64,000 nucleotides of DNA from a virus: positions 1 through 64,000 of IMG/VR virus record IMGVR_UViG_3300042402_005830; one strand, written 5' to 3'. Shown here piece by piece: positions 1 through 64,000 of the stretch. A model generated the notes under the pieces. The model was not told the origin of the DNA, searched no databases, and was given only the letters and a program-made list of their open reading frames with translations. The position numbers and the translations under genes are program-made. Each line of letters begins with the position of its first letter. Positions within the stretch are counted from its first letter, which is position 1.

Positions 1-696
1 TGATTGTTTTGCATCATCCCAATTCTTAATCGTCTGACTCCCCAATCTTGTGAAAGGAATTACATATCGAATACCTTCTTTTTGAACCATTTCTTTATCC
101 GAATCACTTTCCAAAATTTTAAGATATTTGAATTGGTAAGATGACCACTCATTAACGGAATAATCTTCTTCTCTCGGATAGTATTCAGGATCATATATTC
201 TATCACCAATTTTGAACAAACATTGAGATGAGTTTGTAAAACCAAAATATCCAATGATGTTTGCCTTTCCGTATTTATAAGTGTTATATGCGGTGGTATT
301 TTCAACATTATCATATTTGATTGCAACTCCAATCGGATGATCATCACAAACTTTTAGATTGTTTTTATAATACCACCACCCTTTCATAAGGTCACCGATG
401 AATGTTCCATCTTTTGATAGAAATGAGTTGTCCAATGAAAACTTCTGACCCATATGTTCCCACTCATGTTTTCGGATATGACCACCGGTAAATCGGTTGA
501 TTTTGTAAATCTTGTCTTGGTCAGGAATCCAACCACTTGTGTCTTTATAAGGAAAAACACGGCTTACAAGTTTTGTAAATCCAAGATTCAGATGGACCTT
601 GTTGAACAAACTTTTGCCAATATAGTGTGGAGATTTTTGAAATCGCAGTTTTACCTCTCCAACATATGGAGTTCTATTTTCAATCATTGTTTTCAT
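1..696 (-). CDS. Hypothetical phage protein, 3' end beyond window
   Basis: An open reading frame starts at the ATG at 694-696 and runs 232 codons without a stop to the window edge. It begins MKTMIENRTPYVGEVKLRF and is rich in Tyr, Trp and Lys (a GWWYYKNN segment near residue 105), typical of a soluble globular protein. I recognise no family. The frame was read directly by reverse-complementing; other frames here give only short shadow ORFs. It lies downstream of the next - strand gene and may share its transcript. Confidence 0.7.
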   Translation of the reverse strand, partial: MKTMIENRTPYVGEVKLRFQKSPHYIGKSLFNKVHLNLGFTKLVSRVFPYKDTSGWIPDQDKIYKINRFTGGHIRKHEWEHMGQKFSLDNSFLSKDGTFIGDLMKGWWYYKNNLKVCDDHPIGVAIKYDNVENTTAYNTYKYGKANIIGYFGFTNSSQCLFKIGDRIYDPEYYPREEDYSVNEWSSYQFKYLKILESDSDKEMVQKEGIRYVIPFTRLGSQTIKNWDDAKQS

Positions 697-742
697 ACAG
701 TTGTGAATTCAAAAATAAATCAAAAATTTGTTTTGTCAAATT

Positions 743-1318
743 TTAAAACATATAAACATTTCGGGATTTTTCATTATTATCCAAGAATTCTTCTGGTTTG
801 CAAAGTTTTTTCTTGAAGAAAATTTCTGAGATAAATTCCCACTCACAAATATCATTCTCAAGAAATCCATAAGAATATGAAAAATCTTCAGCTTGTGGAA
901 TTTCTTCTGATTCGACAGTGAATTCAAAAATACCACCCTTGTTTTCTTCATGACGGATGATTATTGCTCCATGCATATCTTTTGCTTCAATGACATGATA
1001 ATCGTGGTCACTTGAATAGTTTGGATCAATATCCGAATGTTCAATGATGTCATCACCAAAGAAATAATTGACTTCATCACCATCTTCATCAAGAACAATG
1101 AACGAAAGATGCGTCAAATCAAGATTTGGACGACTGATTGACAATTCTTCTTTATCAATGAGATTCAGTTCATATTCAATATCTTCCCAAACTTTGGTAA
1201 GATCTTGTGTGTTGTTATCTTTCAAAATTTGATTAATAACTTTTACATCTTCACTTCCGACCTGATAGGTGTGGAATACCGATTCCCAACCAAAAACTTG
1301 GATTCTGTAACTGTTCAT
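743..1318 (-). CDS. Hypothetical acidic protein, 191 aa
   Basis: Starts at ATG 1318 (MNSYRIQVFGWESVFHTYQ) and ends at 743. Strongly acidic, with many Asp/Glu clusters and no signal peptide or membrane segment, so probably cytosolic. No recognisable domain. It follows tRNA-Lys on the same strand with about 18 nt between them and may be read through from the tRNA unit. Function unknown. Confidence 0.75.
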   Translation of the reverse strand: MNSYRIQVFGWESVFHTYQVGSEDVKVINQILKDNNTQDLTKVWEDIEYELNLIDKEELSISRPNLDLTHLSFIVLDEDGDEVNYFFGDDIIEHSDIDPNYSSDHDYHVIEAKDMHGAIIIRHEENKGGIFEFTVESEEIPQAEDFSYSYGFLENDICEWEFISEIFFKKKLCKPEEFLDNNEKSRNVYMF

Positions 1319-1336
1319 TTTGTTTATTTGAAATTG

Positions 1337-1410
1337 TGACCCCTGCGGGATTCGAACCCGCGACTCTCACATTAAAAGTGTGATACTCTAGCCAGCTGAG
1401 TTAAGAGGTC
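1337..1410 (-). tRNA. tRNA-Lys(UUU)
   Basis: The minus strand folds as a cloverleaf: acceptor GACCTCT/AGGGGTC, D-stem ACTC/GAGT, anticodon arm TCACA-CTTTTAA-TGTGA (anticodon TTT), T-arm GCGGG-TTCGAAT-CCCGC, discriminator A. No CCA is encoded. Confidence 0.95.
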
Positions 1411-1419
1411 AATAAAGAA

Positions 1420-1665
1420 TCAATTCACACTATATACCACTTCGGTAATTTGTTTTTCTTCCAAGATATTCGATAGAGATTCCGCAAAGAAATCAATCAT
1501 ATCTGCAGCGTCTTTATCAGGATTTTGATCCAAAAACCATTCGGATTTTTTGATAAGACCACTGATTTGAAAAAGGGCATGAGCCATATCATCGGCCTTA
1601 ACACACCTTTTATGTGCCATGATATCATCAGGATCTGACATATCGAATTTGAGAGTTGCTTTCAT
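1420..1665 (-). CDS. Hypothetical small protein, 81 aa
   Basis: MKATLKFDMSDPDDIMAHKR start at 1665. It contains alternating charged and hydrophobic residues consistent with two amphipathic helices (for example AADMIDFFAESLSNILEE). No known family. A TATATTTG promoter element ends five bases before the ATG, which would make the transcript nearly or fully leaderless. It lies between tRNA-Asp and tRNA-Lys in the same orientation. Confidence 0.75.
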   Translation of the reverse strand: MKATLKFDMSDPDDIMAHKRCVKADDMAHALFQISGLIKKSEWFLDQNPDKDAADMIDFFAESLSNILEEKQITEVVYSVN

Positions 1666-1670
1666 AATTG

Positions 1671-1678
1671 CAAATATA
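1671..1678 (-). promoter_or_regulatory. Host-type -7 element TATATTTG
   Basis: The minus strand reads TATATTTG, matching the Bacteroidota -7 consensus TAnnTTTG, five bases upstream of the ATG at 1665. The same octamer recurs upstream of several other left-arm genes and tRNA units in this window. Confidence 0.5.
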
Positions 1679-1704
1679 CTTAATAATTACCGAAAAACCA
1701 AATG

Positions 1705-1778
1705 CAGTCTGTACGGGACTCGAACCCGTGACCTTCGCCGTGACAGGGCGACGTTCTAACCAACTGAACTAACAGACT
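1705..1778 (-). tRNA. tRNA-Asp(GUC)
   Basis: Cloverleaf on the minus strand: acceptor AGTCTGT/ACAGACT, D-stem GTTC/GAAC, anticodon arm TCGCC-CTGTCAC-GGCGA (anticodon GTC), T-arm ACGGG-TTCGAGT-CCCGT, discriminator G. No encoded CCA. Lies six bases downstream of tRNA-Glu. Confidence 0.95.
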
Positions 1779-1784
1779 ATCTTG

Positions 1785-1858
1785 TACTCGGTACGGGATT
1801 CGAACCCGTGATTTCTTCCGTGAAAGGGAAGCGTCCTATACCACTAGACCAACCGAGC
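1785..1858 (-). tRNA. tRNA-Glu(UUC)
   Basis: Cloverleaf: acceptor GCTCGGT/ACCGAGT with a G-U first pair, anticodon arm CTTCC-CTTTCAC-GGAAG (anticodon TTC), T-arm ACGGG-TTCGAAT-CCCGT, discriminator A. First gene of the Glu-Asp unit, directly after a TATATTTG promoter. Confidence 0.95.
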
Positions 1859-1859
1859 A

Positions 1860-1878
1860 TTTCAAGAACACAAATATA
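1860..1878 (-). promoter_or_regulatory. Promoter and conserved leader block of tRNA-Glu/Asp unit
   Basis: The minus strand has TATATTTG at 1878-1871 followed by TGTTCTTGAAAT, a shortened version of the block that follows the same promoter element before tRNA-Ile, tRNA-Tyr and the tmRNA. The block resembles a boxA antitermination site (family consensus near TGCTCTTTAACA), although here it begins about where transcription should start. Confidence 0.45.
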
Positions 1879-1919
1879 AGGATTAATTTAATACCATCCA
1901 AATTTAAGGATGAAAAAAG

Positions 1920-1992
1920 CACGTCAGGTAGGACTTGAACCTACAACTTTCGGTTTTGGAGGCCGACACTCTACCAATTGAGTTACTGACGC
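1920..1992 (-). tRNA. tRNA-Trp(CCA)
   Basis: Acceptor GCGTCAG/CTGACGT, D-stem ACTC/GAGT, anticodon arm TCGGC-CTCCAAA-ACCGA (anticodon CCA) with one C-A mismatch next to the loop, T-arm GTAGG-TTCAAGT-CCTAC, discriminator G. Confidence 0.92.
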
Positions 1993-2073
1993 GTACGCGA
2001 GCTCACGTATAATTTTATAGAAAATATATAGAAAGGAAATTTTAAAAAGGAAAAGTTCTTTGTGGTTTATTTT

Positions 2074-2376
2074 TTATTGATTAGTTGAAGCTTGTTTGGT
2101 AAGACGATACTCCAACTTATCTAATTTACTGTCCAACTCACGGTAGATATTTTCAATATCGGTATCTACCCTCCGATTAATTTGATCCAATTGTTCGTTT
2201 TTATCTCGATCTCTTTCGTTCAATTGATCGAAGATCTCGTCAATCACATTGTTCTGATCATCTACTTCTGATTGTAGATTGTTGATTTTTTTATTCACTG
2301 AAACCATCCATACCACCAAACCGATAAGACCTGACAGAAGGACACCTCCAACAAAAAATAAAATTTGTGTAATCAT
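2074..2376 (-). CDS. Single-pass membrane protein with long coiled coil
   Basis: MITQILFFVGGVLLSGLIGL starts at 2376. One hydrophobic helix (residues 4-27) is followed by a basic KK and then a continuous heptad-like acidic/Gln-rich helix to residue ~95. The layout (N-in anchor, coiled coil outside or inside) resembles phage inner-membrane spanin-like or sheath-anchoring proteins, but no lipoprotein partner is visible beside it. Function not assignable; membrane location is well supported. Confidence 0.7.
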   Translation of the reverse strand: MITQILFFVGGVLLSGLIGLVVWMVSVNKKINNLQSEVDDQNNVIDEIFDQLNERDRDKNEQLDQINRRVDTDIENIYRELDSKLDKLEYRLTKQASTNQ

Positions 2377-2394
2377 GTTGTTAATTGTTTTAAA

Positions 2395-2940
2395 TCAAAG
2401 AACTCTTCCTAACTTGAAATTATAGACATATTCATTAACAATATCAATTATTTCATTTTTATATCTACTGTGAATATATTGGTGATGAGTTGGACATAAT
2501 GGAACTAAATTACTTGGATCATTATTTTGATGATTCTCATCATGGTGATGTACTGAAACAATTTTTGTTTCATCACAGACTACACATTTTTTTTTGTGAT
2601 AAAAAAAACAGATTGTACGATAACTATACTCACTTTTTTCTATATTTTTCACATGATTTGGATTATTAATACCACTTCTGAAATATGTATTTGAACAGGA
2701 ATGTGAGCATGTTTTTTTGGATCTCACATGATTTTCTTTATCCTCAAAATTATTTCCGCAGACTGGACATATTTTAATTATTTTTTTATATTTTCTTGGT
2801 TGCGATGAAAAATGACTTATATCGTATTTTTTATCTGAAATCAAAATTTCGAATTTTCTTCTAGTTGTTCCGTTGTCGAAACCAAATATTCTTCTAATAG
2901 CTTCTGCCTTTGTTTGAGAATTTTTTATTATTTCTTCCAT
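2395..2940 (-). CDS. HNH endonuclease (homing-type) with zinc ribbons
   Basis: 181 aa from ATG 2940. The N-terminal ~50 residues look like a small DNA-binding helix-turn-helix (KAEAIRRIFG). A first zinc site uses C58/C61 and C78/C82; a second C119-x2-C122 leads into the HNH core, HHH at 131-133, asparagine near 144 and LCPTHHQYIHS at 148-158. This order (zinc finger, ββα-metal HNH) is that of free-standing phage homing endonucleases. It lies in the tRNA region between membrane-protein and tRNA-Pro genes, a common landing place for such selfish genes. Nicking of a related phage at this locus is inferred. Confidence 0.85.
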   Translation of the reverse strand: MEEIIKNSQTKAEAIRRIFGFDNGTTRRKFEILISDKKYDISHFSSQPRKYKKIIKICPVCGNNFEDKENHVRSKKTCSHSCSNTYFRSGINNPNHVKNIEKSEYSYRTICFFYHKKKCVVCDETKIVSVHHHDENHQNNDPSNLVPLCPTHHQYIHSRYKNEIIDIVNEYVYNFKLGRVL

Positions 2941-3023
2941 TTTAGTTTTAACAATAAATAGTCGAGAAAACTGGTTTCGGATTAAACATTAAACTCACAA
3001 AAACTCTCAAATAAACAATATAG

Positions 3024-3101
3024 TCGGGATGGTAGGATTCGAACCTACGAAATTGTCCTGCTCCCAAAGCAGGCCGGGTAACCTGGCTCCCGAACATCCC
3101 G
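3024..3101 (-). tRNA. tRNA-Pro(UGG)
   Basis: Acceptor CGGGATG/CATCCCG, long D-arm CGGG...CCCG, anticodon arm CCTGC-TTTGGGA-GCAGG (anticodon TGG), T-arm GTAGG-TTCGAAT-CCTAC, discriminator A. 78 nt because of a large D-loop and an 8-nt variable loop. Confidence 0.92.
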
Positions 3102-3111
3102 ATAAAATAAG

Positions 3112-3405
3112 GACCGTTTTTTCCCCCATTACCCCGTGTAAGAGAGGGACCTCATCACGGATTTTGATTCAGGAAGTCTGCAAGGTTACCCCATCAGACC
3201 GTTACCACGGACAAACCTAATCAGTAGTCAGGTAAGGAATCGAACCTTCAAGCAACCATGTAGGACTCGGCAACCACGCCTCATTACGCCTCCTGACTAT
3301 TAAGTAAGTTTTTTGGAATACCCCCAGAAACTTACAAAACTGTGCCAACCTACGATTTGGGTGGGAGCATTTAGAGGCAACCCACGTCTTCGATTCCTGA
3401 TCAGG
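3112..3405 (-). ncRNA. Structured non-coding region, several hairpins
   Basis: About 300 bases without a credible gene hold a series of perfect short helices: CCGTG 3134-3138 with CACGG 3156-3160, GTCTG 3176-3180 with CAGAC 3195-3199, CCGT 3199-3202 with ACGG 3207-3210, an 8-bp helix GTAAGTTT 3304-3311 with AAACTTAC 3328-3335, GTGGG 3361-3365 with CCCAC 3381-3385, and the palindrome CCTGATCAGG at 3396-3405. A tRNA-like element (3225-3299) sits in the middle. It is not RNase P, 6S or tmRNA by any motif I can see. The strand is assumed from the flanking tRNAs. Confidence 0.4.
3225..3299 (-). ncRNA. tRNA-like element, possibly degenerate tRNA-Arg(CCU)
   Basis: A perfect 8-bp terminal helix TAGTCAGG/CCTGACTA encloses 59 nt with a convincing T-loop (AAGG-TTCGATT-CCTT). 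The D-arm is abnormal, and the only anticodon arm with U33 is GCCGA-GTCCTAC-ATGGT, giving CCU (Arg) but with a mismatch and two G-U pairs. Either a decayed tRNA or a tRNA mimic. Confidence 0.4.
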
Positions 3406-3421
3406 GACTAATTTTTAACTA

Positions 3422-3856
3422 TCAAACTCCAAGGTTTTCCATTCGATCCTCTCGTTCTCCCTCTTGATATGTGTATGTCTCAATTGCTTGAGATAACTCA
3501 TAAAGATATTCAGGGGCGGATAGTGAAATTCTCAAGTCATAATGAGTCCATTTGGTTTTGTAATCCAAAATCTTAATCCCCTTTGTTAATTTATGATGTA
3601 AATTACAAAGGAATTGGTTTCGAACTCGAACAATTGAATTATCACACCCGAACAAATACAAGAAACGAAGGAACCATCGGGGGCACCAATTTGGTTTTGC
3701 TTCGTGATCCATCGCAATAACCAATGCGTGAAGCATAGTTTTTTCCGATTTCCAAGGTACTGATCCTAAATAACGATACTTTTCATGAAAATCTTTTGGA
3801 AAAAAAACAACTCTAATGTCATTAAAAGTGATTTTATTTAGGAATGGTTTTTTCAT
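3422..3856 (-). CDS. Hypothetical protein, 144 aa
   Basis: Starts MKKPFLNKITFNDIRVVFF at 3856. Rich in aromatic and basic residues, with a Trp/Cys-containing centre (NWCPRWFLRFLYLFGCDN around residues 56-73) that could be a short hydrophobic helix. No known domain. It is one base downstream of the 70-aa acidic gene at 3858-4070, so the two are probably co-transcribed and translationally coupled. Confidence 0.65.
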   Translation of the reverse strand: MKKPFLNKITFNDIRVVFFPKDFHEKYRYLGSVPWKSEKTMLHALVIAMDHEAKPNWCPRWFLRFLYLFGCDNSIVRVRNQFLCNLHHKLTKGIKILDYKTKWTHYDLRISLSAPEYLYELSQAIETYTYQEGEREDRMENLGV

Positions 3857-3857
3857 G

Positions 3858-4070
3858 TTATACTCTGTTGGTTAAGTATTCAAAAACTAAAGACTCATAA
3901 ATTTCATCCAAAGTTTCGTGATCTGATTCATCATCAGAATCGAAACTTATTACATTCTCGTCTAAGAGACGATCATAAACATAAGAATGTATTGTGTCCA
4001 AATCTTCTTCCAAGATTTCCTCCGTAAGAATTCCTTCTATAAATTCTATTTGTCTGTTTGTAAGTTGCAT
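3858..4070 (-). CDS. Hypothetical acidic small protein, 70 aa
   Basis: MQLTNRQIEFIEGILTEEIL starts at 4070. Very acidic (runs such as SDDESDHETLDEIYE), predicted helical, cytosolic. Small acidic proteins of this sort are common in phage early regions, where some act as inhibitors or DNA mimics, but nothing here identifies the target. Downstream of the tRNA-Ile/Asn/fMet unit. Confidence 0.65.
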   Translation of the reverse strand: MQLTNRQIEFIEGILTEEILEEDLDTIHSYVYDRLLDENVISFDSDDESDHETLDEIYESLVFEYLTNRV

Positions 4071-4095
4071 ATGTTGATTTTTTATTTACAAAGAA

Positions 4096-4151
4096 AAGGT
4101 CCGGGCCCAGCAAGCCTTCACGCAGAGAGGAAGGGCCCTTTTTAAGACCTT
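4096..4151 (-). other. Nested inverted-repeat element in tRNA unit
   Basis: AAGGTC at 4096-4101 pairs with GACCTT at 4146-4151 and encloses a GGGCCC (4103-4108)/GGGCCC (4133-4138) helix, with a 24-nt GA-rich loop. It directly follows tRNA-fMet (two bases away) and precedes the gene at 4070. On the minus strand the outer helix runs into TTTTCTTT, so it may end the tRNA transcript; the size and long outer helix also fit a processed small RNA. Confidence 0.4.
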
Positions 4152-4153
4152 AG

Positions 4154-4225
4154 TTGCGGAAGAGGGATTCGAACCCCCGACCTTTAGGTTATGAGCCTAA
4201 CGAGCTTCCTCTGCTCTATTCCGCG
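4154..4225 (-). tRNA. Initiator tRNA-fMet(CAU)
   Basis: Acceptor CGCGGAA/TTCCGCA has the C1xA72 mismatch diagnostic of bacterial initiators. D-stem GAGC/GCTC gives A11-U24, a second initiator mark. Anticodon arm TTAGG-CTCATAA-CCTAA carries CAT, with two of the three usual G-C pairs (position 29-41 is A-U). T-arm GGGGG-TTCGAAT-CCCTC, which pairs with one wobble; discriminator A. Confidence 0.9.
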
Positions 4226-4230
4226 ATATG

Positions 4231-4304
4231 CTCTCCCTCTTGGGCTTGAACCAAGGACCCCTTGTTTAACAGACAAATGCTCTAACCAACTGAGCTAAGG
4301 GAGA
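4231..4304 (-). tRNA. tRNA-Asn(GUU)
   Basis: Acceptor TCTCCCT/AGGGAGA, D-stem GCTC/GAGC, anticodon arm TTTGT-CTGTTAA-ACAAG (anticodon GTT), T-arm CTTGG-TTCAAGC-CCAAG, discriminator G. Five bases upstream of tRNA-fMet. Confidence 0.95.
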
Positions 4305-4310
4305 AAGAAA

Positions 4311-4389
4311 GTATCGGTTGGAGGAGAAACACTACCATCTCAACTAATGCCGCAGTCTAAATACTAAAGATAATTGACCCAACCGATAC
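4311..4389 (-). other. 79-nt element with perfect 11-bp terminal inverted repeat
   Basis: GTATCGGTTGG (4311-4321) is exactly complementary to CCAACCGATAC (4379-4389), enclosing 57 nt. The size and position between tRNA-Ile and tRNA-Asn are those of a tRNA, but neither strand has a T-loop or a sensible anticodon arm. If transcribed with the tRNAs, the helix would be cut out as a small RNA. Confidence 0.5.
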
Positions 4390-4403
4390 TGTTATAGTTT
4401 TAG

Positions 4404-4477
4404 TAGGGGCGGCAGGACTTGAACCTGCGACCGCTTGGATATAAGCCAAGAACTCTGACCAACTGAGTTACACCCCC
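4404..4477 (-). tRNA. tRNA-Ile(UAU)
   Basis: Acceptor GGGGGTG/CGCCCCT, D-stem ACTC/GAGT, anticodon arm CTTGG-CTTATAT-CCAAG (anticodon TAT), T-arm GCAGG-TTCAAGT-CCTGC, discriminator A. The UAU anticodon reads AUA directly, a useful supplement for an AT-rich phage. Confidence 0.94.
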
Positions 4478-4540
4478 ATGTTGACCGTGTCGTGTTTGTG
4501 TAAGACACTTCAAGGCGAAAATTAAAAACAATAACAACCG

Positions 4541-4565
4541 TATTTCAAAGAACACTACAAATATA
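4541..4565 (-). promoter_or_regulatory. Promoter plus boxA-like block before tRNA-Ile unit
   Basis: The minus strand reads TATATTTG (4565-4558) then TAG and TGTTCTTTGAAATA (4554-4541). The second block is nearly identical before tRNA-Tyr and the tmRNA. Between it and tRNA-Ile a leader hairpin GTGTC...GACAC is also visible. Confidence 0.6.
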
Positions 4566-4607
4566 CAACAAATATTTCAAATTCCAAAATATTGATAAGA
4601 TTTTTTG

Positions 4608-4680
4608 AGCGGCGAATGGGGCTCGAACCCACAACATTCAGCTTGGAAGGCTGATACTCTACCAATTGAGCTACCACCGC
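4608..4680 (-). tRNA. tRNA-Gly(UCC)
   Basis: Acceptor GCGGTGG/TCGCCGC, D-stem GCTC/GAGT, anticodon arm TCAGC-CTTCCAA-GCTGA (anticodon TCC), T-arm GTGGG-TTCGAGC-CCCAT, discriminator T. Confidence 0.93.
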
Positions 4681-4685
4681 TTTTG

Positions 4686-4773
4686 TGGAAGGTAAGGGAT
4701 TCGAACCCTTGCGTCGGTTCCCCGACCTAGCGGTTTAGCAAACCGCCCCCTTCGGCCTCTTGGGTAACCTTCC
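4686..4773 (-). tRNA. tRNA-Ser(GCU)
   Basis: Class II tRNA of 88 nt: acceptor GGAAGGT/ACCTTCC, anticodon arm GCGGT-TTGCTAA-ACCGC (anticodon GCT), long variable arm GGTCGGGGAACCGAC, T-loop TTCGAAT, discriminator A. Five bases upstream of tRNA-Gly. Confidence 0.94.
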
Positions 4774-4779
4774 GATTAA

Positions 4780-5340
4780 TCAACGGATCACCTCCGTTTG
4801 ATTAAGATATTCCAAAAGAAGTGTTCTTACCTGATCATTACACAATCCAAGTAAATAATCAGATGAGAGTACAAAGTTTTGTAACCCCCACACTTCATCA
4901 CCCATCTGCATGTCGTCAATTGCTACCCAATTTTCAACTTCAGGATGTTCTTTTAACCACTTCTTGATCTCCAAAACCCGTATCTGATTATGTCCAAAAC
5001 CCGGTCTAAAAGAATATTCATCAGGAACTTCATTCCGATCTATAAATGGTGTAAATCCGATGGGTTTTTTTATGATCCCGTGATGGGTGTAATATTCACC
5101 CAACTCTTCAAGAGTTGCCCAAGTTCTCCAATCTGAAGAGATTACAATTTCACAATCGGTTTCTCTGATAATTTCATTCAAACACTGAACACAATTTTTG
5201 TCGAAATCATCAAACCGATTAAGGATGGGTACATCCCATATCGTTCCTTCTCTTTTAAGGGTTCCTTCTTTCTCAAAACGAGTACCCCATTGAGATTCCA
5301 AACAAATCACTCCATCGTGATCCATAAAGATTACTTTCAT
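4780..5340 (-). CDS. HAD-superfamily phosphatase (HAD_SAK-like)
   Basis: 186 aa from ATG 5340. HAD motif I is D7-x-D9-G (MDHDGVI), motif II is ISSDWRTW near S68/S69, and motif IV is AIDD at 140-143, so the catalytic set is intact. The short cap, the WRTW and GxTP-like segment and the overall length fit the HAD group linked to RNA-repair (Swiss-army-knife) phosphatases. It is embedded in a tRNA transcript, between tRNA-Leu and tRNA-Ser, with seven bases to tRNA-Ser. A role in tRNA end repair or nucleotide dephosphorylation is inference. Confidence 0.82.
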   Translation of the reverse strand: MKVIFMDHDGVICLESQWGTRFEKEGTLKREGTIWDVPILNRFDDFDKNCVQCLNEIIRETDCEIVISSDWRTWATLEELGEYYTHHGIIKKPIGFTPFIDRNEVPDEYSFRPGFGHNQIRVLEIKKWLKEHPEVENWVAIDDMQMGDEVWGLQNFVLSSDYLLGLCNDQVRTLLLEYLNQTEVIR

Positions 5341-5362
5341 TTTTTATATTATGTTTAATTTG

Positions 5363-5657
5363 TACTCGGAGCGGGAGTCGAACCCGCACGAGCCCTTCGG
5401 CTCATTTGATTTTCTTACCATCTACAGTTTTCACTGCCAACTTACGTTGTTTGTGGTCTGGACTTTCTCTTTACCATATCCATAAGGATTTAGGTACCTT
5501 CCGTCAAGTCTCTACACCTTCCTCATTTCTGAGGCTTGGCTCGGGATTACCATTTTACAGGCTTCCCCGAATTTGAAAGGTTCTACTCTAAGGATTTCTC
5601 CAAAGGCACTCAATTTATCTTAAAGTCAAACATGTCTACCAATTCCATCATCCAAGC
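5363..5657 (-). tRNA. tRNA-Leu(UAA) interrupted by a group I intron
   Basis: Exon 1 (5657-5623) holds acceptor GCTTGGA, the D-arm, anticodon-stem TTTGA and loop bases CTT; exon 2 (5413-5363) begins AAAATCAAA and holds the class II variable arm GAGCC-GAA-GGGCTC, T-loop TTCGACT, acceptor TCCGAGT and discriminator A. Joined, the loop is CTTAAAA with anticodon UAA. The break lies between U34 and A35, the same place as the well-known cyanobacterial/plastid tRNA-Leu group I intron. Transcribed after tRNA-Tyr from the promoter at 5783-5790. Confidence 0.9.
5414..5622 (-). other. Group I intron, 209 nt, no ORF
   Basis: The intron starts after the U of ...GACTT and ends in G (omega-G). An internal guide GAGT pairs with exon ACTT and places a U-G pair at the 5' splice site (P1). 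P7 strands GACTT (in AGAGACTTGACGG) and AAGTC (in GAGAAAGTCC) are present, with the GGTACCTAA and AGATGGTAAG-type joiners expected in the core. It is smaller than typical cyanobacterial copies and encodes no endonuclease. The complete P3-P9 fold was not computed. Confidence 0.85.
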
Positions 5658-5668
5658 ATATTAAAAAG

Positions 5669-5749
5669 TGGGGGTAGAAGGACTCGAACCTCCGAACCCA
5701 AAGGGAAGTGAGTTACAGTCACCAGCAATTGCCGCTATGCGATACCCCC
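5669..5749 (-). tRNA. tRNA-Tyr(GUA)
   Basis: Class II tRNA: acceptor GGGGGTA/TACCCCC, anticodon loop CTGTAAC (anticodon GTA) in a GTGA/TCAC stem, variable arm TTCCCTTTGGGTTC, T-loop TTCGAGT, discriminator A. First gene of the Tyr-Leu unit. Confidence 0.93.
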
Positions 5750-5761
5750 TCTTTAATCTTA

Positions 5762-5790
5762 CCAATATTTCAAAGAACCCTACAAATATA
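5762..5790 (-). promoter_or_regulatory. Promoter plus boxA-like block before tRNA-Tyr/Leu
   Basis: The minus strand reads TATATTTG (5790-5783), TAG, then GGTTCTTTGAAATATTGG (5779-5762), matching the blocks ahead of tRNA-Ile and the tmRNA almost base for base. Confidence 0.6.
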
Positions 5791-5801
5791 CAACAAAAAA
5801 C

Positions 5802-6056
5802 TCAAATTGACATCATAATACCCAACTTATTTTGTTCTTGGTATTCAGAAAAAGTACAACGACGCATTGAGTTATATACAGGTCGGAGTTTTACAAATGT
5901 TGGGTTTTTTTCTTCCCATTCCTTACGTTCATTCACAACGAGTTTGTAAGCTTCCTTTTTATTCGGTGCCCACACATCGTTGAAACCACCACCTTCCCAA
6001 TTAAACAAGTAAAGGTATTCACCTTTTTGATTCCGAAGGAGTTTTTCTTTTGACAT
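5802..6056 (-). CDS. Hypothetical protein, 84 aa
   Basis: MSKEKLLRNQKGEYLYLFNW starts at 6056. Mixed-charge, with a GGGFNDVWAPNKKEAYKLV segment typical of small phage αβ proteins in which an aromatic strand is followed by a helix starting at KKEAYK. No known domain. Preceded at 20 nt by a TATATTTG promoter element, so it is probably an early gene transcribed alone. Confidence 0.7.
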   Translation of the reverse strand: MSKEKLLRNQKGEYLYLFNWEGGGFNDVWAPNKKEAYKLVVNERKEWEEKNPTFVKLRPVYNSMRRCTFSEYQEQNKLGIMMSI

Positions 6057-6076
6057 TGTCTGTTTGATTTGTTCTA

Positions 6077-6084
6077 CAAATATA
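6077..6084 (-). promoter_or_regulatory. Host-type -7 element TATATTTG
   Basis: TATATTTG on the minus strand 20 bases before the ATG at 6056, with a TTTG a little upstream. No boxA-like block follows here, unlike at stable-RNA units. Confidence 0.5.
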
Positions 6085-6136
6085 CATCAAACTTTTCGAT
6101 CCACCAAAACTTATTTAAGATTTTTTTCTTACCTAT

Positions 6137-6631
6137 TCAATAAGACATGCTAGTGATAAATTCGTTGTAAATTCTTTCAGCTTCAACTGTAAAGATTCCA
6201 CAAAATGTTTTTGGGACTTCGACTTTTTTAATGAATTTCATGTTTGCCTCTTCAGGAGTTCTGTTCCCTTTTCTTGAATTACACTTTTTGCAACAGGTTA
6301 CAAGATTCGCCCATGTGTTATCACCACCCCTCGATTTGGGAATCACATGATCAATGGAAAGATCTTGTTTTGTTCCACAATAAACGCATTCGTGGTTGTC
6401 CCTTTTATAAATCTTGTAACGGGAGATTCGAGATTTCACAGGACGGAATTTCACATAATTCAACAAGCGAATGATGATCGGGCGAACAAATTCACCGATG
6501 GATGTTAAGATTGGTTTTTCACCTCCTTTGAGGATTTCAGCCTTACCTTTATTCACAAGAACAAACCCACGAAGGAGGGTTGTTGTATTGATTGGAGTAT
6601 AATCTGCATTTAAAACCAAAACTGATTCCAT
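6137..6631 (-). CDS. HNH endonuclease, McrA-like
   Basis: 164 aa from ATG 6631. N-terminal ~70 residues (MESVLVLNADYTPINTTTLL) form the β-rich part found before HNH domains in many bacterial and phage proteins. The HNH core has C82-x2-C85, D94-H95, N109 and C114-x2-C117 with the usual IDHVIPKSRGG signature. Unlike the gene at 2395-2940, this family is common in Bacteroidota chromosomes and phages and is not obviously a homing enzyme; roles in packaging or restriction have been proposed for relatives. Preceded by TATATTTG. Confidence 0.88.
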   Translation of the reverse strand: MESVLVLNADYTPINTTTLLRGFVLVNKGKAEILKGGEKPILTSIGEFVRPIIIRLLNYVKFRPVKSRISRYKIYKRDNHECVYCGTKQDLSIDHVIPKSRGGDNTWANLVTCCKKCNSRKGNRTPEEANMKFIKKVEVPKTFCGIFTVEAERIYNEFITSMSY

Positions 6632-6645
6632 GATCTAAATTTTAA

Positions 6646-6653
6646 CAAATATA
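6646..6653 (-). promoter_or_regulatory. Host-type -7 element TATATTTG
   Basis: TATATTTG on the minus strand, 14 bases before the ATG of the HNH gene (6631). Confidence 0.45.
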
Positions 6654-6674
6654 GTTTATTTTAAATAAAGAATC

Positions 6675-6709
6675 AAAAAAAAAACCCTCCACTTATTTAA
6701 GGGAGGGTT
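6675..6709 (-). terminator. Rho-independent terminator
   Basis: On the minus strand AACCCTCC and GGAGGGTT form an 8-bp stem around an 11-nt loop and run into eight or more Ts. It closes the two-helix membrane protein gene just upstream. Confidence 0.85.
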
Positions 6710-6721
6710 AATTTGATTTGA

Positions 6722-6943
6722 TCAATCGTTTTTCGGCAGGGCGAACCGGTCTTTGTTTCGGAAGAAACCGACAACAACCAACACCACACCGATGAGGACT
6801 TCAATCGCTTGGAAGGTTGAATCCAAGTTCAAAGTTAATGTTTCAACAACAGGGATAAATCGGTCAAGACCGAAAAGCACCAATAAGGTACCAAGTGCTG
6901 TCAATACGTGTCTGACAAGCGATTTAATTTGTTCTGTGTTCAT
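6722..6943 (-). CDS. Two-helix membrane protein, holin candidate
   Basis: 73 aa from ATG 6943. Two hydrophobic helices (about residues 12-26 and 46-61) separated by a polar loop, short charged N-terminus (MNTEQIKSLVRH) and a basic/acidic tail (FRNKDRFALPKND). Size and topology fit a class II holin. It has its own terminator and a late-type motif (ATATTTAT) 25 nt upstream, as expected for a lysis gene. No endolysin lies beside it, so the call is tentative. Confidence 0.6.
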   Translation of the reverse strand: MNTEQIKSLVRHVLTALGTLLVLFGLDRFIPVVETLTLNLDSTFQAIEVLIGVVLVVVGFFRNKDRFALPKND

Positions 6944-6968
6944 AGAGCGTTTTTTTGGGTTTATTTCT

Positions 6969-6976
6969 ATAAATAT
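6969..6976 (-). promoter_or_regulatory. Putative late promoter motif ATATTTAT
   Basis: Minus-strand ATATTTAT, 25 bases before the ATG at 6943, in gene orientation. One of about sixteen copies of [A/G]TATTTAT placed upstream of structural or late genes here. Confidence 0.5.
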
Positions 6977-6982
6977 TTTGAT

Positions 6983-7135
6983 CTATGAAAAACTCTTTAA
7001 AAGGTATTGAATACCCATCATAAGAAAGATCAAAATGAACCCAAAAGGTAAAAATAAAAACAACAAAAATGCAAATCTTGAAATCACATTTTGTGACTTC
7101 AACATTGACATATATTTATTTATGATATTATTCAT
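6983..7135 (-). CDS. Possible single-pass membrane peptide, 50 aa
   Basis: Start chosen at ATG 7135 (MNNIINKYMSMLKSQNVISR), because the upstream in-frame ATG would overlap the divergent gene at 7139. A long hydrophobic helix follows (FAFLLFLFLPFGFILIF). It lies next to the holin candidate, so it may be part of the lysis cluster, but no promoter or ribosome-binding evidence supports translation. Confidence 0.4.
   Translation of the reverse strand: MNNIINKYMSMLKSQNVISRFAFLLFLFLPFGFILIFLMMGIQYLLKSFS
7112..7119 (+). promoter_or_regulatory. Putative late promoter motif ATATTTAT
   Basis: Plus-strand ATATTTAT, 19 bases before the ATG at 7139. Confidence 0.5.
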
Positions 7136-7138
7136 TTT

Positions 7139-7576
7139 ATGAAACATTTTGAAAATTCTAAACCTTCTGTAAAGTTCGATCAAAAGTATGGAACAAATAT
7201 ATCATATAAGTATGATTTTTCTCCATATACTGATGAATACCTTTGGGATGTATTTTTGAATTGTTTGGATTTGAATGATGAAGATCTTTGTGAGGACATG
7301 GATGAGTTCATCCCCATAATATTGAGCAAATTACCAGATCAATACTTCTCAAGTTTATACGAACAAGATATAATGACCGTGATTTTTGGAATTTTGAGTG
7401 GTTACCACCCAAAAGATATTATTCAATTTATTTCAGGAATAACTTATTCGAACAATTTTGAAGCTCAAGAGTTTGAAAAAAATATGAAGAGATCCGTTGA
7501 TCCAAACTTTTCGTTTGATGGTTGGGTCCCTTCATATTATACTCTTAACAAACTCAACAAACACTTCGGTTTTTAA
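7139..7576 (+). CDS. Hypothetical acidic protein, 145 aa
   Basis: MKHFENSKPSVKFDQKYGTN start at 7139. Acidic, helical in the middle (CLDLNDEDLCEDMDEFIPII), no signal peptide or membrane segment. One of the few + strand genes in the left arm and it carries a late-type motif, so it may be a virion or late protein. Its stop overlaps the stop of the convergent DUF6011-like gene by four bases. Confidence 0.7.
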   Translation: MKHFENSKPSVKFDQKYGTNISYKYDFSPYTDEYLWDVFLNCLDLNDEDLCEDMDEFIPIILSKLPDQYFSSLYEQDIMTVIFGILSGYHPKDIIQFISGITYSNNFEAQEFEKNMKRSVDPNFSFDGWVPSYYTLNKLNKHFGF

Positions 7577-7995
7577 ACCTTGATGTTCAACAACACCGAA
7601 GCATTTCCTTCCCACTTCTCAATTTGACGCTTTGGAACCGTAAGTTCGAACTCACCAAGAGAATTGATCTTGTCTTCAACATTTTGTTTAAAGGACTCAA
7701 TCTGAGCTTTTGAAGTTGGGAATTTCAACCCCAACCCCTTGGAGCAAACCGGTCCGATTCCACCAACTTGAGACATCGGGGTCTTGAGGGTTGCTCCGCA
7801 ACAACGGCAAATCGTTCCGTTGTTATGGGTGAGTTTTACCACTAACTTCATGTTGATCGGATCCATATCAACCAATCCGACCACATCTACAACTTGGGGA
7901 TGGAAGTTCAAACCATATTCCTTTTGAACAGTTTTTGCAAACTTCCGTCCAATTTTGATCGTGTTGCCAACCCCCAAGTCGAATTTCTTTTTCAT
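7573..7995 (-). CDS. DUF6011-like treble-clef zinc protein
   Basis: 140 aa from ATG 7995. The centre reads C63-x2-C66-G with LKTPMSQVGGIGPVC ending at C84, the CxxCG...GIGPxC pattern of DUF6011-type zinc fingers that occur in actinobacterial and phage proteins. N-terminal 40 residues are basic, C-terminal part is a helix plus β-strand. Nucleic-acid binding is likely but not demonstrated. A TATATTTG element lies 19 nt upstream. Confidence 0.65.
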   Translation of the reverse strand: MKKKFDLGVGNTIKIGRKFAKTVQKEYGLNFHPQVVDVVGLVDMDPINMKLVVKLTHNNGTICRCCGATLKTPMSQVGGIGPVCSKGLGLKFPTSKAQIESFKQNVEDKINSLGEFELTVPKRQIEKWEGNASVLLNIKV

Positions 7996-8014
7996 GATCG
8001 TTTTATTGAGATCA

Positions 8015-8022
8015 CAAATATA
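8015..8022 (-). promoter_or_regulatory. Host-type -7 element TATATTTG
   Basis: TATATTTG on the minus strand 19 bases before the ATG at 7995. Confidence 0.45.
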
Positions 8023-8059
8023 TGAAAAGTTTTTATTTATTCCAAAAAAAATTTTAATT

Positions 8060-9244
8060 TCAAATTAAGAAAGAACATTCATAAATTTTGTTTTCTTTAT
8101 AAATCACCATACATTGATTATGATCTTCAAAAGATATTTTTTTAATTATAAAATAATTTATACCTGACTGAAGATCAATACGGTAAAACGATTCCTTGTG
8201 TGGTTCAGAAATAGAAAAAACTTTTACCATCATAGACTCCGAATTTTCTAAACTGATATTAAAATTTACTTTTTCAAACTCACCAACATAATTTTTTTCA
8301 TGTGATAAAAAACTTAAAGAATTATTATTTTCAAAAGGATTTGATAAGGTAGTAATAATTTTTGTATATTCATCATCATTCAATTTTAAGTCATTTAAGT
8401 AATCGACTTCATTCAAAAATCTTTTTGTGTGTATAAAAGAAACAATTTTCTTTAATTTTTCTATATTTTCCAACGACGATTCAATGCTTAAAAAAAAAGG
8501 AACATTATAACATAAAAACTGAGAAATAAATTTTGTGAAATTATTTTTATTGTAAAGATAGTTGAACGCCGTTTCATCACCCAAAGGTAAATAAAGATCA
8601 AAATCCAAGTTCTCTTCGAAAACATTTTGACAAATCTTGTCTACATTATCAAAAAAATCAAAACAATTATTAGTATAGAAAAAACAGTATGTCGATATGT
8701 AATCATTGGTATTTGGTTCTTCTCCATATAGTTTAGATAAATGATAATATGTAAGAGATTTTTTATTTATACTTCCATCTTCGTTTATTATTCTTTCCGA
8801 ATTACCATGGTTACAATATTGAAAGAAAAATTTAGTTCCGATTGGTGTGTCAGTATCTTTAAATTCTTTTATACAATTCAAAAATAAATTGTCGGAATTC
8901 TTGGTGAAAATTACATCACAATCAATGAAGAAAAAATATTTAAATTTGTCTAAATAATTTTTTAGTATTTTGGGTTTTAGAGTTGTTGTGTATTTGTGTT
9001 TCTCATAATCATTTTTAATAAAAGTGTTATATTCATTATTCATATAACCTTCAAGTATTTCATCGTGATATTTTACAAATTCTATATTTTTATAACTGAC
9101 ATCAGTAATTTCAAAATTGATTGTAAAAATCACTAAATTTATATTACTAAATTTTTGATGTGTTTGTATTAATTTATCTAATAATGGAAGGTAATTTTGA
9201 TCAACAATTGTTGTGTATGTTATACCATTGAATTTTTTTTCCAT
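8060..9244 (-). CDS. Glycosyltransferase, GT-A fold
   Basis: 394 aa from ATG 9244. N-terminal GT-A-like half begins GITYTTIVDQNYLPLLDKLI and contains the nucleotide-sugar/metal motif FFIDCDVIF around residues 110-118, followed by the KFFFQYC segment; the C-terminal ~130 residues are a β-rich domain of unknown role. No signal peptide, so it acts in the cytoplasm. Very AT-rich compared with neighbours, which may reflect transfer. Acceptor unknown; it may modify a phage or host-surface glycan. Confidence 0.75.
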   Translation of the reverse strand: MEKKFNGITYTTIVDQNYLPLLDKLIQTHQKFSNINLVIFTINFEITDVSYKNIEFVKYHDEILEGYMNNEYNTFIKNDYEKHKYTTTLKPKILKNYLDKFKYFFFIDCDVIFTKNSDNLFLNCIKEFKDTDTPIGTKFFFQYCNHGNSERIINEDGSINKKSLTYYHLSKLYGEEPNTNDYISTYCFFYTNNCFDFFDNVDKICQNVFEENLDFDLYLPLGDETAFNYLYNKNNFTKFISQFLCYNVPFFLSIESSLENIEKLKKIVSFIHTKRFLNEVDYLNDLKLNDDEYTKIITTLSNPFENNNSLSFLSHEKNYVGEFEKVNFNISLENSESMMVKVFSISEPHKESFYRIDLQSGINYFIIKKISFEDHNQCMVIYKENKIYECSFLI

Positions 9245-9310
9245 GATTAAACTGATAATATTTTCATTTTATTGAAAAATATTAGTTACAATAAAACACA
9301 AGGAAAGTTT

Positions 9311-9766
9311 TTATTTTTCTGTGATCTTTAAATTCATATCTTCTCCACTCACAAAAAATCCTTTTCCCTTGAGATTCTCAACCAAAAGGTGGGGAACACC
9401 ATTGTCATCAAAATAAAACATGCTGAATTTTTCAACCGTTGGGTTATAAACATAAAAATATCTGTCATTAGATAAAATAACATTGAATGAGGTGATCAAA
9501 CTTTCTTCTTCAATGACATTTCCGAGAGAATCCCTCTCAATAACCTCAACTTCATTCGTGTTGAAATTGTAGATATATGTGATGTCGTAACCTCCTCCCG
9601 ATCCAATATATTCAATATTGTCCTGCCAGTTGTTATTTGATACAACAATTTGTCCAGGGTTTGAATTCATATAACTATTATGTGCAAATTGTCGAATTTC
9701 AAATACTTGGGACTGAACCTTGATTGAGAACAACAGAACCGTGAATAAGAATGTTAGATTTTTCAT
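9311..9766 (-). CDS. Secreted protein of unknown function
   Basis: 151 aa from ATG 9766. A clear Sec signal peptide (MKNLTFLFTVLLFSIKVQSQ) ends in an SQ-type cleavage site common in Bacteroidota. The mature part is β-rich with Asn/Tyr. It is transcribed from a TATATTTG promoter 16 nt upstream. Export to periplasm or cell surface is well supported; role unknown. Confidence 0.75.
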   Translation of the reverse strand: MKNLTFLFTVLLFSIKVQSQVFEIRQFAHNSYMNSNPGQIVVSNNNWQDNIEYIGSGGGYDITYIYNFNTNEVEVIERDSLGNVIEEESLITSFNVILSNDRYFYVYNPTVEKFSMFYFDDNGVPHLLVENLKGKGFFVSGEDMNLKITEK

Positions 9767-9782
9767 GTCTTATGAATTTCTA

Positions 9783-9790
9783 CAAATATA
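9783..9790 (-). promoter_or_regulatory. Host-type -7 element TATATTTG
   Basis: TATATTTG on the minus strand 16 bases before the ATG at 9766. Confidence 0.5.
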
Positions 9791-9830
9791 AGAATATTAC
9801 ATAAGTTTTCCAAATTTTTGTAACTCTAAT

Positions 9831-9838
9831 ATATTTAT
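9831..9838 (+). promoter_or_regulatory. Putative late promoter motif ATATTTAT
   Basis: Plus-strand ATATTTAT, 17 bases before the ATG at 9856. Confidence 0.5.
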
Positions 9839-9855
9839 AAGAAAAATTAATTTAA

Positions 9856-10452
9856 ATGAAACATTTATTGAATAACATCTCTGATGATGAAAAAAGATCC
9901 ATCTTGGAACAACATAAAGGTGGAATGAAAATATATAACGAAAAATTCGATGCTCTTATAAATAAAAGGTTGGGTGAAATTGATCTTTTTGAGCAAGAAT
10001 TTAAAGAAAGAGTTGACGAGAAAACCTTTTCAACAGGAAATGTATCTGATTTACCTCAAGAAATAAAAGATCGTTTGTTTGAAATTGGACAAAATAGTAA
10101 AGATTTCATTTCTTATAGACAAACAAATATGAAGGACGGAGAATTGAATGACAATGCTAAAGCTTATTATTTAATGCCTTTAGCACAATGGTCAATCAAG
10201 ACAGCTTTGGGGGTGACTAACGCAACTATGGACGAAGCAATTAGAAGAGTAGCCAACGAATCGTATTTAACTAATGTTTCTCAAAAAATGTCTCAGACTC
10301 CGTCACAAAAAACTACAGATGGTAAAGAAACTTCTGAGGAAAGAGTAAAAAAGGCATTTTTATACTTTGATCCCAAAACTTTAAGTCAAGTAATTTTGGA
10401 TAATTATAATAGAATCAAAGGATTGATTATAGCAGGTAAGACTATTCAGTAA
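9856..10452 (+). CDS. Hypothetical late protein, 198 aa
   Basis: MKHLLNNISDDEKRSILEQH start at 9856. The N-terminal helix ISDDEKRSILEQHKGG resembles short N-terminal tags that recur on unrelated structural proteins of large marine phages (recalled, not checked). The remainder is helical and polar with a Gln/Ser/Thr linker near residues 145-160. Late-type motif upstream and its own terminator downstream make it an independent late unit, perhaps a minor virion protein. Confidence 0.65.
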   Translation: MKHLLNNISDDEKRSILEQHKGGMKIYNEKFDALINKRLGEIDLFEQEFKERVDEKTFSTGNVSDLPQEIKDRLFEIGQNSKDFISYRQTNMKDGELNDNAKAYYLMPLAQWSIKTALGVTNATMDEAIRRVANESYLTNVSQKMSQTPSQKTTDGKETSEERVKKAFLYFDPKTLSQVILDNYNRIKGLIIAGKTIQ

Positions 10453-10500
10453 TTTTATAATTTAATTCAGTTCCACTACAAAAATACTATTATACTTTTA

Positions 10501-10530
10501 AATTCCCCACCAATAAGTGGGGAATTTTTT
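10501..10530 (+). terminator. Rho-independent terminator
   Basis: AATTCCCCAC (10501-10510) pairs with GTGGGGAATT (10517-10526), followed by TTTT. It ends the 9856-10452 gene and abuts the convergent CAP gene stop. Confidence 0.85.
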
Positions 10531-11093
10531 CATCTCATATTTACAGTAGAATAAAAGGTATTGTGTTTTTCGCTGTAAAGCGTTGAAATTGAAATATAAA
10601 TCATATCACTTTCCATCAAAGATTCCCAATGAGGTGGGCTATCTTCATATTGATCCAAAAAATAACTTCTATTTTTATCAGTATCAAAAGAACCGCCGGT
10701 TCTTGATGCCACACATTCTGACATTCTTAAGTATCCACATCGAGAAAGTTTATTGGAGAAATATTGAACGGAACCGACATGTGATACCTCATTTTTTTCA
10801 AGTTGCCATGTGTTATGAGGTAAGGTTACACAATTATACATAGTGGAATCATAAACCAAAACATTCAATCCATTTTTAACCCGAACTTTATTTAACATAG
10901 TAAAAAACTCAAAGGAAAGGGAATGAAGCATGGAATCCATATCCATATAACGATAATTCCAAGGAGAACCATCTGGATCATCACAAGGACATAGAACGAA
11001 TTCACCAATGTCTTCGTTTTCCTTCCAACAACGTTTTTGTGCCTGAATTGTTAAACTGAACATGAGTAAGGAAAAGAGAAATGTGTATTTCAT
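10530..11093 (-). CDS. Secreted CAP-domain protein (paralogue 1)
   Basis: 187 aa from ATG 11093. Signal peptide MKYTFLFSLLMFSLTIQAQ, then a Cys-rich spacer and a CAP/SCP domain: LNKVRVKNGL, the first-histidine segment PHNTWQ, SHVG, AEC-like SECVAS, PPHWESLM and a terminal YSTVNMR strand. These match CAP1-CAP4 signatures of cysteine-rich secretory/SCP proteins, whose bacterial members act outside the cell. The two histidines and the glutamate of the CAP cavity are present. Paralogue of the 11592-12167 gene; the tmRNA lies between them. Confidence 0.8.
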   Translation of the reverse strand: MKYTFLFSLLMFSLTIQAQKRCWKENEDIGEFVLCPCDDPDGSPWNYRYMDMDSMLHSLSFEFFTMLNKVRVKNGLNVLVYDSTMYNCVTLPHNTWQLEKNEVSHVGSVQYFSNKLSRCGYLRMSECVASRTGGSFDTDKNRSYFLDQYEDSPPHWESLMESDMIYISISTLYSEKHNTFYSTVNMR

Positions 11094-11106
11094 AACTTAA
11101 GTATAA

Positions 11107-11142
11107 TAAAAAAACCCCATACCGTCAAATAGGTAAGGGGTT
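11107..11142 (-). terminator. Terminator of the tmRNA gene
   Basis: Minus strand: AACCCC TTACC ... GGTA TGGGGTT stem followed by seven Ts, directly after the tmRNA 3' end. Confidence 0.85.
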
Positions 11143-11147
11143 CGAAG

Positions 11148-11538
11148 TGGAGGCGGGGTGACTCGAACACCCGTCCCAAATATCTCAAACAGAGAGTACT
11201 ACACGTTTAGGTCATTATTGGTTCTCAATAATCCGAAATATCTGAATTCTCACACCGTTCAGCCACGGTGGTAACTCTTTAAGAGGAGTCACACCCTTTG
11301 GTTATTAAGAGAACCACCCTTCTGCGGACTTCTGTTCATAGGTTATATGTCCTGACCGACCCGATGGTCACGGAGCCTTAGGCTGCGTAAACCTCTTCAG
11401 ACTGAAGGAGACCAACAGACTGAAGTTTTGCGAAAGTTTCGCCGTTTGTCTTTTGAAACCATAGATTATAGTGATAGATTTCGTCTCACTACGTGCACTC
11501 TGTGCCTGACCATACCGGTCAAATCCAAAAACGCCCCC
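11148..11538 (-). ncRNA. ssrA: tmRNA (ssrA), complete, 391 nt
   Basis: The minus strand starts GGGGGCG and ends CGCCTCC plus discriminator A, the two pairing as a tRNA-like acceptor; the 3' T-arm is GGGTG-TTCGAGT-CACCC. The tag reading frame starts at GGC (11443) in the context CAAACGGCGAA and ends at TAA (11380-11378). It encodes 21 residues, beginning GETFAKLQ and ending SEEVYAA. Hosts of this phylum usually carry tags that begin GEN and end LAA of about 10 residues, so start and end classes match but the length does not. No CCA is encoded. Pseudoknot-like helices follow the tag. Confidence 0.93.
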
Positions 11539-11540
11539 AT

Positions 11541-11565
11541 ATTTTCAAAGAACACCACAAATATA
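11541..11565 (-). promoter_or_regulatory. Promoter plus boxA-like block of the tmRNA
   Basis: Minus strand TATATTTG (11565-11558), TGG, then TGTTCTTTGAAAAT (11554-11541), ending three bases before the mature 5' end. Nearly identical blocks precede tRNA-Ile and tRNA-Tyr. Confidence 0.6.
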
Positions 11566-11591
11566 AATACTTTTTATCAAACAAACAACTA

Positions 11592-12167
11592 TCACCTTAC
11601 ATTTACCGTGGAATAAAATGTATCCCACTCTTTGTCATATACTACCGATACTGAAATATATTGATATTTAGGGTCTGTTAGAACATCCCAATGTGGTTTA
11701 CTATTTTGGTATTGAATAAAAAACCTTGAAACACCATCTTCATCTTTGGTTGAATTGTATGCCACACACTCGGCAACCATTGATAATCCTACATTTCTTA
11801 GTCTTTCACTGTAAGAAATAGAAGATTTACCATCAACATTGGTACCTTCACCGTGAGAGATACATTTGTTATTCAATTGCCATTGGTTGTGAGGATTGGA
11901 TAAAATCCGTTCCATTTCTTTATCATACGTTAGTCCTCCAAGATTATGTTCTCTCCTCCATTTGTTGAGAGTTTGAACAAACAACTTTTCCATTTCGGTA
12001 CAAACCGAATCGACATTTGATTTAATGGATGGGACGGGTCTAACATCATCACAATCAAAATAGAATTTTTTCATATTTTCATCAAAGAAAAAACATTTTT
12101 CTTCTTGTCCGTATAACCCTGAAAGGATTGTGGTAAGGATAAAAGAAATAAAGAATAATTGTTTCAT
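11592..12167 (-). CDS. Secreted CAP-domain protein (paralogue 2)
   Basis: 191 aa from ATG 12167. Signal peptide MKQLFFISFILTTILSGLYG, then a CAP domain with LNKWRREHNLGGLTYD, PHNQWQ, SHGEG, MVAECVAYN, SKPHWDVL and terminal YSTVNVR. Same motif order, length and ending as paralogue 1, so the pair arose by duplication. The intervening tmRNA separates them, and each has TTATACTT shortly before its ATG. Divergent from the metallopeptidase gene. Confidence 0.8.
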   Translation of the reverse strand: MKQLFFISFILTTILSGLYGQEEKCFFFDENMKKFYFDCDDVRPVPSIKSNVDSVCTEMEKLFVQTLNKWRREHNLGGLTYDKEMERILSNPHNQWQLNNKCISHGEGTNVDGKSSISYSERLRNVGLSMVAECVAYNSTKDEDGVSRFFIQYQNSKPHWDVLTDPKYQYISVSVVYDKEWDTFYSTVNVR

Positions 12168-12221
12168 AGTACAAGTATAACAAATTTTTTTAAATTATGT
12201 TAATTGTTGAAAAATTTTTTA

Positions 12222-12229
12222 TATCTTTG
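12222..12229 (+). promoter_or_regulatory. Host-type -7 element TATCTTTG, four bases from ATG
   Basis: Plus-strand TATCTTTG (TAnnTTTG) ends four bases before ATG 12234; TTG lies about 16 bases upstream. Transcription would start at or next to the A of the start codon. Confidence 0.5.
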
Positions 12230-12233
12230 TATT

Positions 12234-13019
12234 ATGAAGAAAGAAGATTTGGATTTTTTTAAATCACTACTTAGCGTTCCGTCCAATACAGGTCAGGAAG
12301 ATCTAATGATTGATTACTTGTCGGACTATCTCTATAGTAAAGATTATGATTTTTATTTGGACGATATGTCCAACATCTATATCACCAAAGGTAAAACAGA
12401 ATTTTATCCATGTTTTGTGGCTCACTTGGATACGGTTCATCATATGAGTAATATCTTAGTAAAGGAAGAAAAACACCCGAACGATCACGGTGAATATAAA
12501 GATGCTCTAAAAGCATATACTCCTTTTAGTAATCAACCAACAGGTATTGGTGGTGATGATAAGTGTGGAATTTTTGTATGTCTCCAACTACTTGAAAAAT
12601 TGGACAATGTAAAAGTTGCCTTTTTTGTGTCTGAAGAAATTGGTTGTATTGGATCATCCGTGGCTGATGACTTTTTTTTCGAAGATGTTGGATATGTTGT
12701 TCAGTTTGACGCACCATCAAACTTTATGGTGAGTGAATTTTGTTCAGGAGTCCAACTTTTCAAACGAGATTCGGAGTTCTTCGGACGGATTGAACCAGTA
12801 TTGACCGAAACATTCAACCCCAACCATCAACTGCAACGACATCCTTATACCGATGTGAAAGCTTTGAAACAACTATTCCCACATATCAGTATGATTAATC
12901 TATCTTGTGGGTATCATAATTACCACACACCCAACGAATACATCATATTGGAAGAAGTGGAAAATGCGGTGGTTACAGGATTAGAAATCTACGATAAATT
13001 AGGTTGTGAAAGGTTATAA
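12234..13019 (+). CDS. M20-family metallopeptidase (di-zinc aminopeptidase-like)
   Basis: 261 aa; ATG 12234 chosen over an upstream in-frame TTG at 12204 because the promoter lies between them. All metal ligands of the M20/M28 co-catalytic centre are visible: H64-x-D66 (AHLDTVH), D109 in GGDDKCG, catalytic and ligand E134/E135 (SEEIGCIGSS), D159 (FDAPS) and H231 (CGYHNYHTPNEY). The lid domain is short. Order and spacing are close to PepT-like tripeptidases. No signal peptide, so it acts in the cytosol, possibly recycling peptides from the phage-encoded Clp/host ClpP system (inference). Confidence 0.85.
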   Translation: MKKEDLDFFKSLLSVPSNTGQEDLMIDYLSDYLYSKDYDFYLDDMSNIYITKGKTEFYPCFVAHLDTVHHMSNILVKEEKHPNDHGEYKDALKAYTPFSNQPTGIGGDDKCGIFVCLQLLEKLDNVKVAFFVSEEIGCIGSSVADDFFFEDVGYVVQFDAPSNFMVSEFCSGVQLFKRDSEFFGRIEPVLTETFNPNHQLQRHPYTDVKALKQLFPHISMINLSCGYHNYHTPNEYIILEEVENAVVTGLEIYDKLGCERL

Positions 13020-13047
13020 AAAAAGTGGGATCACTCCCACTTTTTTC
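13018..13047. terminator. Bidirectional terminator between peptidase and Clp genes
   Basis: AAAAGTGGGA-TCAC-TCCCACTTTTTT: a perfect stem with A tract on one side and T tract on the other, between convergent genes, so it can stop both transcripts. Confidence 0.85.
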
Positions 13048-15066
13048 TTATCTCTTTTTTCTGAGTGTGACTTTATCCTCTTTCATATATAACTCATACT
13101 TTTTATCAAGTACGATATTTTTTCTCAATACATTTTCAGATATAAAGTCTTCTACTTGTTCTTGAATTGCTCTTTTTAAAGGTCTTGCTCCGAATTCCTC
13201 ATCATATCCGACTTTTCCGATGTGTTGATAAACACTATCATCAAAGTTGATATAATATCCAAGTTCATCCAAACGATCTTTGAGTTGAACAAACTCAATC
13301 TCGATGATTTTGTGAATGTCGGTTTCATTGAGTGAATTGAAAAGAACAATTTCATCTACTCGGTTTAAAAACTCAGGTGAGAAATAATTTTTGACTTCTT
13401 TTTTAAGAATATCCTTTTTAATTTCTTCACTGTTTGCCGCTCGGGATGATGTATTAAAACCAACTCCCGTTCCAAATTCCATCAACTTTTTAACACCGAG
13501 GTTTGAGGTCATAATTATCAAGGTATTCTTGAAGTTGATATGTCTCCCTGTGGAATCTGTGATGAATCCATCATCTAAGATTTGAAGGAGTATGGAGAAA
13601 ATATCTTTGTTGGCCTTTTCAACTTCATCAAAAAGAATGACCGAATATGGTTTGTTTTTAACCTGTTCCGTAAGTTGACCGCCTTCTCCGTATCCGACAT
13701 ACCCAGGAGGTGATCCAATCAATCTTGACAAAGAATGTTTTTCTTGGAATTCACTCATATCAACCCTGATTAAGGAATTTGAATCACCAAACACTTGTTT
13801 TGCTAGTTGTTTTGCAAGGTATGTCTTTCCTACCCCCGTTGATCCAAGGAAAATAAATGAACCAATCGGTCTGTTTGGATCCTTAATACCAAGTCGATTT
13901 CTTCTAATTGCTTTTGAGATTTTTTCAACTGCAGATTCCTGTCCAATTACTTTTTCATTGAGATTCTTTTCCAAATTAATCAAAGCATCTACATCATCCG
14001 CTGACAACTTGGTTACAGGAATTTTGGTAATTGATGCCACAACCTCATAAACCATGTCTTCAGTTATTTCTTTCCTTACCGTATTTTGCTCTTTTTCAAA
14101 CTTGAACTTTTCATCGTCCAATTGTTTTAAGACCTTTTTTTCACGGTCACGAAGATTCGCAGCTTCTTCATATCGTTGTTGTTTGACAACTGCTAGTTTT
14201 GTTTTCTTAATTTCCGCAGCCTCTTCTTTGAGTTTTTCAATGACTTCGGGAAGTTTGGTTGTTACCTGTGCTCGAGCCCCAAGTTCATCTAAAATATCGA
14301 TTGCTTTATCAGGAAATTCTCGATTAGTAATGTATCTATCCGCTAAACGAACACAAGCAGTGATCGCCTCTTCGTGGTAATTAACCTTGTGGAAATCCTC
14401 GTATTTGTCTTTGATATTTTGAAGGATCTGAATTGTTTCTTTTACTGAAGGTGGTTCAACAACAACTTTTTGAAATCTCCTTTCAAGAGCACCATCTTTT
14501 TCGATATTTTGACGATACTCATCCAATGTTGTCGCCCCAATACATTGAATCTCACCACGAGCAAGAGCTGGTTTGAATATGTTAGAAGCGTCCAATGATC
14601 CTGAACTGTTTCCAGCACCAACAATATTGTGGATTTCATCAATAAAGACAATAACCTCTCTCGTTTCTTGAAGTTCTTCAAGGATTACCTTCAATCGTTC
14701 TTCAAATTGACCACGATACTTTGTTCCAGCAACAATCGAAGTCATATCCAACGACACAATTCTTTTGTCACACAAATTACGAGGACAATCACCCTCAAAA
14801 ATCTTTTGAGCTAAACCTTCAACAATTGCGGTTTTACCACAACCTGGTTCGCCAATAATGATTGGATTGTTTTTCTTTCTTCTCGAAAGAATTTGAGCAA
14901 TTCGCAAAATCTCCTCCTCTCTTCCTACAACAGGATCTAATGCTCCTAACTCCGCCAATTTGGACAAATCTCTTGAAAAGTTGTCCAATACAGGTGTTTT
15001 AGAGTTAGGATTTTGTTTTTGTCTTTTTTCCCTTTTTGATTCACCGGGATCCATATCTTCTATCAT
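13048..15066 (-). CDS. ClpC-like double AAA+ unfoldase lacking N-domain
   Basis: 672 aa from ATG 15066. D1: Walker A GEPGCGKT (72-79), Walker B FIDE (141-144). Middle domain with a UVR-like motif QQRYEEAANLRDREKKVL (296-313). D2: Walker A GSTGVGKT (408-415), Walker B VILFDE (476-481), GYVGYGEGG pore loop. A V535-G536-F537 tripeptide lies where Hsp100 proteins carry the ClpP-docking (I/L/V)GF loop. Cellular ClpC is about 810-850 aa; the missing part is the N-terminal repeat domain that binds adaptors such as MecA. It is replaced by a short charged tail (MIEDMDPGESKREKRQ). It probably unfolds proteins for host ClpP. Confidence 0.9.
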   Translation of the reverse strand: MIEDMDPGESKREKRQKQNPNSKTPVLDNFSRDLSKLAELGALDPVVGREEEILRIAQILSRRKKNNPIIIGEPGCGKTAIVEGLAQKIFEGDCPRNLCDKRIVSLDMTSIVAGTKYRGQFEERLKVILEELQETREVIVFIDEIHNIVGAGNSSGSLDASNIFKPALARGEIQCIGATTLDEYRQNIEKDGALERRFQKVVVEPPSVKETIQILQNIKDKYEDFHKVNYHEEAITACVRLADRYITNREFPDKAIDILDELGARAQVTTKLPEVIEKLKEEAAEIKKTKLAVVKQQRYEEAANLRDREKKVLKQLDDEKFKFEKEQNTVRKEITEDMVYEVVASITKIPVTKLSADDVDALINLEKNLNEKVIGQESAVEKISKAIRRNRLGIKDPNRPIGSFIFLGSTGVGKTYLAKQLAKQVFGDSNSLIRVDMSEFQEKHSLSRLIGSPPGYVGYGEGGQLTEQVKNKPYSVILFDEVEKANKDIFSILLQILDDGFITDSTGRHINFKNTLIIMTSNLGVKKLMEFGTGVGFNTSSRAANSEEIKKDILKKEVKNYFSPEFLNRVDEIVLFNSLNETDIHKIIEIEFVQLKDRLDELGYYINFDDSVYQHIGKVGYDEEFGARPLKRAIQEQVEDFISENVLRKNIVLDKKYELYMKEDKVTLRKKR

Positions 15067-15075
15067 GTTCTAATA

Positions 15076-15774
15076 TTAATAATTTTTAACTAATTTATCT
15101 ATCTGTGAATAACCTGAAAACTGACTTGTCAAATCTTCTTTGAAACAAAGAAAGGGTATTTGTCTTTCAATAAAAGTGAACCACAACCAATCATCAGGTG
15201 TTGTCCAACCATCCTCGTCATATAAATTATGAAAGAAATTTTTTGAATTTTTGTTAATCAAATAACAGTGACCCAAAGTAATTTTATCACATTCATATAA
15301 ATTTCTACTTATTTGATCACCAAATTTTACATCTATTTTATCTAAACTATAACTTATCGGTTCGAATCTCACAATAGGGTATTTTGGATTTTCTTCCAAG
15401 ACTTTTATAGCTTCAGATAATCTTTCTTTAAATAAATCAATATCCAAAATACGACAATCACATTCACATATTAAAGAATAATCATCATCGGCAAAAGAAA
15501 GTAAAATAGCTTGTTTGTGAGATAACCACGCACCATAATGTCTATCTGTTAGACCCGTCTCGTTGTTTTCTTTTTGACTACCTCTATAAAAATTAACCCA
15601 ATTTTTGTAAATATTATTTAAAGGTGCTGGTCTATCATACGGTTGATTTTCAATTCTAATATATCTCAAACCCAACGATTTAAGTTGTTCCATCGATAAA
15701 ACTTCTCTTTCACTTGTATTGTCTAAACCTGATTGTATTATTTTACAATTCATTTTTTTATTTAAGAATATCAC
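15076..15774 (-). CDS. GT25-like glycosyltransferase
   Basis: 232 aa from ATG 15774. The segment TDRHYGAWLSHKQAILLSF followed by a DDDYSLICECDCRILDID stretch matches the family-25 (LPS glycosyltransferase/LgtB-like) order: acceptor-side SH helix, then the acidic metal-binding strand, although EDD is replaced by ECD. Cytosolic. It sits nine bases upstream of the Clp gene on the same strand and may be co-transcribed. Confidence 0.72.
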   Translation of the reverse strand: MIFLNKKMNCKIIQSGLDNTSEREVLSMEQLKSLGLRYIRIENQPYDRPAPLNNIYKNWVNFYRGSQKENNETGLTDRHYGAWLSHKQAILLSFADDDYSLICECDCRILDIDLFKERLSEAIKVLEENPKYPIVRFEPISYSLDKIDVKFGDQISRNLYECDKITLGHCYLINKNSKNFFHNLYDEDGWTTPDDWLWFTFIERQIPFLCFKEDLTSQFSGYSQIDKLVKNY

Positions 15775-15798
15775 TATATCTTGAAAAAATCAATATTT

Positions 15799-15853
15799 AC
15801 ATTTTGTCAGGTTTTTTTGATTAATCTGACATTTTGTCATGTTTGTAACTTTG
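15799..15853 (+). promoter_or_regulatory. Promoter with repeated operator-like site
   Basis: TAACTTTG at 15846-15853 is a TAnnTTTG -7 element about 53 bases before ATG 15907. Upstream, ACATTTTGTCA occurs twice (15799-15809 and 15829-15839), 30 bp apart, about three helical turns. The second copy extends to the perfect dyad TGACA-TTT-TGTCA (15827-15839). This looks like a cooperative repressor or activator site. Confidence 0.55.
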
Positions 15854-15906
15854 GCACAAAATTCGAAAAGGGGTGAAAATTAAATAAACCAAAAAAAATA
15901 AAAAAT

Positions 15907-16338
15907 ATGTTACGCAAAAGATTTAACCTAAACAACCTTTTTTCTGAATTTGATTCATTTTTTGAAGATTTTAACTCACCTCTTATGGTAAGAGGAAAAC
16001 GAGATGTTGAAACAGGTAATGATGAAAATGGTCAATGGACGAAAGAAACATTTACCTCAGAAGATGGATCTTATCAAATGACAACCATCATTCAACATGT
16101 GAATCAAGGATCAAAACAAACACCAAATGAGAAATCAAGTCTCCAAAAACAACTTGATCAAGCGGTGGAAAAACAGGATTTTGAGAAGGCTGCAAAACTC
16201 CGAGACCAAATTAAACAGATTGAATCGAATAAAGAAAAGATTCAAGAAGTTCAAACAAAACTTGATGAATCTATAAAAAAACAGGATTTTGAATCGGCGA
16301 TAAAATATAGGGATGAACTGAAAAAACTTAAATCATGA
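15907..16338 (+). CDS. UVR-motif protein, McsA-like C-terminus
   Basis: 143 aa from ATG 15907. The C-terminal half holds two UVR motifs, LQKQLDQAVEKQDFEKAAKL (79-98, continuing to ~105) and its near-repeat at 115-141 (KLDESIKKQDFESAIKYRDE). UVR motifs pair with each other in UvrB-UvrC and with the ClpC middle domain in McsA. The N-terminal part (NLNNLFSEFDSFFEDF) has no zinc fingers. It is divergent from the ClpC-like gene, which also carries a UVR-like motif, so an adaptor or regulator of that unfoldase is the obvious guess. Confidence 0.75.
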   Translation: MLRKRFNLNNLFSEFDSFFEDFNSPLMVRGKRDVETGNDENGQWTKETFTSEDGSYQMTTIIQHVNQGSKQTPNEKSSLQKQLDQAVEKQDFEKAAKLRDQIKQIESNKEKIQEVQTKLDESIKKQDFESAIKYRDELKKLKS

Positions 16339-16343
16339 ACATT

Positions 16344-16369
16344 AACCCCTCCCCACGGAGGGGTTTTTA
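16344..16369 (+). terminator. Rho-independent terminator
   Basis: AACCCCTCC-CCAC-GGAGGGGTT followed by TTTT closes the UVR-protein unit. Confidence 0.9.
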
Positions 16370-16378
16370 TTTGTTGAT

Positions 16379-16386
16379 ATATTTAT
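16379..16386 (+). promoter_or_regulatory. Putative late promoter motif ATATTTAT
   Basis: Plus strand; ends four bases before ATG 16391. If it works as a -10 element the mRNA would be leaderless. Confidence 0.5.
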
Positions 16387-16390
16387 TGTC

Positions 16391-16693
16391 ATGAATATCA
16401 ATGATTATTTATCCTCTACATCAGACGATTCTGTTCTTTTGACAGAATATAGGAATTTTAGAAATATGTTTAATGAATTTTGTGATCGTGGTGTTGATTT
16501 GACTTCTGAATCAGATGAAACGGAAAGTTTGAGAAATCAACTCACAAAAATATCCGAGGAGATTGAAAATTTGAAGAAAACAATTCAAAATAACGGTTTT
16601 GAGATTACTGAAAACAAATTTTTTGAACACATTTATTCCAAGTTTAATATTATTGAGGAAGAAATACCTTTCAAAAATGGCAATACTATCTGA
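16391..16693 (+). CDS. Hypothetical coiled-coil protein, 100 aa
   Basis: MNINDYLSSTSDDSVLLTEY start. A heptad-rich helix (RNQLTKISEEIENLKKTIQN, residues ~48-67) suggests a dimer. No domain recognised. It heads the late transcription unit that leads into the head genes and overlaps the next gene by 17 bases. Confidence 0.65.
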   Translation: MNINDYLSSTSDDSVLLTEYRNFRNMFNEFCDRGVDLTSESDETESLRNQLTKISEEIENLKKTIQNNGFEITENKFFEHIYSKFNIIEEEIPFKNGNTI

Positions 16694-16919
16694 AAAAATA
16701 GAAGGAACAAAAATTATCAATGTGATTGAATCCTCAAACATCAATCAAACTGTGTATGACACAAACACCAAAAATCTTGAGGTGGTTTTTAAAAACGGAT
16801 CAACATTCTTATATGAAGATGTCCCACATCAAATTTATACAAAATTTAGAATGGCAGAATCTCAAGGTTCTTTTTTTAATAAAAATATCGCAAAGACTTT
16901 TAAATTTAGTAAAAAATGA
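16677..16919 (+). CDS. KTSC-domain protein
   Basis: 80 aa; start placed at ATG 16677 (MAILSEKIEGTKIINVIESS) because the KTSC fold begins there. Pattern: SSNINQTVYD, LEVVFKNGSTFLYEDVP, then a helix ending AESQGSFFNKNI, matching the KTSC family (named for Lys-tRNA synthetase C-terminal relatives and found widely in phages). Binding of RNA or small ligands has been proposed for the family; its role here is unknown. Overlaps both neighbours, implying translational coupling. Confidence 0.75.
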   Translation: MAILSEKIEGTKIINVIESSNINQTVYDTNTKNLEVVFKNGSTFLYEDVPHQIYTKFRMAESQGSFFNKNIAKTFKFSKK

Positions 16920-17674
16920 GTTCTATCAATCAGGTTGTTGACACCTTGTTATATCAAGATGAACTGAACCCCAAGTTTTGGGACAATCCATCAACACCTG
17001 AGAAATCTTCTTTAAGGAAAGAAGTTAGAAAGAAACTCATGGAAATAAGTGATGAATTTTTTGAGTATTTGGATCTTGATCTTTTTATTTCTGATATTAC
17101 AATGACAGGATCGTTGGCTAATTTTAATTGGTCTGACTTTTCCGATGTGGATCTTCATTTTATATTTGACTACAAACAAGTCGCAGGAAATGAAGAGATT
17201 TATAAAGAATATTTTAATTTAAAAAAAACCTTATTTAACAGCACACATGATATTAAAATTTTTGGACATGATGTGGAGATTTATATCCAAGATTTATTGG
17301 AGCCTCATCATTCTACTGGTGTATATTCTGTCTTACATAATGATTGGCTTAATGTTCCCAAAAAAGAAGATGTTCAAATTGACAAGGATGTATTGAAAAA
17401 GAAAATAAAGAATGTGGTTTCACAACTTGACGATGTTTTTTTAAATTTGGATGACGAAAATCCAAAAACCGCAATAAAAATATTAGATAATTTCAAAGAT
17501 AAATTAAAAACTTATAGATCAGCGGGATTGGCCAAGGGAGGTGAACAATCTTATGAAAACCTCGTTTTTAAATACATGAGAAGGGCCGGATATATTCAAA
17601 AAATATTTGATGCTAAAAATAAAATTATCGATAAAACACTTTCTTTGGAATCATATAATAGGAAAAAAAGATAA
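16916..17674 (+). CDS. Minimal nucleotidyltransferase-fold protein
   Basis: 252 aa. The NTase signature G65-S66-LANFNWSDFS followed by D77-V-D79 and the strand LHFIFD is complete, with a third acidic residue likely in HDVEIYIQD (~122-130). The C-terminal half is helical. The family (pol-β-like NTase) covers enzymes adding nucleotides to proteins, RNA or antibiotics; phage copies close to head genes are common but uncharacterised. ATG overlaps the preceding stop by four bases. Confidence 0.78.
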   Translation: MSSINQVVDTLLYQDELNPKFWDNPSTPEKSSLRKEVRKKLMEISDEFFEYLDLDLFISDITMTGSLANFNWSDFSDVDLHFIFDYKQVAGNEEIYKEYFNLKKTLFNSTHDIKIFGHDVEIYIQDLLEPHHSTGVYSVLHNDWLNVPKKEDVQIDKDVLKKKIKNVVSQLDDVFLNLDDENPKTAIKILDNFKDKLKTYRSAGLAKGGEQSYENLVFKYMRRAGYIQKIFDAKNKIIDKTLSLESYNRKKR

Positions 17675-17689
17675 TTTGTATAAATCATT

Positions 17690-17697
17690 ATATTTAT
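17690..17697 (+). promoter_or_regulatory. Putative late promoter motif ATATTTAT
   Basis: Plus strand, 16 bases before ATG 17714. Confidence 0.55.
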
Positions 17698-17713
17698 TTA
17701 TAAAAAAACACTC

Positions 17714-17896
17714 ATGGCAATTACCGCATGTACTCAAGCCAGCTACGCTAACATCAATAGAATTAGTGTTGACAGGTCTTCCGCTACTTATTATACCATT
17801 CCCACACCATTATGGACGGAAGGTGATGATCAAACCCAAATTGCTTATCAATGTAACGCCGTAACTCTCGGAGGATTCAGAGGGTTAAATTCATAA
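17714..17896 (+). CDS. Hypothetical small late protein, 60 aa
   Basis: MAITACTQASYANINRISVD start, with a compact β-rich sequence containing two Cys (C6, C47) and GGFRGLNS at the end. Preceded by a late-type motif and followed at 25 nt by the next late gene. The small size and Thr/Ser/Tyr-rich content fit a minor capsid or decoration protein, but there is no family match. Confidence 0.6.
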   Translation: MAITACTQASYANINRISVDRSSATYYTIPTPLWTEGDDQTQIAYQCNAVTLGGFRGLNS

Positions 17897-17921
17897 AATT
17901 AAAAAAATAACAAAAATACAA

Positions 17922-19364
17922 ATGTCAGATTTGAAACCATTGGGAAGTGAAAGACTTCAAGGGGATGAAAAAATCAAAAGAATCCTTGAGATTGCAAGAT
18001 ATAAAGAAGTCCCAAAGCAGGTAGTTAACGAATTATCTAGCGTAGAGTATTCCAAAACATTAAGTGATGGTGTAAAATATGTCATAGCCAAAGAAAAGCT
18101 CGGATATATTATTAAAAAATCAATCAACGAAGGTGTTGAAGAATATATCGAGCCAATGAAGAATAGAAAGTATTATAATTCCTATTCTCAAGCATTAAAA
18201 AGATTGAACCTTTTGGCTCGTGAAGTCAATTATGTTCAAGGTGTTAATGAAGGTATTGATTTATTCAACGAACAAAAAAGATATACATTAAAAACACCAA
18301 AACCTGCACCCTCGGAAACAACTTATGATGAACCAACACCTGACATGTCAATGGATAGTGGTATTGGCGCGGAGGCGGATTTGGGGATGGGTTCAGAAAC
18401 ACCTGCGGGTGGAGAATTGGACTTGGGATTGGATATGGATATGGGTGCTGACCAACCTACAGACATGGGTATGGATCTTGGATCCGAAGATACTGAAATG
18501 AAACCTACTGATGAAGGTGATGTCGATTTCAAAACAGTTCAAAAAATCACAGGAAAATTAAGTCAAAAATTGAGAGAACTCGACTCAATTCAAGGACTTG
18601 ATTCTTCAAATATGAAATATGTTATCAATTCGATATTGTCAGCAATGAACTTGGAGAAATTCAACGAGGATGACAAAGATGAAGTTATTGAAAGACTTGA
18701 AGGTGAAATCGATTATGGTTTGGAAGACACAGGTGTTGATATTGAAGCTACAGGTGAAGAATCTTCGTCGGAGTTCGATGTTGAATCACCCGAAGGTGGA
18801 GAAGAGTTGAAGGAATATGATGTTTATGGAAATGAAGGTTTTGGATATTTCGATAAAGATGAAAATCCTGTTGATATTGACGATGTCGATTTTGATTTTG
18901 AACCCGAAGGTCATGTACAGTCTTATGATGAGTTTATTAGTAAATTTGATAGAAGAGACCACAATGACCCACATTATGATATCAAGAAAAGACAACACGA
19001 TTCAAATATAGAAAAGTACGGAAACTTAAGATTAGGTAAAAAAAGAACACCTGTGAGTGATGTCAGCTCTATCGATAGAATTATGGATTCTATTTTTGCA
19101 GAATCAAAAGTTGAAAAGACAATTAACAAATATTTGAGTGAATCAGTTATTAAAGAAACTGAAGAAAAAATTAAGACCAAGAAAACCAAAATGGTCGAAT
19201 CTATTGGAAAAATGGCAACCACTTACGAACAAGAACTCACATCAAAGAAAATTATTAAAGAATTCAAAGATGTAGAATTGGTCGGAAGAACCAACAAGAA
19301 AAACATTATTTTCAATATTGCAGGTGAAGAATTTAAAGTAAATCAGAAAGGATTTTTAGAATGA
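17922..19364 (+). CDS. Large acidic virion-associated protein
   Basis: 480 aa. N-terminal helical domain (MSDLKPLGSERLQGDEKIKR to ~125), a low-complexity Met/Gly/Asp/Pro region (~130-210, with MDMGADQPTDMGMD-like repeats), an acidic middle, and a basic coiled-coil C-terminus (~390-480). No enzymatic motif. Its place just before the packaging and head genes and its domain style suggest a structural or head-assembly protein. Overlaps the next gene by four bases. Confidence 0.65.
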   Translation: MSDLKPLGSERLQGDEKIKRILEIARYKEVPKQVVNELSSVEYSKTLSDGVKYVIAKEKLGYIIKKSINEGVEEYIEPMKNRKYYNSYSQALKRLNLLAREVNYVQGVNEGIDLFNEQKRYTLKTPKPAPSETTYDEPTPDMSMDSGIGAEADLGMGSETPAGGELDLGLDMDMGADQPTDMGMDLGSEDTEMKPTDEGDVDFKTVQKITGKLSQKLRELDSIQGLDSSNMKYVINSILSAMNLEKFNEDDKDEVIERLEGEIDYGLEDTGVDIEATGEESSSEFDVESPEGGEELKEYDVYGNEGFGYFDKDENPVDIDDVDFDFEPEGHVQSYDEFISKFDRRDHNDPHYDIKKRQHDSNIEKYGNLRLGKKRTPVSDVSSIDRIMDSIFAESKVEKTINKYLSESVIKETEEKIKTKKTKMVESIGKMATTYEQELTSKKIIKEFKDVELVGRTNKKNIIFNIAGEEFKVNQKGFLE

Positions 19365-19762
19365 AACTTGTTTATGTGAATGAACTTGGACCCGACTATA
19401 AAGGAAATAATACATATGAATTTATTTTCTCTGAAAGTGATGAGGTCTATGGTGAGGATTGGGATGTAAGTCCGGCCTCAGGAAGACCGCTTCCTCCACA
19501 ATTACAGTTCATTCACAGTGTTTTAAAATTCAGTGACTCTGAAATTAAATTTGATCTTGTTCAAAATTCTGATTATTTCAACATGTATGATGCCGTTGAT
19601 GGTGTCATTTGTTTGGCTTGGGAATCTGAAGATTCTGATTATGAAAGGATGGGGTATCAGAGATTCGTTTTTAAATTTGGAGATGAATTATCCTCAATAA
19701 AAGATAAATTTTACGAAAGAGATATTGTTCTTTCTGAAGAAAAAGTATTACAAGTACCATGA
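19361..19762 (+). CDS. Hypothetical protein, 133 aa
   Basis: MKLVYVNELGPDYKGNNTYE start. β-rich acidic protein with a conserved-looking SPASGRPLPPQLQFI loop. Sits between two structural candidates with 4-bp ATGA overlaps on both sides, so expression is coupled to theirs. I recognise no family, but the genomic position is that of small head-region proteins in T4-like phages. Confidence 0.65.
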   Translation: MKLVYVNELGPDYKGNNTYEFIFSESDEVYGEDWDVSPASGRPLPPQLQFIHSVLKFSDSEIKFDLVQNSDYFNMYDAVDGVICLAWESEDSDYERMGYQRFVFKFGDELSSIKDKFYERDIVLSEEKVLQVP

Positions 19763-20766
19763 ACAACAAAAAAGTAAAAATATTATTGGAAAATGGTTTT
19801 TCTATTAAAACCATCAGAACACTTTCTGAAAGTGAAATCAATATATTGACAAAAAAAGTTCTCAAAGAAGCTCAAACTTCTGTTGTAAAAAAAACAACCT
19901 ACAACAAAGGAGAAGTTCAATCAATGGTTAACAAACATGGTGGACTTTCAATTGAAAATGGTGGTACGGTTACACCGGGTGAAGATGGATCAATCACTGT
20001 TACTCAAGGAGAAGGTGAAATGAAAGAAAACGAAGATTCATTTAATGATTTGGAAAGACAGGATTATACAGGTCAAGAAGGCCCTCACGATTCTGATGAT
20101 ATGGCACCTGATGGGATGGACGATGATTCAGATAATAATAGATCTATGATGGAAAATGAATTATCTGATGACGAAATTGATTTGATGTTAGATATTATTC
20201 AATCAAAAAAAGAAGGGTCGGATGAAAAAAGTGAATTAGATGAGAAATTCCAAAGTAAGTCACAACAGAAATATTTCTTTGCAAAATGTAATGATGAATC
20301 ATTAAGTAAAAAAGAAAGAAACAAGTGGTGTAAAATGGCTGATGAATTTGCTCAACATACAAATTTCTCAAAATTACCTGAGAAAGTTAAAGAAGATAAT
20401 TTAAAATCTTTGGAGGAAAGTGTGATGAAAATTGTTCAAAAACACCTACCCCCAAGCATTACAAAAGGTGACTTGGTTAAGTTAATAAGTGAGGCACCAA
20501 TGACAAAACCGGCACCTGTTAAGGAACCTGGGGTCGCTCCTTCAAAACCAAAACCAGGAACACCATTTCAACCAAAACATAAACCTAAGCCAAAGGCGGG
20601 AAAAAAGGTTCCTGAATGGATGTCTTATTCAGAAATTTTTGAATCTGAACCATTCACCAAACCAGCACCCGTGAAACCGGATGTTGCTCCGTCAAGACCA
20701 AGTCCAAAGACACCATTCCAACCAAAACATAAACCAAAACCAAAAGCAGGAGGTGATGAAAAATAA
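19759..20766 (+). CDS. Structural protein with C-terminal Pro/Lys repeats
   Basis: 335 aa. N-terminal helix ending KKVLKEAQ, an acidic low-complexity middle, a small domain (QQKYFFAKCNDESLSKKERN to ~210), then two ~33-residue repeats rich in Pro and Lys (TKPAPVK...PFQPKHKPKPKAG). The sequences LKE-A and ISE-A match the [L/I]xE cleavage rule of T4-type prohead proteases, so the protein may be processed in the prohead. Overlaps the next gene, whose start lies inside the last repeat. Confidence 0.6.
   Translation: MNNKKVKILLENGFSIKTIRTLSESEINILTKKVLKEAQTSVVKKTTYNKGEVQSMVNKHGGLSIENGGTVTPGEDGSITVTQGEGEMKENEDSFNDLERQDYTGQEGPHDSDDMAPDGMDDDSDNNRSMMENELSDDEIDLMLDIIQSKKEGSDEKSELDEKFQSKSQQKYFFAKCNDESLSKKERNKWCKMADEFAQHTNFSKLPEKVKEDNLKSLEESVMKIVQKHLPPSITKGDLVKLISEAPMTKPAPVKEPGVAPSKPKPGTPFQPKHKPKPKAGKKVPEWMSYSEIFESEPFTKPAPVKPDVAPSRPSPKTPFQPKHKPKPKAGGDEK
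20500..20751 (+). repeat. Two-copy Pro/Lys-rich coding repeat
   Basis: Copy 1 at 20500-20601 and copy 2 at 20653-20751 encode nearly the same ~33 residues (TKPAPVK, VAPS, PFQPKHKPKPKAG), separated by a unique 17-residue linker with PEWMSYSEIFESE. Confidence 0.75.
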
Positions 20767-22042
20767 TATAAAATCAAGACTCAGAAGGGCTTTATTAGAG
20801 GCACCAATCAGATATGATGGACCTGAAAAAATGGATCCTTCTTTGGAAGCCGCATTTAATATGAGTCAAACCCCTTATAGTAAAAACCCAGCGCTTCCTG
20901 ATATGAATGCTGATGGTATTCCTGACTCTTTTGAGCAAATAATGGCTAGTAAAAGGTTTAAGGATGTGGTTGAAAATTTAAAACGACTTACGGGGATTAC
21001 CAACATCTCAAATATGACTGCAATGATGCAACTTCAAACTTTGGCGATGGGTGCTTCACAAAAAATCATTCAAATACAGAATCAACATAAAGAGTATTTA
21101 GAAAATTTAGCTATTGATCTTGTTAAGAAAGAAACAGGTATCACCGACCAACTTAATTTCGAGGCGGATCTTGTATCACCTGGTGACATTACAAGTCAGG
21201 GTATGAGCGGTCAGGCACAGGATTATGAGGAAGAAGAGATACAACAACAATTTGGAGGTGAAGAAGAAGATTTTGAAGAGGATTTCATGTCTTTCATGGG
21301 GGCGATAGAAAATTTCAACAATGAAACCGCTAAAAGAAGAATATTAAACGCTTTGGTTCAGGGAGGTGCGAAAAAAGGTCATTACATGTACCAACTCGTT
21401 GTTCCTGAACTCAATAGATTAGATCCTGATTTAGTAAAACTATACGGTATAATTATGTCTTTTGCTGATTATGTTTATTGGATTATGCCAAACCAACAAA
21501 TGTTGAATATGGCAGGAAGTGGTAGTGGAATGATGGGTAAAGAAGAAGTTGATGAAACCACTGATCCACCCACAATTAAGGCTCAGGCTGTTTGGTTCCC
21601 TCTTTTAATTCATGAATTATTGAAAGGAGTTGGTGATGTTGTTATGACGCAAGGCTTACCTGATGATCCAAGAGCCGCCGAGATGGTTATGGGAGTGGCT
21701 GACACATTACCCGATGAAGTTTGGGATATGAGAGTCGGACCAATTATTTATGAAAAGTTAGTCAATTCTTATCCTGAAGAATTATTTGATGAAGACAAGA
21801 AGATCATCCAATTCTACTTGAAATCAAGATTGGCTCAACTAACTCCTGATGAGTTTTTTGAAACCATGAGAGAGATTTTGAAAGAAACCCCGAAAGGAAA
21901 AAAATTGGTAGAAAAAATGGTTAAAGAAATCATTCAAGAGTTAAAACAACAAGAATATGAGGATGCGATGGGATCGGAAGATGAGGATGAAGACGATGAC
22001 TTGAATAATTTCTTATCTAATCTCGGAATTAGTTTAAATTAA
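20756..22042 (+). CDS. Head-region structural protein before terminase
   Basis: 428 aa with ATG 20756 chosen (MKNNIKSRLRRALLEAPIRY), overlapping the preceding gene by 11 bases; a longer in-frame start lies inside that gene. The N-terminus LRRALLE-A is a good [L/I]xE prohead-protease site after residue 15. The rest is helical, with a long acidic segment (EEEEIQQQFGGEEEDFEEDF) and acidic tail. Immediately upstream of the large terminase with four bases between. Could be the small terminase partner or a capsid-core protein; I cannot decide. Confidence 0.6.
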   Translation: MKNNIKSRLRRALLEAPIRYDGPEKMDPSLEAAFNMSQTPYSKNPALPDMNADGIPDSFEQIMASKRFKDVVENLKRLTGITNISNMTAMMQLQTLAMGASQKIIQIQNQHKEYLENLAIDLVKKETGITDQLNFEADLVSPGDITSQGMSGQAQDYEEEEIQQQFGGEEEDFEEDFMSFMGAIENFNNETAKRRILNALVQGGAKKGHYMYQLVVPELNRLDPDLVKLYGIIMSFADYVYWIMPNQQMLNMAGSGSGMMGKEEVDETTDPPTIKAQAVWFPLLIHELLKGVGDVVMTQGLPDDPRAAEMVMGVADTLPDEVWDMRVGPIIYEKLVNSYPEELFDEDKKIIQFYLKSRLAQLTPDEFFETMREILKETPKGKKLVEKMVKEIIQELKQQEYEDAMGSEDEDEDDDLNNFLSNLGISLN

Positions 22043-22045
22043 TGG

Positions 22046-23812
22046 ATGGGTTTAACAAGAGAACAAGTATTATTAGAATACGCAAAATGTGTTAAAAATC
22101 CTGAATACGCTTTAAAGACGTATTTAAAAACTTATGACCAAACAGTTCAGGGGTTCGTACCCCTGAAGTTGTTTCCTGACCAAGTCAAATTAATTCAGGA
22201 TTTTGAGGAATTTGAGGAAAATATTGCTTTGAAATATAGACAAGCTGGTGTATCAACAGTCACCGCGGCTTGGATCTCAAAAAAATTAATTACCGCACCA
22301 AAAGGAAAACCCGAGAAGATTCTAATCATTGCTAACAAGTTGGACACTGCCGTAGGTATGGCCGATAAAATTAGATCTTTCCAAGAACAATGGCCTGATT
22401 GGTTTGGCGTGTCCTTTTCAAGTGAAAAAAATTCTCAAAGACATTTCAGATTAACGAATGGTTGTGAAGTAAAAGCAGTTGCAACTTCTAAAGACGCATT
22501 GAGGGGTTATACACCCACCATTCTTGTCTTTGACGAAGCCGCATATATTGAAGCTGATGATGATTTCTGGGCGGCATGTATGGCCTCCCTTTCAACAGGG
22601 GGTAAAGTTATAGTGATATCAACCCCAAACGGATTTGACCAAATTTATTATTCAATTTATGACCAAGCATTAAGAGGTATGAATGATTTCAAAATCTCGG
22701 AAATGTATTGGTATAGAGATCCAAGATATACAAAAGAAATGTATCTTGTGAAAACAAAAGACATCGTTCATTATTTGTTAAACAAAGATGATTATAGTGA
22801 AGAAGAACATGTTATAAGATTAGACAAATCGGGTTGGGATTTGGATTTAGATTTCGTGGTTTCAAAGATTAGTGATGGTTATAAACCATGTTCTTCGTGG
22901 TTTGAAACTATGGTTAAAAAATTGAAATACGATCGAAGAAAAGTATCCCAAGAATTGGAGTGTAATTTCCTTGGTTCTGGAGATAATGTTATTGATTCCG
23001 GAACTATGGAAAAGATAAAGAAAAATGACATAGCCGAACCCAAAGAGAGAATGATGGGAGGGGCGTTGTGGATTTGGAAAGAACCTGTAATGGATCACAA
23101 ATACATCATGGGTATTGATGTTTCTCGTGGGGATTCTGAAGATTTTACAACATTCAACATCATAGATTTTGACACAAGGGAGCAAGTTGTTGAATTTTTA
23201 GATAAAGTCCCACCCGACATTGCTGCAGAAATCGCATTAAAATGGGCACAAAGATATAATGCATTTGTTGTAATTGACATTACGGGAGGGATGGGTGTTT
23301 CAACATCAAGAAAGATGCAGGAGTTGGGTTATAAAAACATGTATATTGATGGACAAGTTCAATCCGATGTATGGAAGTATGACCCTAAAACTTTAGAAAA
23401 AATACCTGGTATAAATTTCAATAATAAGAGAGTTCAAATTATCGCAACCTTTGAAGAATGGATCAGACATGGATTCAAAATCAAATCCACGAGACTTTAT
23501 AACGAACTTTTGACATTTGTTTATATCAACGGACGACCAGACCATATCAAGGGACAACACGATGATTTGATCATGTCTTGTGCAATGGCGATGTATGTTG
23601 GAGAAAGTAGTTTCTCAAAACTTACAAAAGTAACCGAACAAGCAAAAGCAATGATTGATTCTTGGACACTCAATGAGAGTGTAAAATATAAAACAGATCT
23701 TATGAATCCGAGTGTTCCATCTTATTATGGAAGTTCAAGTAATGACAGTAAATCTATTTCTCAAAAAGATGTAGAAAAATATTCTTGGTTATTCGGTGGG
23801 ATGAGAAGATAA
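22046..23812 (+). CDS. Terminase large subunit (T4 gp17-like)
   Basis: 588 aa. ATPase domain: Walker A-like R65-QAGVST (65-71), Walker B plus catalytic glutamate VFDEA (161-165), coupling motif ISTPNG (191-196). Nuclease domain: first acidic residue D358 in MGIDVSRGDSEDFT, C-terminal acidic pair in QHDDLIMS (~495). These are the canonical DNA-packaging motor and RNase H-like headful nuclease. Length matches gp17 (~610 aa). It is followed by a late motif and the portal gene, the standard order. Confidence 0.97.
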   Translation: MGLTREQVLLEYAKCVKNPEYALKTYLKTYDQTVQGFVPLKLFPDQVKLIQDFEEFEENIALKYRQAGVSTVTAAWISKKLITAPKGKPEKILIIANKLDTAVGMADKIRSFQEQWPDWFGVSFSSEKNSQRHFRLTNGCEVKAVATSKDALRGYTPTILVFDEAAYIEADDDFWAACMASLSTGGKVIVISTPNGFDQIYYSIYDQALRGMNDFKISEMYWYRDPRYTKEMYLVKTKDIVHYLLNKDDYSEEEHVIRLDKSGWDLDLDFVVSKISDGYKPCSSWFETMVKKLKYDRRKVSQELECNFLGSGDNVIDSGTMEKIKKNDIAEPKERMMGGALWIWKEPVMDHKYIMGIDVSRGDSEDFTTFNIIDFDTREQVVEFLDKVPPDIAAEIALKWAQRYNAFVVIDITGGMGVSTSRKMQELGYKNMYIDGQVQSDVWKYDPKTLEKIPGINFNNKRVQIIATFEEWIRHGFKIKSTRLYNELLTFVYINGRPDHIKGQHDDLIMSCAMAMYVGESSFSKLTKVTEQAKAMIDSWTLNESVKYKTDLMNPSVPSYYGSSSNDSKSISQKDVEKYSWLFGGMRR

Positions 23813-23816
23813 TATT

Positions 23817-23824
23817 GTATTTAT
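23817..23824 (+). promoter_or_regulatory. Putative late promoter motif GTATTTAT
   Basis: Plus strand, 25 bases before the portal ATG at 23850. Confidence 0.5.
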
Positions 23825-23849
23825 AGAAAAATCTATTATTTTATATAGC

Positions 23850-25709
23850 ATGGCACAATCCAATCAACAATATACAATTTGGCAAAGACTTTCAAGGGTC
23901 TTCGGTCCTGATTCAACATTAAATCAACAAGTACCCCAATATCGGTTCGATAAAAAAGAAATATTACGAACAAAATCAAAAGGGGAATATGAGAAAGAGA
24001 AGTTACAAGCTCAACAGAGTTTGTATTTGGCAAACCAATGGTCAAAAGTAGAGAATAATCTTTATACCCAAGCGGTTTATTATGAACCAACCCGTTTGGC
24101 ATCATATTATGATTATGAATCAATGGAATTTACTCCCGAGATTTCAGCGGCTTTGGACATTTATGCTGAGGAATCAACAACCCCAAATGAAAACGGATAT
24201 ATTCTTCAGATTTATTCAGAATCAAATAGAATCAAAAGTATTTTAGCCGATTTGTTTAATAACAAGTTGGACATCAATACAAATTTACCTATGTGGACGA
24301 GAAATACTTGTAAATATGGAGATAATTTTGTGTATTTGAAAATTGACCCTGAACAAGGCGTTGTTGGTGTTCAACAATTACCAAACATTGAAATTGAAAG
24401 ATTTGAGAGGGGTATGGTTGTTAATACTGTAGCACAAAACACCGGTGTGGAAAACAAACATCTTACTTTTACTTGGAAAAACAAAAATATTGAATTTAAT
24501 ACTTGGGAAGTTGCTCATTTTAGATTACTCGGCGATGACTCAAAATTACCATATGGAACATCCATGTTGGAGAAGGCAAGAAGAGTTTGGAAACAACTTC
24601 TTTTATCGGAGGATGCGATGTTGATATACAGAACATCAAGAGCTCCTGAAAGGAGAGTTTTCAAGGTTTTCGTTGGAAATATGGATGATAAGGATGTTGA
24701 AGCGTATGTCCAAAGGGTTGCCAACAAATTTAAGAGAGATCAGATTGTGGATCCCAAGAATGGAAATGTGGATTTGAGATATAACCAAATGGCGGTTGAT
24801 CAAGATTACTTTATCCCCGTAAGAGATCCGAATGCTCCAAACCCGATTGATACATTACCAGGAGCTCAAAACCTGAGTGAAATTGCCGATATAGAATATA
24901 TTCAGAAAAAATTATTGACAGCTTTGAGAATACCAAAAGCGTTTTTGGGATTTGAAGAAGTGGTTGGTGATGGAAAAAACTTAGCTCTTTTGGATATTAG
25001 ATTCGCAAGAACCATCAATAGGATTCAACAAGCGATGGTTCAAGAGTTAAATAAAATAGCAATTGTTCATTTATATATTTTAGGATTTGAAGACGAATTA
25101 AGTAATTTTACCCTTGGACTAACAAATCCATCTACACAACAAGATATGTTGAAGGTCGAACAACTCCAATCTAAAATTCAACTTTATAGAGATGCTGTTA
25201 CGGATCCTGGTAATGGAATTCAAGCGGTCTCAGCGTCATGGGCTAAGAAACACATTCTTGGATTTAGTGATGAAGAAATCAAACTTGACATTCAACAACA
25301 ACGGATTGAAAAGGCGGTTGCTAAAGAACTTGAGGAAACCCCGAATGTCATTACTAAAACAGGATTATTTGATAATATTGATAAGTTGTATGGTAATGGA
25401 AAACCAAAAGAAGGGGGTGAAGCTGGTGCTGGCGAAGAAACAACATCTGGAGGTGGAGAAATTACTTCACCACCAAGTTTTGGGGATTTAGGGACGGAAA
25501 CACCCGCCGCTGAAGCTGGTGGTACTGAAACTACAGAAACTCCCGCACCTGAAGCTGGTGGTGAAGTAACACCCGAATCAAGGGATAGAGATGAAAATTT
25601 AATCTTGGAAGAAGATATGATTCAAGGGAGAATAGAATTAAACTTCAATAAGGCGAAGAAATCAATTAATGAAATTGATAAAAAATTGAACGAGTTATTG
25701 AAATCATAA
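23850..25709 (+). CDS. Portal protein (T4 gp20-like)
   Basis: 619 aa. Contains typical gp20-type segments: SAALDIYAEESTTPNENGYI (near 100), the crown/stem region with VAHFRLLGDDSKLPYGTSML, and RIPKAFLGFEEVVGDGKNLA. C-terminal ~100 residues are a Gly/Thr/Glu/Pro linker followed by a helix (QGRIELNFNKAKKSINEIDK). It forms the dodecameric ring at the special vertex and docks terminase. Placed between terminase and prohead protease. Confidence 0.95.
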   Translation: MAQSNQQYTIWQRLSRVFGPDSTLNQQVPQYRFDKKEILRTKSKGEYEKEKLQAQQSLYLANQWSKVENNLYTQAVYYEPTRLASYYDYESMEFTPEISAALDIYAEESTTPNENGYILQIYSESNRIKSILADLFNNKLDINTNLPMWTRNTCKYGDNFVYLKIDPEQGVVGVQQLPNIEIERFERGMVVNTVAQNTGVENKHLTFTWKNKNIEFNTWEVAHFRLLGDDSKLPYGTSMLEKARRVWKQLLLSEDAMLIYRTSRAPERRVFKVFVGNMDDKDVEAYVQRVANKFKRDQIVDPKNGNVDLRYNQMAVDQDYFIPVRDPNAPNPIDTLPGAQNLSEIADIEYIQKKLLTALRIPKAFLGFEEVVGDGKNLALLDIRFARTINRIQQAMVQELNKIAIVHLYILGFEDELSNFTLGLTNPSTQQDMLKVEQLQSKIQLYRDAVTDPGNGIQAVSASWAKKHILGFSDEEIKLDIQQQRIEKAVAKELEETPNVITKTGLFDNIDKLYGNGKPKEGGEAGAGEETTSGGGEITSPPSFGDLGTETPAAEAGGTETTETPAPEAGGEVTPESRDRDENLILEEDMIQGRIELNFNKAKKSINEIDKKLNELLKS

Positions 25710-25716
25710 TATTTAT
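25709..25716 (+). promoter_or_regulatory. Putative late promoter motif ATATTTAT
   Basis: Plus strand, overlaps the last base of the portal gene and ends five bases before ATG 25722. Confidence 0.5.
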
Positions 25717-25721
25717 TTAGT

Positions 25722-26393
25722 ATGAAAACATTAGGAAGTTATATTACAAAATTTGAGAATCAACTTGTTGAAGGTTATAAAACCAATACTTTCAAAAAGT
25801 CATTGACTCAATTCAAAAATGAAGTTTTGAAAAATAATGATCTCAAAGAGGCTACAAATATCTATTACGAGTTGTCATCAAAAAAAGGATACGACAAAGA
25901 ATTTGCCGAAATGTTTTTAAACGAATCAATCAATAGATTGAAAGAGATTTATCAAATTAAAGAGGTTCAAAATTATTTGTCTGAAGGTGAAAATAACTAT
26001 ACCAAAATAGATGAATTAGTGTTTTCAAAAAATATTGAAAAGAAAGTTAAAAACAGAATTTCTATTATAGAAAACCTTCAACAAAAACAAGAAATCACTG
26101 AAACAATTTATTTACCTTTATCTATTCAAGTAGATATTGCAAACTCCAAGATTAAACCTTTGTTGGAGAATTTATCTGAAGAAGAACTTTCTTTATTAAA
26201 AGAAATGAAAGAAATCTCGGAAAACGATTTGGTAAATTTGGTCACAGAAACCAAAACTGAAATCCTTGATGTTTTTGAGAAAAATTCAATAGAAGAAAAT
26301 AAATTGGACGAACTCAAGAATAAATTAGGATCATATAACAATTCCCACCGTTCATTATTTGAACTCAGAAGATTTTTGAATGAGTTAGTTTAA
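25722..26393 (+). CDS. Helical head-assembly candidate, 223 aa
   Basis: MKTLGSYITKFENQLVEGYK start. Almost wholly α-helical, Lys/Glu/Asn-rich with several heptad stretches and no Cys or Trp, the profile of a prohead-core or internal protein. It lies between portal and protease and its stop overlaps by four bases the stop of the convergent bS21 gene. No family recognised. Confidence 0.65.
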   Translation: MKTLGSYITKFENQLVEGYKTNTFKKSLTQFKNEVLKNNDLKEATNIYYELSSKKGYDKEFAEMFLNESINRLKEIYQIKEVQNYLSEGENNYTKIDELVFSKNIEKKVKNRISIIENLQQKQEITETIYLPLSIQVDIANSKIKPLLENLSEEELSLLKEMKEISENDLVNLVTETKTEILDVFEKNSIEENKLDELKNKLGSYNNSHRSLFELRRFLNELV

Positions 26394-26575
26394 TTATCAT
26401 TAAACTTCTGATTCACATAGATCGCTTTATTCATTTTTTCTCTGTTGATTTCGGAATCTTTTTTATATTCTTTATTTTCCCAAAGATTTTTATGAATTTG
26501 AGTCTTATAAATTTTATATTTATAAGTCTTCAAAGCAGCTTCTATGTTTTTCTTATTTACAGGAACTATGATCAT
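26390..26575 (-). CDS. rpsU: Ribosomal protein bS21 homologue
   Basis: 61 aa from ATG 26575. MIIVPVNKKNIEAALKTYKY is the bS21 N-terminus (cellular MxIxPV...NIxxALKxYK), followed by KTQIHKNLWENKEYKK and a C-terminal RxKMNKAIYVNQ with the conserved KAxY tyrosine at 53. Length is close to flavobacterial bS21 (~64). It lacks part of the basic middle. In Bacteroidota, bS21 helps hide the 16S anti-Shine-Dalgarno tail, so a phage copy could change message choice. The gene stands alone, antisense to the head genes, with its own GTATTTAT motif. Confidence 0.88.
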   Translation of the reverse strand: MIIVPVNKKNIEAALKTYKYKIYKTQIHKNLWENKEYKKDSEINREKMNKAIYVNQKFNDN

Positions 26576-26595
26576 AGATTGTTAATTTCGTAATG

Positions 26596-26603
26596 ATAAA
26601 TAC
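26596..26603 (-). promoter_or_regulatory. Putative late promoter motif GTATTTAT of bS21 gene
   Basis: Minus strand, 20 bases before the bS21 ATG at 26575; same orientation as the gene and the same motif class as the capsid genes. Confidence 0.5.
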
Positions 26604-26620
26604 TACTGTATTTTTTAAAT

Positions 26621-26654
26621 TTTGACAATACCCCCTTTTTTTCATATATTTTTG
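26621..26654 (+). promoter_or_regulatory. Host-type promoter TTTG-N22-TATTTTTG
   Basis: TTTG at 26621-26624 and TATTTTTG at 26647-26654 fit the Bacteroidota -33/-7 pattern with a 22-base spacer. ATG 26687 is 32 bases downstream. Confidence 0.45.
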
Positions 26655-26686
26655 TAAAATAAACAATTATAACATGAAGGGATTCT

Positions 26687-27139
26687 ATGAAGAAGGGAAA
26701 ATCAATTAAGATAAGCGGATTTAAAGATTACAAAATAAATTACGGAACAGTAGATTTTAAATCAATGAAATCGGTTTATTTGGTCATTCAAGCATGGGTT
26801 GAACCAATTATGGATCTTGAATCTTGGTCTTCAGTTGTCAATACATTAAGAAGAGATATTAAACACAAATTGTTGGATGCAATCGATTCAACCATATTTA
26901 ACGGAAGAACAATTGTGGATTTAGATTTAAGAACTTCAGGTATTCAAGAAGGTAAAAGAAGTTTTATGAATTTGGAAATCACTTTGTTTTTGGATGATTA
27001 CATCGATTTTAAATCCGAAAATTTGAAAAAATCTTTACAGAATATCTGTAAACACATCATTAAGAATAGTTTTAGATCTAGTAGATACTTTTCATTTCAC
27101 TTATCAAAATCCTCCCCACAACTTAAATTAATTTCCTGA
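26687..27139 (+). CDS. Hypothetical protein, 150 aa
   Basis: MKKGKSIKISGFKDYKINYG start. Alternating strands and one amphipathic helix (WSSVVNTLRRDIKHKLLDAI); C-terminus basic with FRSSRYFSFHLSKSS. Between bS21 and the next head-region gene. An out-of-frame ATG at 26674 is not used. No family recognised; it is likely a virion or head-assembly protein by position only. Confidence 0.65.
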   Translation: MKKGKSIKISGFKDYKINYGTVDFKSMKSVYLVIQAWVEPIMDLESWSSVVNTLRRDIKHKLLDAIDSTIFNGRTIVDLDLRTSGIQEGKRSFMNLEITLFLDDYIDFKSENLKKSLQNICKHIIKNSFRSSRYFSFHLSKSSPQLKLIS

Positions 27140-27142
27140 ATC

Positions 27143-27150
27143 ATATTTAT
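27143..27150 (+). promoter_or_regulatory. Putative late promoter motif ATATTTAT
   Basis: Plus strand, ends four bases before ATG 27155. Confidence 0.5.
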
Positions 27151-27154
27151 TTAT

Positions 27155-28033
27155 ATGATTGAAAAATTTCTAAAGATTTTAAACGAAATAGGTATTCGTA
27201 AACTCATAAATACATATTTTTTGGGAGATGGAGATCTTTTTATAAAAACTCTCACCAAAAAAGGGGACAAAATTCCCATGGGTTTATTGAAAGAACTTTC
27301 TTTAAATGGTTGGTCAGATAGTAGTATCAGATACTTGGAATCGGGTGATAGAGATGATCTTGAAAGGTTTATCTTTGAAATGATGAAGGGATCGTTGTAC
27401 AGTATGACTGTATCTAAAGTGGGTGATCGGTATATTTGGGAAGCCGATGTTTGGGATTTAATTTCATTAATTGAGTCGGAAAGTACTTATTTCGTAAAAT
27501 ATTTTATGGAACGGGATAAAGTATATTTTGGTTATGATTCTCGGAAATTCATCTCAAAAGAAAATGAGGAAAAAATTCATTCATACGAACTCAACGACAA
27601 AGAGACTGAGAGTTTTTCTTTGTATTTGAAAATTAAGGAAATCTTGGAAAGAAGTATGAATGAAGTATTTCACGAAGAGATAAAAAATCTAATCTACGGA
27701 AAATTTGCTAAATTTCTTGGAATAGATCAAAATTCAATGGTAAGGAAATTCATTCCTCCCGATACGGTTTTTTGGGAAATAGATGTTACAAACATTATGA
27801 AAGATTTGGTGGAAAAAACATTGGAATTGCTCCACTTAAATCAAAAAAGGGGTTATTCAGAAGATTATGCGTGGGAAAAAGGTTCATTTGCAAATGTTTT
27901 AGAAGACAGGGGTGAAATTAAATTCACACACGAATTTTTTGATGAAGATGGTTTGAAAGAAGTAGAAAAATTATTCAATAAAGAATTAGGTGAGTTGTTG
28001 GATACAGAATTACAAAAACAACAAAATCAATAA
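27155..28033 (+). CDS. Hypothetical protein, 292 aa
   Basis: MIEKFLKILNEIGIRKLINT start. Mixed αβ protein with many Asp/Glu and aromatic residues (for example RYIWEADVWDLISLIESEST). No signal peptide. No catalytic motif visible. It lies directly before the prohead protease in a late unit and may be a head component. Unrecognised. Confidence 0.65.
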   Translation: MIEKFLKILNEIGIRKLINTYFLGDGDLFIKTLTKKGDKIPMGLLKELSLNGWSDSSIRYLESGDRDDLERFIFEMMKGSLYSMTVSKVGDRYIWEADVWDLISLIESESTYFVKYFMERDKVYFGYDSRKFISKENEEKIHSYELNDKETESFSLYLKIKEILERSMNEVFHEEIKNLIYGKFAKFLGIDQNSMVRKFIPPDTVFWEIDVTNIMKDLVEKTLELLHLNQKRGYSEDYAWEKGSFANVLEDRGEIKFTHEFFDEDGLKEVEKLFNKELGELLDTELQKQQNQ

Positions 28034-28040
28034 TATTTAT
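28033..28040 (+). promoter_or_regulatory. Putative late promoter motif ATATTTAT
   Basis: Plus strand, 12 bases before ATG 28053. Confidence 0.5.
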
Positions 28041-28052
28041 ATATAAAAAAAT

Positions 28053-28781
28053 ATGAAAGAAAATTTAAGAGTTCTTGAAGCTCACGAGTCGGGTAAAGGT
28101 ATATTGGTTGAACACGATGCCGGATATATATCACCAACCCATCCTGAAAATGAAAAAATTATAAGTGAATCCAAAACTTTAAGAGATTATTCAAAACCAT
28201 TTATTTTTTATGCCGTTCTTCAAAAATCTGATACACCAAACAGAAACGGAAGATTATATCCCGAAAAAATATTAAAAAGGGAAGCTGACAATTATAAGAG
28301 AATGATTCAAAAAGGGACATCCCTTTCCGAACTCAATCACCCTGAATCATCAATTGTGGATTTGGAAAGAGTTTCACATATTATAGATGATGTGTGGTGG
28401 GATGGAAAAACTTTGATGGGTAAATTAAGACTCCTCACCTCACCAGGTTTCCATGAAAGAGGAATTGTCTCAACACCTGGTGATATTGCCGCAAACCTTA
28501 TGAGACAAGGTTGTACGATGGGTATTTCATCAAGAGGGGTCGGTACTCTTAAGAAGAAGGGAGAACAGAATGAAGTTCAGGATGATTTTGAACTTATTTG
28601 TTTTGACCTTGTTTCTTCACCATCCACACCCGGAGCATATCTTTTTGACAAACCTGAAGATAAAAATAACTACGAAGAGAATATAGAAGAAGAAAAGAAC
28701 TTGAGAAAACCCGAATCAGAAAAAGGGATGGGTAAATCGCTTGATTTAATGAACAAACTTTCCGACTTTTTGGGTAGATAA
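28053..28781 (+). CDS. Prohead core protease (T4 gp21-like, S77)
   Basis: 242 aa. Conserved blocks: FYAVLQKSDTPNRNGRLYP (53-70), the catalytic histidine H96 in SELNHPES, then MGISSRGVG (156-164) with the catalytic serine at 159 or 160. The herpes-assemblin-like fold and the position between portal and scaffold fit gp21. It should mature capsid, scaffold and other prohead proteins at [L/I]xE sites. The C-terminal ~40 residues are acidic and helical. Confidence 0.95.
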   Translation: MKENLRVLEAHESGKGILVEHDAGYISPTHPENEKIISESKTLRDYSKPFIFYAVLQKSDTPNRNGRLYPEKILKREADNYKRMIQKGTSLSELNHPESSIVDLERVSHIIDDVWWDGKTLMGKLRLLTSPGFHERGIVSTPGDIAANLMRQGCTMGISSRGVGTLKKKGEQNEVQDDFELICFDLVSSPSTPGAYLFDKPEDKNNYEENIEEEKNLRKPESEKGMGKSLDLMNKLSDFLGR

Positions 28782-28792
28782 AACTTTATATT

Positions 28793-29005
28793 ATGGATGA
28801 GAAATATTTTATTGTAAAAATCCAATTTGAAACCGTGGATATCCAAACAGGAAAAACCAAAAAAACACGGGAAGAGAAATTGGTGAGAGGTTACAATGTG
28901 ACAGATGTGGAAGCTAAAGTCACAAAATTGTTTGAGAAATCAACAGAGGATTGGAGAATCACAAGTGCTACAGAAAGCAAAATCAATGAAGTGATTGAAA
29001 AATAA
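28793..29005 (+). CDS. Small DUF4494-like protein, 70 aa
   Basis: MDEKYFIVKIQFETVDIQTG start. Pattern of a β-hairpin with KTKKTREEKLVRGYNVTDVE then a helix, reminiscent of DUF4494 proteins of Bacteroidota (VxYxKT..G..KKVTExYLVxAxSFTEAEAxI). The resemblance is from memory and moderate. Closed by a strong terminator; no known function. Confidence 0.6.
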   Translation: MDEKYFIVKIQFETVDIQTGKTKKTREEKLVRGYNVTDVEAKVTKLFEKSTEDWRITSATESKINEVIEK

Positions 29006-29029
29006 AAGGAGGTGAAAACCTCCTTTTTT
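29004..29029 (+). terminator. Rho-independent terminator
   Basis: AAAAGGAGG-TGAAAA-CCTCCTTTTTT immediately after the 70-aa gene. Confidence 0.9.
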
Positions 29030-29081
29030 CATTTATATTCTTTCAATATAATAAAAAAACAAAATTTTTCTATATATGGGT

Positions 29082-29089
29082 ATATTTAT
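29082..29089 (+). promoter_or_regulatory. Putative late promoter motif ATATTTAT
   Basis: Plus strand, 30 bases before the scaffold ATG at 29120, directly after a terminator, so a new transcript probably starts here for scaffold and capsid. Confidence 0.6.
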
Positions 29090-29119
29090 TTAGAAAAAAT
29101 AAATCTACTAAAATAGAAA

Positions 29120-30337
29120 ATGAGCAAAAAAGAAATTTTATTGGATGATACACTTCTTCAATTGAAAAATTTGGAGGAGTCTATCTCAAAAAACACAAAA
29201 GGAATACTTGCTTCAGTAATGAAGGAAGAAATCGCATCTTTAGTAAAAGAATCTTTAGGTGGTGACACCGAAGAGGTTAAAGAACAGGTTGAAGACGATG
29301 AACTTGAAATGGATCTCGGAGACGAGGGAAGTGAAGAGGAAATTGAATTTGACATGGAAGACGAAGGTGATGAAGAAGAAATGGACGTTGACTTTCCTGC
29401 AGGATTCGGAGACGAAGAAGAGGACTTTGAAGCGATGGGCGACGAAGAACTTGACTTTGACATGGAAGATGAATTGGAGGGAGAAGACGAAGATTTAGTT
29501 GACATCACAAATATGAGTGACGAAGAACTCGTAAAGGTTTTCAAATTGATGGGTGATGAAGATGGAGTCGTTGTTCAAAAGGAGGACGATGAAATTCACC
29601 TTAAAGACGAAAACGAAGGTGTAGAATATGAAATTCAATTGGAAGGCGAAGATCACGATTTGGAAGAAATGATGGACATGAAAGAAATGGATACCGAGGT
29701 TGAGGAAGAAGTTTCAGAAATGGAAGAAGTTGATGAAGAGGAAGTGATGTACGAAATTGAATTTAACGAAGAAGAAGAAGAAGAGGAAGAAGTTGAGTTA
29801 GAAGAAACTTACGAAGAGGCTCACGAAGGTGAGGAATACAAAGAAGAAGCCAAGGAAGCGGCTAGAACCTTGGGTAATGGAAAATATTGGGGAAGGGATG
29901 GATTGCCTAAACCACACGCAGCACCTAGTCGTTTGAAGGCTGAGTCATATAAGAGACAAATTGCAGAACTCAAAGAAAAAAATGAGGAATACAAAAAAGC
30001 TCTTGATTTATTCAGAACTAAATTGAATGAGGTTGCGATTTTCAACTCAAATTTAGCTTATGCTACAAGACTATTTACTGAACATTCAACAACCAAGAAA
30101 GAAAAAATAAACATTCTTAAGAGATTTGATAATGTAGAAACTTTGAAAGAGTCAAAGAACTTATACAAGTCGATCAAGAATGAATTGGTTAGTTCAGCAA
30201 CCGTTGTAACCGAATCTGTGGTAAATAAAGTACAAAAAACACCACAAAAAGGTTCAACAAATCTCGTTGAATCAAAAACATATGAGAACGCACAGTTCCT
30301 CAGAATGAAAGATTTAATGACAAAAATAAACAAATAA
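29120..30337 (+). CDS. Acidic prohead scaffold protein (gp22-like)
   Basis: 405 aa. Residues ~50-250 are dominated by Glu and Asp with very few hydrophobics; the C-terminal ~150 residues form a coiled coil with the conserved-looking run LNEVAIFNSNLAYATRLFTE. Placement between the prohead protease and the major capsid protein is that of the T4 scaffold. It contains several E-A steps that the protease could cut, as T4 gp22 is degraded during maturation. Confidence 0.88.
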   Translation: MSKKEILLDDTLLQLKNLEESISKNTKGILASVMKEEIASLVKESLGGDTEEVKEQVEDDELEMDLGDEGSEEEIEFDMEDEGDEEEMDVDFPAGFGDEEEDFEAMGDEELDFDMEDELEGEDEDLVDITNMSDEELVKVFKLMGDEDGVVVQKEDDEIHLKDENEGVEYEIQLEGEDHDLEEMMDMKEMDTEVEEEVSEMEEVDEEEVMYEIEFNEEEEEEEEVELEETYEEAHEGEEYKEEAKEAARTLGNGKYWGRDGLPKPHAAPSRLKAESYKRQIAELKEKNEEYKKALDLFRTKLNEVAIFNSNLAYATRLFTEHSTTKKEKINILKRFDNVETLKESKNLYKSIKNELVSSATVVTESVVNKVQKTPQKGSTNLVESKTYENAQFLRMKDLMTKINK

Positions 30338-30357
30338 ATTAAACAAAAAAAATTAAT

Positions 30358-32160
30358 ATGGGAGCATTATTAGAAAGTGGTTTAGTTGGTAACATCGGTC
30401 TTAAGCACCTCAAAGTTATCAAGGAAGACACTATAAACAAATGGGACAAATTAGGTTTCCTCGAAGGGTTGGGTGGTCACTTAAAAGAAAACATGGCTCA
30501 ACTTTATGAGAACCAAGCGTCACACTTAATTAACGAAGCGGCAGCAACAGATTCATCAGGTTCTTTTGAAACTGTTGTTTTCCCAATCATCAGAAGAGTT
30601 TTCTCTAAGCTTTTGGCAAACGATATCGTTTCTGTCCAAGCGATGAACTTACCTATTGGTAAACTCTTCTACTTCGTTCCTAAAATTCAAAATTACGATA
30701 CAGGTAACCAACACTATCCACCCGTTGGATCACCTGAAGCTATTGCAGATTCTGTAAATAACCCAAACCAAGGATATGATACTGGTAAAAACCTTTACGA
30801 TAGATTCTACGAAGGTAACGAAGCAGCATTAGATCCTCCTGGTCTTTTCGATTATTCAAAAGGAAGATATAGTGCAATAACCTCAACCGCAGTTGTAACC
30901 CAAGTTTGGGATAGTACTACAGGTGATTTAGTCGCTTCAGGTTATGGTGCTGGCGAATATAGAAAAGTTCTTTTAACCCTTTCAGGATTCAGTAACGGAG
31001 GTTTTGGAAAACTTTTAGGACCCGATGGTAACATGGTGGATAGTGAAACATTCCTTTCAGACTTAGTTGTCAAGGCTAAGAACACAGGTGCGTTTTCAGG
31101 TGCAGGTTCAGGGAATTTATTATTCAGAGTTGTAACTCAAAAATATGGTAAAGGAATCGTTCAATACGGATCTCAAACATCAACAACATTCGGGGCTTCA
31201 AATACCGCAAATGGTGGGGCTTATGATGACATTTGTAGTGCTGACGGTAAGATTTACTTAGAAGTTGACCTTCAAGTCCCTTGTTCAATTGGTTCAGGAT
31301 CATTGGACGGATATTCAGGTCTTACAACAACCATTGCGGGTACAAGTGCGGCTGGTTCGCAGTTTGAGTGTTTTTACCGAATCTACGAAGAATTGGAATT
31401 CGAAGACAGAATTGGTGAAGTTTCATTTGATCTCGAGTCAGTTACAGTTTCTGTTTCTGAAAGAAAGTTGAGAGCACAATGGTCACCTGAACTCGCTCAG
31501 GACGTTGCTGCTTTCCACAACATCGATGCAGAAGCAGAATTGACAGCATTGTTGTCAGAACAAGTTGCTGCTGAAATCGACAGAGAAATCCTCAGAGACC
31601 TTAGAAAAGGTGCAGCATGGCAGTTAAGATGGGATTACAACGGATGGAAAAGAGGTACATCTGCTAACCCATTGACACAATACACACAGAAAGATTGGAA
31701 CCAAACATTGATCACTGCGATCAACCAACTTTCTGCACAAATCCACAAGTCAACTTTGAGAGGTGGTGCTAACTGGATCGTTGTTTCTTCTGAAATTTCA
31801 GCAATTTTCGACGATTTGGAATACTTCCACGTTTCAAACGCAGCTCCTGAACAGGATCAGTACAACATGGGTATCGAAAGAGTAGGAACACTCTCTGGTA
31901 GATATCAAGTTTACCGTGACCCATACTTCCCACCAAACCAAATCTTGATAGGTCATAAGGGAACGTCATTACTTGACACAGGTTACGTTTACGCACCATA
32001 CGTACCCCTTCAGTTGACACCAACAATGTATAACCCATTCAACTTCACCCCAATCAAGGGTATCATGACCAGATACGCTAAGAAAATGGTGAATAACAGA
32101 TTCTACGGTAGAATCACAGTTGATGGTGTTAGAACATTTGACTTAAGAGAATTGAGATAA
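30358..32160 (+). CDS. Major capsid protein (T4 gp23-like)
   Basis: 600 aa. The HK97-fold core is recognisable by VSERKLRAQWSPELAQDVAA (~370-390) and DAEAELTALLSEQVAAEIDR. An N-terminal propeptide probably ends at residue 60 (LINE-AAAT), fitting the protease rule and matching the ~65-residue T4 propeptide. A Gly/Ser-rich insertion (~150-340) forms an extra surface domain, bigger than usual. Strong UUCG terminator follows. Confidence 0.96.
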   Translation: MGALLESGLVGNIGLKHLKVIKEDTINKWDKLGFLEGLGGHLKENMAQLYENQASHLINEAAATDSSGSFETVVFPIIRRVFSKLLANDIVSVQAMNLPIGKLFYFVPKIQNYDTGNQHYPPVGSPEAIADSVNNPNQGYDTGKNLYDRFYEGNEAALDPPGLFDYSKGRYSAITSTAVVTQVWDSTTGDLVASGYGAGEYRKVLLTLSGFSNGGFGKLLGPDGNMVDSETFLSDLVVKAKNTGAFSGAGSGNLLFRVVTQKYGKGIVQYGSQTSTTFGASNTANGGAYDDICSADGKIYLEVDLQVPCSIGSGSLDGYSGLTTTIAGTSAAGSQFECFYRIYEELEFEDRIGEVSFDLESVTVSVSERKLRAQWSPELAQDVAAFHNIDAEAELTALLSEQVAAEIDREILRDLRKGAAWQLRWDYNGWKRGTSANPLTQYTQKDWNQTLITAINQLSAQIHKSTLRGGANWIVVSSEISAIFDDLEYFHVSNAAPEQDQYNMGIERVGTLSGRYQVYRDPYFPPNQILIGHKGTSLLDTGYVYAPYVPLQLTPTMYNPFNFTPIKGIMTRYAKKMVNNRFYGRITVDGVRTFDLRELR

Positions 32161-32181
32161 TCAATTAATAGTGTAAAATAG

Positions 32182-32208
32182 AAAAGGGAACTTCGGTTCC
32201 CTTTTTTT
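32182..32208. terminator. Rho-independent terminator with UUCG loop
   Basis: AAAAGGGAAC-TTCG-GTTCCCTTTTTTT after the capsid gene; the A tract on the other side lets it also stop the convergent 79-aa gene. Confidence 0.92.
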
Positions 32209-32431
32209 ATTCTTCAATTTTATGAACTTTTCTTATTGATTTAGAAATCACTTCAGCTTCTTCCAAACTCAATATTCCCCTCCTTTGAGCATAGTTACAA
32301 CATTCCATCAAACAAAATAATGATTGATCGTAATTTAAATTATCAATAAATTTTTCCAAATCCGAAATAGAATAATAATTTATTGAATTGAATAAGGTAC
32401 CTAATGGTTTTTCTTCTTGTGTATTGTCCAT
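32207..32431 (-). CDS. Hypothetical small protein, 74 aa
   Basis: ATG 32431 chosen (MDNTQEEKPLGTLFNSINYY); an in-frame ATG five codons upstream is possible. Helical with two Cys in MECCNYAQRRG and a conserved-looking LSLEEAEVISKSI. Antisense island between the capsid gene and the next late gene. No family recognised. Confidence 0.55.
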   Translation of the reverse strand: MDNTQEEKPLGTLFNSINYYSISDLEKFIDNLNYDQSLFCLMECCNYAQRRGILSLEEAEVISKSIRKVHKIEE

Positions 32432-32455
32432 GATGGAAAAATACAAATTTTCAGG

Positions 32456-32463
32456 ATATTTAT
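32456..32463 (+). promoter_or_regulatory. Putative late promoter motif ATATTTAT
   Basis: Plus strand, 13 bases before ATG 32477; it supports that start rather than the longer reading frame from 32417. Confidence 0.5.
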
Positions 32464-32476
32464 CAATAAAAAAAGT

Positions 32477-33376
32477 ATGTCGCAGTTAAAAGAAGATTTA
32501 GCGGTGTGGTTTGGAAAAAAGAAAAAAGGTAAAGGATCAAAACAACCACAAGGTCCGTGGGTTAATATATGTAGAAAAAAAGAAGCAGGTGGTCATCCTG
32601 AGTGTGGTAGAGAAGAAGGAGGTAAGAGGGGTTATCCTGTGTGTAGAGCAAGATCTGTAGCATCGAAGATGAGTGAGGAGGAAAAGAAATCAGCTTGTGC
32701 GAGAAAAAGAAATAAAGAAAAGAAAGATCCACAAACAGGAAAAGGTCAAAAACCAACAAGAATACAAATTAAAGGATATAAAAAAGAATCAGTTATGGAA
32801 AAACCAATTTTTCAGTGGACAACACTCAACGAAAACAAAACCATACTCAGTGAAGGTATGACATATCATATTGAAAATCACATTCCTTTACATGAGAATG
32901 TTTTTAGGATGGGATCCGAGAGTTATTTCTCTTTGTTCAGAGAAGCAAGAAGTTTAGGATTTGAAAACTTCACAAACTCTATTGATAGATGGTTGATTAA
33001 AAACACCGATATTGGAATTTTTGAGTTATATGAGAATGAGTTGGTTCCTTTGGATATTCCAATGTTATATGAGGCGGAATACCAAGGAAAGAATGTCCAA
33101 TTAAACAAACCAATGAGAGGAGGAAGTGGTGGAAAAAAATTCAAGGTATATGTTAAAGATCCCAAAACGGGGAATGTAAAGAAAGTCTCATTTGGTGCTG
33201 CGGGAGGTGGTGGGTCTTTGGCTGTAAAACTTAAAGATCCTGCGGCTAAAAGATCATTTGCTGCTAGACACAAATGTCATACAACCAAAGACAAAACAAC
33301 AGCTTCTTATTGGGCTTGTAGATTACCAAGATACGCTAAGTCTTTGGGGTTAAGTGGGGGTGGTACATGGTGGTAA
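32477..33376 (+). CDS. Two-module Lys/Cys-rich phage protein
   Basis: 299 aa from ATG 32477. The N-terminal module (SKQPQGPWVNICRKKEAGGH, CGREEGG, YPVCRARS, ACARKRNKEK) resembles DUF5872-type basic Cys-containing domains. The C-terminal module (KFKVYVKDPKTGNVKKVSFG then FAARHKCHTTKDKTTASYWACR) is a conserved basic segment known to me from T4-like marine phages. Between them LYE-A is a good prohead-protease site. Probably a virion or DNA-associated protein; function unknown. Confidence 0.7.
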   Translation: MSQLKEDLAVWFGKKKKGKGSKQPQGPWVNICRKKEAGGHPECGREEGGKRGYPVCRARSVASKMSEEEKKSACARKRNKEKKDPQTGKGQKPTRIQIKGYKKESVMEKPIFQWTTLNENKTILSEGMTYHIENHIPLHENVFRMGSESYFSLFREARSLGFENFTNSIDRWLIKNTDIGIFELYENELVPLDIPMLYEAEYQGKNVQLNKPMRGGSGGKKFKVYVKDPKTGNVKKVSFGAAGGGGSLAVKLKDPAAKRSFAARHKCHTTKDKTTASYWACRLPRYAKSLGLSGGGTWW

Positions 33377-33636
33377 ATCCATATTCTGAAGAAGTTCAAG
33401 ATGAAGTAATTCTTCGTGTCTTCAAAGAAGATGTGGAGAACGATGAACTTGTTTGGCATCGTGATCGTAGGGATAGGAAAGTAGAGATTGTAGAATCCAA
33501 CGAGTGGTTCTTTCAGTTTGAAGATCAATTGCCTATAGAGATGAAAAAAGGGGATGTATTTAACATCCCCAAAGAAAGTTATCACCGAATTATTAAAGGT
33601 AAAAATGATTTAATAGTTAAAATTTTTGAATATTAA
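33367..33636 (+). CDS. Small cupin-like protein
   Basis: 89 aa, ATG inside the end of the previous gene (10-base overlap). Sequence LVWHRDRRDRKVEIVESNEW...FQFEDQLPIEMKKGDVFNIP...YHRIIKG fits a single β-barrel cupin with the metal-binding histidines reduced to WHRD and YHR. Such mini-cupins are common near head genes of large phages. Role unknown. Confidence 0.72.
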   Translation: MVVNPYSEEVQDEVILRVFKEDVENDELVWHRDRRDRKVEIVESNEWFFQFEDQLPIEMKKGDVFNIPKESYHRIIKGKNDLIVKIFEY

Positions 33637-33784
33637 ACTTTTTTAATCTTATTGAATAATTTGTGGTAGTTAAAAAATCTTTATGATATAAATTAAAATA
33701 ATCTACAGCCGAATCAGCACTGTTTGCTTCTGTTTCGTTGATAACTTTTCCGTTCTTTAGTAGTTCGTATGTTTTGAAATTCAT
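33617..33784 (-). CDS. Small protein, 55 aa
   Basis: ATG at 33784 opens a frame of 55 codons with TAA at 33617-33619, beginning MNFKTYELLKNGKVINETEA and ending KKFNIQKF. β-hairpin followed by a helix (SADSAVDYFNLYHKDF), a form often seen in tiny phage proteins. Convergent with and overlapping the cupin gene end by 20 bases. Read by eye from the sequence. Confidence 0.55.
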   Translation of the reverse strand: MNFKTYELLKNGKVINETEANSADSAVDYFNLYHKDFLTTTNYSIRLKKFNIQKF

Positions 33785-33831
33785 TGGTCAAAAACTTTCC
33801 CATAAATATTCAAAATCGTGTAAAAATTACA

Positions 33832-36615
33832 TCAATTAAAACTATATTTAAAACTAAAATTCATTGTTGATCCGAACCTTGTTTCTTGCCATCTATTATC
33901 ACCTTCATCTAACTTTTCATTTCCATTTAAATCTTGGAACATCACCAAATCTTGTGATAATAAATCTCTAATATTCATTTTAAATTCAAGATTTTCAAAC
34001 TTTTTGGATAACTGAAGATCAATTAAATTTCTTCCGTTTTCCCAAACTGAAGGTTCTTGAACATTTCCCACCACAAATATTCTTGGACCAATTACATTGT
34101 AAGTTGTTGAAACATTCCATCCATTTGGTGTGTTATAGAATAATCCAACATTATAAACATAAGGTGATTGTCCTTGTAATGGTCTTCCGTCTTCTGACCC
34201 TGCAAAACCTTCAAGATTAACCTCTGAATCAATTAACGAAATATTGGAAGTAATGTCCAAATTTTCAATCAAATTTACCTTACCCTCTATTTCAACACCT
34301 CTGATATGTGCTGATTCAACATTTGAATAATAAATTTCTGGTGCTCCTGAAATTCCTGTTCTATTAATTGCTTCTATTGGGTTATTTAAATTCTTATTGA
34401 AGAATGAAACCGAAATAATTTCACTTAAGTCAGGATAGTATTCAAATCTTATTTCTTGATTATTAATTCTTGTTCTTTCAAGATATGAATTACCGGTAAT
34501 AATATTATCTTGAATAAAATTATAAAAAGTAAACGGGGCGAGTTCTCTAAATTCAGGTCTTGAAACACTTGAATATATAGAAGATCTTACTTGAGTTTTT
34601 TCATTTATGGAATAAACCAAATTAAGGGAGGGTAAAAGATCTGTAATATTACTATTGATATGGATTGGTTTGTTGGAACCAAATTCTGTATAATAGAAAT
34701 TTTGGTTGTAATTTTCCAATCTTAATCCTCCAATCAATCTCAAAGATTTCCATTTTGAATCAAGTGAAATATATCCTGAATTAAGATTGGAGTTTGCATC
34801 ATAACTATCATCCACATTTGTTGATTCATCCAATTTAAACCCTCCCATCCCATTTTGTAAGGTTCCCATATTTTCTTGTGAAAATATTTGACTTGGATCT
34901 AATAATAGTAAAGAACTATCAAAAACTCCTCCTTGAGGTCTATATTGTGAATAACCTAAATTTCTTGAAATAAAATTTCTTTCTCTGTATTGGTGGTATG
35001 AACCGATTTTAACTTCGTTTTCTAAATTCAAAAAAGAAAAACTACGAGACCAATCAAGTCTTCCTGAATAAAGATTTTCATCAGAATAAGACCAAAACAT
35101 ATTCCCAGCAGCTGTTGGAATTGTTCCGTTGGTTTGAATAACTGCCGCATATTGAGAATTTGGATCATCTTCTGTGAGAGAATATTTCCTATAAACAATT
35201 CTTCTTAAGTTCGGTATATCTCTTCTCACATTATTGTAACTCAAAGTCCAATTTAGTTTTGAGTTATCAAAAGTATGATTTCCGATTAATTGTTGTGATA
35301 AGAAATTATTTTGTGTGTACCAAAAGTTTGTCGATCTTTCCCATTGTCTTGGGTCATTATCCATCTCACGAACTCCACTTCTTACATTCACTCTATCTTC
35401 AGAATTTATTGTATAGAAGTTTTTTAATTTTATAGTGTGGTTAGGATTTAACAAAAAAGAAAAATTTAATAACCCACTGTTTGCAATTGTTTGAACAAAC
35501 ACAGAATCATTCAGTTCCATCTTTTGAACAACACCTAGTTCTTGTTCTTCAAAATCTCTTCTTGTGGTTGTGGTGGTGTTATATTGATTGGAATAATTGT
35601 AAGCCCCACTTACAAGAAGTGTTTTATTTCCGATTGAATAGTTTCTTCCAATCGTGTATTGAATTGTTGAAGAAGGTGGGGCAATTCTGTAATGTGTTGA
35701 CCAATCTGTTTGAATAAGTGTTGCGAGTGTTGCTCTTTCTTGTCTTGATAAATTCACAAATTCCGATGTGTTCGGAATATTGTCAGGTAAACACCTAAAT
35801 TCAGACCCTAAACCCAAAATATCCATTGGACTTCCTTGATATGTTCCAAACCTTTGAAATGAGGTCATTCCATTAACTGAAGTTCCAATCTGTAAGGTTT
35901 GGTATGTAATCTCTTTTGGTTCGGTTGTATTGATATTTATCAAACCACCAGTGAATTCGCCTGAAAGATCCGCAGAAGCCGACTTATTGATATATAAATT
36001 ATCAATCATATTGGATGGAAAAAGATCAAAAGAAAATGCTCTTCTATCCGATTCTGTTGATGGTAGGGGTGATCCGTTAATTAATGCGAAGTTGTACCTG
36101 TCATTTAGACCTCTGACGATCACGAATTTATTTTCTTGAACTGTGACACCACCCACCCGTTTAAATACATCAGAAGCTCTTGAATCAGGTGTTTTATTAA
36201 ATGTTTCAGATGAAACCCCATCAATAACCGATGCTGATTTCCTTTGAAGAGAAACCATTTGTGTTGCCGATTGTTGATTGGCTTGAGCAACAACGGTTGC
36301 TTCACCAATCTCCATAAGGGTGGGTTTTAAAGATATATTCAAAACCCCGTCCCGATTAACCAAACTTACATTTTGAACTTGATTATCATATCCGATAAAA
36401 CTGACCCGAACATCATAATTTCCCGAAGGAATGCCTTTGATAGTGAAATTACCATCCAAATCACTCATCGTACCCTTTCCAAGTTCTTCAACATATACCG
36501 TAGCGCCAATCAACGACTCCCTTGTTTGAGAGTCGTTGACGGTACCAGATAAATTATATTGTGAAAAAGAACTTAAAGATAAGAATAAAAATATAAGTAG
36601 GTTAAAATATTTCAT
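33832..36615 (-). CDS. TonB-dependent outer-membrane receptor
   Basis: 927 aa from ATG 36615. Signal peptide (MKYFNLLIFLFLSLSSFSQ), CarboxypepD_reg-like domain (LSGTVNDSQTRESLIGATVY to ~100), plug domain (~125-230 with FVIVRGLNDRYNFALINGSP and SADLSGEFTGGLININT), then a 22-strand-type barrel to the C-terminus. All parts are intact and the length is normal, so this looks functional. It is the second gene of an operon with a T9SS cargo protein, one base apart. Intact receptors of this kind are chromosomal in Bacteroidota; carriage between head and tail genes is unusual. No SusD partner. Confidence 0.95.
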   Translation of the reverse strand: MKYFNLLIFLFLSLSSFSQYNLSGTVNDSQTRESLIGATVYVEELGKGTMSDLDGNFTIKGIPSGNYDVRVSFIGYDNQVQNVSLVNRDGVLNISLKPTLMEIGEATVVAQANQQSATQMVSLQRKSASVIDGVSSETFNKTPDSRASDVFKRVGGVTVQENKFVIVRGLNDRYNFALINGSPLPSTESDRRAFSFDLFPSNMIDNLYINKSASADLSGEFTGGLININTTEPKEITYQTLQIGTSVNGMTSFQRFGTYQGSPMDILGLGSEFRCLPDNIPNTSEFVNLSRQERATLATLIQTDWSTHYRIAPPSSTIQYTIGRNYSIGNKTLLVSGAYNYSNQYNTTTTTRRDFEEQELGVVQKMELNDSVFVQTIANSGLLNFSFLLNPNHTIKLKNFYTINSEDRVNVRSGVREMDNDPRQWERSTNFWYTQNNFLSQQLIGNHTFDNSKLNWTLSYNNVRRDIPNLRRIVYRKYSLTEDDPNSQYAAVIQTNGTIPTAAGNMFWSYSDENLYSGRLDWSRSFSFLNLENEVKIGSYHQYRERNFISRNLGYSQYRPQGGVFDSSLLLLDPSQIFSQENMGTLQNGMGGFKLDESTNVDDSYDANSNLNSGYISLDSKWKSLRLIGGLRLENYNQNFYYTEFGSNKPIHINSNITDLLPSLNLVYSINEKTQVRSSIYSSVSRPEFRELAPFTFYNFIQDNIITGNSYLERTRINNQEIRFEYYPDLSEIISVSFFNKNLNNPIEAINRTGISGAPEIYYSNVESAHIRGVEIEGKVNLIENLDITSNISLIDSEVNLEGFAGSEDGRPLQGQSPYVYNVGLFYNTPNGWNVSTTYNVIGPRIFVVGNVQEPSVWENGRNLIDLQLSKKFENLEFKMNIRDLLSQDLVMFQDLNGNEKLDEGDNRWQETRFGSTMNFSFKYSFN

Positions 36616-36616
36616 T

Positions 36617-38209
36617 TTACTTATTGATTACAACCTTCTGAACATCACCCGATGTTTGAACGAAATAAATTCCGTTTGAGAAGTTTGTGGTGTTAATTGT
36701 TACAGGTGCAAAATCTTCGTAAACTCTTTGACCAACTTGGTTTGTAATTACAATTGGTGTTCTCTTTGGGGAAGTAACAACCAAGTAATCTGAGGTTGGG
36801 TTTGGATAAACATTCAAAGAAACTTCATTTTGATCTTCAACACCAATAACAATTGGGTTTGCTAGAAGTGGGTGAGTAAAGTCAGCTCCGAGTGCTGGTG
36901 AATTACTTTCACTCAATCTTCCGTCAGGGGTTAAACCAAGATCAACAAACAAATTAACCCAATCGATTTGTTCAATAGTTGTGAGTGAATCATTGTAATT
37001 TACTCCGAAGAAAGTATTATAAAAATCTTCAGTTCCCGAAACACAATTCGATCCAACAGGAAGATCTGCCAAGATATTGTGAGCAAAAACCAAATTACCT
37101 GTTTGAACATTAACTTGTGTTGATGTACCCTCAATAGATACACCTTTCTCCCATCCCGTAACAAGTGAATTGAAAACAGATGTTGAGGTGTTTCTTCTCA
37201 ATCTGAAAGCCTTTTCAAAAGTCTCTCCAACAGGAAGGTCATTCAAAATATCATCACCGAAAGGTCCGACCAATGTTACATTTGAAAAGACAGGTGCGGT
37301 TTTTGGTGTATTTTCTGAACCTTGACCGTCGTTGTCTGACTCAAAAGCGTTAGAGTCACCTACCGCGTCATACATATACTTGTTTCTGATAGAAAGTGCG
37401 AATTGAACTTTTCCTCTGTAGCCAAAATCGGTATCAAAGTCATCATCAATGCCACTATAAGCGATAAGGTGTTTTGCATTTACAGTTCCACCGAACCACT
37501 CAAAAGAATCGTCACCCGAATATGAAACTTGCACAAAATCTACAAGAGTTCCCGATCCAATAGATCCAAAGGTAATACCATTGATTTCTTTGTTTGGTTC
37601 AAGAGCAATACCACAGAACTCAATTCTTACATACTTGATAACACCCGAGTTGTCTGAATCATCAGTTCCACCATATTCGGTGTCTAAAGAGGCGGGAATT
37701 CCTTCTATGTTTGCAACACCACTTGGTTGATTGTTTATTGCATTTCCCAAGATTACAATACCTCCCCAATCTCCTTCTGCCCTTTCACCCACAGGTTGGT
37801 TTGATGTAAAAACGATTGGACTTGATTGTGTCCCTTCTGCGATAATTTTTGAACCCCTTGTGATTATTAAGGTTGCTTGAGTTGATGCATCTCCACGAAT
37901 AATAGTCCCTGGTTGAATTGTCAAAGTTGCACCGTTTTTTACATAAATTTTGTTTTGAATTTCAACGACACCACCGATAGTTGTATTAGTTGTAATGTCC
38001 GAATTCAACACCATAGATGGGGATGGGTATTCTGTGTTTTGTGGATCCCAATTAGACCATCCGTATGTCCAATCTGTTGATGGTGTGTTATCCGTTACGG
38101 GGAACGCTCCTTTGTAATTTACATAATCCCATGTCCATTCTTGGGCGTTTGCAGTAGAAAGACCCATAAATACTGCGAGGGTCATCAAAATTTGTTTTCT
38201 CATAATCAT
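36617..38209 (-). CDS. T9SS-exported β-helix-like surface protein
   Basis: 530 aa from ATG 38209 (a second ATG at 38203 also fits). Signal peptide (MRKQILMTLAVFMGLSTANA), a central right-handed β-helix-like repeat region (GATLTIQPGTIIRGDAS, IIAEGTQSSPIVFTS, GDWGGIVILGNA), and a C-terminal T9SS type A sorting domain (NVYPNPTSDYLVV ... NFSNGIYFVQ ... KVVINK, ~455-530). It should cross the outer membrane through the host T9SS. Paired with the receptor, suggesting capture of a substrate at the surface. Confidence 0.9.
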   Translation of the reverse strand: MIMRKQILMTLAVFMGLSTANAQEWTWDYVNYKGAFPVTDNTPSTDWTYGWSNWDPQNTEYPSPSMVLNSDITTNTTIGGVVEIQNKIYVKNGATLTIQPGTIIRGDASTQATLIITRGSKIIAEGTQSSPIVFTSNQPVGERAEGDWGGIVILGNAINNQPSGVANIEGIPASLDTEYGGTDDSDNSGVIKYVRIEFCGIALEPNKEINGITFGSIGSGTLVDFVQVSYSGDDSFEWFGGTVNAKHLIAYSGIDDDFDTDFGYRGKVQFALSIRNKYMYDAVGDSNAFESDNDGQGSENTPKTAPVFSNVTLVGPFGDDILNDLPVGETFEKAFRLRRNTSTSVFNSLVTGWEKGVSIEGTSTQVNVQTGNLVFAHNILADLPVGSNCVSGTEDFYNTFFGVNYNDSLTTIEQIDWVNLFVDLGLTPDGRLSESNSPALGADFTHPLLANPIVIGVEDQNEVSLNVYPNPTSDYLVVTSPKRTPIVITNQVGQRVYEDFAPVTINTTNFSNGIYFVQTSGDVQKVVINK

Positions 38210-38255
38210 CCTTTTTTATTTTATTGTAAATTATACGAATATAATTACAAGAAAA

Positions 38256-38289
38256 CAAAGTTAGGGTGTTAAGAGAATGTTAACTCAAA
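38256..38289 (-). promoter_or_regulatory. Host-type promoter with 11-bp TTAACA repeats
   Basis: On the minus strand TTTG (38289-38286), a 22-base spacer and TAACTTTG (38263-38256) form a Bacteroidota promoter ahead of the receptor operon. Within the spacer TTAACA occurs twice (38283-38278 and 38272-38267), exactly 11 bp apart, the period of PhoB/OmpR-family binding sites. Confidence 0.6.
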
Positions 38290-38301
38290 AATAAACTTCT
38301 A

Positions 38302-38556
38302 TTATTTTTTACCCCTACAATAAGATCCTGAACATCTTTTTTTACCATCAAGACCCGCAATTTTACCTTTACACACTTGAACAGCATATCCATTCGCATA
38401 AGCACTTGGATAAACATCATATTTAGACTTCGCCGCAGAAATTCCACGAGCGCATAATTTGTTGGATTTTTTCTTTTTTTCGGTTAGGTAAGCCTCCAAG
38501 AGAAATCTTCTCATAATTTCTTTGAGGTCGTTATTGTTTAAATTAATCTTACTCAT
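38302..38556 (-). CDS. Small Cys/Lys-rich late phage protein
   Basis: 84 aa from ATG 38556. N-terminal helix MRRFLLE-A is a candidate prohead-protease site; the rest (LCARGISAAKSKYDVYPSAY, QVCKGKIAGLDGKKRCSGSYCRGKK) is basic with four Cys. Similar KSKxDVYPSAYAN segments occur in T4-like phages in my memory. Overlaps the upstream gene by four bases. Probably packaged in the virion. Confidence 0.65.
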   Translation of the reverse strand: MSKINLNNNDLKEIMRRFLLEAYLTEKKKKSNKLCARGISAAKSKYDVYPSAYANGYAVQVCKGKIAGLDGKKRCSGSYCRGKK

Positions 38557-40028
38557 TTTTTACTCACTACTTGGAAGTTTATTTCGTTCTTATAACTAAC
38601 AATGTTGTTATTTTGATTTATTTGTAAATCAATAAAGTATTCATTAGGTATTTTATCCCTTAAATCCAATATAAAAAAGTATTCTTGAGGAGTCCTGTTG
38701 AGTTCAGTCCAATCCGTCACTTGAACTTCTGTTTGACCCTCCTTCACATAAATCCTATATTGAACATCTATATCATCAACAATATGTGATTTTGTATATG
38801 CTCTTTTAGGTATTACGGAAACTTTTCTTTGATCCGTGTTTAATATTTTTTCTGAGTATTTAATACCGTAGAAAGTGAATCCATATTCTTGAGTGTTCGG
38901 TAAAGAAGTATCATATTGAAGACTATCACTGAATGACTTCAGTTCAAATTCATTTTCAATATTTGATAAAGAAGTACCGTTGAAAATCAAGTTTTTCCAC
39001 TTGTCGGTGTATAAACAATTTAAATTACCACCTGTAATACCAGGTAATGTTACTTTATATATCCCCTTACTAATCCTACAAGTAGATAAATTAGACAACC
39101 CCGTAACCACCGTTCCATCTGGATCTAAAATATCAACTACAGGATTTGAATCTAAATTTATTGGAGATCCATTTCTTGAAATATATAGATAAAGATCATT
39201 GGAGGTTCCTTCTGTAAAATTAGGCCTACTGTCGTCAATTATGTCGTCCCATTTTGAGTATAAAAATGGTTCATAGAATGTTTGTGTATGTCTTGTGAAG
39301 AAACCAACTGAATAAGACTCACTTAATCCTGTTAAGTTCTCAACTTGAGGAACAAACGCTACACCCCACCCCACACTATCTGTAGTACCGCCAGTCAATA
39401 TATTATTGATTTCATTAGTCATATCAAATGAAATGTCTTCATCACCAAATTCAAAATGTTGTGTATCTACTATTGTAATTGCGGAATAATTTACTTTCCC
39501 ACTTGTTCCTGAATTATCATTAATATAAATTCCATCCGTACTCCAATCGTTTATCAATTCTCTTTGGAAGTAGTTTGATGGTCTTAAAGAATATGATTTA
39601 TCTGTTAAATCGAAATCATCTGTTGTGTTTTGAATATAATCATATCCAACACCTTCATCCCAAGTTTGAACACTTCCCGACGCACCATTTGATTTTGGAA
39701 TTCTAAATAATATAAGATCGAAAGATGTGGCTCGTCTTCTTCCATCACTTGTTGTTTCATTTAACAAATCTGAAAATGAAGAAGTATTGGTCATTCTTAA
39801 TTCGTGAGTAATATTTGTGTTACAACCAAAATTTAAATAACCATCGGTAATTTTTTGTTCAAGACCTGTAAGATCTAAATCAAAAATAAATCTTGAAAAG
39901 TTTTTTGTTCCGATTGCGGGAAAATTTGAACCAAAAAATAATTCAGTTACAGGGTTCCTACCTGTATTGACCTCTGAATTGAATAAAATGGTATTATTTC
40001 TTTTAAAATACGAACGGTGATCAGACAT
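38553..40028 (-). CDS. Tail or baseplate-associated β-rich protein
   Basis: 491 aa from ATG 40028. β-rich Asn/Ser/Thr-rich protein without signal peptide; residues ~270-380 look like an Ig-like domain (DLYLYISRNGSPINL ... GTVVTGLSN ... GIYKVTLPG). Located just after the OB-fold baseplate gene and led by a late motif. No family name; structural role inferred from position and composition. Confidence 0.65.
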   Translation of the reverse strand: MSDHRSYFKRNNTILFNSEVNTGRNPVTELFFGSNFPAIGTKNFSRFIFDLDLTGLEQKITDGYLNFGCNTNITHELRMTNTSSFSDLLNETTSDGRRRATSFDLILFRIPKSNGASGSVQTWDEGVGYDYIQNTTDDFDLTDKSYSLRPSNYFQRELINDWSTDGIYINDNSGTSGKVNYSAITIVDTQHFEFGDEDISFDMTNEINNILTGGTTDSVGWGVAFVPQVENLTGLSESYSVGFFTRHTQTFYEPFLYSKWDDIIDDSRPNFTEGTSNDLYLYISRNGSPINLDSNPVVDILDPDGTVVTGLSNLSTCRISKGIYKVTLPGITGGNLNCLYTDKWKNLIFNGTSLSNIENEFELKSFSDSLQYDTSLPNTQEYGFTFYGIKYSEKILNTDQRKVSVIPKRAYTKSHIVDDIDVQYRIYVKEGQTEVQVTDWTELNRTPQEYFFILDLRDKIPNEYFIDLQINQNNNIVSYKNEINFQVVSKK

Positions 40029-40043
40029 ATTGATATTTTATCT

Positions 40044-40051
40044 ATAAATAT
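40044..40051 (-). promoter_or_regulatory. Putative late promoter motif ATATTTAT
   Basis: Minus strand, 15 bases before ATG 40028, at the very end of the upstream baseplate gene. Confidence 0.5.
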
Positions 40052-41595
40052 CAATTTATCTTAAAGTTCTGACTTAAAACTTTTTGATATGCGTCCATCA
40101 TTTTTTTCATCAGTTCCGTAGTTGTAGATCCGTTGGTTGTTGTTGGAACTGGTGGTAATCCATGGAAGGAATGAACATGTGTAATTAGGTATTGAATTAT
40201 GTAATTTAATAGTTCAAGTAACTCCTCACCTCTTACCATTGATGAAACATTCCCTACAACATTTTCCGAAATAAAATCACCTGAAACACCATAATTGGTT
40301 CCTTCTAAATTAATTTGTTTTTTCCCTGGTATTACTGATTGGTGTGAAAGGAAATAAAACTTATCCGCTCCGAATATTTGAACTGTAGAATTCTCCGATG
40401 ATGTTTTCACATCCTCCAAATTAATTAATTTTGGTTGAACCGGATTTCCTTTTTTGTTTTTTGAGAATATAAGTCCAAAACCTCCAAATGTTTTAGATTC
40501 CGTCGTACTCAATGAAATTCCAACTTGAGACTGAAATGAAAGAGTATTGACCAAAGATAGTGGATCTGATGTTTGAGAAGAAACATTCAAAACATTTTTG
40601 GTGGGTCTATAATAGAATGGAAAAACATTCCCCAACGAAGGAGAAATAGCAAGGGTCGAATTTTTAAAATTAGTTAATAATGTGTTGATAAAATCAACCG
40701 AACCTGACATAGTAAGACCCTGAAACCCTTCGGTATATGCCAAACTTTTATTTTGAATTTCAGTATCAGGTAAAATATTCTTTGTTTTTATATTCTCACC
40801 TTCATTTATTCTATAAAAATAAACATTACCTGTGAAGTTAGATGTACTACTTAAGTTTATTATATCCCACTCAACCAAATATACAAGATTTGCATCGGTT
40901 TGCTCGGCTTTGATAAGTTTTTTTAAAGTTTTTTCAGAAGTGGTAGTTTCCAAATTAGAAATTTGAATGAACGCCCTTCTTGGGTTTTCGTATGGGAAAG
41001 TTGATCCATTTGCATTTCTCAAACCGATTGACTTTGCCTTACCAGAACGAAGAATAATATCTTCATCTTTTAAAATAATGTCCGTATTGTATCTTCCAAG
41101 AATAGCTATGTCATTTGGTTCAGGAAAAATAGATGCCGTTTTTGGGTTTTTATAACTTCCATCGATATTCTTGAGATCAGGTGACATCTTGTTTCTATCA
41201 CCAGTATTCAATAATGTTTCCGCATTTGCCGAAACATCTTTGTATTGTAAAGTAGGTGAGGAAATCGGACCCTGCATATAAAATTTATTCTTATCATCTT
41301 GAAATTCAGGATTTGAATAAACAATATGGACATACTCACCAACTTTTGGTATTTGTCTGAAGAAATAAGGCATCAAAGAGTTGAACACAAAAGGATCTTT
41401 TTTGGTCCAAAAATATTTAGAAGGAATATCACCAGGAATGTCAAAAACTTCGTTTGGGAAATTTGCCTTGACTATGTCATTTACATACCTTGTGGTGGGA
41501 AATGCTCTTATCCTACCCAACACAAGTGGATCATCTACTGAAACACACACTCCAGGATATATTATTCTTTTTGATGCTGCACTTGCGTCTAACAT
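40051..41595 (-). CDS. Baseplate hub OB-fold protein (gp5/gpV-like)
   Basis: 514 aa from ATG 41595. The N-terminus IIYPGVCVSVDDPLVLGRIR...PKVGEYVHIVYSNPEF is the OB-fold of gp5/gpV/VgrG-type spike proteins (V-x-D-P-x-x-x-GRI...VG..V.I). A long middle domain and a C-terminal HVHSFHGLPPVPTT segment follow; no lysozyme domain is seen. It likely sits at the central baseplate. Part of the 53.3-38.3 kb transcript. Confidence 0.78.
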   Translation of the reverse strand: MLDASAASKRIIYPGVCVSVDDPLVLGRIRAFPTTRYVNDIVKANFPNEVFDIPGDIPSKYFWTKKDPFVFNSLMPYFFRQIPKVGEYVHIVYSNPEFQDDKNKFYMQGPISSPTLQYKDVSANAETLLNTGDRNKMSPDLKNIDGSYKNPKTASIFPEPNDIAILGRYNTDIILKDEDIILRSGKAKSIGLRNANGSTFPYENPRRAFIQISNLETTTSEKTLKKLIKAEQTDANLVYLVEWDIINLSSTSNFTGNVYFYRINEGENIKTKNILPDTEIQNKSLAYTEGFQGLTMSGSVDFINTLLTNFKNSTLAISPSLGNVFPFYYRPTKNVLNVSSQTSDPLSLVNTLSFQSQVGISLSTTESKTFGGFGLIFSKNKKGNPVQPKLINLEDVKTSSENSTVQIFGADKFYFLSHQSVIPGKKQINLEGTNYGVSGDFISENVVGNVSSMVRGEELLELLNYIIQYLITHVHSFHGLPPVPTTTNGSTTTELMKKMMDAYQKVLSQNFKIN

Positions 41596-41597
41596 AA

Positions 41598-41810
41598 TTA
41601 GATGTTGGTTCTTTCTTTATACTTATTCAATAGTTCATTATAGACAGTTTCAGTAATCAACATATGTTCTGAGATTTTTTCAATCATTTTTTTTGATTCA
41701 TCAAAATCTCTCCTTAAGACATCTAAAACCTCTGTCACTTTTTTGTTGGGAGTGTTGTCAAAGTCCGAAATTACGGATTTTATTAATTTTTGTTCTTGTT
41801 CTGTTATCAT
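41598..41810 (-). CDS. Small helical protein, 70 aa
   Basis: MITEQEQKLIKSVISDFDNT start at 41810. Continuous amphipathic helix (VTEVLDVLRRDFDESKKMIE), acidic/basic mix, likely dimeric coiled coil. Its ATG overlaps the preceding stop by four bases and its stop is two bases before the OB-fold gene, so it is made with baseplate proteins and may be a chaperone or small baseplate part. Confidence 0.65.
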   Translation of the reverse strand: MITEQEQKLIKSVISDFDNTPNKKVTEVLDVLRRDFDESKKMIEKISEHMLITETVYNELLNKYKERTNI

Positions 41811-43747
41811 ATCAGTTTTCCAAATAAAGATGCTGGTGATAGGTAAGGTCCTGCTATTGAAATTAACGGTTGGGAAGGAGAACCCAAATTAATTGTCGAA
41901 ACTTGAACTTTAGAGTTCTCATCCATCTCTCTCTTATAAGCACTAATTAAAGAAAAATCATGAATCAAACCCAAATTGGGTGATCCATCAGGTAAATCTC
42001 CAGTCGGATAACCTAATTTATCTAAAGTTTCTGTGTGATTGTTAAATGCTCTCACGGCAGAAAATCCTTCCAATAAAGAAGAAAAGGCAAGGGCGGGTAG
42101 TGGTATTTTCAATTTTGGAGCAAGTAACCTGAGAAGGGTTAATAATTCATCCGTTATACTTCTACATCTTTTATAGTCACGAATTAAATTAACAACAACA
42201 AATGCGATAGATAAAAGTTTTGTAATGATAATTATGTAAGTATTTTTACTTTTTTCACTAATATCTTTATTTAAACTAACGATTAGATTATAGATTTGTT
42301 TTTTGATCAAAACAACTAATACTTCTTTGAATTTTGCTTGAATTTCTGAAATTAGGACCACCATTATATTTCTCATTTCTCTTAAGAAAGTTTGAAAATC
42401 TTCCACCGCATCTACAAAATTTTGTTTTAAGGCTTTGAACATTATGAATATGGGTAACAAAACTTTAGGGCTAATCAAAGACATCACAATAATCTTTGGT
42501 AATTGTTTTATTATCTCTAAATTTAAAACAAGATTGAAGTCAATCGTAGGTAGTGAAGGTCCCCACTCTGGATTTTGAGAAATATCTTTTATAGCTTCGA
42601 TTAATTCTTCTTGAAGTTGTTCATCGGTTTTATCACCGGCATTTTCCCATATGTTGGAAATTGAATTGACTACTTGATTGTAGTCGATTGGTAATTTTAC
42701 ATTACCACAATCCTCAAATTCAACCACACGATTCAATGTGTTATTAACATCGTTATTAACATCTCTTAATTCGAATTCTGTCAATTCAAAAAACGACTCA
42801 TCAATTTCTTCTAATATTGAAACTTTAGAAGTTCCACCAACCTCAATCTCTTGAGTGTTGTCAAAACACAAACCAAGAATTCTTTGTATTATTTTCAAAG
42901 CAACTGAAACATCCTCCAATTTTTTAGAACCTACTTCTAAATCCATGTCGACCGAAGATGTAAGAACATTTAAAGAGTTTTTTACAATGTCCGAAAAATC
43001 AAATATTTGAATTGATTGATAATAATCAACTAAGAAATCGGCGACTAAAGTTGGAGAATTTAATTTAGGTTGAAGAGTAACCTCAAAAAAATCTCCGTAG
43101 TTTCCTGTATTCTGATCTTGAACAACATATTTTATATCAAAAAGATCCTGATTAGAAAATCCTTTATAAAATTGTCCATATTGTTCTGAATAAGATTGAT
43201 CACTTTGAGTTCTATTATATAACTCACGGTTCATCGAAAAAGGGTTGTTCTGTATGGATAAACTTTCTTTTTCGTATAAGATCTTGGTTTTATTATTGTC
43301 AGGAGAATACTTCAAATATTCTAAAAGATCAATAGAGTCAAGTTTTATGTATATTTTTTCGTTGGGAATATACTGTTGCTCTTGCTCACACCCTAAAGCT
43401 TTGATTGTTGAGTCCGCTAATAAAGTTGGTAATTGATTTTTCACCTCTCTCGACGCATCCAACATCGCCTTCAACAATATATCAATAGTTTCATTTCCTG
43501 TTTCAGGATTTCTAACCAATTCAATTAATTTGTCATATTGATTTTTGACGGCAGACGAATTGAATGCTTCGGAAGCTTTTGTTTTAGCTGAGTTTAAAGA
43601 TTCAGAGAAAAATTTGTTACTTGCGGTCTCAGCATCACCTGATTTTTTTTCAATATCTTTTATTTGTTTAGATATTTTTTTGTATTTTTGACCACTTTTG
43701 ATTTTTCCCTTTATCTCATCAAATTCGTTATTTAAATCAAGTGCCAT
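41807..43747 (-). CDS. Large baseplate-type structural protein
   Basis: 646 aa from ATG 43747. N-terminal helical region, a mid domain with IYIKLDSIDLLEYLKYSPDN, and a C-terminal helical region with hydrophobic segments (LPKIIVMSLISPKVLLPIFI ~425-445; NTYIIIITKLLSIAFVVVNL ~530-550) that could touch membrane or pack in a hub. Position next to the gp5-like gene argues for a baseplate/tail hub role (compare T4 gp53/gp48 region); no sequence family recognised. Confidence 0.6.
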   Translation of the reverse strand: MALDLNNEFDEIKGKIKSGQKYKKISKQIKDIEKKSGDAETASNKFFSESLNSAKTKASEAFNSSAVKNQYDKLIELVRNPETGNETIDILLKAMLDASREVKNQLPTLLADSTIKALGCEQEQQYIPNEKIYIKLDSIDLLEYLKYSPDNNKTKILYEKESLSIQNNPFSMNRELYNRTQSDQSYSEQYGQFYKGFSNQDLFDIKYVVQDQNTGNYGDFFEVTLQPKLNSPTLVADFLVDYYQSIQIFDFSDIVKNSLNVLTSSVDMDLEVGSKKLEDVSVALKIIQRILGLCFDNTQEIEVGGTSKVSILEEIDESFFELTEFELRDVNNDVNNTLNRVVEFEDCGNVKLPIDYNQVVNSISNIWENAGDKTDEQLQEELIEAIKDISQNPEWGPSLPTIDFNLVLNLEIIKQLPKIIVMSLISPKVLLPIFIMFKALKQNFVDAVEDFQTFLREMRNIMVVLISEIQAKFKEVLVVLIKKQIYNLIVSLNKDISEKSKNTYIIIITKLLSIAFVVVNLIRDYKRCRSITDELLTLLRLLAPKLKIPLPALAFSSLLEGFSAVRAFNNHTETLDKLGYPTGDLPDGSPNLGLIHDFSLISAYKREMDENSKVQVSTINLGSPSQPLISIAGPYLSPASLFGKLI

Positions 43748-44118
43748 TATTTGAGATGGTATTTACCATCATCAAGTTTGTCAATGTCTTTTCCAATCAA
43801 ATTTTGAAGAACATCATCATCAATTTCACTCAAACTAAAGTTTTCTTCATTGTTGTTATTTGACTTTTCCCAAATTTGAGATTGAAGTTTTGATAAACTT
43901 AATTTTTTCTCGATGGTGTCATTTATTATTTTTTGTTGTTCTTTAATAATTGGTCCCAAAACTGTAAGATCTTCAGCATCTTTCATTAGTGATGCCATCT
44001 TATTTTGTAATCTTATTGCGGTATTTCTTTGTTCAACTAATTCGTTATAAATTTCTTGCATAAGACCCAAAATAGAATCTTTAGATAATTTAATTTCTTT
44101 TCTACGAGGTTTTGTCAT
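43747..44118 (-). CDS. Coiled-coil protein, 123 aa
   Basis: MTKPRRKEIKLSKDSILGLM start at 44118. Long helix with heptads (LVEQRNTAIRLQNKMASLMK ... IIKEQQKIINDTIEKKLSLS), then an acidic tail. Overlaps the next gene by one base. Probably structural or an assembly chaperone; the T4 baseplate has several small coiled-coil parts. Confidence 0.65.
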   Translation of the reverse strand: MTKPRRKEIKLSKDSILGLMQEIYNELVEQRNTAIRLQNKMASLMKDAEDLTVLGPIIKEQQKIINDTIEKKLSLSKLQSQIWEKSNNNNEENFSLSEIDDDVLQNLIGKDIDKLDDGKYHLK

Positions 44119-44126
44119 ATCTATAA

Positions 44127-44870
44127 TTATTCGGAATTCAATTTATTTAGGAATTCAAAATAAAGACCCCTGTATTTTTTTATTGAACTTCTTACTTCTT
44201 TGGTTGACATGTTTGTCATTTCACGGATAGATAATAAAATGACATTTTTGTTAAATTTGTTGTTGTCGTTTCCCAAAAAAACTCGTTCATAGTTTTTCAA
44301 TAACTCTACTAACGCATAACCCAATTTTATTTCATTTGTGTTTAAATCCGATTTCTCAATAAAATCCTCTAATTTTTCCACATACATCTCAATAATTTCG
44401 GTGGTTTCTACATTTTCGTATTCTAAATAATATATTAAGTCAGGACGATTTTCTAAATTGGACGAAATATCTTCATAAGATATTCTTCGGTTCTGATCTT
44501 TTTGGTCTTTTATAATTTGACCCATTAGGTAATTCTTACATATTGTTCCAAAATAAGAATATGCTTTTTTATTTTTTTCAGGTTTGAACTTATCTACCTT
44601 TGTCAATAAAAAAGAATGTGTATCACTGTGAATGTCAGCAAAGTCCATATCTTTTCTATATAACTTATATCTTCTTATGATTGAGGAAATCATCTTATCC
44701 AAAGGTGCATGGAGGAATTCATCATAAATACGATTTTTCTCACCCCATGATTTCGCTTCAAGGAACATGCGCACGGCATGTTCCTCTCTTTCTGCGAAAT
44801 AATTCTTTTCTTTCGGCTTTCGCCCTTTTTTTACCTGTTCTGTGTTAGTTGTCGCTGAGGCTGGGTTCAT
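44127..44870 (-). CDS. gp55-like late sigma factor
   Basis: 247 aa from ATG 44870. Basic N-terminus (KKGRKPKEKNYF), then a sigma70 region-2-like helix bundle: ISSIIRRYKLYRKDMDFADI, a DxHSDTHSFLLTKVDKFKPE stretch and the aromatic YSYFGTICKNYLMGQI, the pattern of phage gp55-type sigmas (region 2 only). The C-terminal half has a weak region-4-like helix pair (LSIREMTNMSTKEVRSSIKK). It presumably directs host RNA polymerase to late promoters, for which [A/G]TATTTAT is the candidate. Embedded in the tail operon. Confidence 0.78.
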   Translation of the reverse strand: MNPASATTNTEQVKKGRKPKEKNYFAEREEHAVRMFLEAKSWGEKNRIYDEFLHAPLDKMISSIIRRYKLYRKDMDFADIHSDTHSFLLTKVDKFKPEKNKKAYSYFGTICKNYLMGQIIKDQKDQNRRISYEDISSNLENRPDLIYYLEYENVETTEIIEMYVEKLEDFIEKSDLNTNEIKLGYALVELLKNYERVFLGNDNNKFNKNVILLSIREMTNMSTKEVRSSIKKYRGLYFEFLNKLNSE

Positions 44871-45678
44871 CCACTAATTCAGGTTCGTATTTTATTTCCC
44901 TATCCTGAATAAAGAAGTATTCTTTTTTCGCCACTTCCAACCAAAACTTCGCCTCATCAGGACTTAAGGGATTGTCACCGAACTTATAATTCCAAAAGAT
45001 GGATCCCAATCTCATATTCGTATGTTTGTAACCAATTCTAGGAATGGTTCTTATTATTGCGGAATTATATGTCATTCTCATCAAGAATTCATATACAAAA
45101 GTTAACTTCATAGATTCTTTAAAACCACCGTAATCAATGAAAGTGTCTTTTCTGATTACCATACCACTACTTTGAAAGTTCTGAAAACGAGCAAGTAGAT
45201 CATTTGTTAAAAGTGAGTAGTCTAAGTTGAAGTTGGCAGCAAAAGTAGCTTCGTTAGTGAATCCTGCAAATTGGTTTTTCTCATCGACATCAACAACGAC
45301 AGGTAAAAACCCTTGTGATTCAGGATATGCTTTTTTATGAATTTCGACATGTTTAAACCAAATCGCAGAATATTCGTCATCAAATTCACAAAAAGAAACC
45401 CAATCATTCTTCGCTTTTGAGACCCCGTAGTTCACTTGTGATTGAAAGGATGGATCTCCTTCAAAAGTTTCAATTCTTACAATGTCACTCAAGGATCCAA
45501 AATCATAATCGGTCAAAAATGTTTGAAGGGATTCTTCTTCAGTAGGAACAATCAATAATTCAGTAGGTAATACCTTTTGATTTTGAATTGATTCGATCAA
45601 CTTACCAAAGTATTCATCAAAATCTTTACTCTTCGATGATTTAATTGGTAAAATTACACTTATATTTGAGGTTTCCAT
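44845..45678 (-). CDS. Family 2-like glycosyltransferase
   Basis: 277 aa from ATG 45678. Starts ISVILPIKSSKSKDFDEYFG, with SFCEFDDEYSAIWFKHVEIH as the DxD-containing strand and FLMRMTYNS further on: GT2/GT-A order. No membrane segment. Overlaps the sigma gene by 26 bases and the upstream glycosyltransferase by one base, so all are on one transcript. Acceptor unknown. Confidence 0.75.
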   Translation of the reverse strand: METSNISVILPIKSSKSKDFDEYFGKLIESIQNQKVLPTELLIVPTEEESLQTFLTDYDFGSLSDIVRIETFEGDPSFQSQVNYGVSKAKNDWVSFCEFDDEYSAIWFKHVEIHKKAYPESQGFLPVVVDVDEKNQFAGFTNEATFAANFNLDYSLLTNDLLARFQNFQSSGMVIRKDTFIDYGGFKESMKLTFVYEFLMRMTYNSAIIRTIPRIGYKHTNMRLGSIFWNYKFGDNPLSPDEAKFWLEVAKKEYFFIQDREIKYEPELVDEPSLSDN

Positions 45679-46739
45679 TATTCTACTTCTACGGGTTTAA
45701 GTTTATTAAGTTGTTGTTCTAAAGATTCTATTCTTGCGTCAACATATTCATTAAAAAGATTCAAAGCGGTAGTATTAAATTTGTCTTCGTTTTGGTAATT
45801 TTGAGCGGTAATTAAACCCTCTTCAATCAAACCTTCAGAAACATTATCCTCCAACCAGTTCTTTATATAGTCGGCCAAAATATCAACAATTTCAAAGTTA
45901 TTAGTTGTCCAAATACCGTTTTTTTCATTAATCCATTCAGGTTCTATGTAAGGAATTCTACCAATTACGGGAGTTCCTGTGGACATTGATTCGAGAGGGA
46001 ATGTTCCGAAACTTGATTTCTCATCAATCCAAACCGAAACACATGCATCCCTTAATGGTTCAAAGAACTGATCTTGATTCATCGATCTCATATCTCGGAA
46101 AGTGAACCAACGGTATTGCGGATATTTCTGATAAAAAGTTTTGATCAAATTCAAAGAATCTCTTTGTTCTCTTGAATGAATTGCAATGATTGGTTTTGCC
46201 GGTTTATCTTTCTCTGTTGCATATTTTGACAAAGAAACAGGTAAAATATCTACGGATACACCTCTGAAAACATCACGAACTTTTTCAGCAAGTTTTCCGG
46301 AGGTTGTGAGACACTTATAAACACCAAAACCATTCCAACTCTGACCTGGTTTGAGAGTTTCAAATATATGATCATAAGCTTGAGTCAAAACAACCTTACC
46401 ACAGGGTAAGGATTGAACCTGTTCAATGATATATCCAAGTAATTCTGGTATAATCAAAAAGTCCTCAACTCCAACCTGTAAGTTCTGACCATTCACATAA
46501 TTCTCCTCCAAGTCCTCATAACCATCACCCAACCAAGATTTGTGAGATGTGAATCCTTTTTCTTCAAACAAAATTATGGCATTTTTACCATTATCTTTTA
46601 AGGTTCTTGCAATATCATAAATGTATTTTATCGATGCTTTCGCATTTCCCTTTGTATCTTGTACAAAAAAATAGAATTTATTGGTTCCATTTTTTAGTGA
46701 CAAAATTGTTTTTTCAATTTTTACTGTATTATCTGTCAT
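45678..46739 (-). CDS. GT-B glycosyltransferase (GT4-like)
   Basis: 353 aa from ATG 46739. N-terminal Rossmann-like half (NKFYFFVQDTKGNAKASIKY), C-terminal half with SSFGTFPLESMSTGTPVIGR, the EX7E-type nucleotide-sugar site in which E is moved one turn (PLESMSTGTPVI). A C-terminal coiled coil (DARIESLEQQLNKLK) may bind a partner. Neighbour of another glycosyltransferase, suggesting sequential sugar addition. Confidence 0.78.
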   Translation of the reverse strand: MTDNTVKIEKTILSLKNGTNKFYFFVQDTKGNAKASIKYIYDIARTLKDNGKNAIILFEEKGFTSHKSWLGDGYEDLEENYVNGQNLQVGVEDFLIIPELLGYIIEQVQSLPCGKVVLTQAYDHIFETLKPGQSWNGFGVYKCLTTSGKLAEKVRDVFRGVSVDILPVSLSKYATEKDKPAKPIIAIHSREQRDSLNLIKTFYQKYPQYRWFTFRDMRSMNQDQFFEPLRDACVSVWIDEKSSFGTFPLESMSTGTPVIGRIPYIEPEWINEKNGIWTTNNFEIVDILADYIKNWLEDNVSEGLIEEGLITAQNYQNEDKFNTTALNLFNEYVDARIESLEQQLNKLKPVEVE

Positions 46740-47022
46740 CGTCTTCCGATTTTTTCAATATATTATCTTTAACTAAAGTATTAAACGCCAATTTAAATGG
46801 TATTGGAACATCACTTCCTCTAATTCCCATCGCTTCATCTACATCATCTTTCTCGGTCATTAAGACCTCAATCAGAAATTTGTAAACCTCATAACTTACA
46901 ACATTTATTGTCTGACCTTGTTCTTCATCATCTTTTTGATTTTTTGGGTCAAAGTCGAGACGCAATTTTGTATCTAAATAATTTAAATCTAAATACCATT
47001 CATCACCAAAAATTTTAAACAT
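46729..47022 (-). CDS. Hypothetical protein, 97 aa
   Basis: MFKIFGDEWYLDLNYLDTKL start at 47022. Acidic, αβ, with a helix VYKFLIEVLMTEKDDVDEAM. Overlaps both neighbours by 8-11 bases. Small proteins in this spot in T4-like phages include tail-tube and neck-associated chaperones, but there is no motif to decide. Confidence 0.65.
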   Translation of the reverse strand: MFKIFGDEWYLDLNYLDTKLRLDFDPKNQKDDEEQGQTINVVSYEVYKFLIEVLMTEKDDVDEAMGIRGSDVPIPFKLAFNTLVKDNILKKSEDDDR

Positions 47023-47629
47023 TTAATATATTATTTTTATAATAATTTATAAACTCTTCCAAAGAGTAAATCTTTTTATCGTGTTCAAAAGAGGAGTTCT
47101 GTTCATTTGAGAATAAAACCATGTGTTTCATCCATTTTTTATACTCTTTTATAAGAGCAGTATTACAAGTTACCAACACATCGATGTCTTTAAAGATTTT
47201 ATCAATTGTTTTGTTATTATAGAAAATAACCTCTTCAATCTCACATCCAAACTTGGATAAGAAAAAGAGTGTTGACGGTTTTGATTTACCGAACTCGTCA
47301 GAAACAATTACAATTTCATTTTCATCTCTTAATTCCTTATAAATCTTATCCAAACTTACAAAGGTGTTCATCTCTGTTGAAGGAGCGTGACCAAAAATTG
47401 TCATAGGATTTTCAACATATATAAAATCATAAAGTTCCTCATCAGATTTAAATTTAAAGTGATCTTTGATAATTTCAGTATTGATTGGCCTTACAATCTC
47501 ATACTTGAAATCATCGGACACCTCTTCCTCCCCAACCTCCAACTCTTCAATCATCAACTTCTCGTAAGTAGATTCCAATTTTTTAATGGTGTCCCGAAGA
47601 ACACCATTTACCTCAAACGCTATTCTCAT
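47015..47629 (-). CDS. HAD-like protein with altered catalytic motif
   Basis: 204 aa from ATG 47629. The opening MRIAFEVNGVLRDT takes the place of the HAD motif hhhDxDGVL, but both aspartates are changed (E6 and N8). A later strand-loop ENEIVIVSDEFGKSKPSTLF (~103-122) fits motif II/III and FYNNKT, VTCNTALI follow. The fold is probably kept without phosphatase activity, perhaps a structural or regulatory pseudo-enzyme. Sits in the tail/nucleotide operon, four bases overlapping PhoH. Confidence 0.6.
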   Translation of the reverse strand: MRIAFEVNGVLRDTIKKLESTYEKLMIEELEVGEEEVSDDFKYEIVRPINTEIIKDHFKFKSDEELYDFIYVENPMTIFGHAPSTEMNTFVSLDKIYKELRDENEIVIVSDEFGKSKPSTLFFLSKFGCEIEEVIFYNNKTIDKIFKDIDVLVTCNTALIKEYKKWMKHMVLFSNEQNSSFEHDKKIYSLEEFINYYKNNILNV

Positions 47630-48342
47630 TGTTCGTATTTATCCAATATTTTATTGATGAGAGGATTACGGATAATATCTTTATTATCAAAACTAAAAAC
47701 ACCTATATCTTCAACATCCTTAAATTTCATAAGTGCATCATAAAGACCTGAATGTGTTTTGTCTTTATATCTATCTGTTTGTTCCAAGTCACCTGAAATG
47801 AAGAATTTACTATTAAAACCAATTCTTGTCAAAAGAAGTTTCATTTGTTTTGGAGTTGCGTTTTGGCCTTCTTCAAATATCAAAATAGAATTATCAATAT
47901 TCATTCCCCTCATATAAGCCAACGCAAATACCTCAATAATCTCAACTTCCTTTAGTTTTTCTCTTGCTTCCTTTCCAATGATTTTATTCATAAGATAGTA
48001 ACTTGGAAAAATGTATGGATCCAACTTCTCCTCTACATTACCCGGAAGTGATCCGAGTTTTTCTTCTGCCTCAACGGCGGGTCTTACAATAATAATTTTT
48101 TCATAACCGTTTTCAGGATCACATAAAAGATCAATTGCTGCTCTCATGGCAACAAACGACTTACCAACACCTGCAGGACCCGAACAGATTGTAATCTGAT
48201 TCTTACAAAGAATATCATAATATTCCTTTTGTGAATCAGTTAAAAACTTTTTTCGTTGTCTTTTAGTTACAATAGAATTTATTAAATCCTTTTTATTAAC
48301 ATAAACTTCTCTTGGTTTAACTTCCTCTTTTTTTCTTTGCAT
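47626..48342 (-). CDS. phoH: PhoH-like ATPase
   Basis: 238 aa from ATG 48342. Walker A SGPAGVGKS (54-62), IIIVRPAVEAEEKLGSLPGN (~88-107, the PhoH signature), Walker B ILIFEEGQNATPKQMKLLLT (~155-174), FISGDLEQTD (~184-193). These are all PhoH family hallmarks; the protein is the single-domain form common in phages. RNA helicase/RNase-like activity is reported for cellular relatives. In host cells phoH can belong to the phosphate regulon, of interest given the Pho-like repeats upstream of the receptor operon. Confidence 0.92.
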   Translation of the reverse strand: MQRKKEEVKPREVYVNKKDLINSIVTKRQRKKFLTDSQKEYYDILCKNQITICSGPAGVGKSFVAMRAAIDLLCDPENGYEKIIIVRPAVEAEEKLGSLPGNVEEKLDPYIFPSYYLMNKIIGKEAREKLKEVEIIEVFALAYMRGMNIDNSILIFEEGQNATPKQMKLLLTRIGFNSKFFISGDLEQTDRYKDKTHSGLYDALMKFKDVEDIGVFSFDNKDIIRNPLINKILDKYEQ

Positions 48343-48350
48343 TTTTTTAA

Positions 48351-48920
48351 TTATATACCTGTTGATCCAAACCCGTTAGAATTTCTATCTTTTTCGGTTA
48401 AATCATCCACTTTATTAAGACTAACAGAATCTCCATTTACAACAGGTGTAACAACCGCTTGAGCGATTTTCATACCTTTGTGAATGTTGATATCCATAGT
48501 GCTTGTATTATATATTATAACCTTTATTTCACCATTGTAACCAGAATCAACAGTTCCTGGTGAATTTAAGACAAAAAGACCTTTATTTAAGGCAAGACCA
48601 CTTTTAGACCTGACTTGAATTTCATATCCATACGGGATGTCAAAAAATAATCCTGTTGAAACAATTGTTCGTGTTCCTGCAGGAATTGTAGTTTCTTGAT
48701 TGGATAAAAGATCAAAACCTGAGTCACTACCATAATGGTATGTTGGATCAGGATTATCAGACTTGTTGACGAATGAAAGGTTCATCTTGGGTCTATAATT
48801 TTTCATTTGTTCTTCCAAATGACCCAAAGTCTCATTGATTTTACTTTGGTCGGATGACATATCCATCAAATCTTTAAGTACCGACATTGTACTCGTAAAG
48901 TTTTTTAAATCTTTTATCAT
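48351..48920 (-). CDS. dut: dUTPase
   Basis: 189 aa from ATG 48920. All five trimeric-dUTPase motifs are present: SDSGFDL (65-71), RSKSGLA (104-110), GTVDSGYNGEI (122-132), GMKIAQ (149-154) and RNSNGFGSTG (179-188). It hydrolyses dUTP to dUMP, limiting uracil in phage DNA. An extra N-terminal helix of ~45 residues precedes the core (normal length ~145-150), possibly for a partner. Confidence 0.96.
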   Translation of the reverse strand: MIKDLKNFTSTMSVLKDLMDMSSDQSKINETLGHLEEQMKNYRPKMNLSFVNKSDNPDPTYHYGSDSGFDLLSNQETTIPAGTRTIVSTGLFFDIPYGYEIQVRSKSGLALNKGLFVLNSPGTVDSGYNGEIKVIIYNTSTMDINIHKGMKIAQAVVTPVVNGDSVSLNKVDDLTEKDRNSNGFGSTGI

Positions 48921-49621
48921 TTTAATTCAAATATTTTTTTAATTATATGAGCAAGAGCAACAGTATCTTTTTCACAATACTCTGAAATTACATCCAACTT
49001 CTTTGTTTTGTAATAGAATTCGTTCAAGTTTTCACCCGAAACTTCCATTTCTTTTGGAGATTCAATTCCCATACTTACACACAAAAGATCTAATGAACCA
49101 ATAGAATATGGGTTGTTATAGTTCCACAGGTCTTTTGTATCAATTGCTTTTACCTCCCAAGGTTTGGTATTATAGATTGGAAAAATTTTGGGTGGTTTCA
49201 TATCATTTATGACAAATCTTTTCCCAAGAGTTGGGATGTCAAATAATTTAATATTGTGACCACACATGTAGAAATCCAATCGTTCAATACGGTTGAAAAG
49301 AGTTCTGATTTCTTTCAATAATTCAACCTCGTCATGGTTTGAAAAAGTGGTTCTATGTAACTCACCTTTTGTATCATAAAAACAAAAGGAAGCGGCAACC
49401 ACCCTTGAAAATTCAGGAACCAACGCTGCCCTTTTGAAATATCTTTCTTCAGGGGTGATGTCCCCATCTTCAGGGTACCTCCTTTTGAAAAAATCAATAT
49501 AATCGAAAAATACCTTATGTAACTTCGGTTTTTTCTCTTCTAACTCTTTAAGAGTTTCAAATTCTGAAACTGTTTCAATATCAAAAAACAGAATCTTGTC
49601 GAGGGGTTTATCTAATGTCAT
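48917..49621 (-). CDS. DEDDy 3'-5' exonuclease (PolB exo2-like)
   Basis: 234 aa from ATG 49621. ExoI FFDIET (D14, E16), ExoII GHNIKLFDIP (D128), ExoIII YCEKD (Y215, D219). The arrangement and length fit the predicted exonuclease family related to the exonuclease domain of family B polymerases. Probable DNA proofreading or repair role. Overlaps dut by four bases, consistent with a nucleotide/DNA module. Confidence 0.88.
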   Translation of the reverse strand: MTLDKPLDKILFFDIETVSEFETLKELEEKKPKLHKVFFDYIDFFKRRYPEDGDITPEERYFKRAALVPEFSRVVAASFCFYDTKGELHRTTFSNHDEVELLKEIRTLFNRIERLDFYMCGHNIKLFDIPTLGKRFVINDMKPPKIFPIYNTKPWEVKAIDTKDLWNYNNPYSIGSLDLLCVSMGIESPKEMEVSGENLNEFYYKTKKLDVISEYCEKDTVALAHIIKKIFELK

Positions 49622-50832
49622 ATTGAATTATAGAAATTTCTACGGTTTTCGGAAAGTACCCTCAAGTGGTATTTTGAACTTACGGTTTCATAAAGTTGTT
49701 CTCCCAAGTCTTCAACCCAACTTGGATTTTCGATCAATTTTTTCATGAATTTACTCCAATCTTTATGATTTTTGTATTCATCAACAAGTAAACCATTTGC
49801 TCCTTTTACAAAATTACCTTGATCAAGACCGTGTTTAATATCAATCGTATATGGTCCGATGTTAGATGCAATAATTGCTTTTTTATAGAAACCAGCCTCA
49901 ATAACTTTTAATTGTGATTTCATACGATTGAACATGGTATTTTTGATCGGCGCCAAAGAAATATCAAACTTACTATAGTTTTTAGCATATGATGTAACAG
50001 GTGCTGTCCAAACTCTTGTATAAAACGGATCAGGTTCTCCTGTATATTCTTCTTGTTTCCACTTTGTGAGAAATTCTCTTTGCTTGTCGGAAACAAACTT
50101 ATAGTTTGAGGTGAATATCTTTTCGTATTTAGCCCAAACAGTTTCTTCAGGTAGAATTGGTCTTTGTGTTTGTTTCCCCGTTGATTTATCAATTTCTGTA
50201 ACAGTACCACGAGTATCAAACCCACAGATATAAAGACGATACTTATCTCTTAATTCTGAAATCTTGTCAAAAGTACCTTCCAAAAGCATCAAATCATGAA
50301 GGTGGGAAGATCCTCCCAACCATCCGAAACGAAGTTTATCTGAAGGAAGGGTTGGTTCTTTGAATTGTGGTTCTTCGGGGTCAATACCATTTGCAATAAC
50401 ATGAACGTTCTTATTGACAGTTTTTCTGATTTCATTTGCGAACAAATCAGTAGTTGTTATGACCCATTCCGCAGCTCTCAAGTTATTAACGATAAGTTGA
50501 TCGAACTTACGTTCTACAACCATTGCATGAGCAGGATGTTCCATACCAGGCATCCAATAGTCGTCAATATCACAAACAGTTTTGATTCCCATATCTTTAA
50601 GTTTGAGAATCATTTGTCTTGACCCTTCATAATCGGTGTTCAAACTTCTATGAAAGGAAACAATATCGTAATTTTTAAAGAAATTAATATCATTAATATT
50701 GATATCATACATAATATCAATATGAAACTCGTCAGGGTATTGTTGTTGTAGATAAGTGTGGGGTTGAACCGATCTGAATTTACCAACACCGGTACGGTCA
50801 CTTGGAAGGACTAAAATTCGTTTTTTTGACAT
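49618..50832 (-). CDS. GT-B glycosyltransferase (GT4-like)
   Basis: 404 aa from ATG 50832. N-terminal region with KKRILVLPSDRTGVGKFRSV, middle TTTDLFANEIRKTVNK and HVIANGIDP (domain linker), C-terminal LRFGWLGGSSHLHDL and FDISLAPIKN...KLKVIEAGFYKKAIIAS-like segment with the E of the sugar site. Functional GT4-type. Uses its own late-type motif (TTATTTAT). Confidence 0.8.
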   Translation of the reverse strand: MSKKRILVLPSDRTGVGKFRSVQPHTYLQQQYPDEFHIDIMYDININDINFFKNYDIVSFHRSLNTDYEGSRQMILKLKDMGIKTVCDIDDYWMPGMEHPAHAMVVERKFDQLIVNNLRAAEWVITTTDLFANEIRKTVNKNVHVIANGIDPEEPQFKEPTLPSDKLRFGWLGGSSHLHDLMLLEGTFDKISELRDKYRLYICGFDTRGTVTEIDKSTGKQTQRPILPEETVWAKYEKIFTSNYKFVSDKQREFLTKWKQEEYTGEPDPFYTRVWTAPVTSYAKNYSKFDISLAPIKNTMFNRMKSQLKVIEAGFYKKAIIASNIGPYTIDIKHGLDQGNFVKGANGLLVDEYKNHKDWSKFMKKLIENPSWVEDLGEQLYETVSSKYHLRVLSENRRNFYNSI

Positions 50833-50849
50833 ATTTTTTTATTGAAAGT

Positions 50850-50857
50850 ATAAATAA
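50850..50857 (-). promoter_or_regulatory. Putative late promoter motif variant TTATTTAT
   Basis: Minus strand, 17 bases before ATG 50832; first base differs from the usual A/G. Confidence 0.35.
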
Positions 50858-50878
50858 AAACCTTCAATAAAAAAAGTG

Positions 50879-51430
50879 TTACTTCAGTTTTTTCACGGTC
50901 GTAATCTTTCCCTCAAAGACATGTTTTCCAATTGATAGTTTCATTGTTTCATTTGAAGGTTTGGATTCTGTAATCACATCTTTAATTTGACCTAACTCTT
51001 CTTTGATTACATCTCTAACTGTGTCTCTAACCAAATTTCTCAACATAGTTTTAAAAGATTCATCAATAACTGTTGTTTGATTATTTTGTTTTTTTGGCTG
51101 TCCTGACTGACTCTGAATCAATTTCGCAGCACCTTCAATAACATCGTTTGATAGTGTTGGACTATAAGAATCGGGTTTAGCAATCGGGTTTTCAATCATT
51201 AATCTCTTAATTTCGTCGGGTAGGTTTGAACTCATGATTCTTTGTTCATTCAAAACCGGTGCGGAAACTTGTTGTGGTTGTGATGGTATATTGTAAGTTG
51301 GTTCTTGATATTCTTGGGGAATATTTACTCTTGCGTTTTCACGAACTTGACCTCTAGACATATCATCGTGTCTATTCATTATTTGTTTTGATACAGCCAA
51401 CTTTTGCATCAAAGAATTCATATCTGACAT
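50879..51430 (-). CDS. Hypothetical structural protein, 183 aa
   Basis: MSDMNSLMQKLAVSKQIMNR start at 51430. Helical N-terminus, Pro/Gln/Ser linker, a conserved-looking helix MLRNLVRDTVRDVIKEELGQ (~127-146) and a β-tail (KLSIGKHVFEGKITTVKKLK). This helix-plus-β-tail form recurs in large marine T4-like phages. Probable virion or assembly protein. Confidence 0.6.
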   Translation of the reverse strand: MSDMNSLMQKLAVSKQIMNRHDDMSRGQVRENARVNIPQEYQEPTYNIPSQPQQVSAPVLNEQRIMSSNLPDEIKRLMIENPIAKPDSYSPTLSNDVIEGAAKLIQSQSGQPKKQNNQTTVIDESFKTMLRNLVRDTVRDVIKEELGQIKDVITESKPSNETMKLSIGKHVFEGKITTVKKLK

Positions 51431-51435
51431 CTTAA

Positions 51436-51819
51436 TTAGAATTTTGCATTTATGTAGACCTTAGTCATGGATTTATCACCGTTTGGATTATAACCAGGAC
51501 GAGCCTCTGTAAATTTATCACCTGTTAAGTTAAAAGAAAATGTTTTAGGAACAATAAACAACCTCCACCCTGGTAATGGTTGTTTTCCGATAGTTGAAGT
51601 ATGTGAAGCACCCTCTCTTTCCCATGCTCTTAAAACTAAATTACCCTTTTTAGAAAGACCCAAACACACCGGTTCCAATTCCCTCAAACCTTTACCACCT
51701 GGTTGATCACCATCGTAGTTAATTACGATCACATTTTTATTGCGTATGGCGTTTGTAAGGTCTTGTTGGGACGCAACTTCAAGAAGTACTAATTTTCTTA
51801 ATTCCTTAAGAAGTTTCAT
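51436..51819 (-). CDS. WYL-like ligand-sensing fold, 127 aa
   Basis: MKLLKELRKLVLLEVASQQD start at 51819. The pattern IVINYDGDQPG, RELEPVCLGLSKKGNLVLRA, PGWRLFIVPKTFSFNLTGDK matches the order of strands in WYL domains (I-x-Y...R-x-hePv-G...hhhAw...wRxF.hdRh). No DNA-binding domain is attached. N-terminal LVLLE-V is a weak prohead-protease site. Possibly a structural use of the WYL fold, since neighbours are structural. Confidence 0.6.
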   Translation of the reverse strand: MKLLKELRKLVLLEVASQQDLTNAIRNKNVIVINYDGDQPGGKGLRELEPVCLGLSKKGNLVLRAWEREGASHTSTIGKQPLPGWRLFIVPKTFSFNLTGDKFTEARPGYNPNGDKSMTKVYINAKF

Positions 51820-52112
51820 TATTCAGGGATTGTATAACCTTTGTCTTTGTTATATTTGTTGATCTTGATGTTATTAACTCTTTCTGCAGTATCCAAAGAA
51901 GTTCCTGCTTGAACATTATAAACATCTAAATAAAGACCTGTACCTCTACCAATCGCATCACCATCGGCAATAGCATCAGGGTGAACTGAAGAGTAACTTT
52001 GTGATCTTGGAGAAAAATCATTTCTTGGAAATAAAATACCTCTTTGTGATTCAGCAATTTTACTCAAATCGTTGTTCGGTTGTGCGAAATCTAATCTATC
52101 GTTAGCTTCCAT
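51819..52112 (-). CDS. Hypothetical protein, 97 aa
   Basis: MEANDRLDFAQPNNDLSKIA start at 52112. Polar, disorder-prone, with GRGTGLYLDVYNVQAGTSLD in the middle and no charged core. Overlaps neighbours by one and eleven bases. Typical of small tail or neck adaptor proteins by position; no motif. Confidence 0.6.
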   Translation of the reverse strand: MEANDRLDFAQPNNDLSKIAESQRGILFPRNDFSPRSQSYSSVHPDAIADGDAIGRGTGLYLDVYNVQAGTSLDTAERVNNIKINKYNKDKGYTIPE

Positions 52113-52563
52113 AATTTATTAATTTTTTTATTTTATTTATTTCTTTATTAATTTTGGCAGGACCAAACTGATCTGATTTACTTTGATTCGGTTCTCTACC
52201 CATCAACGGACTTTCAGGTTTCAAATCAGTTTCGGGTTTTGTTGTTTTTTGAACTTCTTTGTTTTTACCATCTTGATCTCTCATGTTTTGCAAAGTTTGA
52301 ACAACCCACCTTTCCATTGGTTCTCCACCATGAAGTTCATATGAAATTCCTTCTTTTGGATTTGTTTTAAACCAATTTTGCCACCTTTCCAAATTTTGGA
52401 ATGTAATTATTTTTCTTTTTACCAAATCTAAATTTCTTTTCCACCCTTGAGTTTGGGATAATTCTTCTTTTGACTTACCCGCACCCAACTTTTGTTTCTC
52501 TTTCAAGAGGTTCAAAAGTTCATTTGGAACTCTAATCTGTTTTCCGTATAGGGATTTGTTCAT
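52102..52563 (-). CDS. Hypothetical basic protein, 153 aa
   Basis: MNKSLYGKQIRVPNELLNLL start at 52563. N-terminal helix (RVPNELLNLLKEKQKLGAGK), Trp-rich middle (LERWQNWFKTNPKEG), then a disordered Lys/Pro/Gln tail. The start RVPxxLxNLLK resembles a ribbon-helix-helix or small DNA-binding helix, but evidence is weak. Coupled to both neighbours. Confidence 0.6.
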   Translation of the reverse strand: MNKSLYGKQIRVPNELLNLLKEKQKLGAGKSKEELSQTQGWKRNLDLVKRKIITFQNLERWQNWFKTNPKEGISYELHGGEPMERWVVQTLQNMRDQDGKNKEVQKTTKPETDLKPESPLMGREPNQSKSDQFGPAKINKEINKIKKLINYGS

Positions 52564-53306
52564 AGATTTTTGACGAGTTTTAAAAGTTCGGAAACCGACA
52601 AACCTTCTTTTTTTGCCATCTTTTTCAAAGACTTGATATTTCTTTGAAGTATTTTTGAGGTTTTGGATTCTTTATCGTTCAAATCATGATCTTTTGCTGA
52701 TTTTTGAACCAAAATATCTTCAACCATTTTTATTGCTTTTTGTCTTTGTTCTTCTTGAATTTCTTTTTCTTTCAAAACACCTCTCATAACAAAGTTTTTA
52801 TCTCCTTTATATGGTGATTTTTCATCCATGGATTCCTTTTTTCCAAACTGTTCTGCTCTATCCACCGCGTCATCCACGTCCATCCCTAATTTGTCTTCCA
52901 AATACTCTATGGTTTCTTCTGCGTCCATAAATTTTGTTTCTTCATATCCAAACGCATCTTTAAAATTCACTTCCTTTAATGTCGGTGAGAAATACGCCCC
53001 AAAAGCTCTGAATCCTCTTGATAGTGGGTCATTTGTTATCCTTGCACTTGGAACGGTTTGGTCCATAGTTTTTCTTGGGTGGAGTTTTGGATTGAGACCA
53101 AACGGAATTTTTGAACTATTCATAGTTCCATCAAAATCAACCAACTCATCCAACTCACCCTTTTCAGTTTTATTTAATTTTGACAAATATTGTTTGTGAG
53201 TTTTACATGGCATGAAGATGTCTCCGTGTTTGTGAGTACCTTCACAACCCAACTCTTCGGACTTTTTTTCCGCGGTTTTCTCGAGTTTATAACCCTTAAG
53301 TTTCAT
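52560..53306 (-). CDS. Hypothetical protein with N-terminal zinc-like motif
   Basis: 248 aa from ATG 53306. Starts MKLKGYKLEKTAEKKSEELG then C-x(n)-H-x-H-x(4)-M-x-C-x-x-H (residues ~20-37: CEGTHKHGDIFMPCKTHK), a plausible zinc site. A fairly conserved-looking PLSRGFRAFGAYFSPTLKEV segment and a basic helical C-terminus follow. First gene of the long minus-strand late transcript. Function unknown. Confidence 0.65.
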   Translation of the reverse strand: MKLKGYKLEKTAEKKSEELGCEGTHKHGDIFMPCKTHKQYLSKLNKTEKGELDELVDFDGTMNSSKIPFGLNPKLHPRKTMDQTVPSARITNDPLSRGFRAFGAYFSPTLKEVNFKDAFGYEETKFMDAEETIEYLEDKLGMDVDDAVDRAEQFGKKESMDEKSPYKGDKNFVMRGVLKEKEIQEEQRQKAIKMVEDILVQKSAKDHDLNDKESKTSKILQRNIKSLKKMAKKEGLSVSELLKLVKNL

Positions 53307-53318
53307 TAAGTTTTTACT

Positions 53319-53326
53319 ATAAATAC
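53319..53326 (-). promoter_or_regulatory. Putative late promoter motif GTATTTAT (minus)
   Basis: Minus strand, 12 bases before ATG 53306; starts the long 53.3-38.3 kb unit. A matching motif for the opposite strand lies 11 bp away. Confidence 0.55.
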
Positions 53327-53336
53327 AAGGTTAGAT

Positions 53337-53344
53337 GTATTTAT
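53337..53344 (+). promoter_or_regulatory. Putative late promoter motif GTATTTAT (plus)
   Basis: Plus strand, 16 bases before the GTG start at 53361. Together with 53319-53326 it makes a compact back-to-back divergent promoter. Confidence 0.55.
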
Positions 53345-53360
53345 TTTAAAAAAACGATCC

Positions 53361-55523
53361 GTGGGAATTCAAAATATTAGAAATCATTCCAACAACGCAA
53401 TTAAAGTAAGATTGGATACTTCACAGTATTACGATTTTTACTTATCTAATGATGAAATCGAGTTCGACCAAGAGACCGTTTTTTCCACTAATTTAATTGG
53501 TTTTGACGATGGTTCGGTTTTACCTGTTAATATCAGATTATGGGACAACGACTGTTCACCACAATTAGAATTAAATTATGGTGATTTCAACAGTGATAAT
53601 AATATAGTTTCAGATAAATTTTATCCATTTGATGATCTACAAGAAAGTGAATGTTACACTTTAACAGGAATTTGTGATGTTGGATTAACCGGTATTGACA
53701 ATGGTCTGACAGATAGAATGACAGGCGAAACACTTTACCATACCAAAGGTTTATTAGAAAGTATAAATAAATTTGATAGATTAACATACGACAGGCTGCT
53801 TAAGTTGATTTCTGTTACATCAAACGTAAGATCCCCCAACACAAGATTTTCAGGTCTGACTGCAGATACCGTGTATAATATAGTGTCCAAAAATTCTTCA
53901 GATTTTGGATACTATCAAGAATTATATGGTGGTTTTTATCAAGGATTCTACAAACTGCATGAATATGATTGGCAAATTCTTCCGGAAAGATATGAATTAG
54001 GATGGACTTTAGAAACCGTTATAAGACCTAGAATATACGATGAATTTACCCCGAATAATGGGCAAACAACATTGAACCAAATTTATCCTGAGAACGCAGG
54101 TATTTTCTTTTTCATGGGTACAAGGGCTGAAGATAAATTTTATCATTATGCATCAGGTCATCCTGAAAATTATACAGCATATACGAGGGTCACTGAAAAT
54201 TTAGATTGTTTAAAAACTTGTTCATGTAGTCAAACTGGATTTACCTCTGATTGTTATAATGTTTATCCAATTTCGGGTAATACATTTCAGGGAACTGACT
54301 GTACCGTTTGTGGGAACGCATGTGAACATAAGGTAGTGGCTATTCCACCAAAAAACCCAACAATAGATGTATTATCTAACTCATTTGCAATAAGGTTGTC
54401 TGGTGATCCAAAAAACCCCAAAATTAATATTAGAACAATAACAATTACAGGTGCTTGTCAAACAACAGCCGATTGTAGTAATAACGAATATTATTTGACC
54501 GGATATTCAATCAATAACATATATTCGAATATAGGTATTTACGATTTTTGTTCGGGAAGTACAAATCAAACTGATTTTTTGAATACAGAAAAGTGGTTAC
54601 AAATTGATGTATCATTCAAACGATATACTTTTTATGAGGGGTGTGATCTTTTTTATGAGGGGGGTATTGGTGAGATGAGTTCATTGATTTATCCCGCAAC
54701 AGAAAGAAATGACACTTTAAGTTTAATAAGACCACCTTTTACTCACGATGAAGAAGTAGAATATCCAGTTCAAAGAGTGGTTATGAATCGAGATTTTATT
54801 GATTCCAAAGATAAAAGGCTTGGGACATTAAAAGTATTTTTAAATGGGTATTTGTTTATGGTGGTAGAAAATTTCGAAGAAATAATTCCAAGACCTTTGG
54901 ATACTGAAAAAGAAAAACAAATAGGGGTAAGTTATTCTATGTCTTGGGGTGGTGGAACTCAAGGGTTAAGAGAAAATTTGACATTTAACTCCTGTACTGG
55001 AACCACTTACCAACAAGATCCTGAACTTTTTCCAGACACAGTTTTATCATCTACAACATTGTCTGGAATTTCTACCGGAATTTTGATGGAAAAATATTTT
55101 GGAGGAACATTTGATGGTGCCTTATCTGAATTTAGATTTTATGCTCAACCTTTGAATGGTGGACAAATTCAACATAACAATAGAATATTGAAAGGGATAT
55201 ATAATTTATTTGATTATTTTTGTTTGAATTGTGGTGAATTTGAACCAGCCCCTACACCCACACCATCTACACCGGTTACCGCAACACCAACACCAACAAT
55301 TACACCGACCATCACTTTAACACCTTCTATTACACCTACTATAACAGTAACACCTTCAATTACACCAACGGTGACTGTAACCCCTGGTCTTACTCCTACG
55401 GCACAACCAACACCTTCAGTCACACCAACTCTCACCACAACACCAAGCATTACCCCTACTGTTTCGAGATCACCAGGTAATACAGGTATAAAAACAATTT
55501 TTGTTCGATTTAATAATCTTTGA
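53361..55523 (+). CDS. Virion appendage protein with Thr/Pro stalk
   Basis: 720 aa, GTG start. N-terminal structural region, a central Cys-rich segment (CLKTCSCSQTGFTSDCYNVY, CTVCGNACEH), and a LamG/concanavalin-like region (~490-620; EKYFGGTFDGALSEFRFYAQ). Residues ~628-705 are a mucin-like stalk of TPT, TPS and ITPT repeats, ending in a short hydrophobic IKTIFVRFNNL. No signal peptide, so it assembles on the virion. Candidate whisker, fibre or head-neck appendage; the stalk is a likely O-glycosylation target. Confidence 0.7.
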   Translation: MGIQNIRNHSNNAIKVRLDTSQYYDFYLSNDEIEFDQETVFSTNLIGFDDGSVLPVNIRLWDNDCSPQLELNYGDFNSDNNIVSDKFYPFDDLQESECYTLTGICDVGLTGIDNGLTDRMTGETLYHTKGLLESINKFDRLTYDRLLKLISVTSNVRSPNTRFSGLTADTVYNIVSKNSSDFGYYQELYGGFYQGFYKLHEYDWQILPERYELGWTLETVIRPRIYDEFTPNNGQTTLNQIYPENAGIFFFMGTRAEDKFYHYASGHPENYTAYTRVTENLDCLKTCSCSQTGFTSDCYNVYPISGNTFQGTDCTVCGNACEHKVVAIPPKNPTIDVLSNSFAIRLSGDPKNPKINIRTITITGACQTTADCSNNEYYLTGYSINNIYSNIGIYDFCSGSTNQTDFLNTEKWLQIDVSFKRYTFYEGCDLFYEGGIGEMSSLIYPATERNDTLSLIRPPFTHDEEVEYPVQRVVMNRDFIDSKDKRLGTLKVFLNGYLFMVVENFEEIIPRPLDTEKEKQIGVSYSMSWGGGTQGLRENLTFNSCTGTTYQQDPELFPDTVLSSTTLSGISTGILMEKYFGGTFDGALSEFRFYAQPLNGGQIQHNNRILKGIYNLFDYFCLNCGEFEPAPTPTPSTPVTATPTPTITPTITLTPSITPTITVTPSITPTVTVTPGLTPTAQPTPSVTPTLTTTPSITPTVSRSPGNTGIKTIFVRFNNL
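55243..55480 (+). repeat. Degenerate Thr/Pro-rich coding repeat
   Basis: About 240 bases encode repeated TPT/TPS units with the period of ITPTITVTPS (10 residues). The DNA copies are diverged, arguing for selection on the protein rather than recent slippage. Confidence 0.75.
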
Positions 55524-55525
55524 TA

Positions 55526-56743
55526 ATGAAAAATGAATCTTTACATCAATCAATTGAACAATTAAAGGTCGAATACGATAATGAATCAATTTGTTTGGGA
55601 AAAAAAATAAAAAATGGTGTTGTAACTGACGAATTATCTGTGGTTTTTTTCGTCGATGAAAAAAAACCAATTGAACTTCTTTCATCATCAGAATTAATAC
55701 CTAGTAGAGTTAATTTGAATGGGACAATTTTGAAAACAGATATTGTTGAATCTTTTGTTGCAAATACAAACCCATGTCCTACTGAATTTAATACAAATTG
55801 TATTTTTAATCCTGTTCCTAACAGGTCATACATTCGACCAATTGTGGGTGGTATTTCAATCAGAAAAACCACAGATGGTATAGGTACTCTTGGTTTTATG
55901 GCGAAACATTCTGAAACAGGATCTCTAGTTGGGGTTACCAATTTACATGTTGCAATGAAAACTCATTATTTGGCATCAACACTTTGTAAGACACCCCCAT
56001 GTTCTTTCAATTATAATTCTTTAGTTGAGCAAATTTATCAACCAGGTGAAAGTTCTTCTTATGAAACTGATTTTTATAACTTAGGTAGAGTTATGTATTG
56101 TTATTTATTACCTTCAACTAGCGCTGAAATAGATTGTTGTTTGGTTGCTTTGAAGGAAAGTGTCACCTCAAACTCTCAATCATATAAACAGTATGGATTA
56201 GATTTCACATACGCTCCTATTTTTGCAACAACTGCGGAAATTGACTCGATCTTAACAAATAATATTCCTTTAGCCGCGTCAGGTCGTTCATCAGGACCCA
56301 AACAAGGAAGTCTTTGTGGTTTGAAGGCATTGTACTCCAATTTTTCTACAAGTGTTCAAGGGTACAGAAAAAATAACGATGGTAAAATTTGGATTCACCC
56401 ATTTCGAAATCAAATTGCGTTCACAAGAGTTAATGAAAGTTGCCCCGACCCTTCTATTCCGGGTGATTCAGGATCAGGGGTTTTTGGATTTTTTAATGGT
56501 GTATGGAAATTAGTGGGTTTGAATTTTGCCGGTGGTACATTAGGAAGTGGTATAGAAGTTGGTATATTTAATCGAATTGATAAAGTTGCGGAATTGATGG
56601 GTATTGAACCTTGGAATGGTAGTCCCACAAGTTTTTTAAATTTGAATAACATAGATACTTACGAAATTCAAGGATTTGATTCTCAACGAACAATTACTGT
56701 TAATGGACAAACTTATTGGCAATCTGGATTAGTAGAAAATTAA
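55526..56743 (+). CDS. Trypsin-fold serine protease
   Basis: 405 aa; ATG 55526 preferred over an in-frame TTG at 55520 that would overlap the previous stop. The complete catalytic triad is visible: H141 (VGVTNLHVA), D203 (AEIDCCLVAL) and S315 in GDSGSGVFG with GLNFAGG after it. A ~100-residue N-terminal domain and a C-terminal ~50-residue extension flank the protease. No signal peptide. Two bases after the appendage gene, so probably co-expressed and perhaps virion-associated, for processing the fibre or a host surface protein. Confidence 0.85.
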   Translation: MKNESLHQSIEQLKVEYDNESICLGKKIKNGVVTDELSVVFFVDEKKPIELLSSSELIPSRVNLNGTILKTDIVESFVANTNPCPTEFNTNCIFNPVPNRSYIRPIVGGISIRKTTDGIGTLGFMAKHSETGSLVGVTNLHVAMKTHYLASTLCKTPPCSFNYNSLVEQIYQPGESSSYETDFYNLGRVMYCYLLPSTSAEIDCCLVALKESVTSNSQSYKQYGLDFTYAPIFATTAEIDSILTNNIPLAASGRSSGPKQGSLCGLKALYSNFSTSVQGYRKNNDGKIWIHPFRNQIAFTRVNESCPDPSIPGDSGSGVFGFFNGVWKLVGLNFAGGTLGSGIEVGIFNRIDKVAELMGIEPWNGSPTSFLNLNNIDTYEIQGFDSQRTITVNGQTYWQSGLVEN

Positions 56744-56805
56744 CCTTTACGATGGGTGAATTTTTTTTATGATTTACGTAAAATAAAATTCAATTCCATA
56801 ATTAA

Positions 56806-58050
56806 GTGACCATATTTGTTCAAATAGCCTCTTATAGAGACCCTGAGTTAGAAAAAACAATCAAGAATATGATTGAAATGGCGGATCGACCCGATAAATT
56901 GAGGTTCGGAATCGCAAGACAATATAGTGAAGAAGATGGATTCGATAAATTAGAAGAATATAGAGAAGATACAAGATTCAGAATTCTCGACATTCCTTAT
57001 AATGAATCAAACGGTGCTTGTTGGGCGAGACACCTTATTCAACAACTCTACAAAAATGAAACTTATACCCTTCAAATCGACTCCCACATGAGGTTCGAGA
57101 AAAGTTGGGATATAACTCTAATTGACATGATTGATCAACTTAAAGAGGATGGTCATGAAAAACCACTTTTGACTGGTTATGTAAGTTCGTTTGATCCCGA
57201 TAATGATCCGGCAGGAAGAGCAAGAGACCCTTGGAGGATGACTTTTGATAGATTTATACCTGAAGGAGCTGTATTTTTCTTACCCGAAACAATTCCGAAT
57301 TGGAATGATTTGGATAAACCAGTACCTGCTAGATTTTATTCAGCTCACTTCTGTTTTACTCTTGGACAGTTCTCTAAAGAGGTGCAACACGATCCTGAAT
57401 ATTATTTTCACGGAGAAGAAATCAGTATTGCCGCAAGGGCGTACACACATGGATACGACTTATTTCACCCACACAGAGTTGTTATTTATCACGAATATAC
57501 AAGAAAAGGTAGAACCAAACAGTGGGATGATGATAAGAAGTGGGTTGAAAAGAATAACCGTAGTCACCAAAAAAATAGACAATTGTTTGGAATGGATGGT
57601 GAAGAACAGATTGATTTTGGAGATTTTGGATTTGGAAAAGTTAGAACTTTAAGAGATTACGAAAGATATTCGGGTCTCCTATTTAGTCAAAGATCCGTAC
57701 AAAAATATACTTTAGATAAAGAATACCCACCAAATCCAAATGATTTTGAAACCGAAGAAGATTGGATAAACTCATTTACAAAACAATTTAAACATTGTAT
57801 TGATATCGGTTATGATCGAGTTCCTGAAAAAGATTATGACTTTTGGGTGGTTGCATTTCATGACCACAATGATGAGACCATATTTAGAAAAGATGCGGAT
57901 AAACACGAAATTCAAGGTTTTTTCCGAGATCCTGATGGATATTGTAAAGTTTGGAGAACTTTTAATGCGGAACAAAAACCAGCATATTGGGTTGTATGGC
58001 CACACTCTGAAAGTAAGGGTTGGGGTGAAAGAATGACCGGTAATTTATAA
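56806..58050 (+). CDS. GT60-like (polypeptide) GlcNAc transferase
   Basis: 414 aa, GTG start. IFVQIASYRDPELEKTIKNM (2-21), ARHLIQQLYKNETYTLQIDS followed by HMRFEKSWD (DxH metal site), GEEISIAARAYTHGYDLF: the motif order of the GlcNAc (GT60) family that includes Skp1 and mucin-type peptide α-GlcNAc transferases. Substrates in the family are protein Pro/Ser/Thr residues. It follows the Thr/Pro-stalk and protease genes. Confidence 0.88.
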   Translation: MTIFVQIASYRDPELEKTIKNMIEMADRPDKLRFGIARQYSEEDGFDKLEEYREDTRFRILDIPYNESNGACWARHLIQQLYKNETYTLQIDSHMRFEKSWDITLIDMIDQLKEDGHEKPLLTGYVSSFDPDNDPAGRARDPWRMTFDRFIPEGAVFFLPETIPNWNDLDKPVPARFYSAHFCFTLGQFSKEVQHDPEYYFHGEEISIAARAYTHGYDLFHPHRVVIYHEYTRKGRTKQWDDDKKWVEKNNRSHQKNRQLFGMDGEEQIDFGDFGFGKVRTLRDYERYSGLLFSQRSVQKYTLDKEYPPNPNDFETEEDWINSFTKQFKHCIDIGYDRVPEKDYDFWVVAFHDHNDETIFRKDADKHEIQGFFRDPDGYCKVWRTFNAEQKPAYWVVWPHSESKGWGERMTGNL

Positions 58051-58067
58051 ATAAAAAAAATAAAATC

Positions 58068-58703
58068 ATGATAACAAAATGGAATTATAATAACCACGGG
58101 GAATTTAGACCCTATGTAAAGGACTTAATTTCTAAAAATAATTACACATCAATTGATATTGGTGCGTCCGCAAGATATTGGTCCTATCCTGAATGTAAAG
58201 TAGTTGTAGATACATATCCGGTTCATGAAAAAGATACATTATTTTTTGATATAAACATTGAAGATATCGAACAATGGGATAAAATATTTGAATATGTGAA
58301 TCAACATGGAAAATTTGATTTTTCAATATGTTCACATACTATGGAAGATGTCTTTAATCCTATAGAATTATCTAAAATTTTAGAAAAAATTTCAAAAAGG
58401 GGTTATATTGCAATACCATCAAAATATAATGAATTTACCAAACTGTTTTCTAATAAATACAGAGGTGATGCACATCACAAACAGTTTTTTGATGTTTTTG
58501 ACAACCAGTTAATTGTTTATCCAAAATTTAATTGGATTGAAACAGATGAAAGAAGTGATTTGATTTTAAAAAATTATGTAGCAAATGAATTAACTTTGTT
58601 TTGGGAGGAAAAAATACCAATCAAAGTTTTTGGTAATGGTAAACCCTATATTGGAGATGATAATTTAATTAACGCTTATTATAACCAACTAATAATTAAA
58701 TAA
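58068..58703 (+). CDS. Methyltransferase-like protein
   Basis: 211 aa from ATG 58068. Class I SAM-dependent fold features: SIDIGASARYWSYPECKVVV (motif I, though GxGxG is GAS), VDTYP, and FDFSICSHTMEDVFNPIELS (motif IV/V region). Likely methylates a sugar or nucleotide-sugar, given the run of glycosyltransferases. One base overlaps the next gene. Confidence 0.65.
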   Translation: MITKWNYNNHGEFRPYVKDLISKNNYTSIDIGASARYWSYPECKVVVDTYPVHEKDTLFFDINIEDIEQWDKIFEYVNQHGKFDFSICSHTMEDVFNPIELSKILEKISKRGYIAIPSKYNEFTKLFSNKYRGDAHHKQFFDVFDNQLIVYPKFNWIETDERSDLILKNYVANELTLFWEEKIPIKVFGNGKPYIGDDNLINAYYNQLIIK

Positions 58704-59530
58704 TGATCGAAATTTACAATGAATATGATCATCACTTACAGGGTGGTCATTTTTCCTCCTATAAAAAGAATTTGGGAAATAAATTATTCATCTATGCCAC
58801 TTGTAAAATAATTTCGGATTCATTGGATTATAATCTAATATTACCTGATAAGTCATTTATAAGACGAGAAACACAAAAAACAAATCAATATATAGTTGAT
58901 GAGTTTCCTTTTGGAAGTATTACTAATAAAAAGTCTGTTGATTGTTGCCCAATTGTGATCGATGATGATACTTTTATTTCTTATGGGAGTATTGAAAATT
59001 TTATAAAAAAAATAGACAATAATAAAATATTATCAACAGGGTACTATAGTAAATATGAATATATTAAACCGTATAAAAATGAGGTACGAAATTTTTATAA
59101 AAAGTTAGTAAAAGAAAAGAGAAATAACAATGACATAATTATGATGCTGAGAAATAGTCGAGATGATGCTAGATTTGTAATTGATGATGAATATTATTTG
59201 ACTATCCTTGAAAATGAAGAATTTGAAAATTTATATGTATCAATTGACCATACATATCAGCACAGTAGTATTTTAAAAAAAATTGAAAAGTATAATCCAA
59301 AATTTATTGACGGTGGAATTATCGATGTTTTTAGTGAAATTACAAGTTTTAATAGAATAATCGCTTGTCAGGGAACATTTTCATTTTGGGCTTGTTTTCT
59401 GTCCAACGCTGAAAAAATTTATTGGCCATTGACTAAAGATGGACCAAACTCGAATAATCTATCTCATGGTAAACATTTAAATTTGATCGTTGATGATGAA
59501 TCAAGATATGAATTTATTAAATTAAAATAA
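58703..59530 (+). CDS. GT11-like fucosyltransferase
   Basis: 275 aa from ATG 58703. NLGNKLFIYATCKIISDSLD resembles the GLGNQLFQYA start of α-1,2-fucosyltransferases; MMLRNSRDD stands for the usual HxRxGD; CQGTFSFWACFLSNAEKIYW fits the GT11 C-terminal SFSWW-like motif. Moderately diverged. Cytosolic. It follows the methyltransferase with a one-base overlap. Confidence 0.7.
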   Translation: MIEIYNEYDHHLQGGHFSSYKKNLGNKLFIYATCKIISDSLDYNLILPDKSFIRRETQKTNQYIVDEFPFGSITNKKSVDCCPIVIDDDTFISYGSIENFIKKIDNNKILSTGYYSKYEYIKPYKNEVRNFYKKLVKEKRNNNDIIMMLRNSRDDARFVIDDEYYLTILENEEFENLYVSIDHTYQHSSILKKIEKYNPKFIDGGIIDVFSEITSFNRIIACQGTFSFWACFLSNAEKIYWPLTKDGPNSNNLSHGKHLNLIVDDESRYEFIKLK

Positions 59531-59543
59531 AACTTGTACAAAA

Positions 59544-60542
59544 ATGAAAACAATTAAAGTGTCTAGAGCAAATTTTCCAGGAGTTGGAAATTTCTCGTGG
59601 TTAAATTTTTTTGTTAAAATCCTCTCCAAAAAATACAATGTGGTTATTGATTCTAAAAATCCTGATATTGTAATTTACACTAACCAATTTTATAGAGAAG
59701 GGGAATTAGATTATTACACAAAAGATACAATCAAAAGTGAAACGGAATATGGTCCAAAAGTTAAAAAAATATTTTTGAGTGGGGAGGCGAGACCTGATTT
59801 TAACTCTCATTTAAATAAAGGAGAAAATTATTATTGTATGGGTTATGAACATCTAACCCACGATAGATATCTCAGATTTCCTACATATGTTTTGGATGCG
59901 TTTGTTTTACATAATGAAGGTGGAATGTTTGATAGTGATTTTGGTTGGCTAACAGAAAAACGAGATTCACAAAATATTTTAAATGGGAAAAAACATTTTT
60001 GTAGTATTGTTCAATCGAGTCATAATGTGGATAGGGAAAAGTTATTCGATGAAATCATAAAAAAACATTGGATTAAATCTTCGGGACCTTGGAGACAAAC
60101 AATCAATAACTCTGAAGTCTTAAATCCACATCAATACCATAATTATTCAAATCCTGATTATATGGGTAAAATCGATGGACTAACTTACCGAGATAAAATT
60201 AAATTCTTTTCTGATTGTGTATTTAACATATCATATCAGTACACAGATACTGATTATTTAACACAAGAAAAAATTATTCATGCTTACGCATCCGATTCCA
60301 TACCAATTTTTTATGGAAATAAATTTATCGAAGAAGAAGGATTTAATCCTAATTCTTTTGTAAACGCACATAAATTTGAGACAATTGAATCTTTAGTAAT
60401 TTATTTAGATGAGTTATATCAGGATAGAAATAAACTAACAAAATTTTTCGAAGAACCTATTTTTATCGATAATAAATTACCAATTTATTTCAATGAAGAG
60501 TACGTTTTAGAATTTTTAGATAAAATAATTAGCGAAAATTAA
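59544..60542 (+). CDS. GT10-like α-1,3/4-fucosyltransferase
   Basis: 332 aa from ATG 59544. The C-terminal half has the GT10 signature: FNISYQYTDTDYLTQEKIIH then AYASDSIPIFYGN and FNPNSFVNAHKFE. N-terminal half carries KIFLSGEARPDFN, matching the family's GE motif. Uses GDP-fucose. Sits in the glycan cluster. Confidence 0.85.
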   Translation: MKTIKVSRANFPGVGNFSWLNFFVKILSKKYNVVIDSKNPDIVIYTNQFYREGELDYYTKDTIKSETEYGPKVKKIFLSGEARPDFNSHLNKGENYYCMGYEHLTHDRYLRFPTYVLDAFVLHNEGGMFDSDFGWLTEKRDSQNILNGKKHFCSIVQSSHNVDREKLFDEIIKKHWIKSSGPWRQTINNSEVLNPHQYHNYSNPDYMGKIDGLTYRDKIKFFSDCVFNISYQYTDTDYLTQEKIIHAYASDSIPIFYGNKFIEEEGFNPNSFVNAHKFETIESLVIYLDELYQDRNKLTKFFEEPIFIDNKLPIYFNEEYVLEFLDKIISEN

Positions 60543-60624
60543 TTAAAACACTTTTTATATTGACAAACAAATATTGGAAAAGTTTTATAAAAAAATATCT
60601 ATAAAAGTGTCTTACTAAAAATTA

Positions 60625-60632
60625 TTATTTAT
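60625..60632 (+). promoter_or_regulatory. Putative late promoter motif variant TTATTTAT
   Basis: Plus strand, five bases before ATG 60638; follows a 95-base gene-free gap. Confidence 0.3.
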
Positions 60633-60637
60633 TAATT

Positions 60638-61318
60638 ATGGATAAATTTATTTCATATTCTCTTTTTGGTCGTGATTTAAAATATTTCATTGGTGCCGAA
60701 AAAAACATAATGATTAATGAACAATTATTACCGGATTGGAAAACAGTTATTTATTATCACCCTGAAATGATTTTAGATGGTTATTTGGAAAAACTTAATT
60801 CGTTAGGGGCGATTCTAATTGATGTTAAAGACGTTAAAATTGGAAACAAATCCTCATTAGAATTCCCGTATTTCTGGAGATATTTAACATTTCTGAAAGA
60901 TGGAATTCATCTGTCTAGAGATTTAGACAGTAGGATATCAAATAGGGAGGTTGAGTACATAAAACGTTGGGAAAAAAGTCAGAATAAATACTCAATTATC
61001 AGAGATCACCCCTGGCATGCACCAGTACCTAGTGGGTTATTTGGTATTAAAGGTAAAGACAGAAATTTTGAATCTCATTTTCATGAATACATTGAAACAA
61101 ACAATTTAGTGTGGGGAACAGACCAAGATATACTATACAAATACATACAAAAAATAGATAAGTCAGATATATTTTACTCTGGATTTGATAAACCAGAAAC
61201 TTACATACCAAGAGACAATCAAGAATTTTTCATCGGAATACAACTCGATGAAAACGACAACCCAACCAAACCAAGTGGTGAAGAATGCCTAAGATATCTT
61301 AAGGAATTAAATTTATAA
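60638..61318 (+). CDS. Glycosyltransferase-like protein, 226 aa
   Basis: MDKFISYSLFGRDLKYFIGA start. The core FPYFWRYLTFLKDGIHLSRD with LDSRISNRE (a DxD-like LDSR) and IIRDHPWHAPVPSGLFG matches small glycosyltransferases found in Bacteroidota phages and capsule loci. Acceptor unknown. Confidence 0.68.
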   Translation: MDKFISYSLFGRDLKYFIGAEKNIMINEQLLPDWKTVIYYHPEMILDGYLEKLNSLGAILIDVKDVKIGNKSSLEFPYFWRYLTFLKDGIHLSRDLDSRISNREVEYIKRWEKSQNKYSIIRDHPWHAPVPSGLFGIKGKDRNFESHFHEYIETNNLVWGTDQDILYKYIQKIDKSDIFYSGFDKPETYIPRDNQEFFIGIQLDENDNPTKPSGEECLRYLKELNL

Positions 61319-61332
61319 AAATAAAAAATATC

Positions 61333-62076
61333 ATGAGATATTGTTTTACAACATTAGCGGTAAATGAACCTTACGAAAGTAAGACACAAGAATTCTATAA
61401 AGAACTACGAGAAAAAACAACTCAATGTAATTTTTTCATAACATCTACAAATAAAGATCTACTTAACCAAGGAGAAAGAATTCACACTAAAATAATTGAT
61501 CCCCCATCTATGTTTTGTTCAGGTGGTGGATTTGATTTTCATTTAAATTTGAAATGTTTGTCCTTAAAACATGTTTTGGAGTATGAAAAATCAAATCAAA
61601 ACATTCATCACGAATATGTGATTTTTACAGATGGTGATTGGGGAGTTTGGGAGGGGTTTGATGAGAAAAAAATATTGTACATGTTGGATTACATGGAGCA
61701 AAATAATATCGATTGTTTGTTCGAAAGACCTGCACCGATCGGAATACATAAAAAAAATCCAAACGAAAGTTTTTTCAGGGATAAACTATATGATTATGAT
61801 GTTTTTGATCATGATAAATGGGATGATGCACACTGTGTGAATGAGCAGATACTTGTCATGAAAAATAATGAAAAATTTAAATTTTTTGTACAAAGGTGGG
61901 AACAGTTCTTATGGTATAGTATTGCAAATGATATTAGAAATTATCCAGATGGTTTCGAAATAGGGATTTCTATTCACGAATCAGGTATGAAATATTCATA
62001 TGATGGGATTTTAAGGTTAATGAGTGATTGTTTTTACTTTCATACAAAAACCGGTGATTTCCACACAAGATTTTAA
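61333..62076 (+). CDS. Glycosyltransferase-like protein, 247 aa
   Basis: MRYCFTTLAVNEPYESKTQE start, a GT-A-type opening; HHEYVIFTDGDWGVWEGFDE (~95-115) gives the DGD metal site; C-terminal HESGMKYSYDG and FYFHTKTGDFH supply a terminal histidine pair. Cytosolic; in the glycan cluster between two other transferases. Confidence 0.68.
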   Translation: MRYCFTTLAVNEPYESKTQEFYKELREKTTQCNFFITSTNKDLLNQGERIHTKIIDPPSMFCSGGGFDFHLNLKCLSLKHVLEYEKSNQNIHHEYVIFTDGDWGVWEGFDEKKILYMLDYMEQNNIDCLFERPAPIGIHKKNPNESFFRDKLYDYDVFDHDKWDDAHCVNEQILVMKNNEKFKFFVQRWEQFLWYSIANDIRNYPDGFEIGISIHESGMKYSYDGILRLMSDCFYFHTKTGDFHTRF

Positions 62077-62104
62077 AAAATTAATAATTTAAAAAACTAA
62101 TTTA

Positions 62105-63025
62105 ATGAAAACTAAAATAGTCACAGCTTACTGGATGGACGTTGAAGGTTACCCATTCCAAGGTACAAGAAGTTCTTTAAAACCAAGATATTTGGGATCA
62201 CTGATCAGTCACTGCAAAGGAATTAACTTTCCTATTATATGTTATACACACAGTAAAAATTATGAAGAACTCCTCCAACTAAAACATTCATATCAACTTA
62301 GTAATTTAGAAATAAAACTGTTCGAACTTAGTGAAATGAAGTTTCATAAAGAAATATCGAAAATAAGAGACGTAAATTTCGATACGGATTTAAGTGGTAG
62401 AGGTCCTGAAATCATGTGGGGAAAATTTGAGGTTATGGAAAAGGAATTAGATAATTGCGATCGACTTTATTGGATAGATTGTGGATTACAACATCCTGGA
62501 ATTTTCCCTTGGATGTACTGCGTTCCATATGGTGATATCGAATACCACAGAGGTGGTGTACCTGTTTGGGTTAACAATGAAATTAGTCAATATGATTTCA
62601 CAAAATTATTTAATACCAAAATTTTTGAAATTTTAAATAAAAAAACAGAAAACAAGGTCTTCAATATCACATCAACAAACCCTCAAATTGGTTATAAACT
62701 TCATTCTTTATCAATCGATGTTCCACCAATATATCCGCCTTATCCTATAGGTGGAATGATAGGTGGTGATTCTGCAAAATTACGGGTTTATCTGAATACT
62801 TTTTGGAACGTTTGTTCAAAGGTTTTGGAAAAAAATTACCTCTGCACCGAAGAAGAATTAATGAAGCCCACTTTTGATATTTGTTCGGATATCATGATAG
62901 ATTACCAATTCTCAGTTTATCAAACAAATGAACAAGATGATTTTCATTTTAATGTTTGGAGTGAAAAAAGTAATAAACCAAAACCTCTTTATATGGTTTG
63001 GAATGATATTTTAAGTGAAGAATGA
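62105..63025 (+). CDS. Glycosyltransferase-like protein, 306 aa
   Basis: MKTKIVTAYWMDVEGYPFQG start. FEVMEKELDNCDRLYWIDCG (~112-131) and LQHPG resemble the acidic strand of GT-A enzymes where DxD is DCG. GGMIGGDSAKLRVYLNTFWN later in the protein resembles the GG-D segment of WlaTC/HtrL-type enzymes. Four-base overlap with the next gene. Confidence 0.6.
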   Translation: MKTKIVTAYWMDVEGYPFQGTRSSLKPRYLGSLISHCKGINFPIICYTHSKNYEELLQLKHSYQLSNLEIKLFELSEMKFHKEISKIRDVNFDTDLSGRGPEIMWGKFEVMEKELDNCDRLYWIDCGLQHPGIFPWMYCVPYGDIEYHRGGVPVWVNNEISQYDFTKLFNTKIFEILNKKTENKVFNITSTNPQIGYKLHSLSIDVPPIYPPYPIGGMIGGDSAKLRVYLNTFWNVCSKVLEKNYLCTEEELMKPTFDICSDIMIDYQFSVYQTNEQDDFHFNVWSEKSNKPKPLYMVWNDILSEE

Positions 63026-63888
63026 AATCTTATATTATTGGAGGATTCAACGCTGGATTGGGAAGTACCTACGACACATTATACCGATTTGTTGTTTTAC
63101 AAAGTTTTTTAAAAAATTTAGGTTACGAAGTTTTCTGTGAGGTTGATTTTTCACTTAATCCGTATAAAATGAACAATCAGGATAGATCTATTTTTAAAAA
63201 AATATTTAAATTTGATTTATTAGATAATATATTGTTTCATGTTGGGGACGGTTTCAATATGCATGACACCGCAAATTTCGAATTAAATAAAAAAACAAAA
63301 TTAGTTTTCAATAATAACAAAATTTTATATGTTTATGTGGATTCACCAATTACTGAACTTAAAAATATCGAACAATTCATAAATTGGCAAAATAGAGATG
63401 ATCTTCCAAAAATTTGTTGTCTTGTTGATGAATTGATTTATAAGTTTGAAGAAAAGTTAACTGATATTTCGAATACTGAATTTTACTCCATTCACTACCG
63501 ACCCTTTGAGTTGGAAAATCAAAAAAAACAAATGGATATTCACCTACCTCAAATAATAGATATATTGGAAAAAAACAGAGATAAAAAAATTTTATTAACC
63601 ACTCAATATGAAATTTTGAAAAAAAAATTATCATTAAGTAATTATGATAATTTACAAATGTCCAACTATCAATATCCAACCGACTTCAATAAAGTAAGAT
63701 CTTTGGGTTGGACCGATGAACAATTGTTAGATTATATGCAAGAAACTTTTTTCGAAATGTACTGTTTGTCAAAATCTACCAAAATTTACAGGGTTGGTTG
63801 CCCTTGGTTTTCTAATTTTCTTTTTTTATCTTGTACATATAATCAAACAAATTTTGAAAATAAATTAAGATTTGAACCATCATATTAA
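63022..63888 (+). CDS. GT-B-like glycosyltransferase, 288 aa
   Basis: MKSYIIGGFNAGLGSTYDTL start, with a glycine-rich NAGLGS acceptor-side loop as in O-fucosyltransferase-like proteins, FYSIHYRPFELENQ (HxR) at ~157-170 and a final KSTKIYRVGCPWFSNFLFLS. Family not certain; transferase role inferred from cluster and the HxR motif. Confidence 0.58.
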   Translation: MKSYIIGGFNAGLGSTYDTLYRFVVLQSFLKNLGYEVFCEVDFSLNPYKMNNQDRSIFKKIFKFDLLDNILFHVGDGFNMHDTANFELNKKTKLVFNNNKILYVYVDSPITELKNIEQFINWQNRDDLPKICCLVDELIYKFEEKLTDISNTEFYSIHYRPFELENQKKQMDIHLPQIIDILEKNRDKKILLTTQYEILKKKLSLSNYDNLQMSNYQYPTDFNKVRSLGWTDEQLLDYMQETFFEMYCLSKSTKIYRVGCPWFSNFLFLSCTYNQTNFENKLRFEPSY

Positions 63889-63893
63889 AAGAA

Positions 63894-64000
63894 ATGAAAA
63901 ATACAACATTAGTTACTGGTTTATGGGATATTGGTAGAGAAAGTTTGACTGACGGATGGAATAGAAAATTCGATGAACATTATTTAAATAATTTCAAAAA
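63894..64000 (+). CDS. WlaTC/HtrL-like glycosyltransferase, 5' part only
   Basis: ATG 63894 opens a frame running off the window. MKNTTLVTGLWDIGRESLTD then GWNRKFDEHYLNNFK is the N-terminus of the HtrL/WlaTC family (TLVTxLxDIxRxxxxxxxRxxxxYL). Extends the glycan cluster beyond the window. Confidence 0.65.
   Translation, partial: MKNTTLVTGLWDIGRESLTDGWNRKFDEHYLNNFK

Follow-up and report, generated by a model that had tools for sequence, protein, structure and literature searches.

The window analyzed here, a stretch of 64,000 nucleotides, belongs to a 75,725-base IMG/VR virus record (IMGVR_UViG_3300042402_005830) that is itself a fragment and encodes a T4-type terminase and a major head protein. 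The window has a G+C content of 33% and carries, besides a tmRNA gene, 11 further tRNA genes (ARAGORN) and one group I intron (Rfam). No DNA match to the window was found among 50,697 phage records. Flavobacterium phage immuto and Rhodothermus phage RM378 possess a related head protein, yet are without a tmRNA. The following features lie at the tmRNA locus:

11105–11143, minus strand: intrinsic terminator, stem plus T7 (fold of -16.3 kcal/mol, z -4.1)
11147–11538, minus strand: one-piece tmRNA (ssrA) gene without encoded CCA (ARAGORN and Rfam RF00023)
11378–11443, minus strand: tag reading frame GETFAKLQSVGLLQSEEVYAA with UAA stop and resume codon GGC (Gly) (ARAGORN, sequence reading and conserved tag family)
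11447, minus strand: A at position -4 from the resume codon (A in 50 of 50 relative tmRNAs)
11543–11553, minus strand: boxA-like element GTTCTTTGAAA, directly upstream of the mature tmRNA 5' end
11558–11565, minus strand: Bacteroidota-type -7 promoter element TATATTTG (TAnnTTTG), upstream of the tmRNA
12204–13019, plus strand: gene for an M20/M42-like peptidase, oriented toward clpC (convergent); translation likely starts at the ATG at 12234
13048–15066, minus strand: gene for a ClpC-type AAA+ unfoldase of 672 residues without N domain, 1.5 kb from the tmRNA and on the same strand
15907–16338, plus strand: gene for a small protein that contains two UVR motifs and resembles the C-terminal half of McsA; transcribed divergently from clpC

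It was confirmed that the window carries a genuine and complete phage tmRNA gene. The covariance search with the tmRNA model, which had been suggested as a check in the initial annotation, gave a match to RF00023 of 92.8 bits (E 7.8e-35; gathering score 47) that covered all 374 model positions (1–374). The complete ssrA gene with tRNA-like ends, promoter and terminator that had been read from the letters was thus borne out by ARAGORN, the covariance match, the -7 box and the terminator fold. ARAGORN also returned exactly the proposed 21-residue tag, which starts with GETFAKLQ and ends with SEEVYAA. The acceptor stem reads GGGGGCG/CGCCUCC and includes a G3:U70 pair; it is accompanied by the discriminator A, a T-loop UUCGA and a normal T-arm. 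Alanyl-tRNA synthetase requires the G3:U70 pair, which was present in 27 of 27 relative tmRNAs with both ends readable, and the phage tmRNA is expected to be charged with alanine and to tag proteins in vivo. The A at -4 is the equivalent of E. coli A86. With the full-length covariance match, the tRNA-like end containing G3:U70 and the tag frame with its stop codon and -4 A, the gene is a member of RF00023.

The -7 box TAnnTTTG preceded the tmRNA in 39 of 45 distinct relatives, as compared to 7% of random stretches. The boxA-like element was likewise found before the tmRNA in most of the relatives listed. It possibly acts in the antitermination or processing of untranslated RNAs. The element GTTCTTTGAAA also occurs upstream of the tRNA-Tyr gene of the window, near position 5750.

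Relatives of the window were collected as 80 viral loci with the phage ClpC as bait and as 80 more via the head protein, and a nucleotide profile made from the recovered tmRNAs was used to retrieve the family. From the 50 distinct phage tmRNAs recovered with this profile, 34 different tags were read, each 21–22 residues long, with the consensus G-[EN]-[TV]-[FIL]-x-K-[LM]-x3-G-L-[LIVM]-x3-5-V-x-[AV]-A, from which deviations are rare (e.g., DNTLSKMALLGLIVEEAVVEA). The last Ala is invariant, while the penultimate residue is Val in most tags; some, including that of the window, end with Ala-Ala. The tag frame was uninterrupted in 50 of 50 tmRNAs. Per-site differences within the tags were highest at third codon positions (0.49), followed by first (0.34) and second positions (0.19), and pN/pS was 0.54 in the tag frame, whereas the two alternative frames gave 0.90 and 1.37. 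Thus, the tag peptide, and not the RNA alone, is under selection.

When the second half of the tag was searched as a degenerate pattern, 106 matches were obtained in viral contigs and none in the prokaryotic genomes of GTDB (84,980 species, one genome each). The tag pattern is virus-restricted. Its absence from GTDB genomes argues against host contamination, which the initial annotation had named as a possible refutation; with the phage terminase and head genes in the same record, contamination was rejected. The pattern was also not found at the C terminus of long phage reading frames, i.e., the tag is not shared with a phage protein. An internal duplication within the tag of the window (CTTCAGTCTG occurring twice, 18 nt apart; LQSVGL/LQSEEV) was considered as well. 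It was rejected as a coincidental repeat because relatives read AVGLLRTEEV at the same place.

The phage tag is about twice as long as the usual host tag, as had been noted before: the tmRNA tags of Bacteroidota comprise 9–10 residues of the GENNYALAA type and end with ALAA or AMAA; in this listing, the program mis-called or truncated a few tags. The closest cellular relatives of the phage ClpC all belong to this phylum, chiefly to marine Flavobacteriaceae, with 55–60% identity. On this sequence evidence, Bacteroidota are likely the hosts of the phage group. Bacteroidota and phage tmRNAs are both one-piece and share a Bacteroidota-type promoter as well as the unusual resume codon GGC (Gly) followed by E or N. 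They differ in the tag, which in the phages has 21–22 residues, a conserved middle and the C terminus V-x-[AV]-A, and in that no SmpB is encoded alongside in the phage genome. Since phages and Bacteroidota share the resume codon GGC and the GE/GN start of the tag but differ in tag length and end, the phage tmRNA is most simply viewed as derived from a likely Bacteroidota ancestor by lengthening of the tag and acquisition of a new C terminus.

The genes for the ClpC-type unfoldase, the UVR protein and the peptidase had escaped the initial annotation. The best matches of the unfoldase were ClpC structures, and it was assigned to PHROG 4871 (‘ATP-dependent protease’). The two AAA+ modules retain both sets of Walker A/B motifs and both pore loops, and a middle domain of the ClpC type is present, as is the VGF loop. 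No match to Clp_N was found, i.e., the N-terminal adaptor domain is missing. By its sequence, the protein is classed as a ClpC-type unfoldase without N domain. The Walker and pore motifs and the VGF loop, which serves in ClpP docking, were conserved across the phage ClpC proteins. These proteins are 668–702 residues long, as compared to 778–925 for bacterial ClpC, and only about 22 residues precede the first conserved block instead of about 191 in ClpC of Bacteroidota. The phage sequences formed a single clade with full support. The phage ClpC has two AAA+ domains, a middle domain and a VGF loop in common with the ClpC/ClpP systems of Bacteroidota and Firmicutes (PDB 6em8, 3j3t), but differs from them by the missing N-terminal adaptor domain and its placement in a clade of its own.

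The tmRNA and clpC genes were tightly linked. Where the sequence extends for 6 kb or more downstream of clpC, a tmRNA was found in every case (47 of 47 loci), at a distance of 0.9–6.3 kb and almost always on the same strand. Among the remaining clpC loci (80 in total), 13 shorter ones also carried a tmRNA, and 20 without tmRNA end too early to be judged. Conversely, clpC was present in 46 of 47 contigs selected by the tag; the one contig lacking it is a fragment of 11.9 kb in which the tmRNA lies close to the end. The spacing and the genes in between vary among relatives, and the pair persists. Both genes lie within a wider conserved block that contains the terminase region, the M20-like peptidase and the UVR protein. 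As the linkage was measured inside one related viral group sharing this syntenic block, synteny accounts for a part of it, and common ancestry alone could be the reason for the co-retention of tmRNA and clpC.

The peptidase gene was present at 78 of 80 clpC loci and the UVR protein gene at 55 or more of them. The assignment of the peptidase is based on weak matches to Pfam M20/M42 and NCBIfam peptidase T, all below the curated cut-offs. The UVR motif also occurs in the ClpC middle domain and in McsA, a protein of the ClpC system. The match between the UVR protein and McsA was restricted to the UVR segment and remained below the curated cut-off; the N-terminal zinc modules of McsA were not found in the UVR protein. 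Structure prediction placed helices over the UVR half, with low overall confidence (pLDDT 72, pTM 0.36). Judged from this short motif, the UVR protein is a plausible candidate for a ClpC regulator or adaptor.

Among the contigs with both tmRNA and clpC, 22 are 100 kb or longer; ClpP with intact GMAASMGS and histidine motifs was encoded in 9 of these and was missing from the other 13. It was not found in the window's record, a fragment, and no clear rule relating the tag ending to the presence of ClpP was seen. A search for smpB, as proposed in the initial annotation, found no SmpB in the window's record, again a fragment, nor in 48 related-phage IMG/VR contigs; a complete trans-translation system, with SmpB in the same genome, was not observed. 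Therefore, the host must supply SmpB. With no SmpB encoded in the group, the tmRNAs of phage and host must compete for the host protein. This would suit a tmRNA that serves mainly to titrate host SmpB as a decoy or, as a sensor, to signal the state of the cell, with the tag peptide being of little importance. A relic consisting of the tRNA-like domain alone is known from mycobacteriophage DS6A (PMC4131195). However, the intact tag frame in 50 of 50 tmRNAs, the coding constraint and the retention of the -4 A and the G3:U70 pair speak against this explanation, which is considered very improbable.

Three huge phages deserve mention here. LR756502 (642 kb) and LR745206 (635 kb), which are unrelated to the clade, encode ClpC, two or three ClpP proteins and SmpB, and a full tmRNA match was found in neither. 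Either the tmRNA of the host may serve these phages, or their own may be too divergent. LR756511, whose head protein is related to that of the window, carries a tmRNA at 341278–341632 with the ordinary short tag ANPEFAMAA.

Taken together, the existence of a virus-controlled tag-and-degrade pathway that uses host SmpB in a large group of aquatic T4-like phages of Bacteroidota appears somewhat favored by these data. The phage tmRNA would be charged by the host alanyl-tRNA synthetase, delivered by host SmpB and would rescue ribosomes stalled on broken mRNAs during infection, appending the virus-specific tag of 21–22 residues instead of the 9-residue host tag. The phage ClpC-type unfoldase would be the main reader of this tag. 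Because the N-terminal adaptor platform is missing, it probably would take the tag directly in its pore loops or via the adjacent UVR protein. The unfolded protein would then be passed to ClpP, which some members would encode themselves and the others would take from the host. The resulting peptides may be trimmed to amino acids by the neighboring M20-like peptidase. The presumed gain for the phage would lie in releasing ribosomes and reusing amino acids in the late phase of infection, as mRNA breaks down.

Two functions had been suggested in the initial annotation for the long tag. The first, steering of tagged proteins to another protease or adaptor, is favored, and the circumstantial evidence for it is strong: the conserved and virus-specific tag shows coding constraint and is genetically linked to clpC, and ClpP is encoded in some relatives. 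Its recognition by the phage ClpC is the step that we infer. The second, protection against host tag-directed decay, received no specific support, as every tag ends with Ala and that of the window with Ala-Ala, which host ClpXP could still recognize. A stabilizing or masking tag, which frees ribosomes while keeping the products from host proteolysis or sending them elsewhere, would nonetheless fit the replacement of the penultimate Ala by Val in most tags, and changing the last two alanines raises the KM for E. coli ClpXP (PMC7652416). However, the last Ala is invariant, and the tag is linked to a protein-unfolding machine, both of which suggest degradation rather than protection; this explanation is regarded as improbable.

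The same alanines bear on the possibility that the tmRNA merely tops up host rescue, with the tag as an alternative degron for host ClpXP/ClpC and with the phage ClpC serving separate purposes (disaggregation, virion assembly or degradation of specific host proteins). The last two alanines of the ssrA tag are the main determinant for ClpXP in E. coli (PMC7652416), and since the terminal Ala is kept in all phage tags, with Ala-Ala in some, host ClpXP could still act on them. The missing ClpP in 13 of the 22 large contigs and the occurrence of ClpC in huge phages without a detected full tmRNA are also in line with such a division of labor. On the other hand, the tag length was doubled and the host YALAA end was lost; the virus-specific middle K[LM]...GL[LIV] was kept under coding constraint, although ClpXP needs the end only; and clpC was retained beside the tmRNA in almost every member. 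Therefore, a tag directed at the host proteases is considered rather unlikely. A stricter form of the virus-controlled tag-and-degrade pathway is an orthogonal, virus-owned one, with the tag as a selective degron for the phage N-domain-less ClpC (with phage or host ClpP) that is largely ignored by host ClpXP. It has close to an even chance of being correct and, if true, would mean that everything rescued by the viral tmRNA goes to the viral protease.

Phage-borne ssrA genes have been described for the mycobacteriophage Bxz1 group, Bacillus phage G and the OM43 phage Melnitz (PMC4131195, PMC9004378), and about 2.3% of phage genomes carry a tmRNA (PMC9004378). The tmRNA described here has the phage-borne ssrA gene in common with these, but is distinguished by a shared virus-specific long tag on a one-piece tmRNA and the tight linkage to ClpC, peptidase and UVR genes. 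In particular, the Melnitz tmRNA is two-piece and riboswitch-controlled, whereas that of the window clade is one-piece; amino-acid recycling via a phage tmRNA tag was proposed earlier for Melnitz (PMC9004378). Phage Clp components are known separately from phage tmRNAs (PMC7824862). Phage SPO1 also takes over the ClpCP pathway, but it redirects the host ClpC by means of the adaptor-like protein Gp53 (PMC6873191), while the phage group of the window brings its own ClpC. A cellular precedent is Mesoplasma florum, in which a diverged ssrA tag is read by its own Lon as a dedicated pair (Gur and Sauer 2008, as cited in PMC8138137). According to this secondary account, both cases would combine a diverged ssrA tag with one dedicated AAA+ protease; the Mesoplasma pair is cellular, involves Lon since ClpXP is absent, and was established experimentally, whereas the pair proposed here is viral, involves ClpC, and we infer it from genetic linkage.

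Within the open-access literature, as distinct from subscription journals, no description was found of a conserved tag that is specific to viruses and coupled to a ClpC encoded by the virus itself. Phage tmRNAs have long been catalogued, and the conserved virus-specific tag with its linked unfoldase now reduces the purpose of such a tag to a simple test. If true, a matched tag–ClpC pair would constitute a self-contained viral pathway for protein quality control and amino-acid recycling, a viral parallel to the tag–protease switch of Mesoplasma, and a natural orthogonal degron–protease pair for use in Bacteroidota.

Further features of the window were observed. The tmRNA is bracketed by the genes of two similar secreted proteins (10530–11093 and 11592–12167, minus strand). 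The latter protein (11592–12167, minus strand) contains a CAP domain, and to our knowledge CAP domains are rare in phages. At 5362–5657 on the minus strand lies a tRNA-Leu(UAA) gene whose anticodon loop harbors a group I intron about 207 nt long (Rfam Intron_gpI, 5435–5632, 68.3 bits); the tRNA was missed by plain ARAGORN. This site in the anticodon loop of tRNA-Leu(UAA) is the classical cyanobacterial and plastid position. Immediately 3' of the intron-split tRNA, a protein of the HAD_SAK_2 family (the ‘Swiss army knife’ RNA repair family) is encoded at 4780–5340 on the minus strand, which is perhaps a candidate tRNA repair enzyme.
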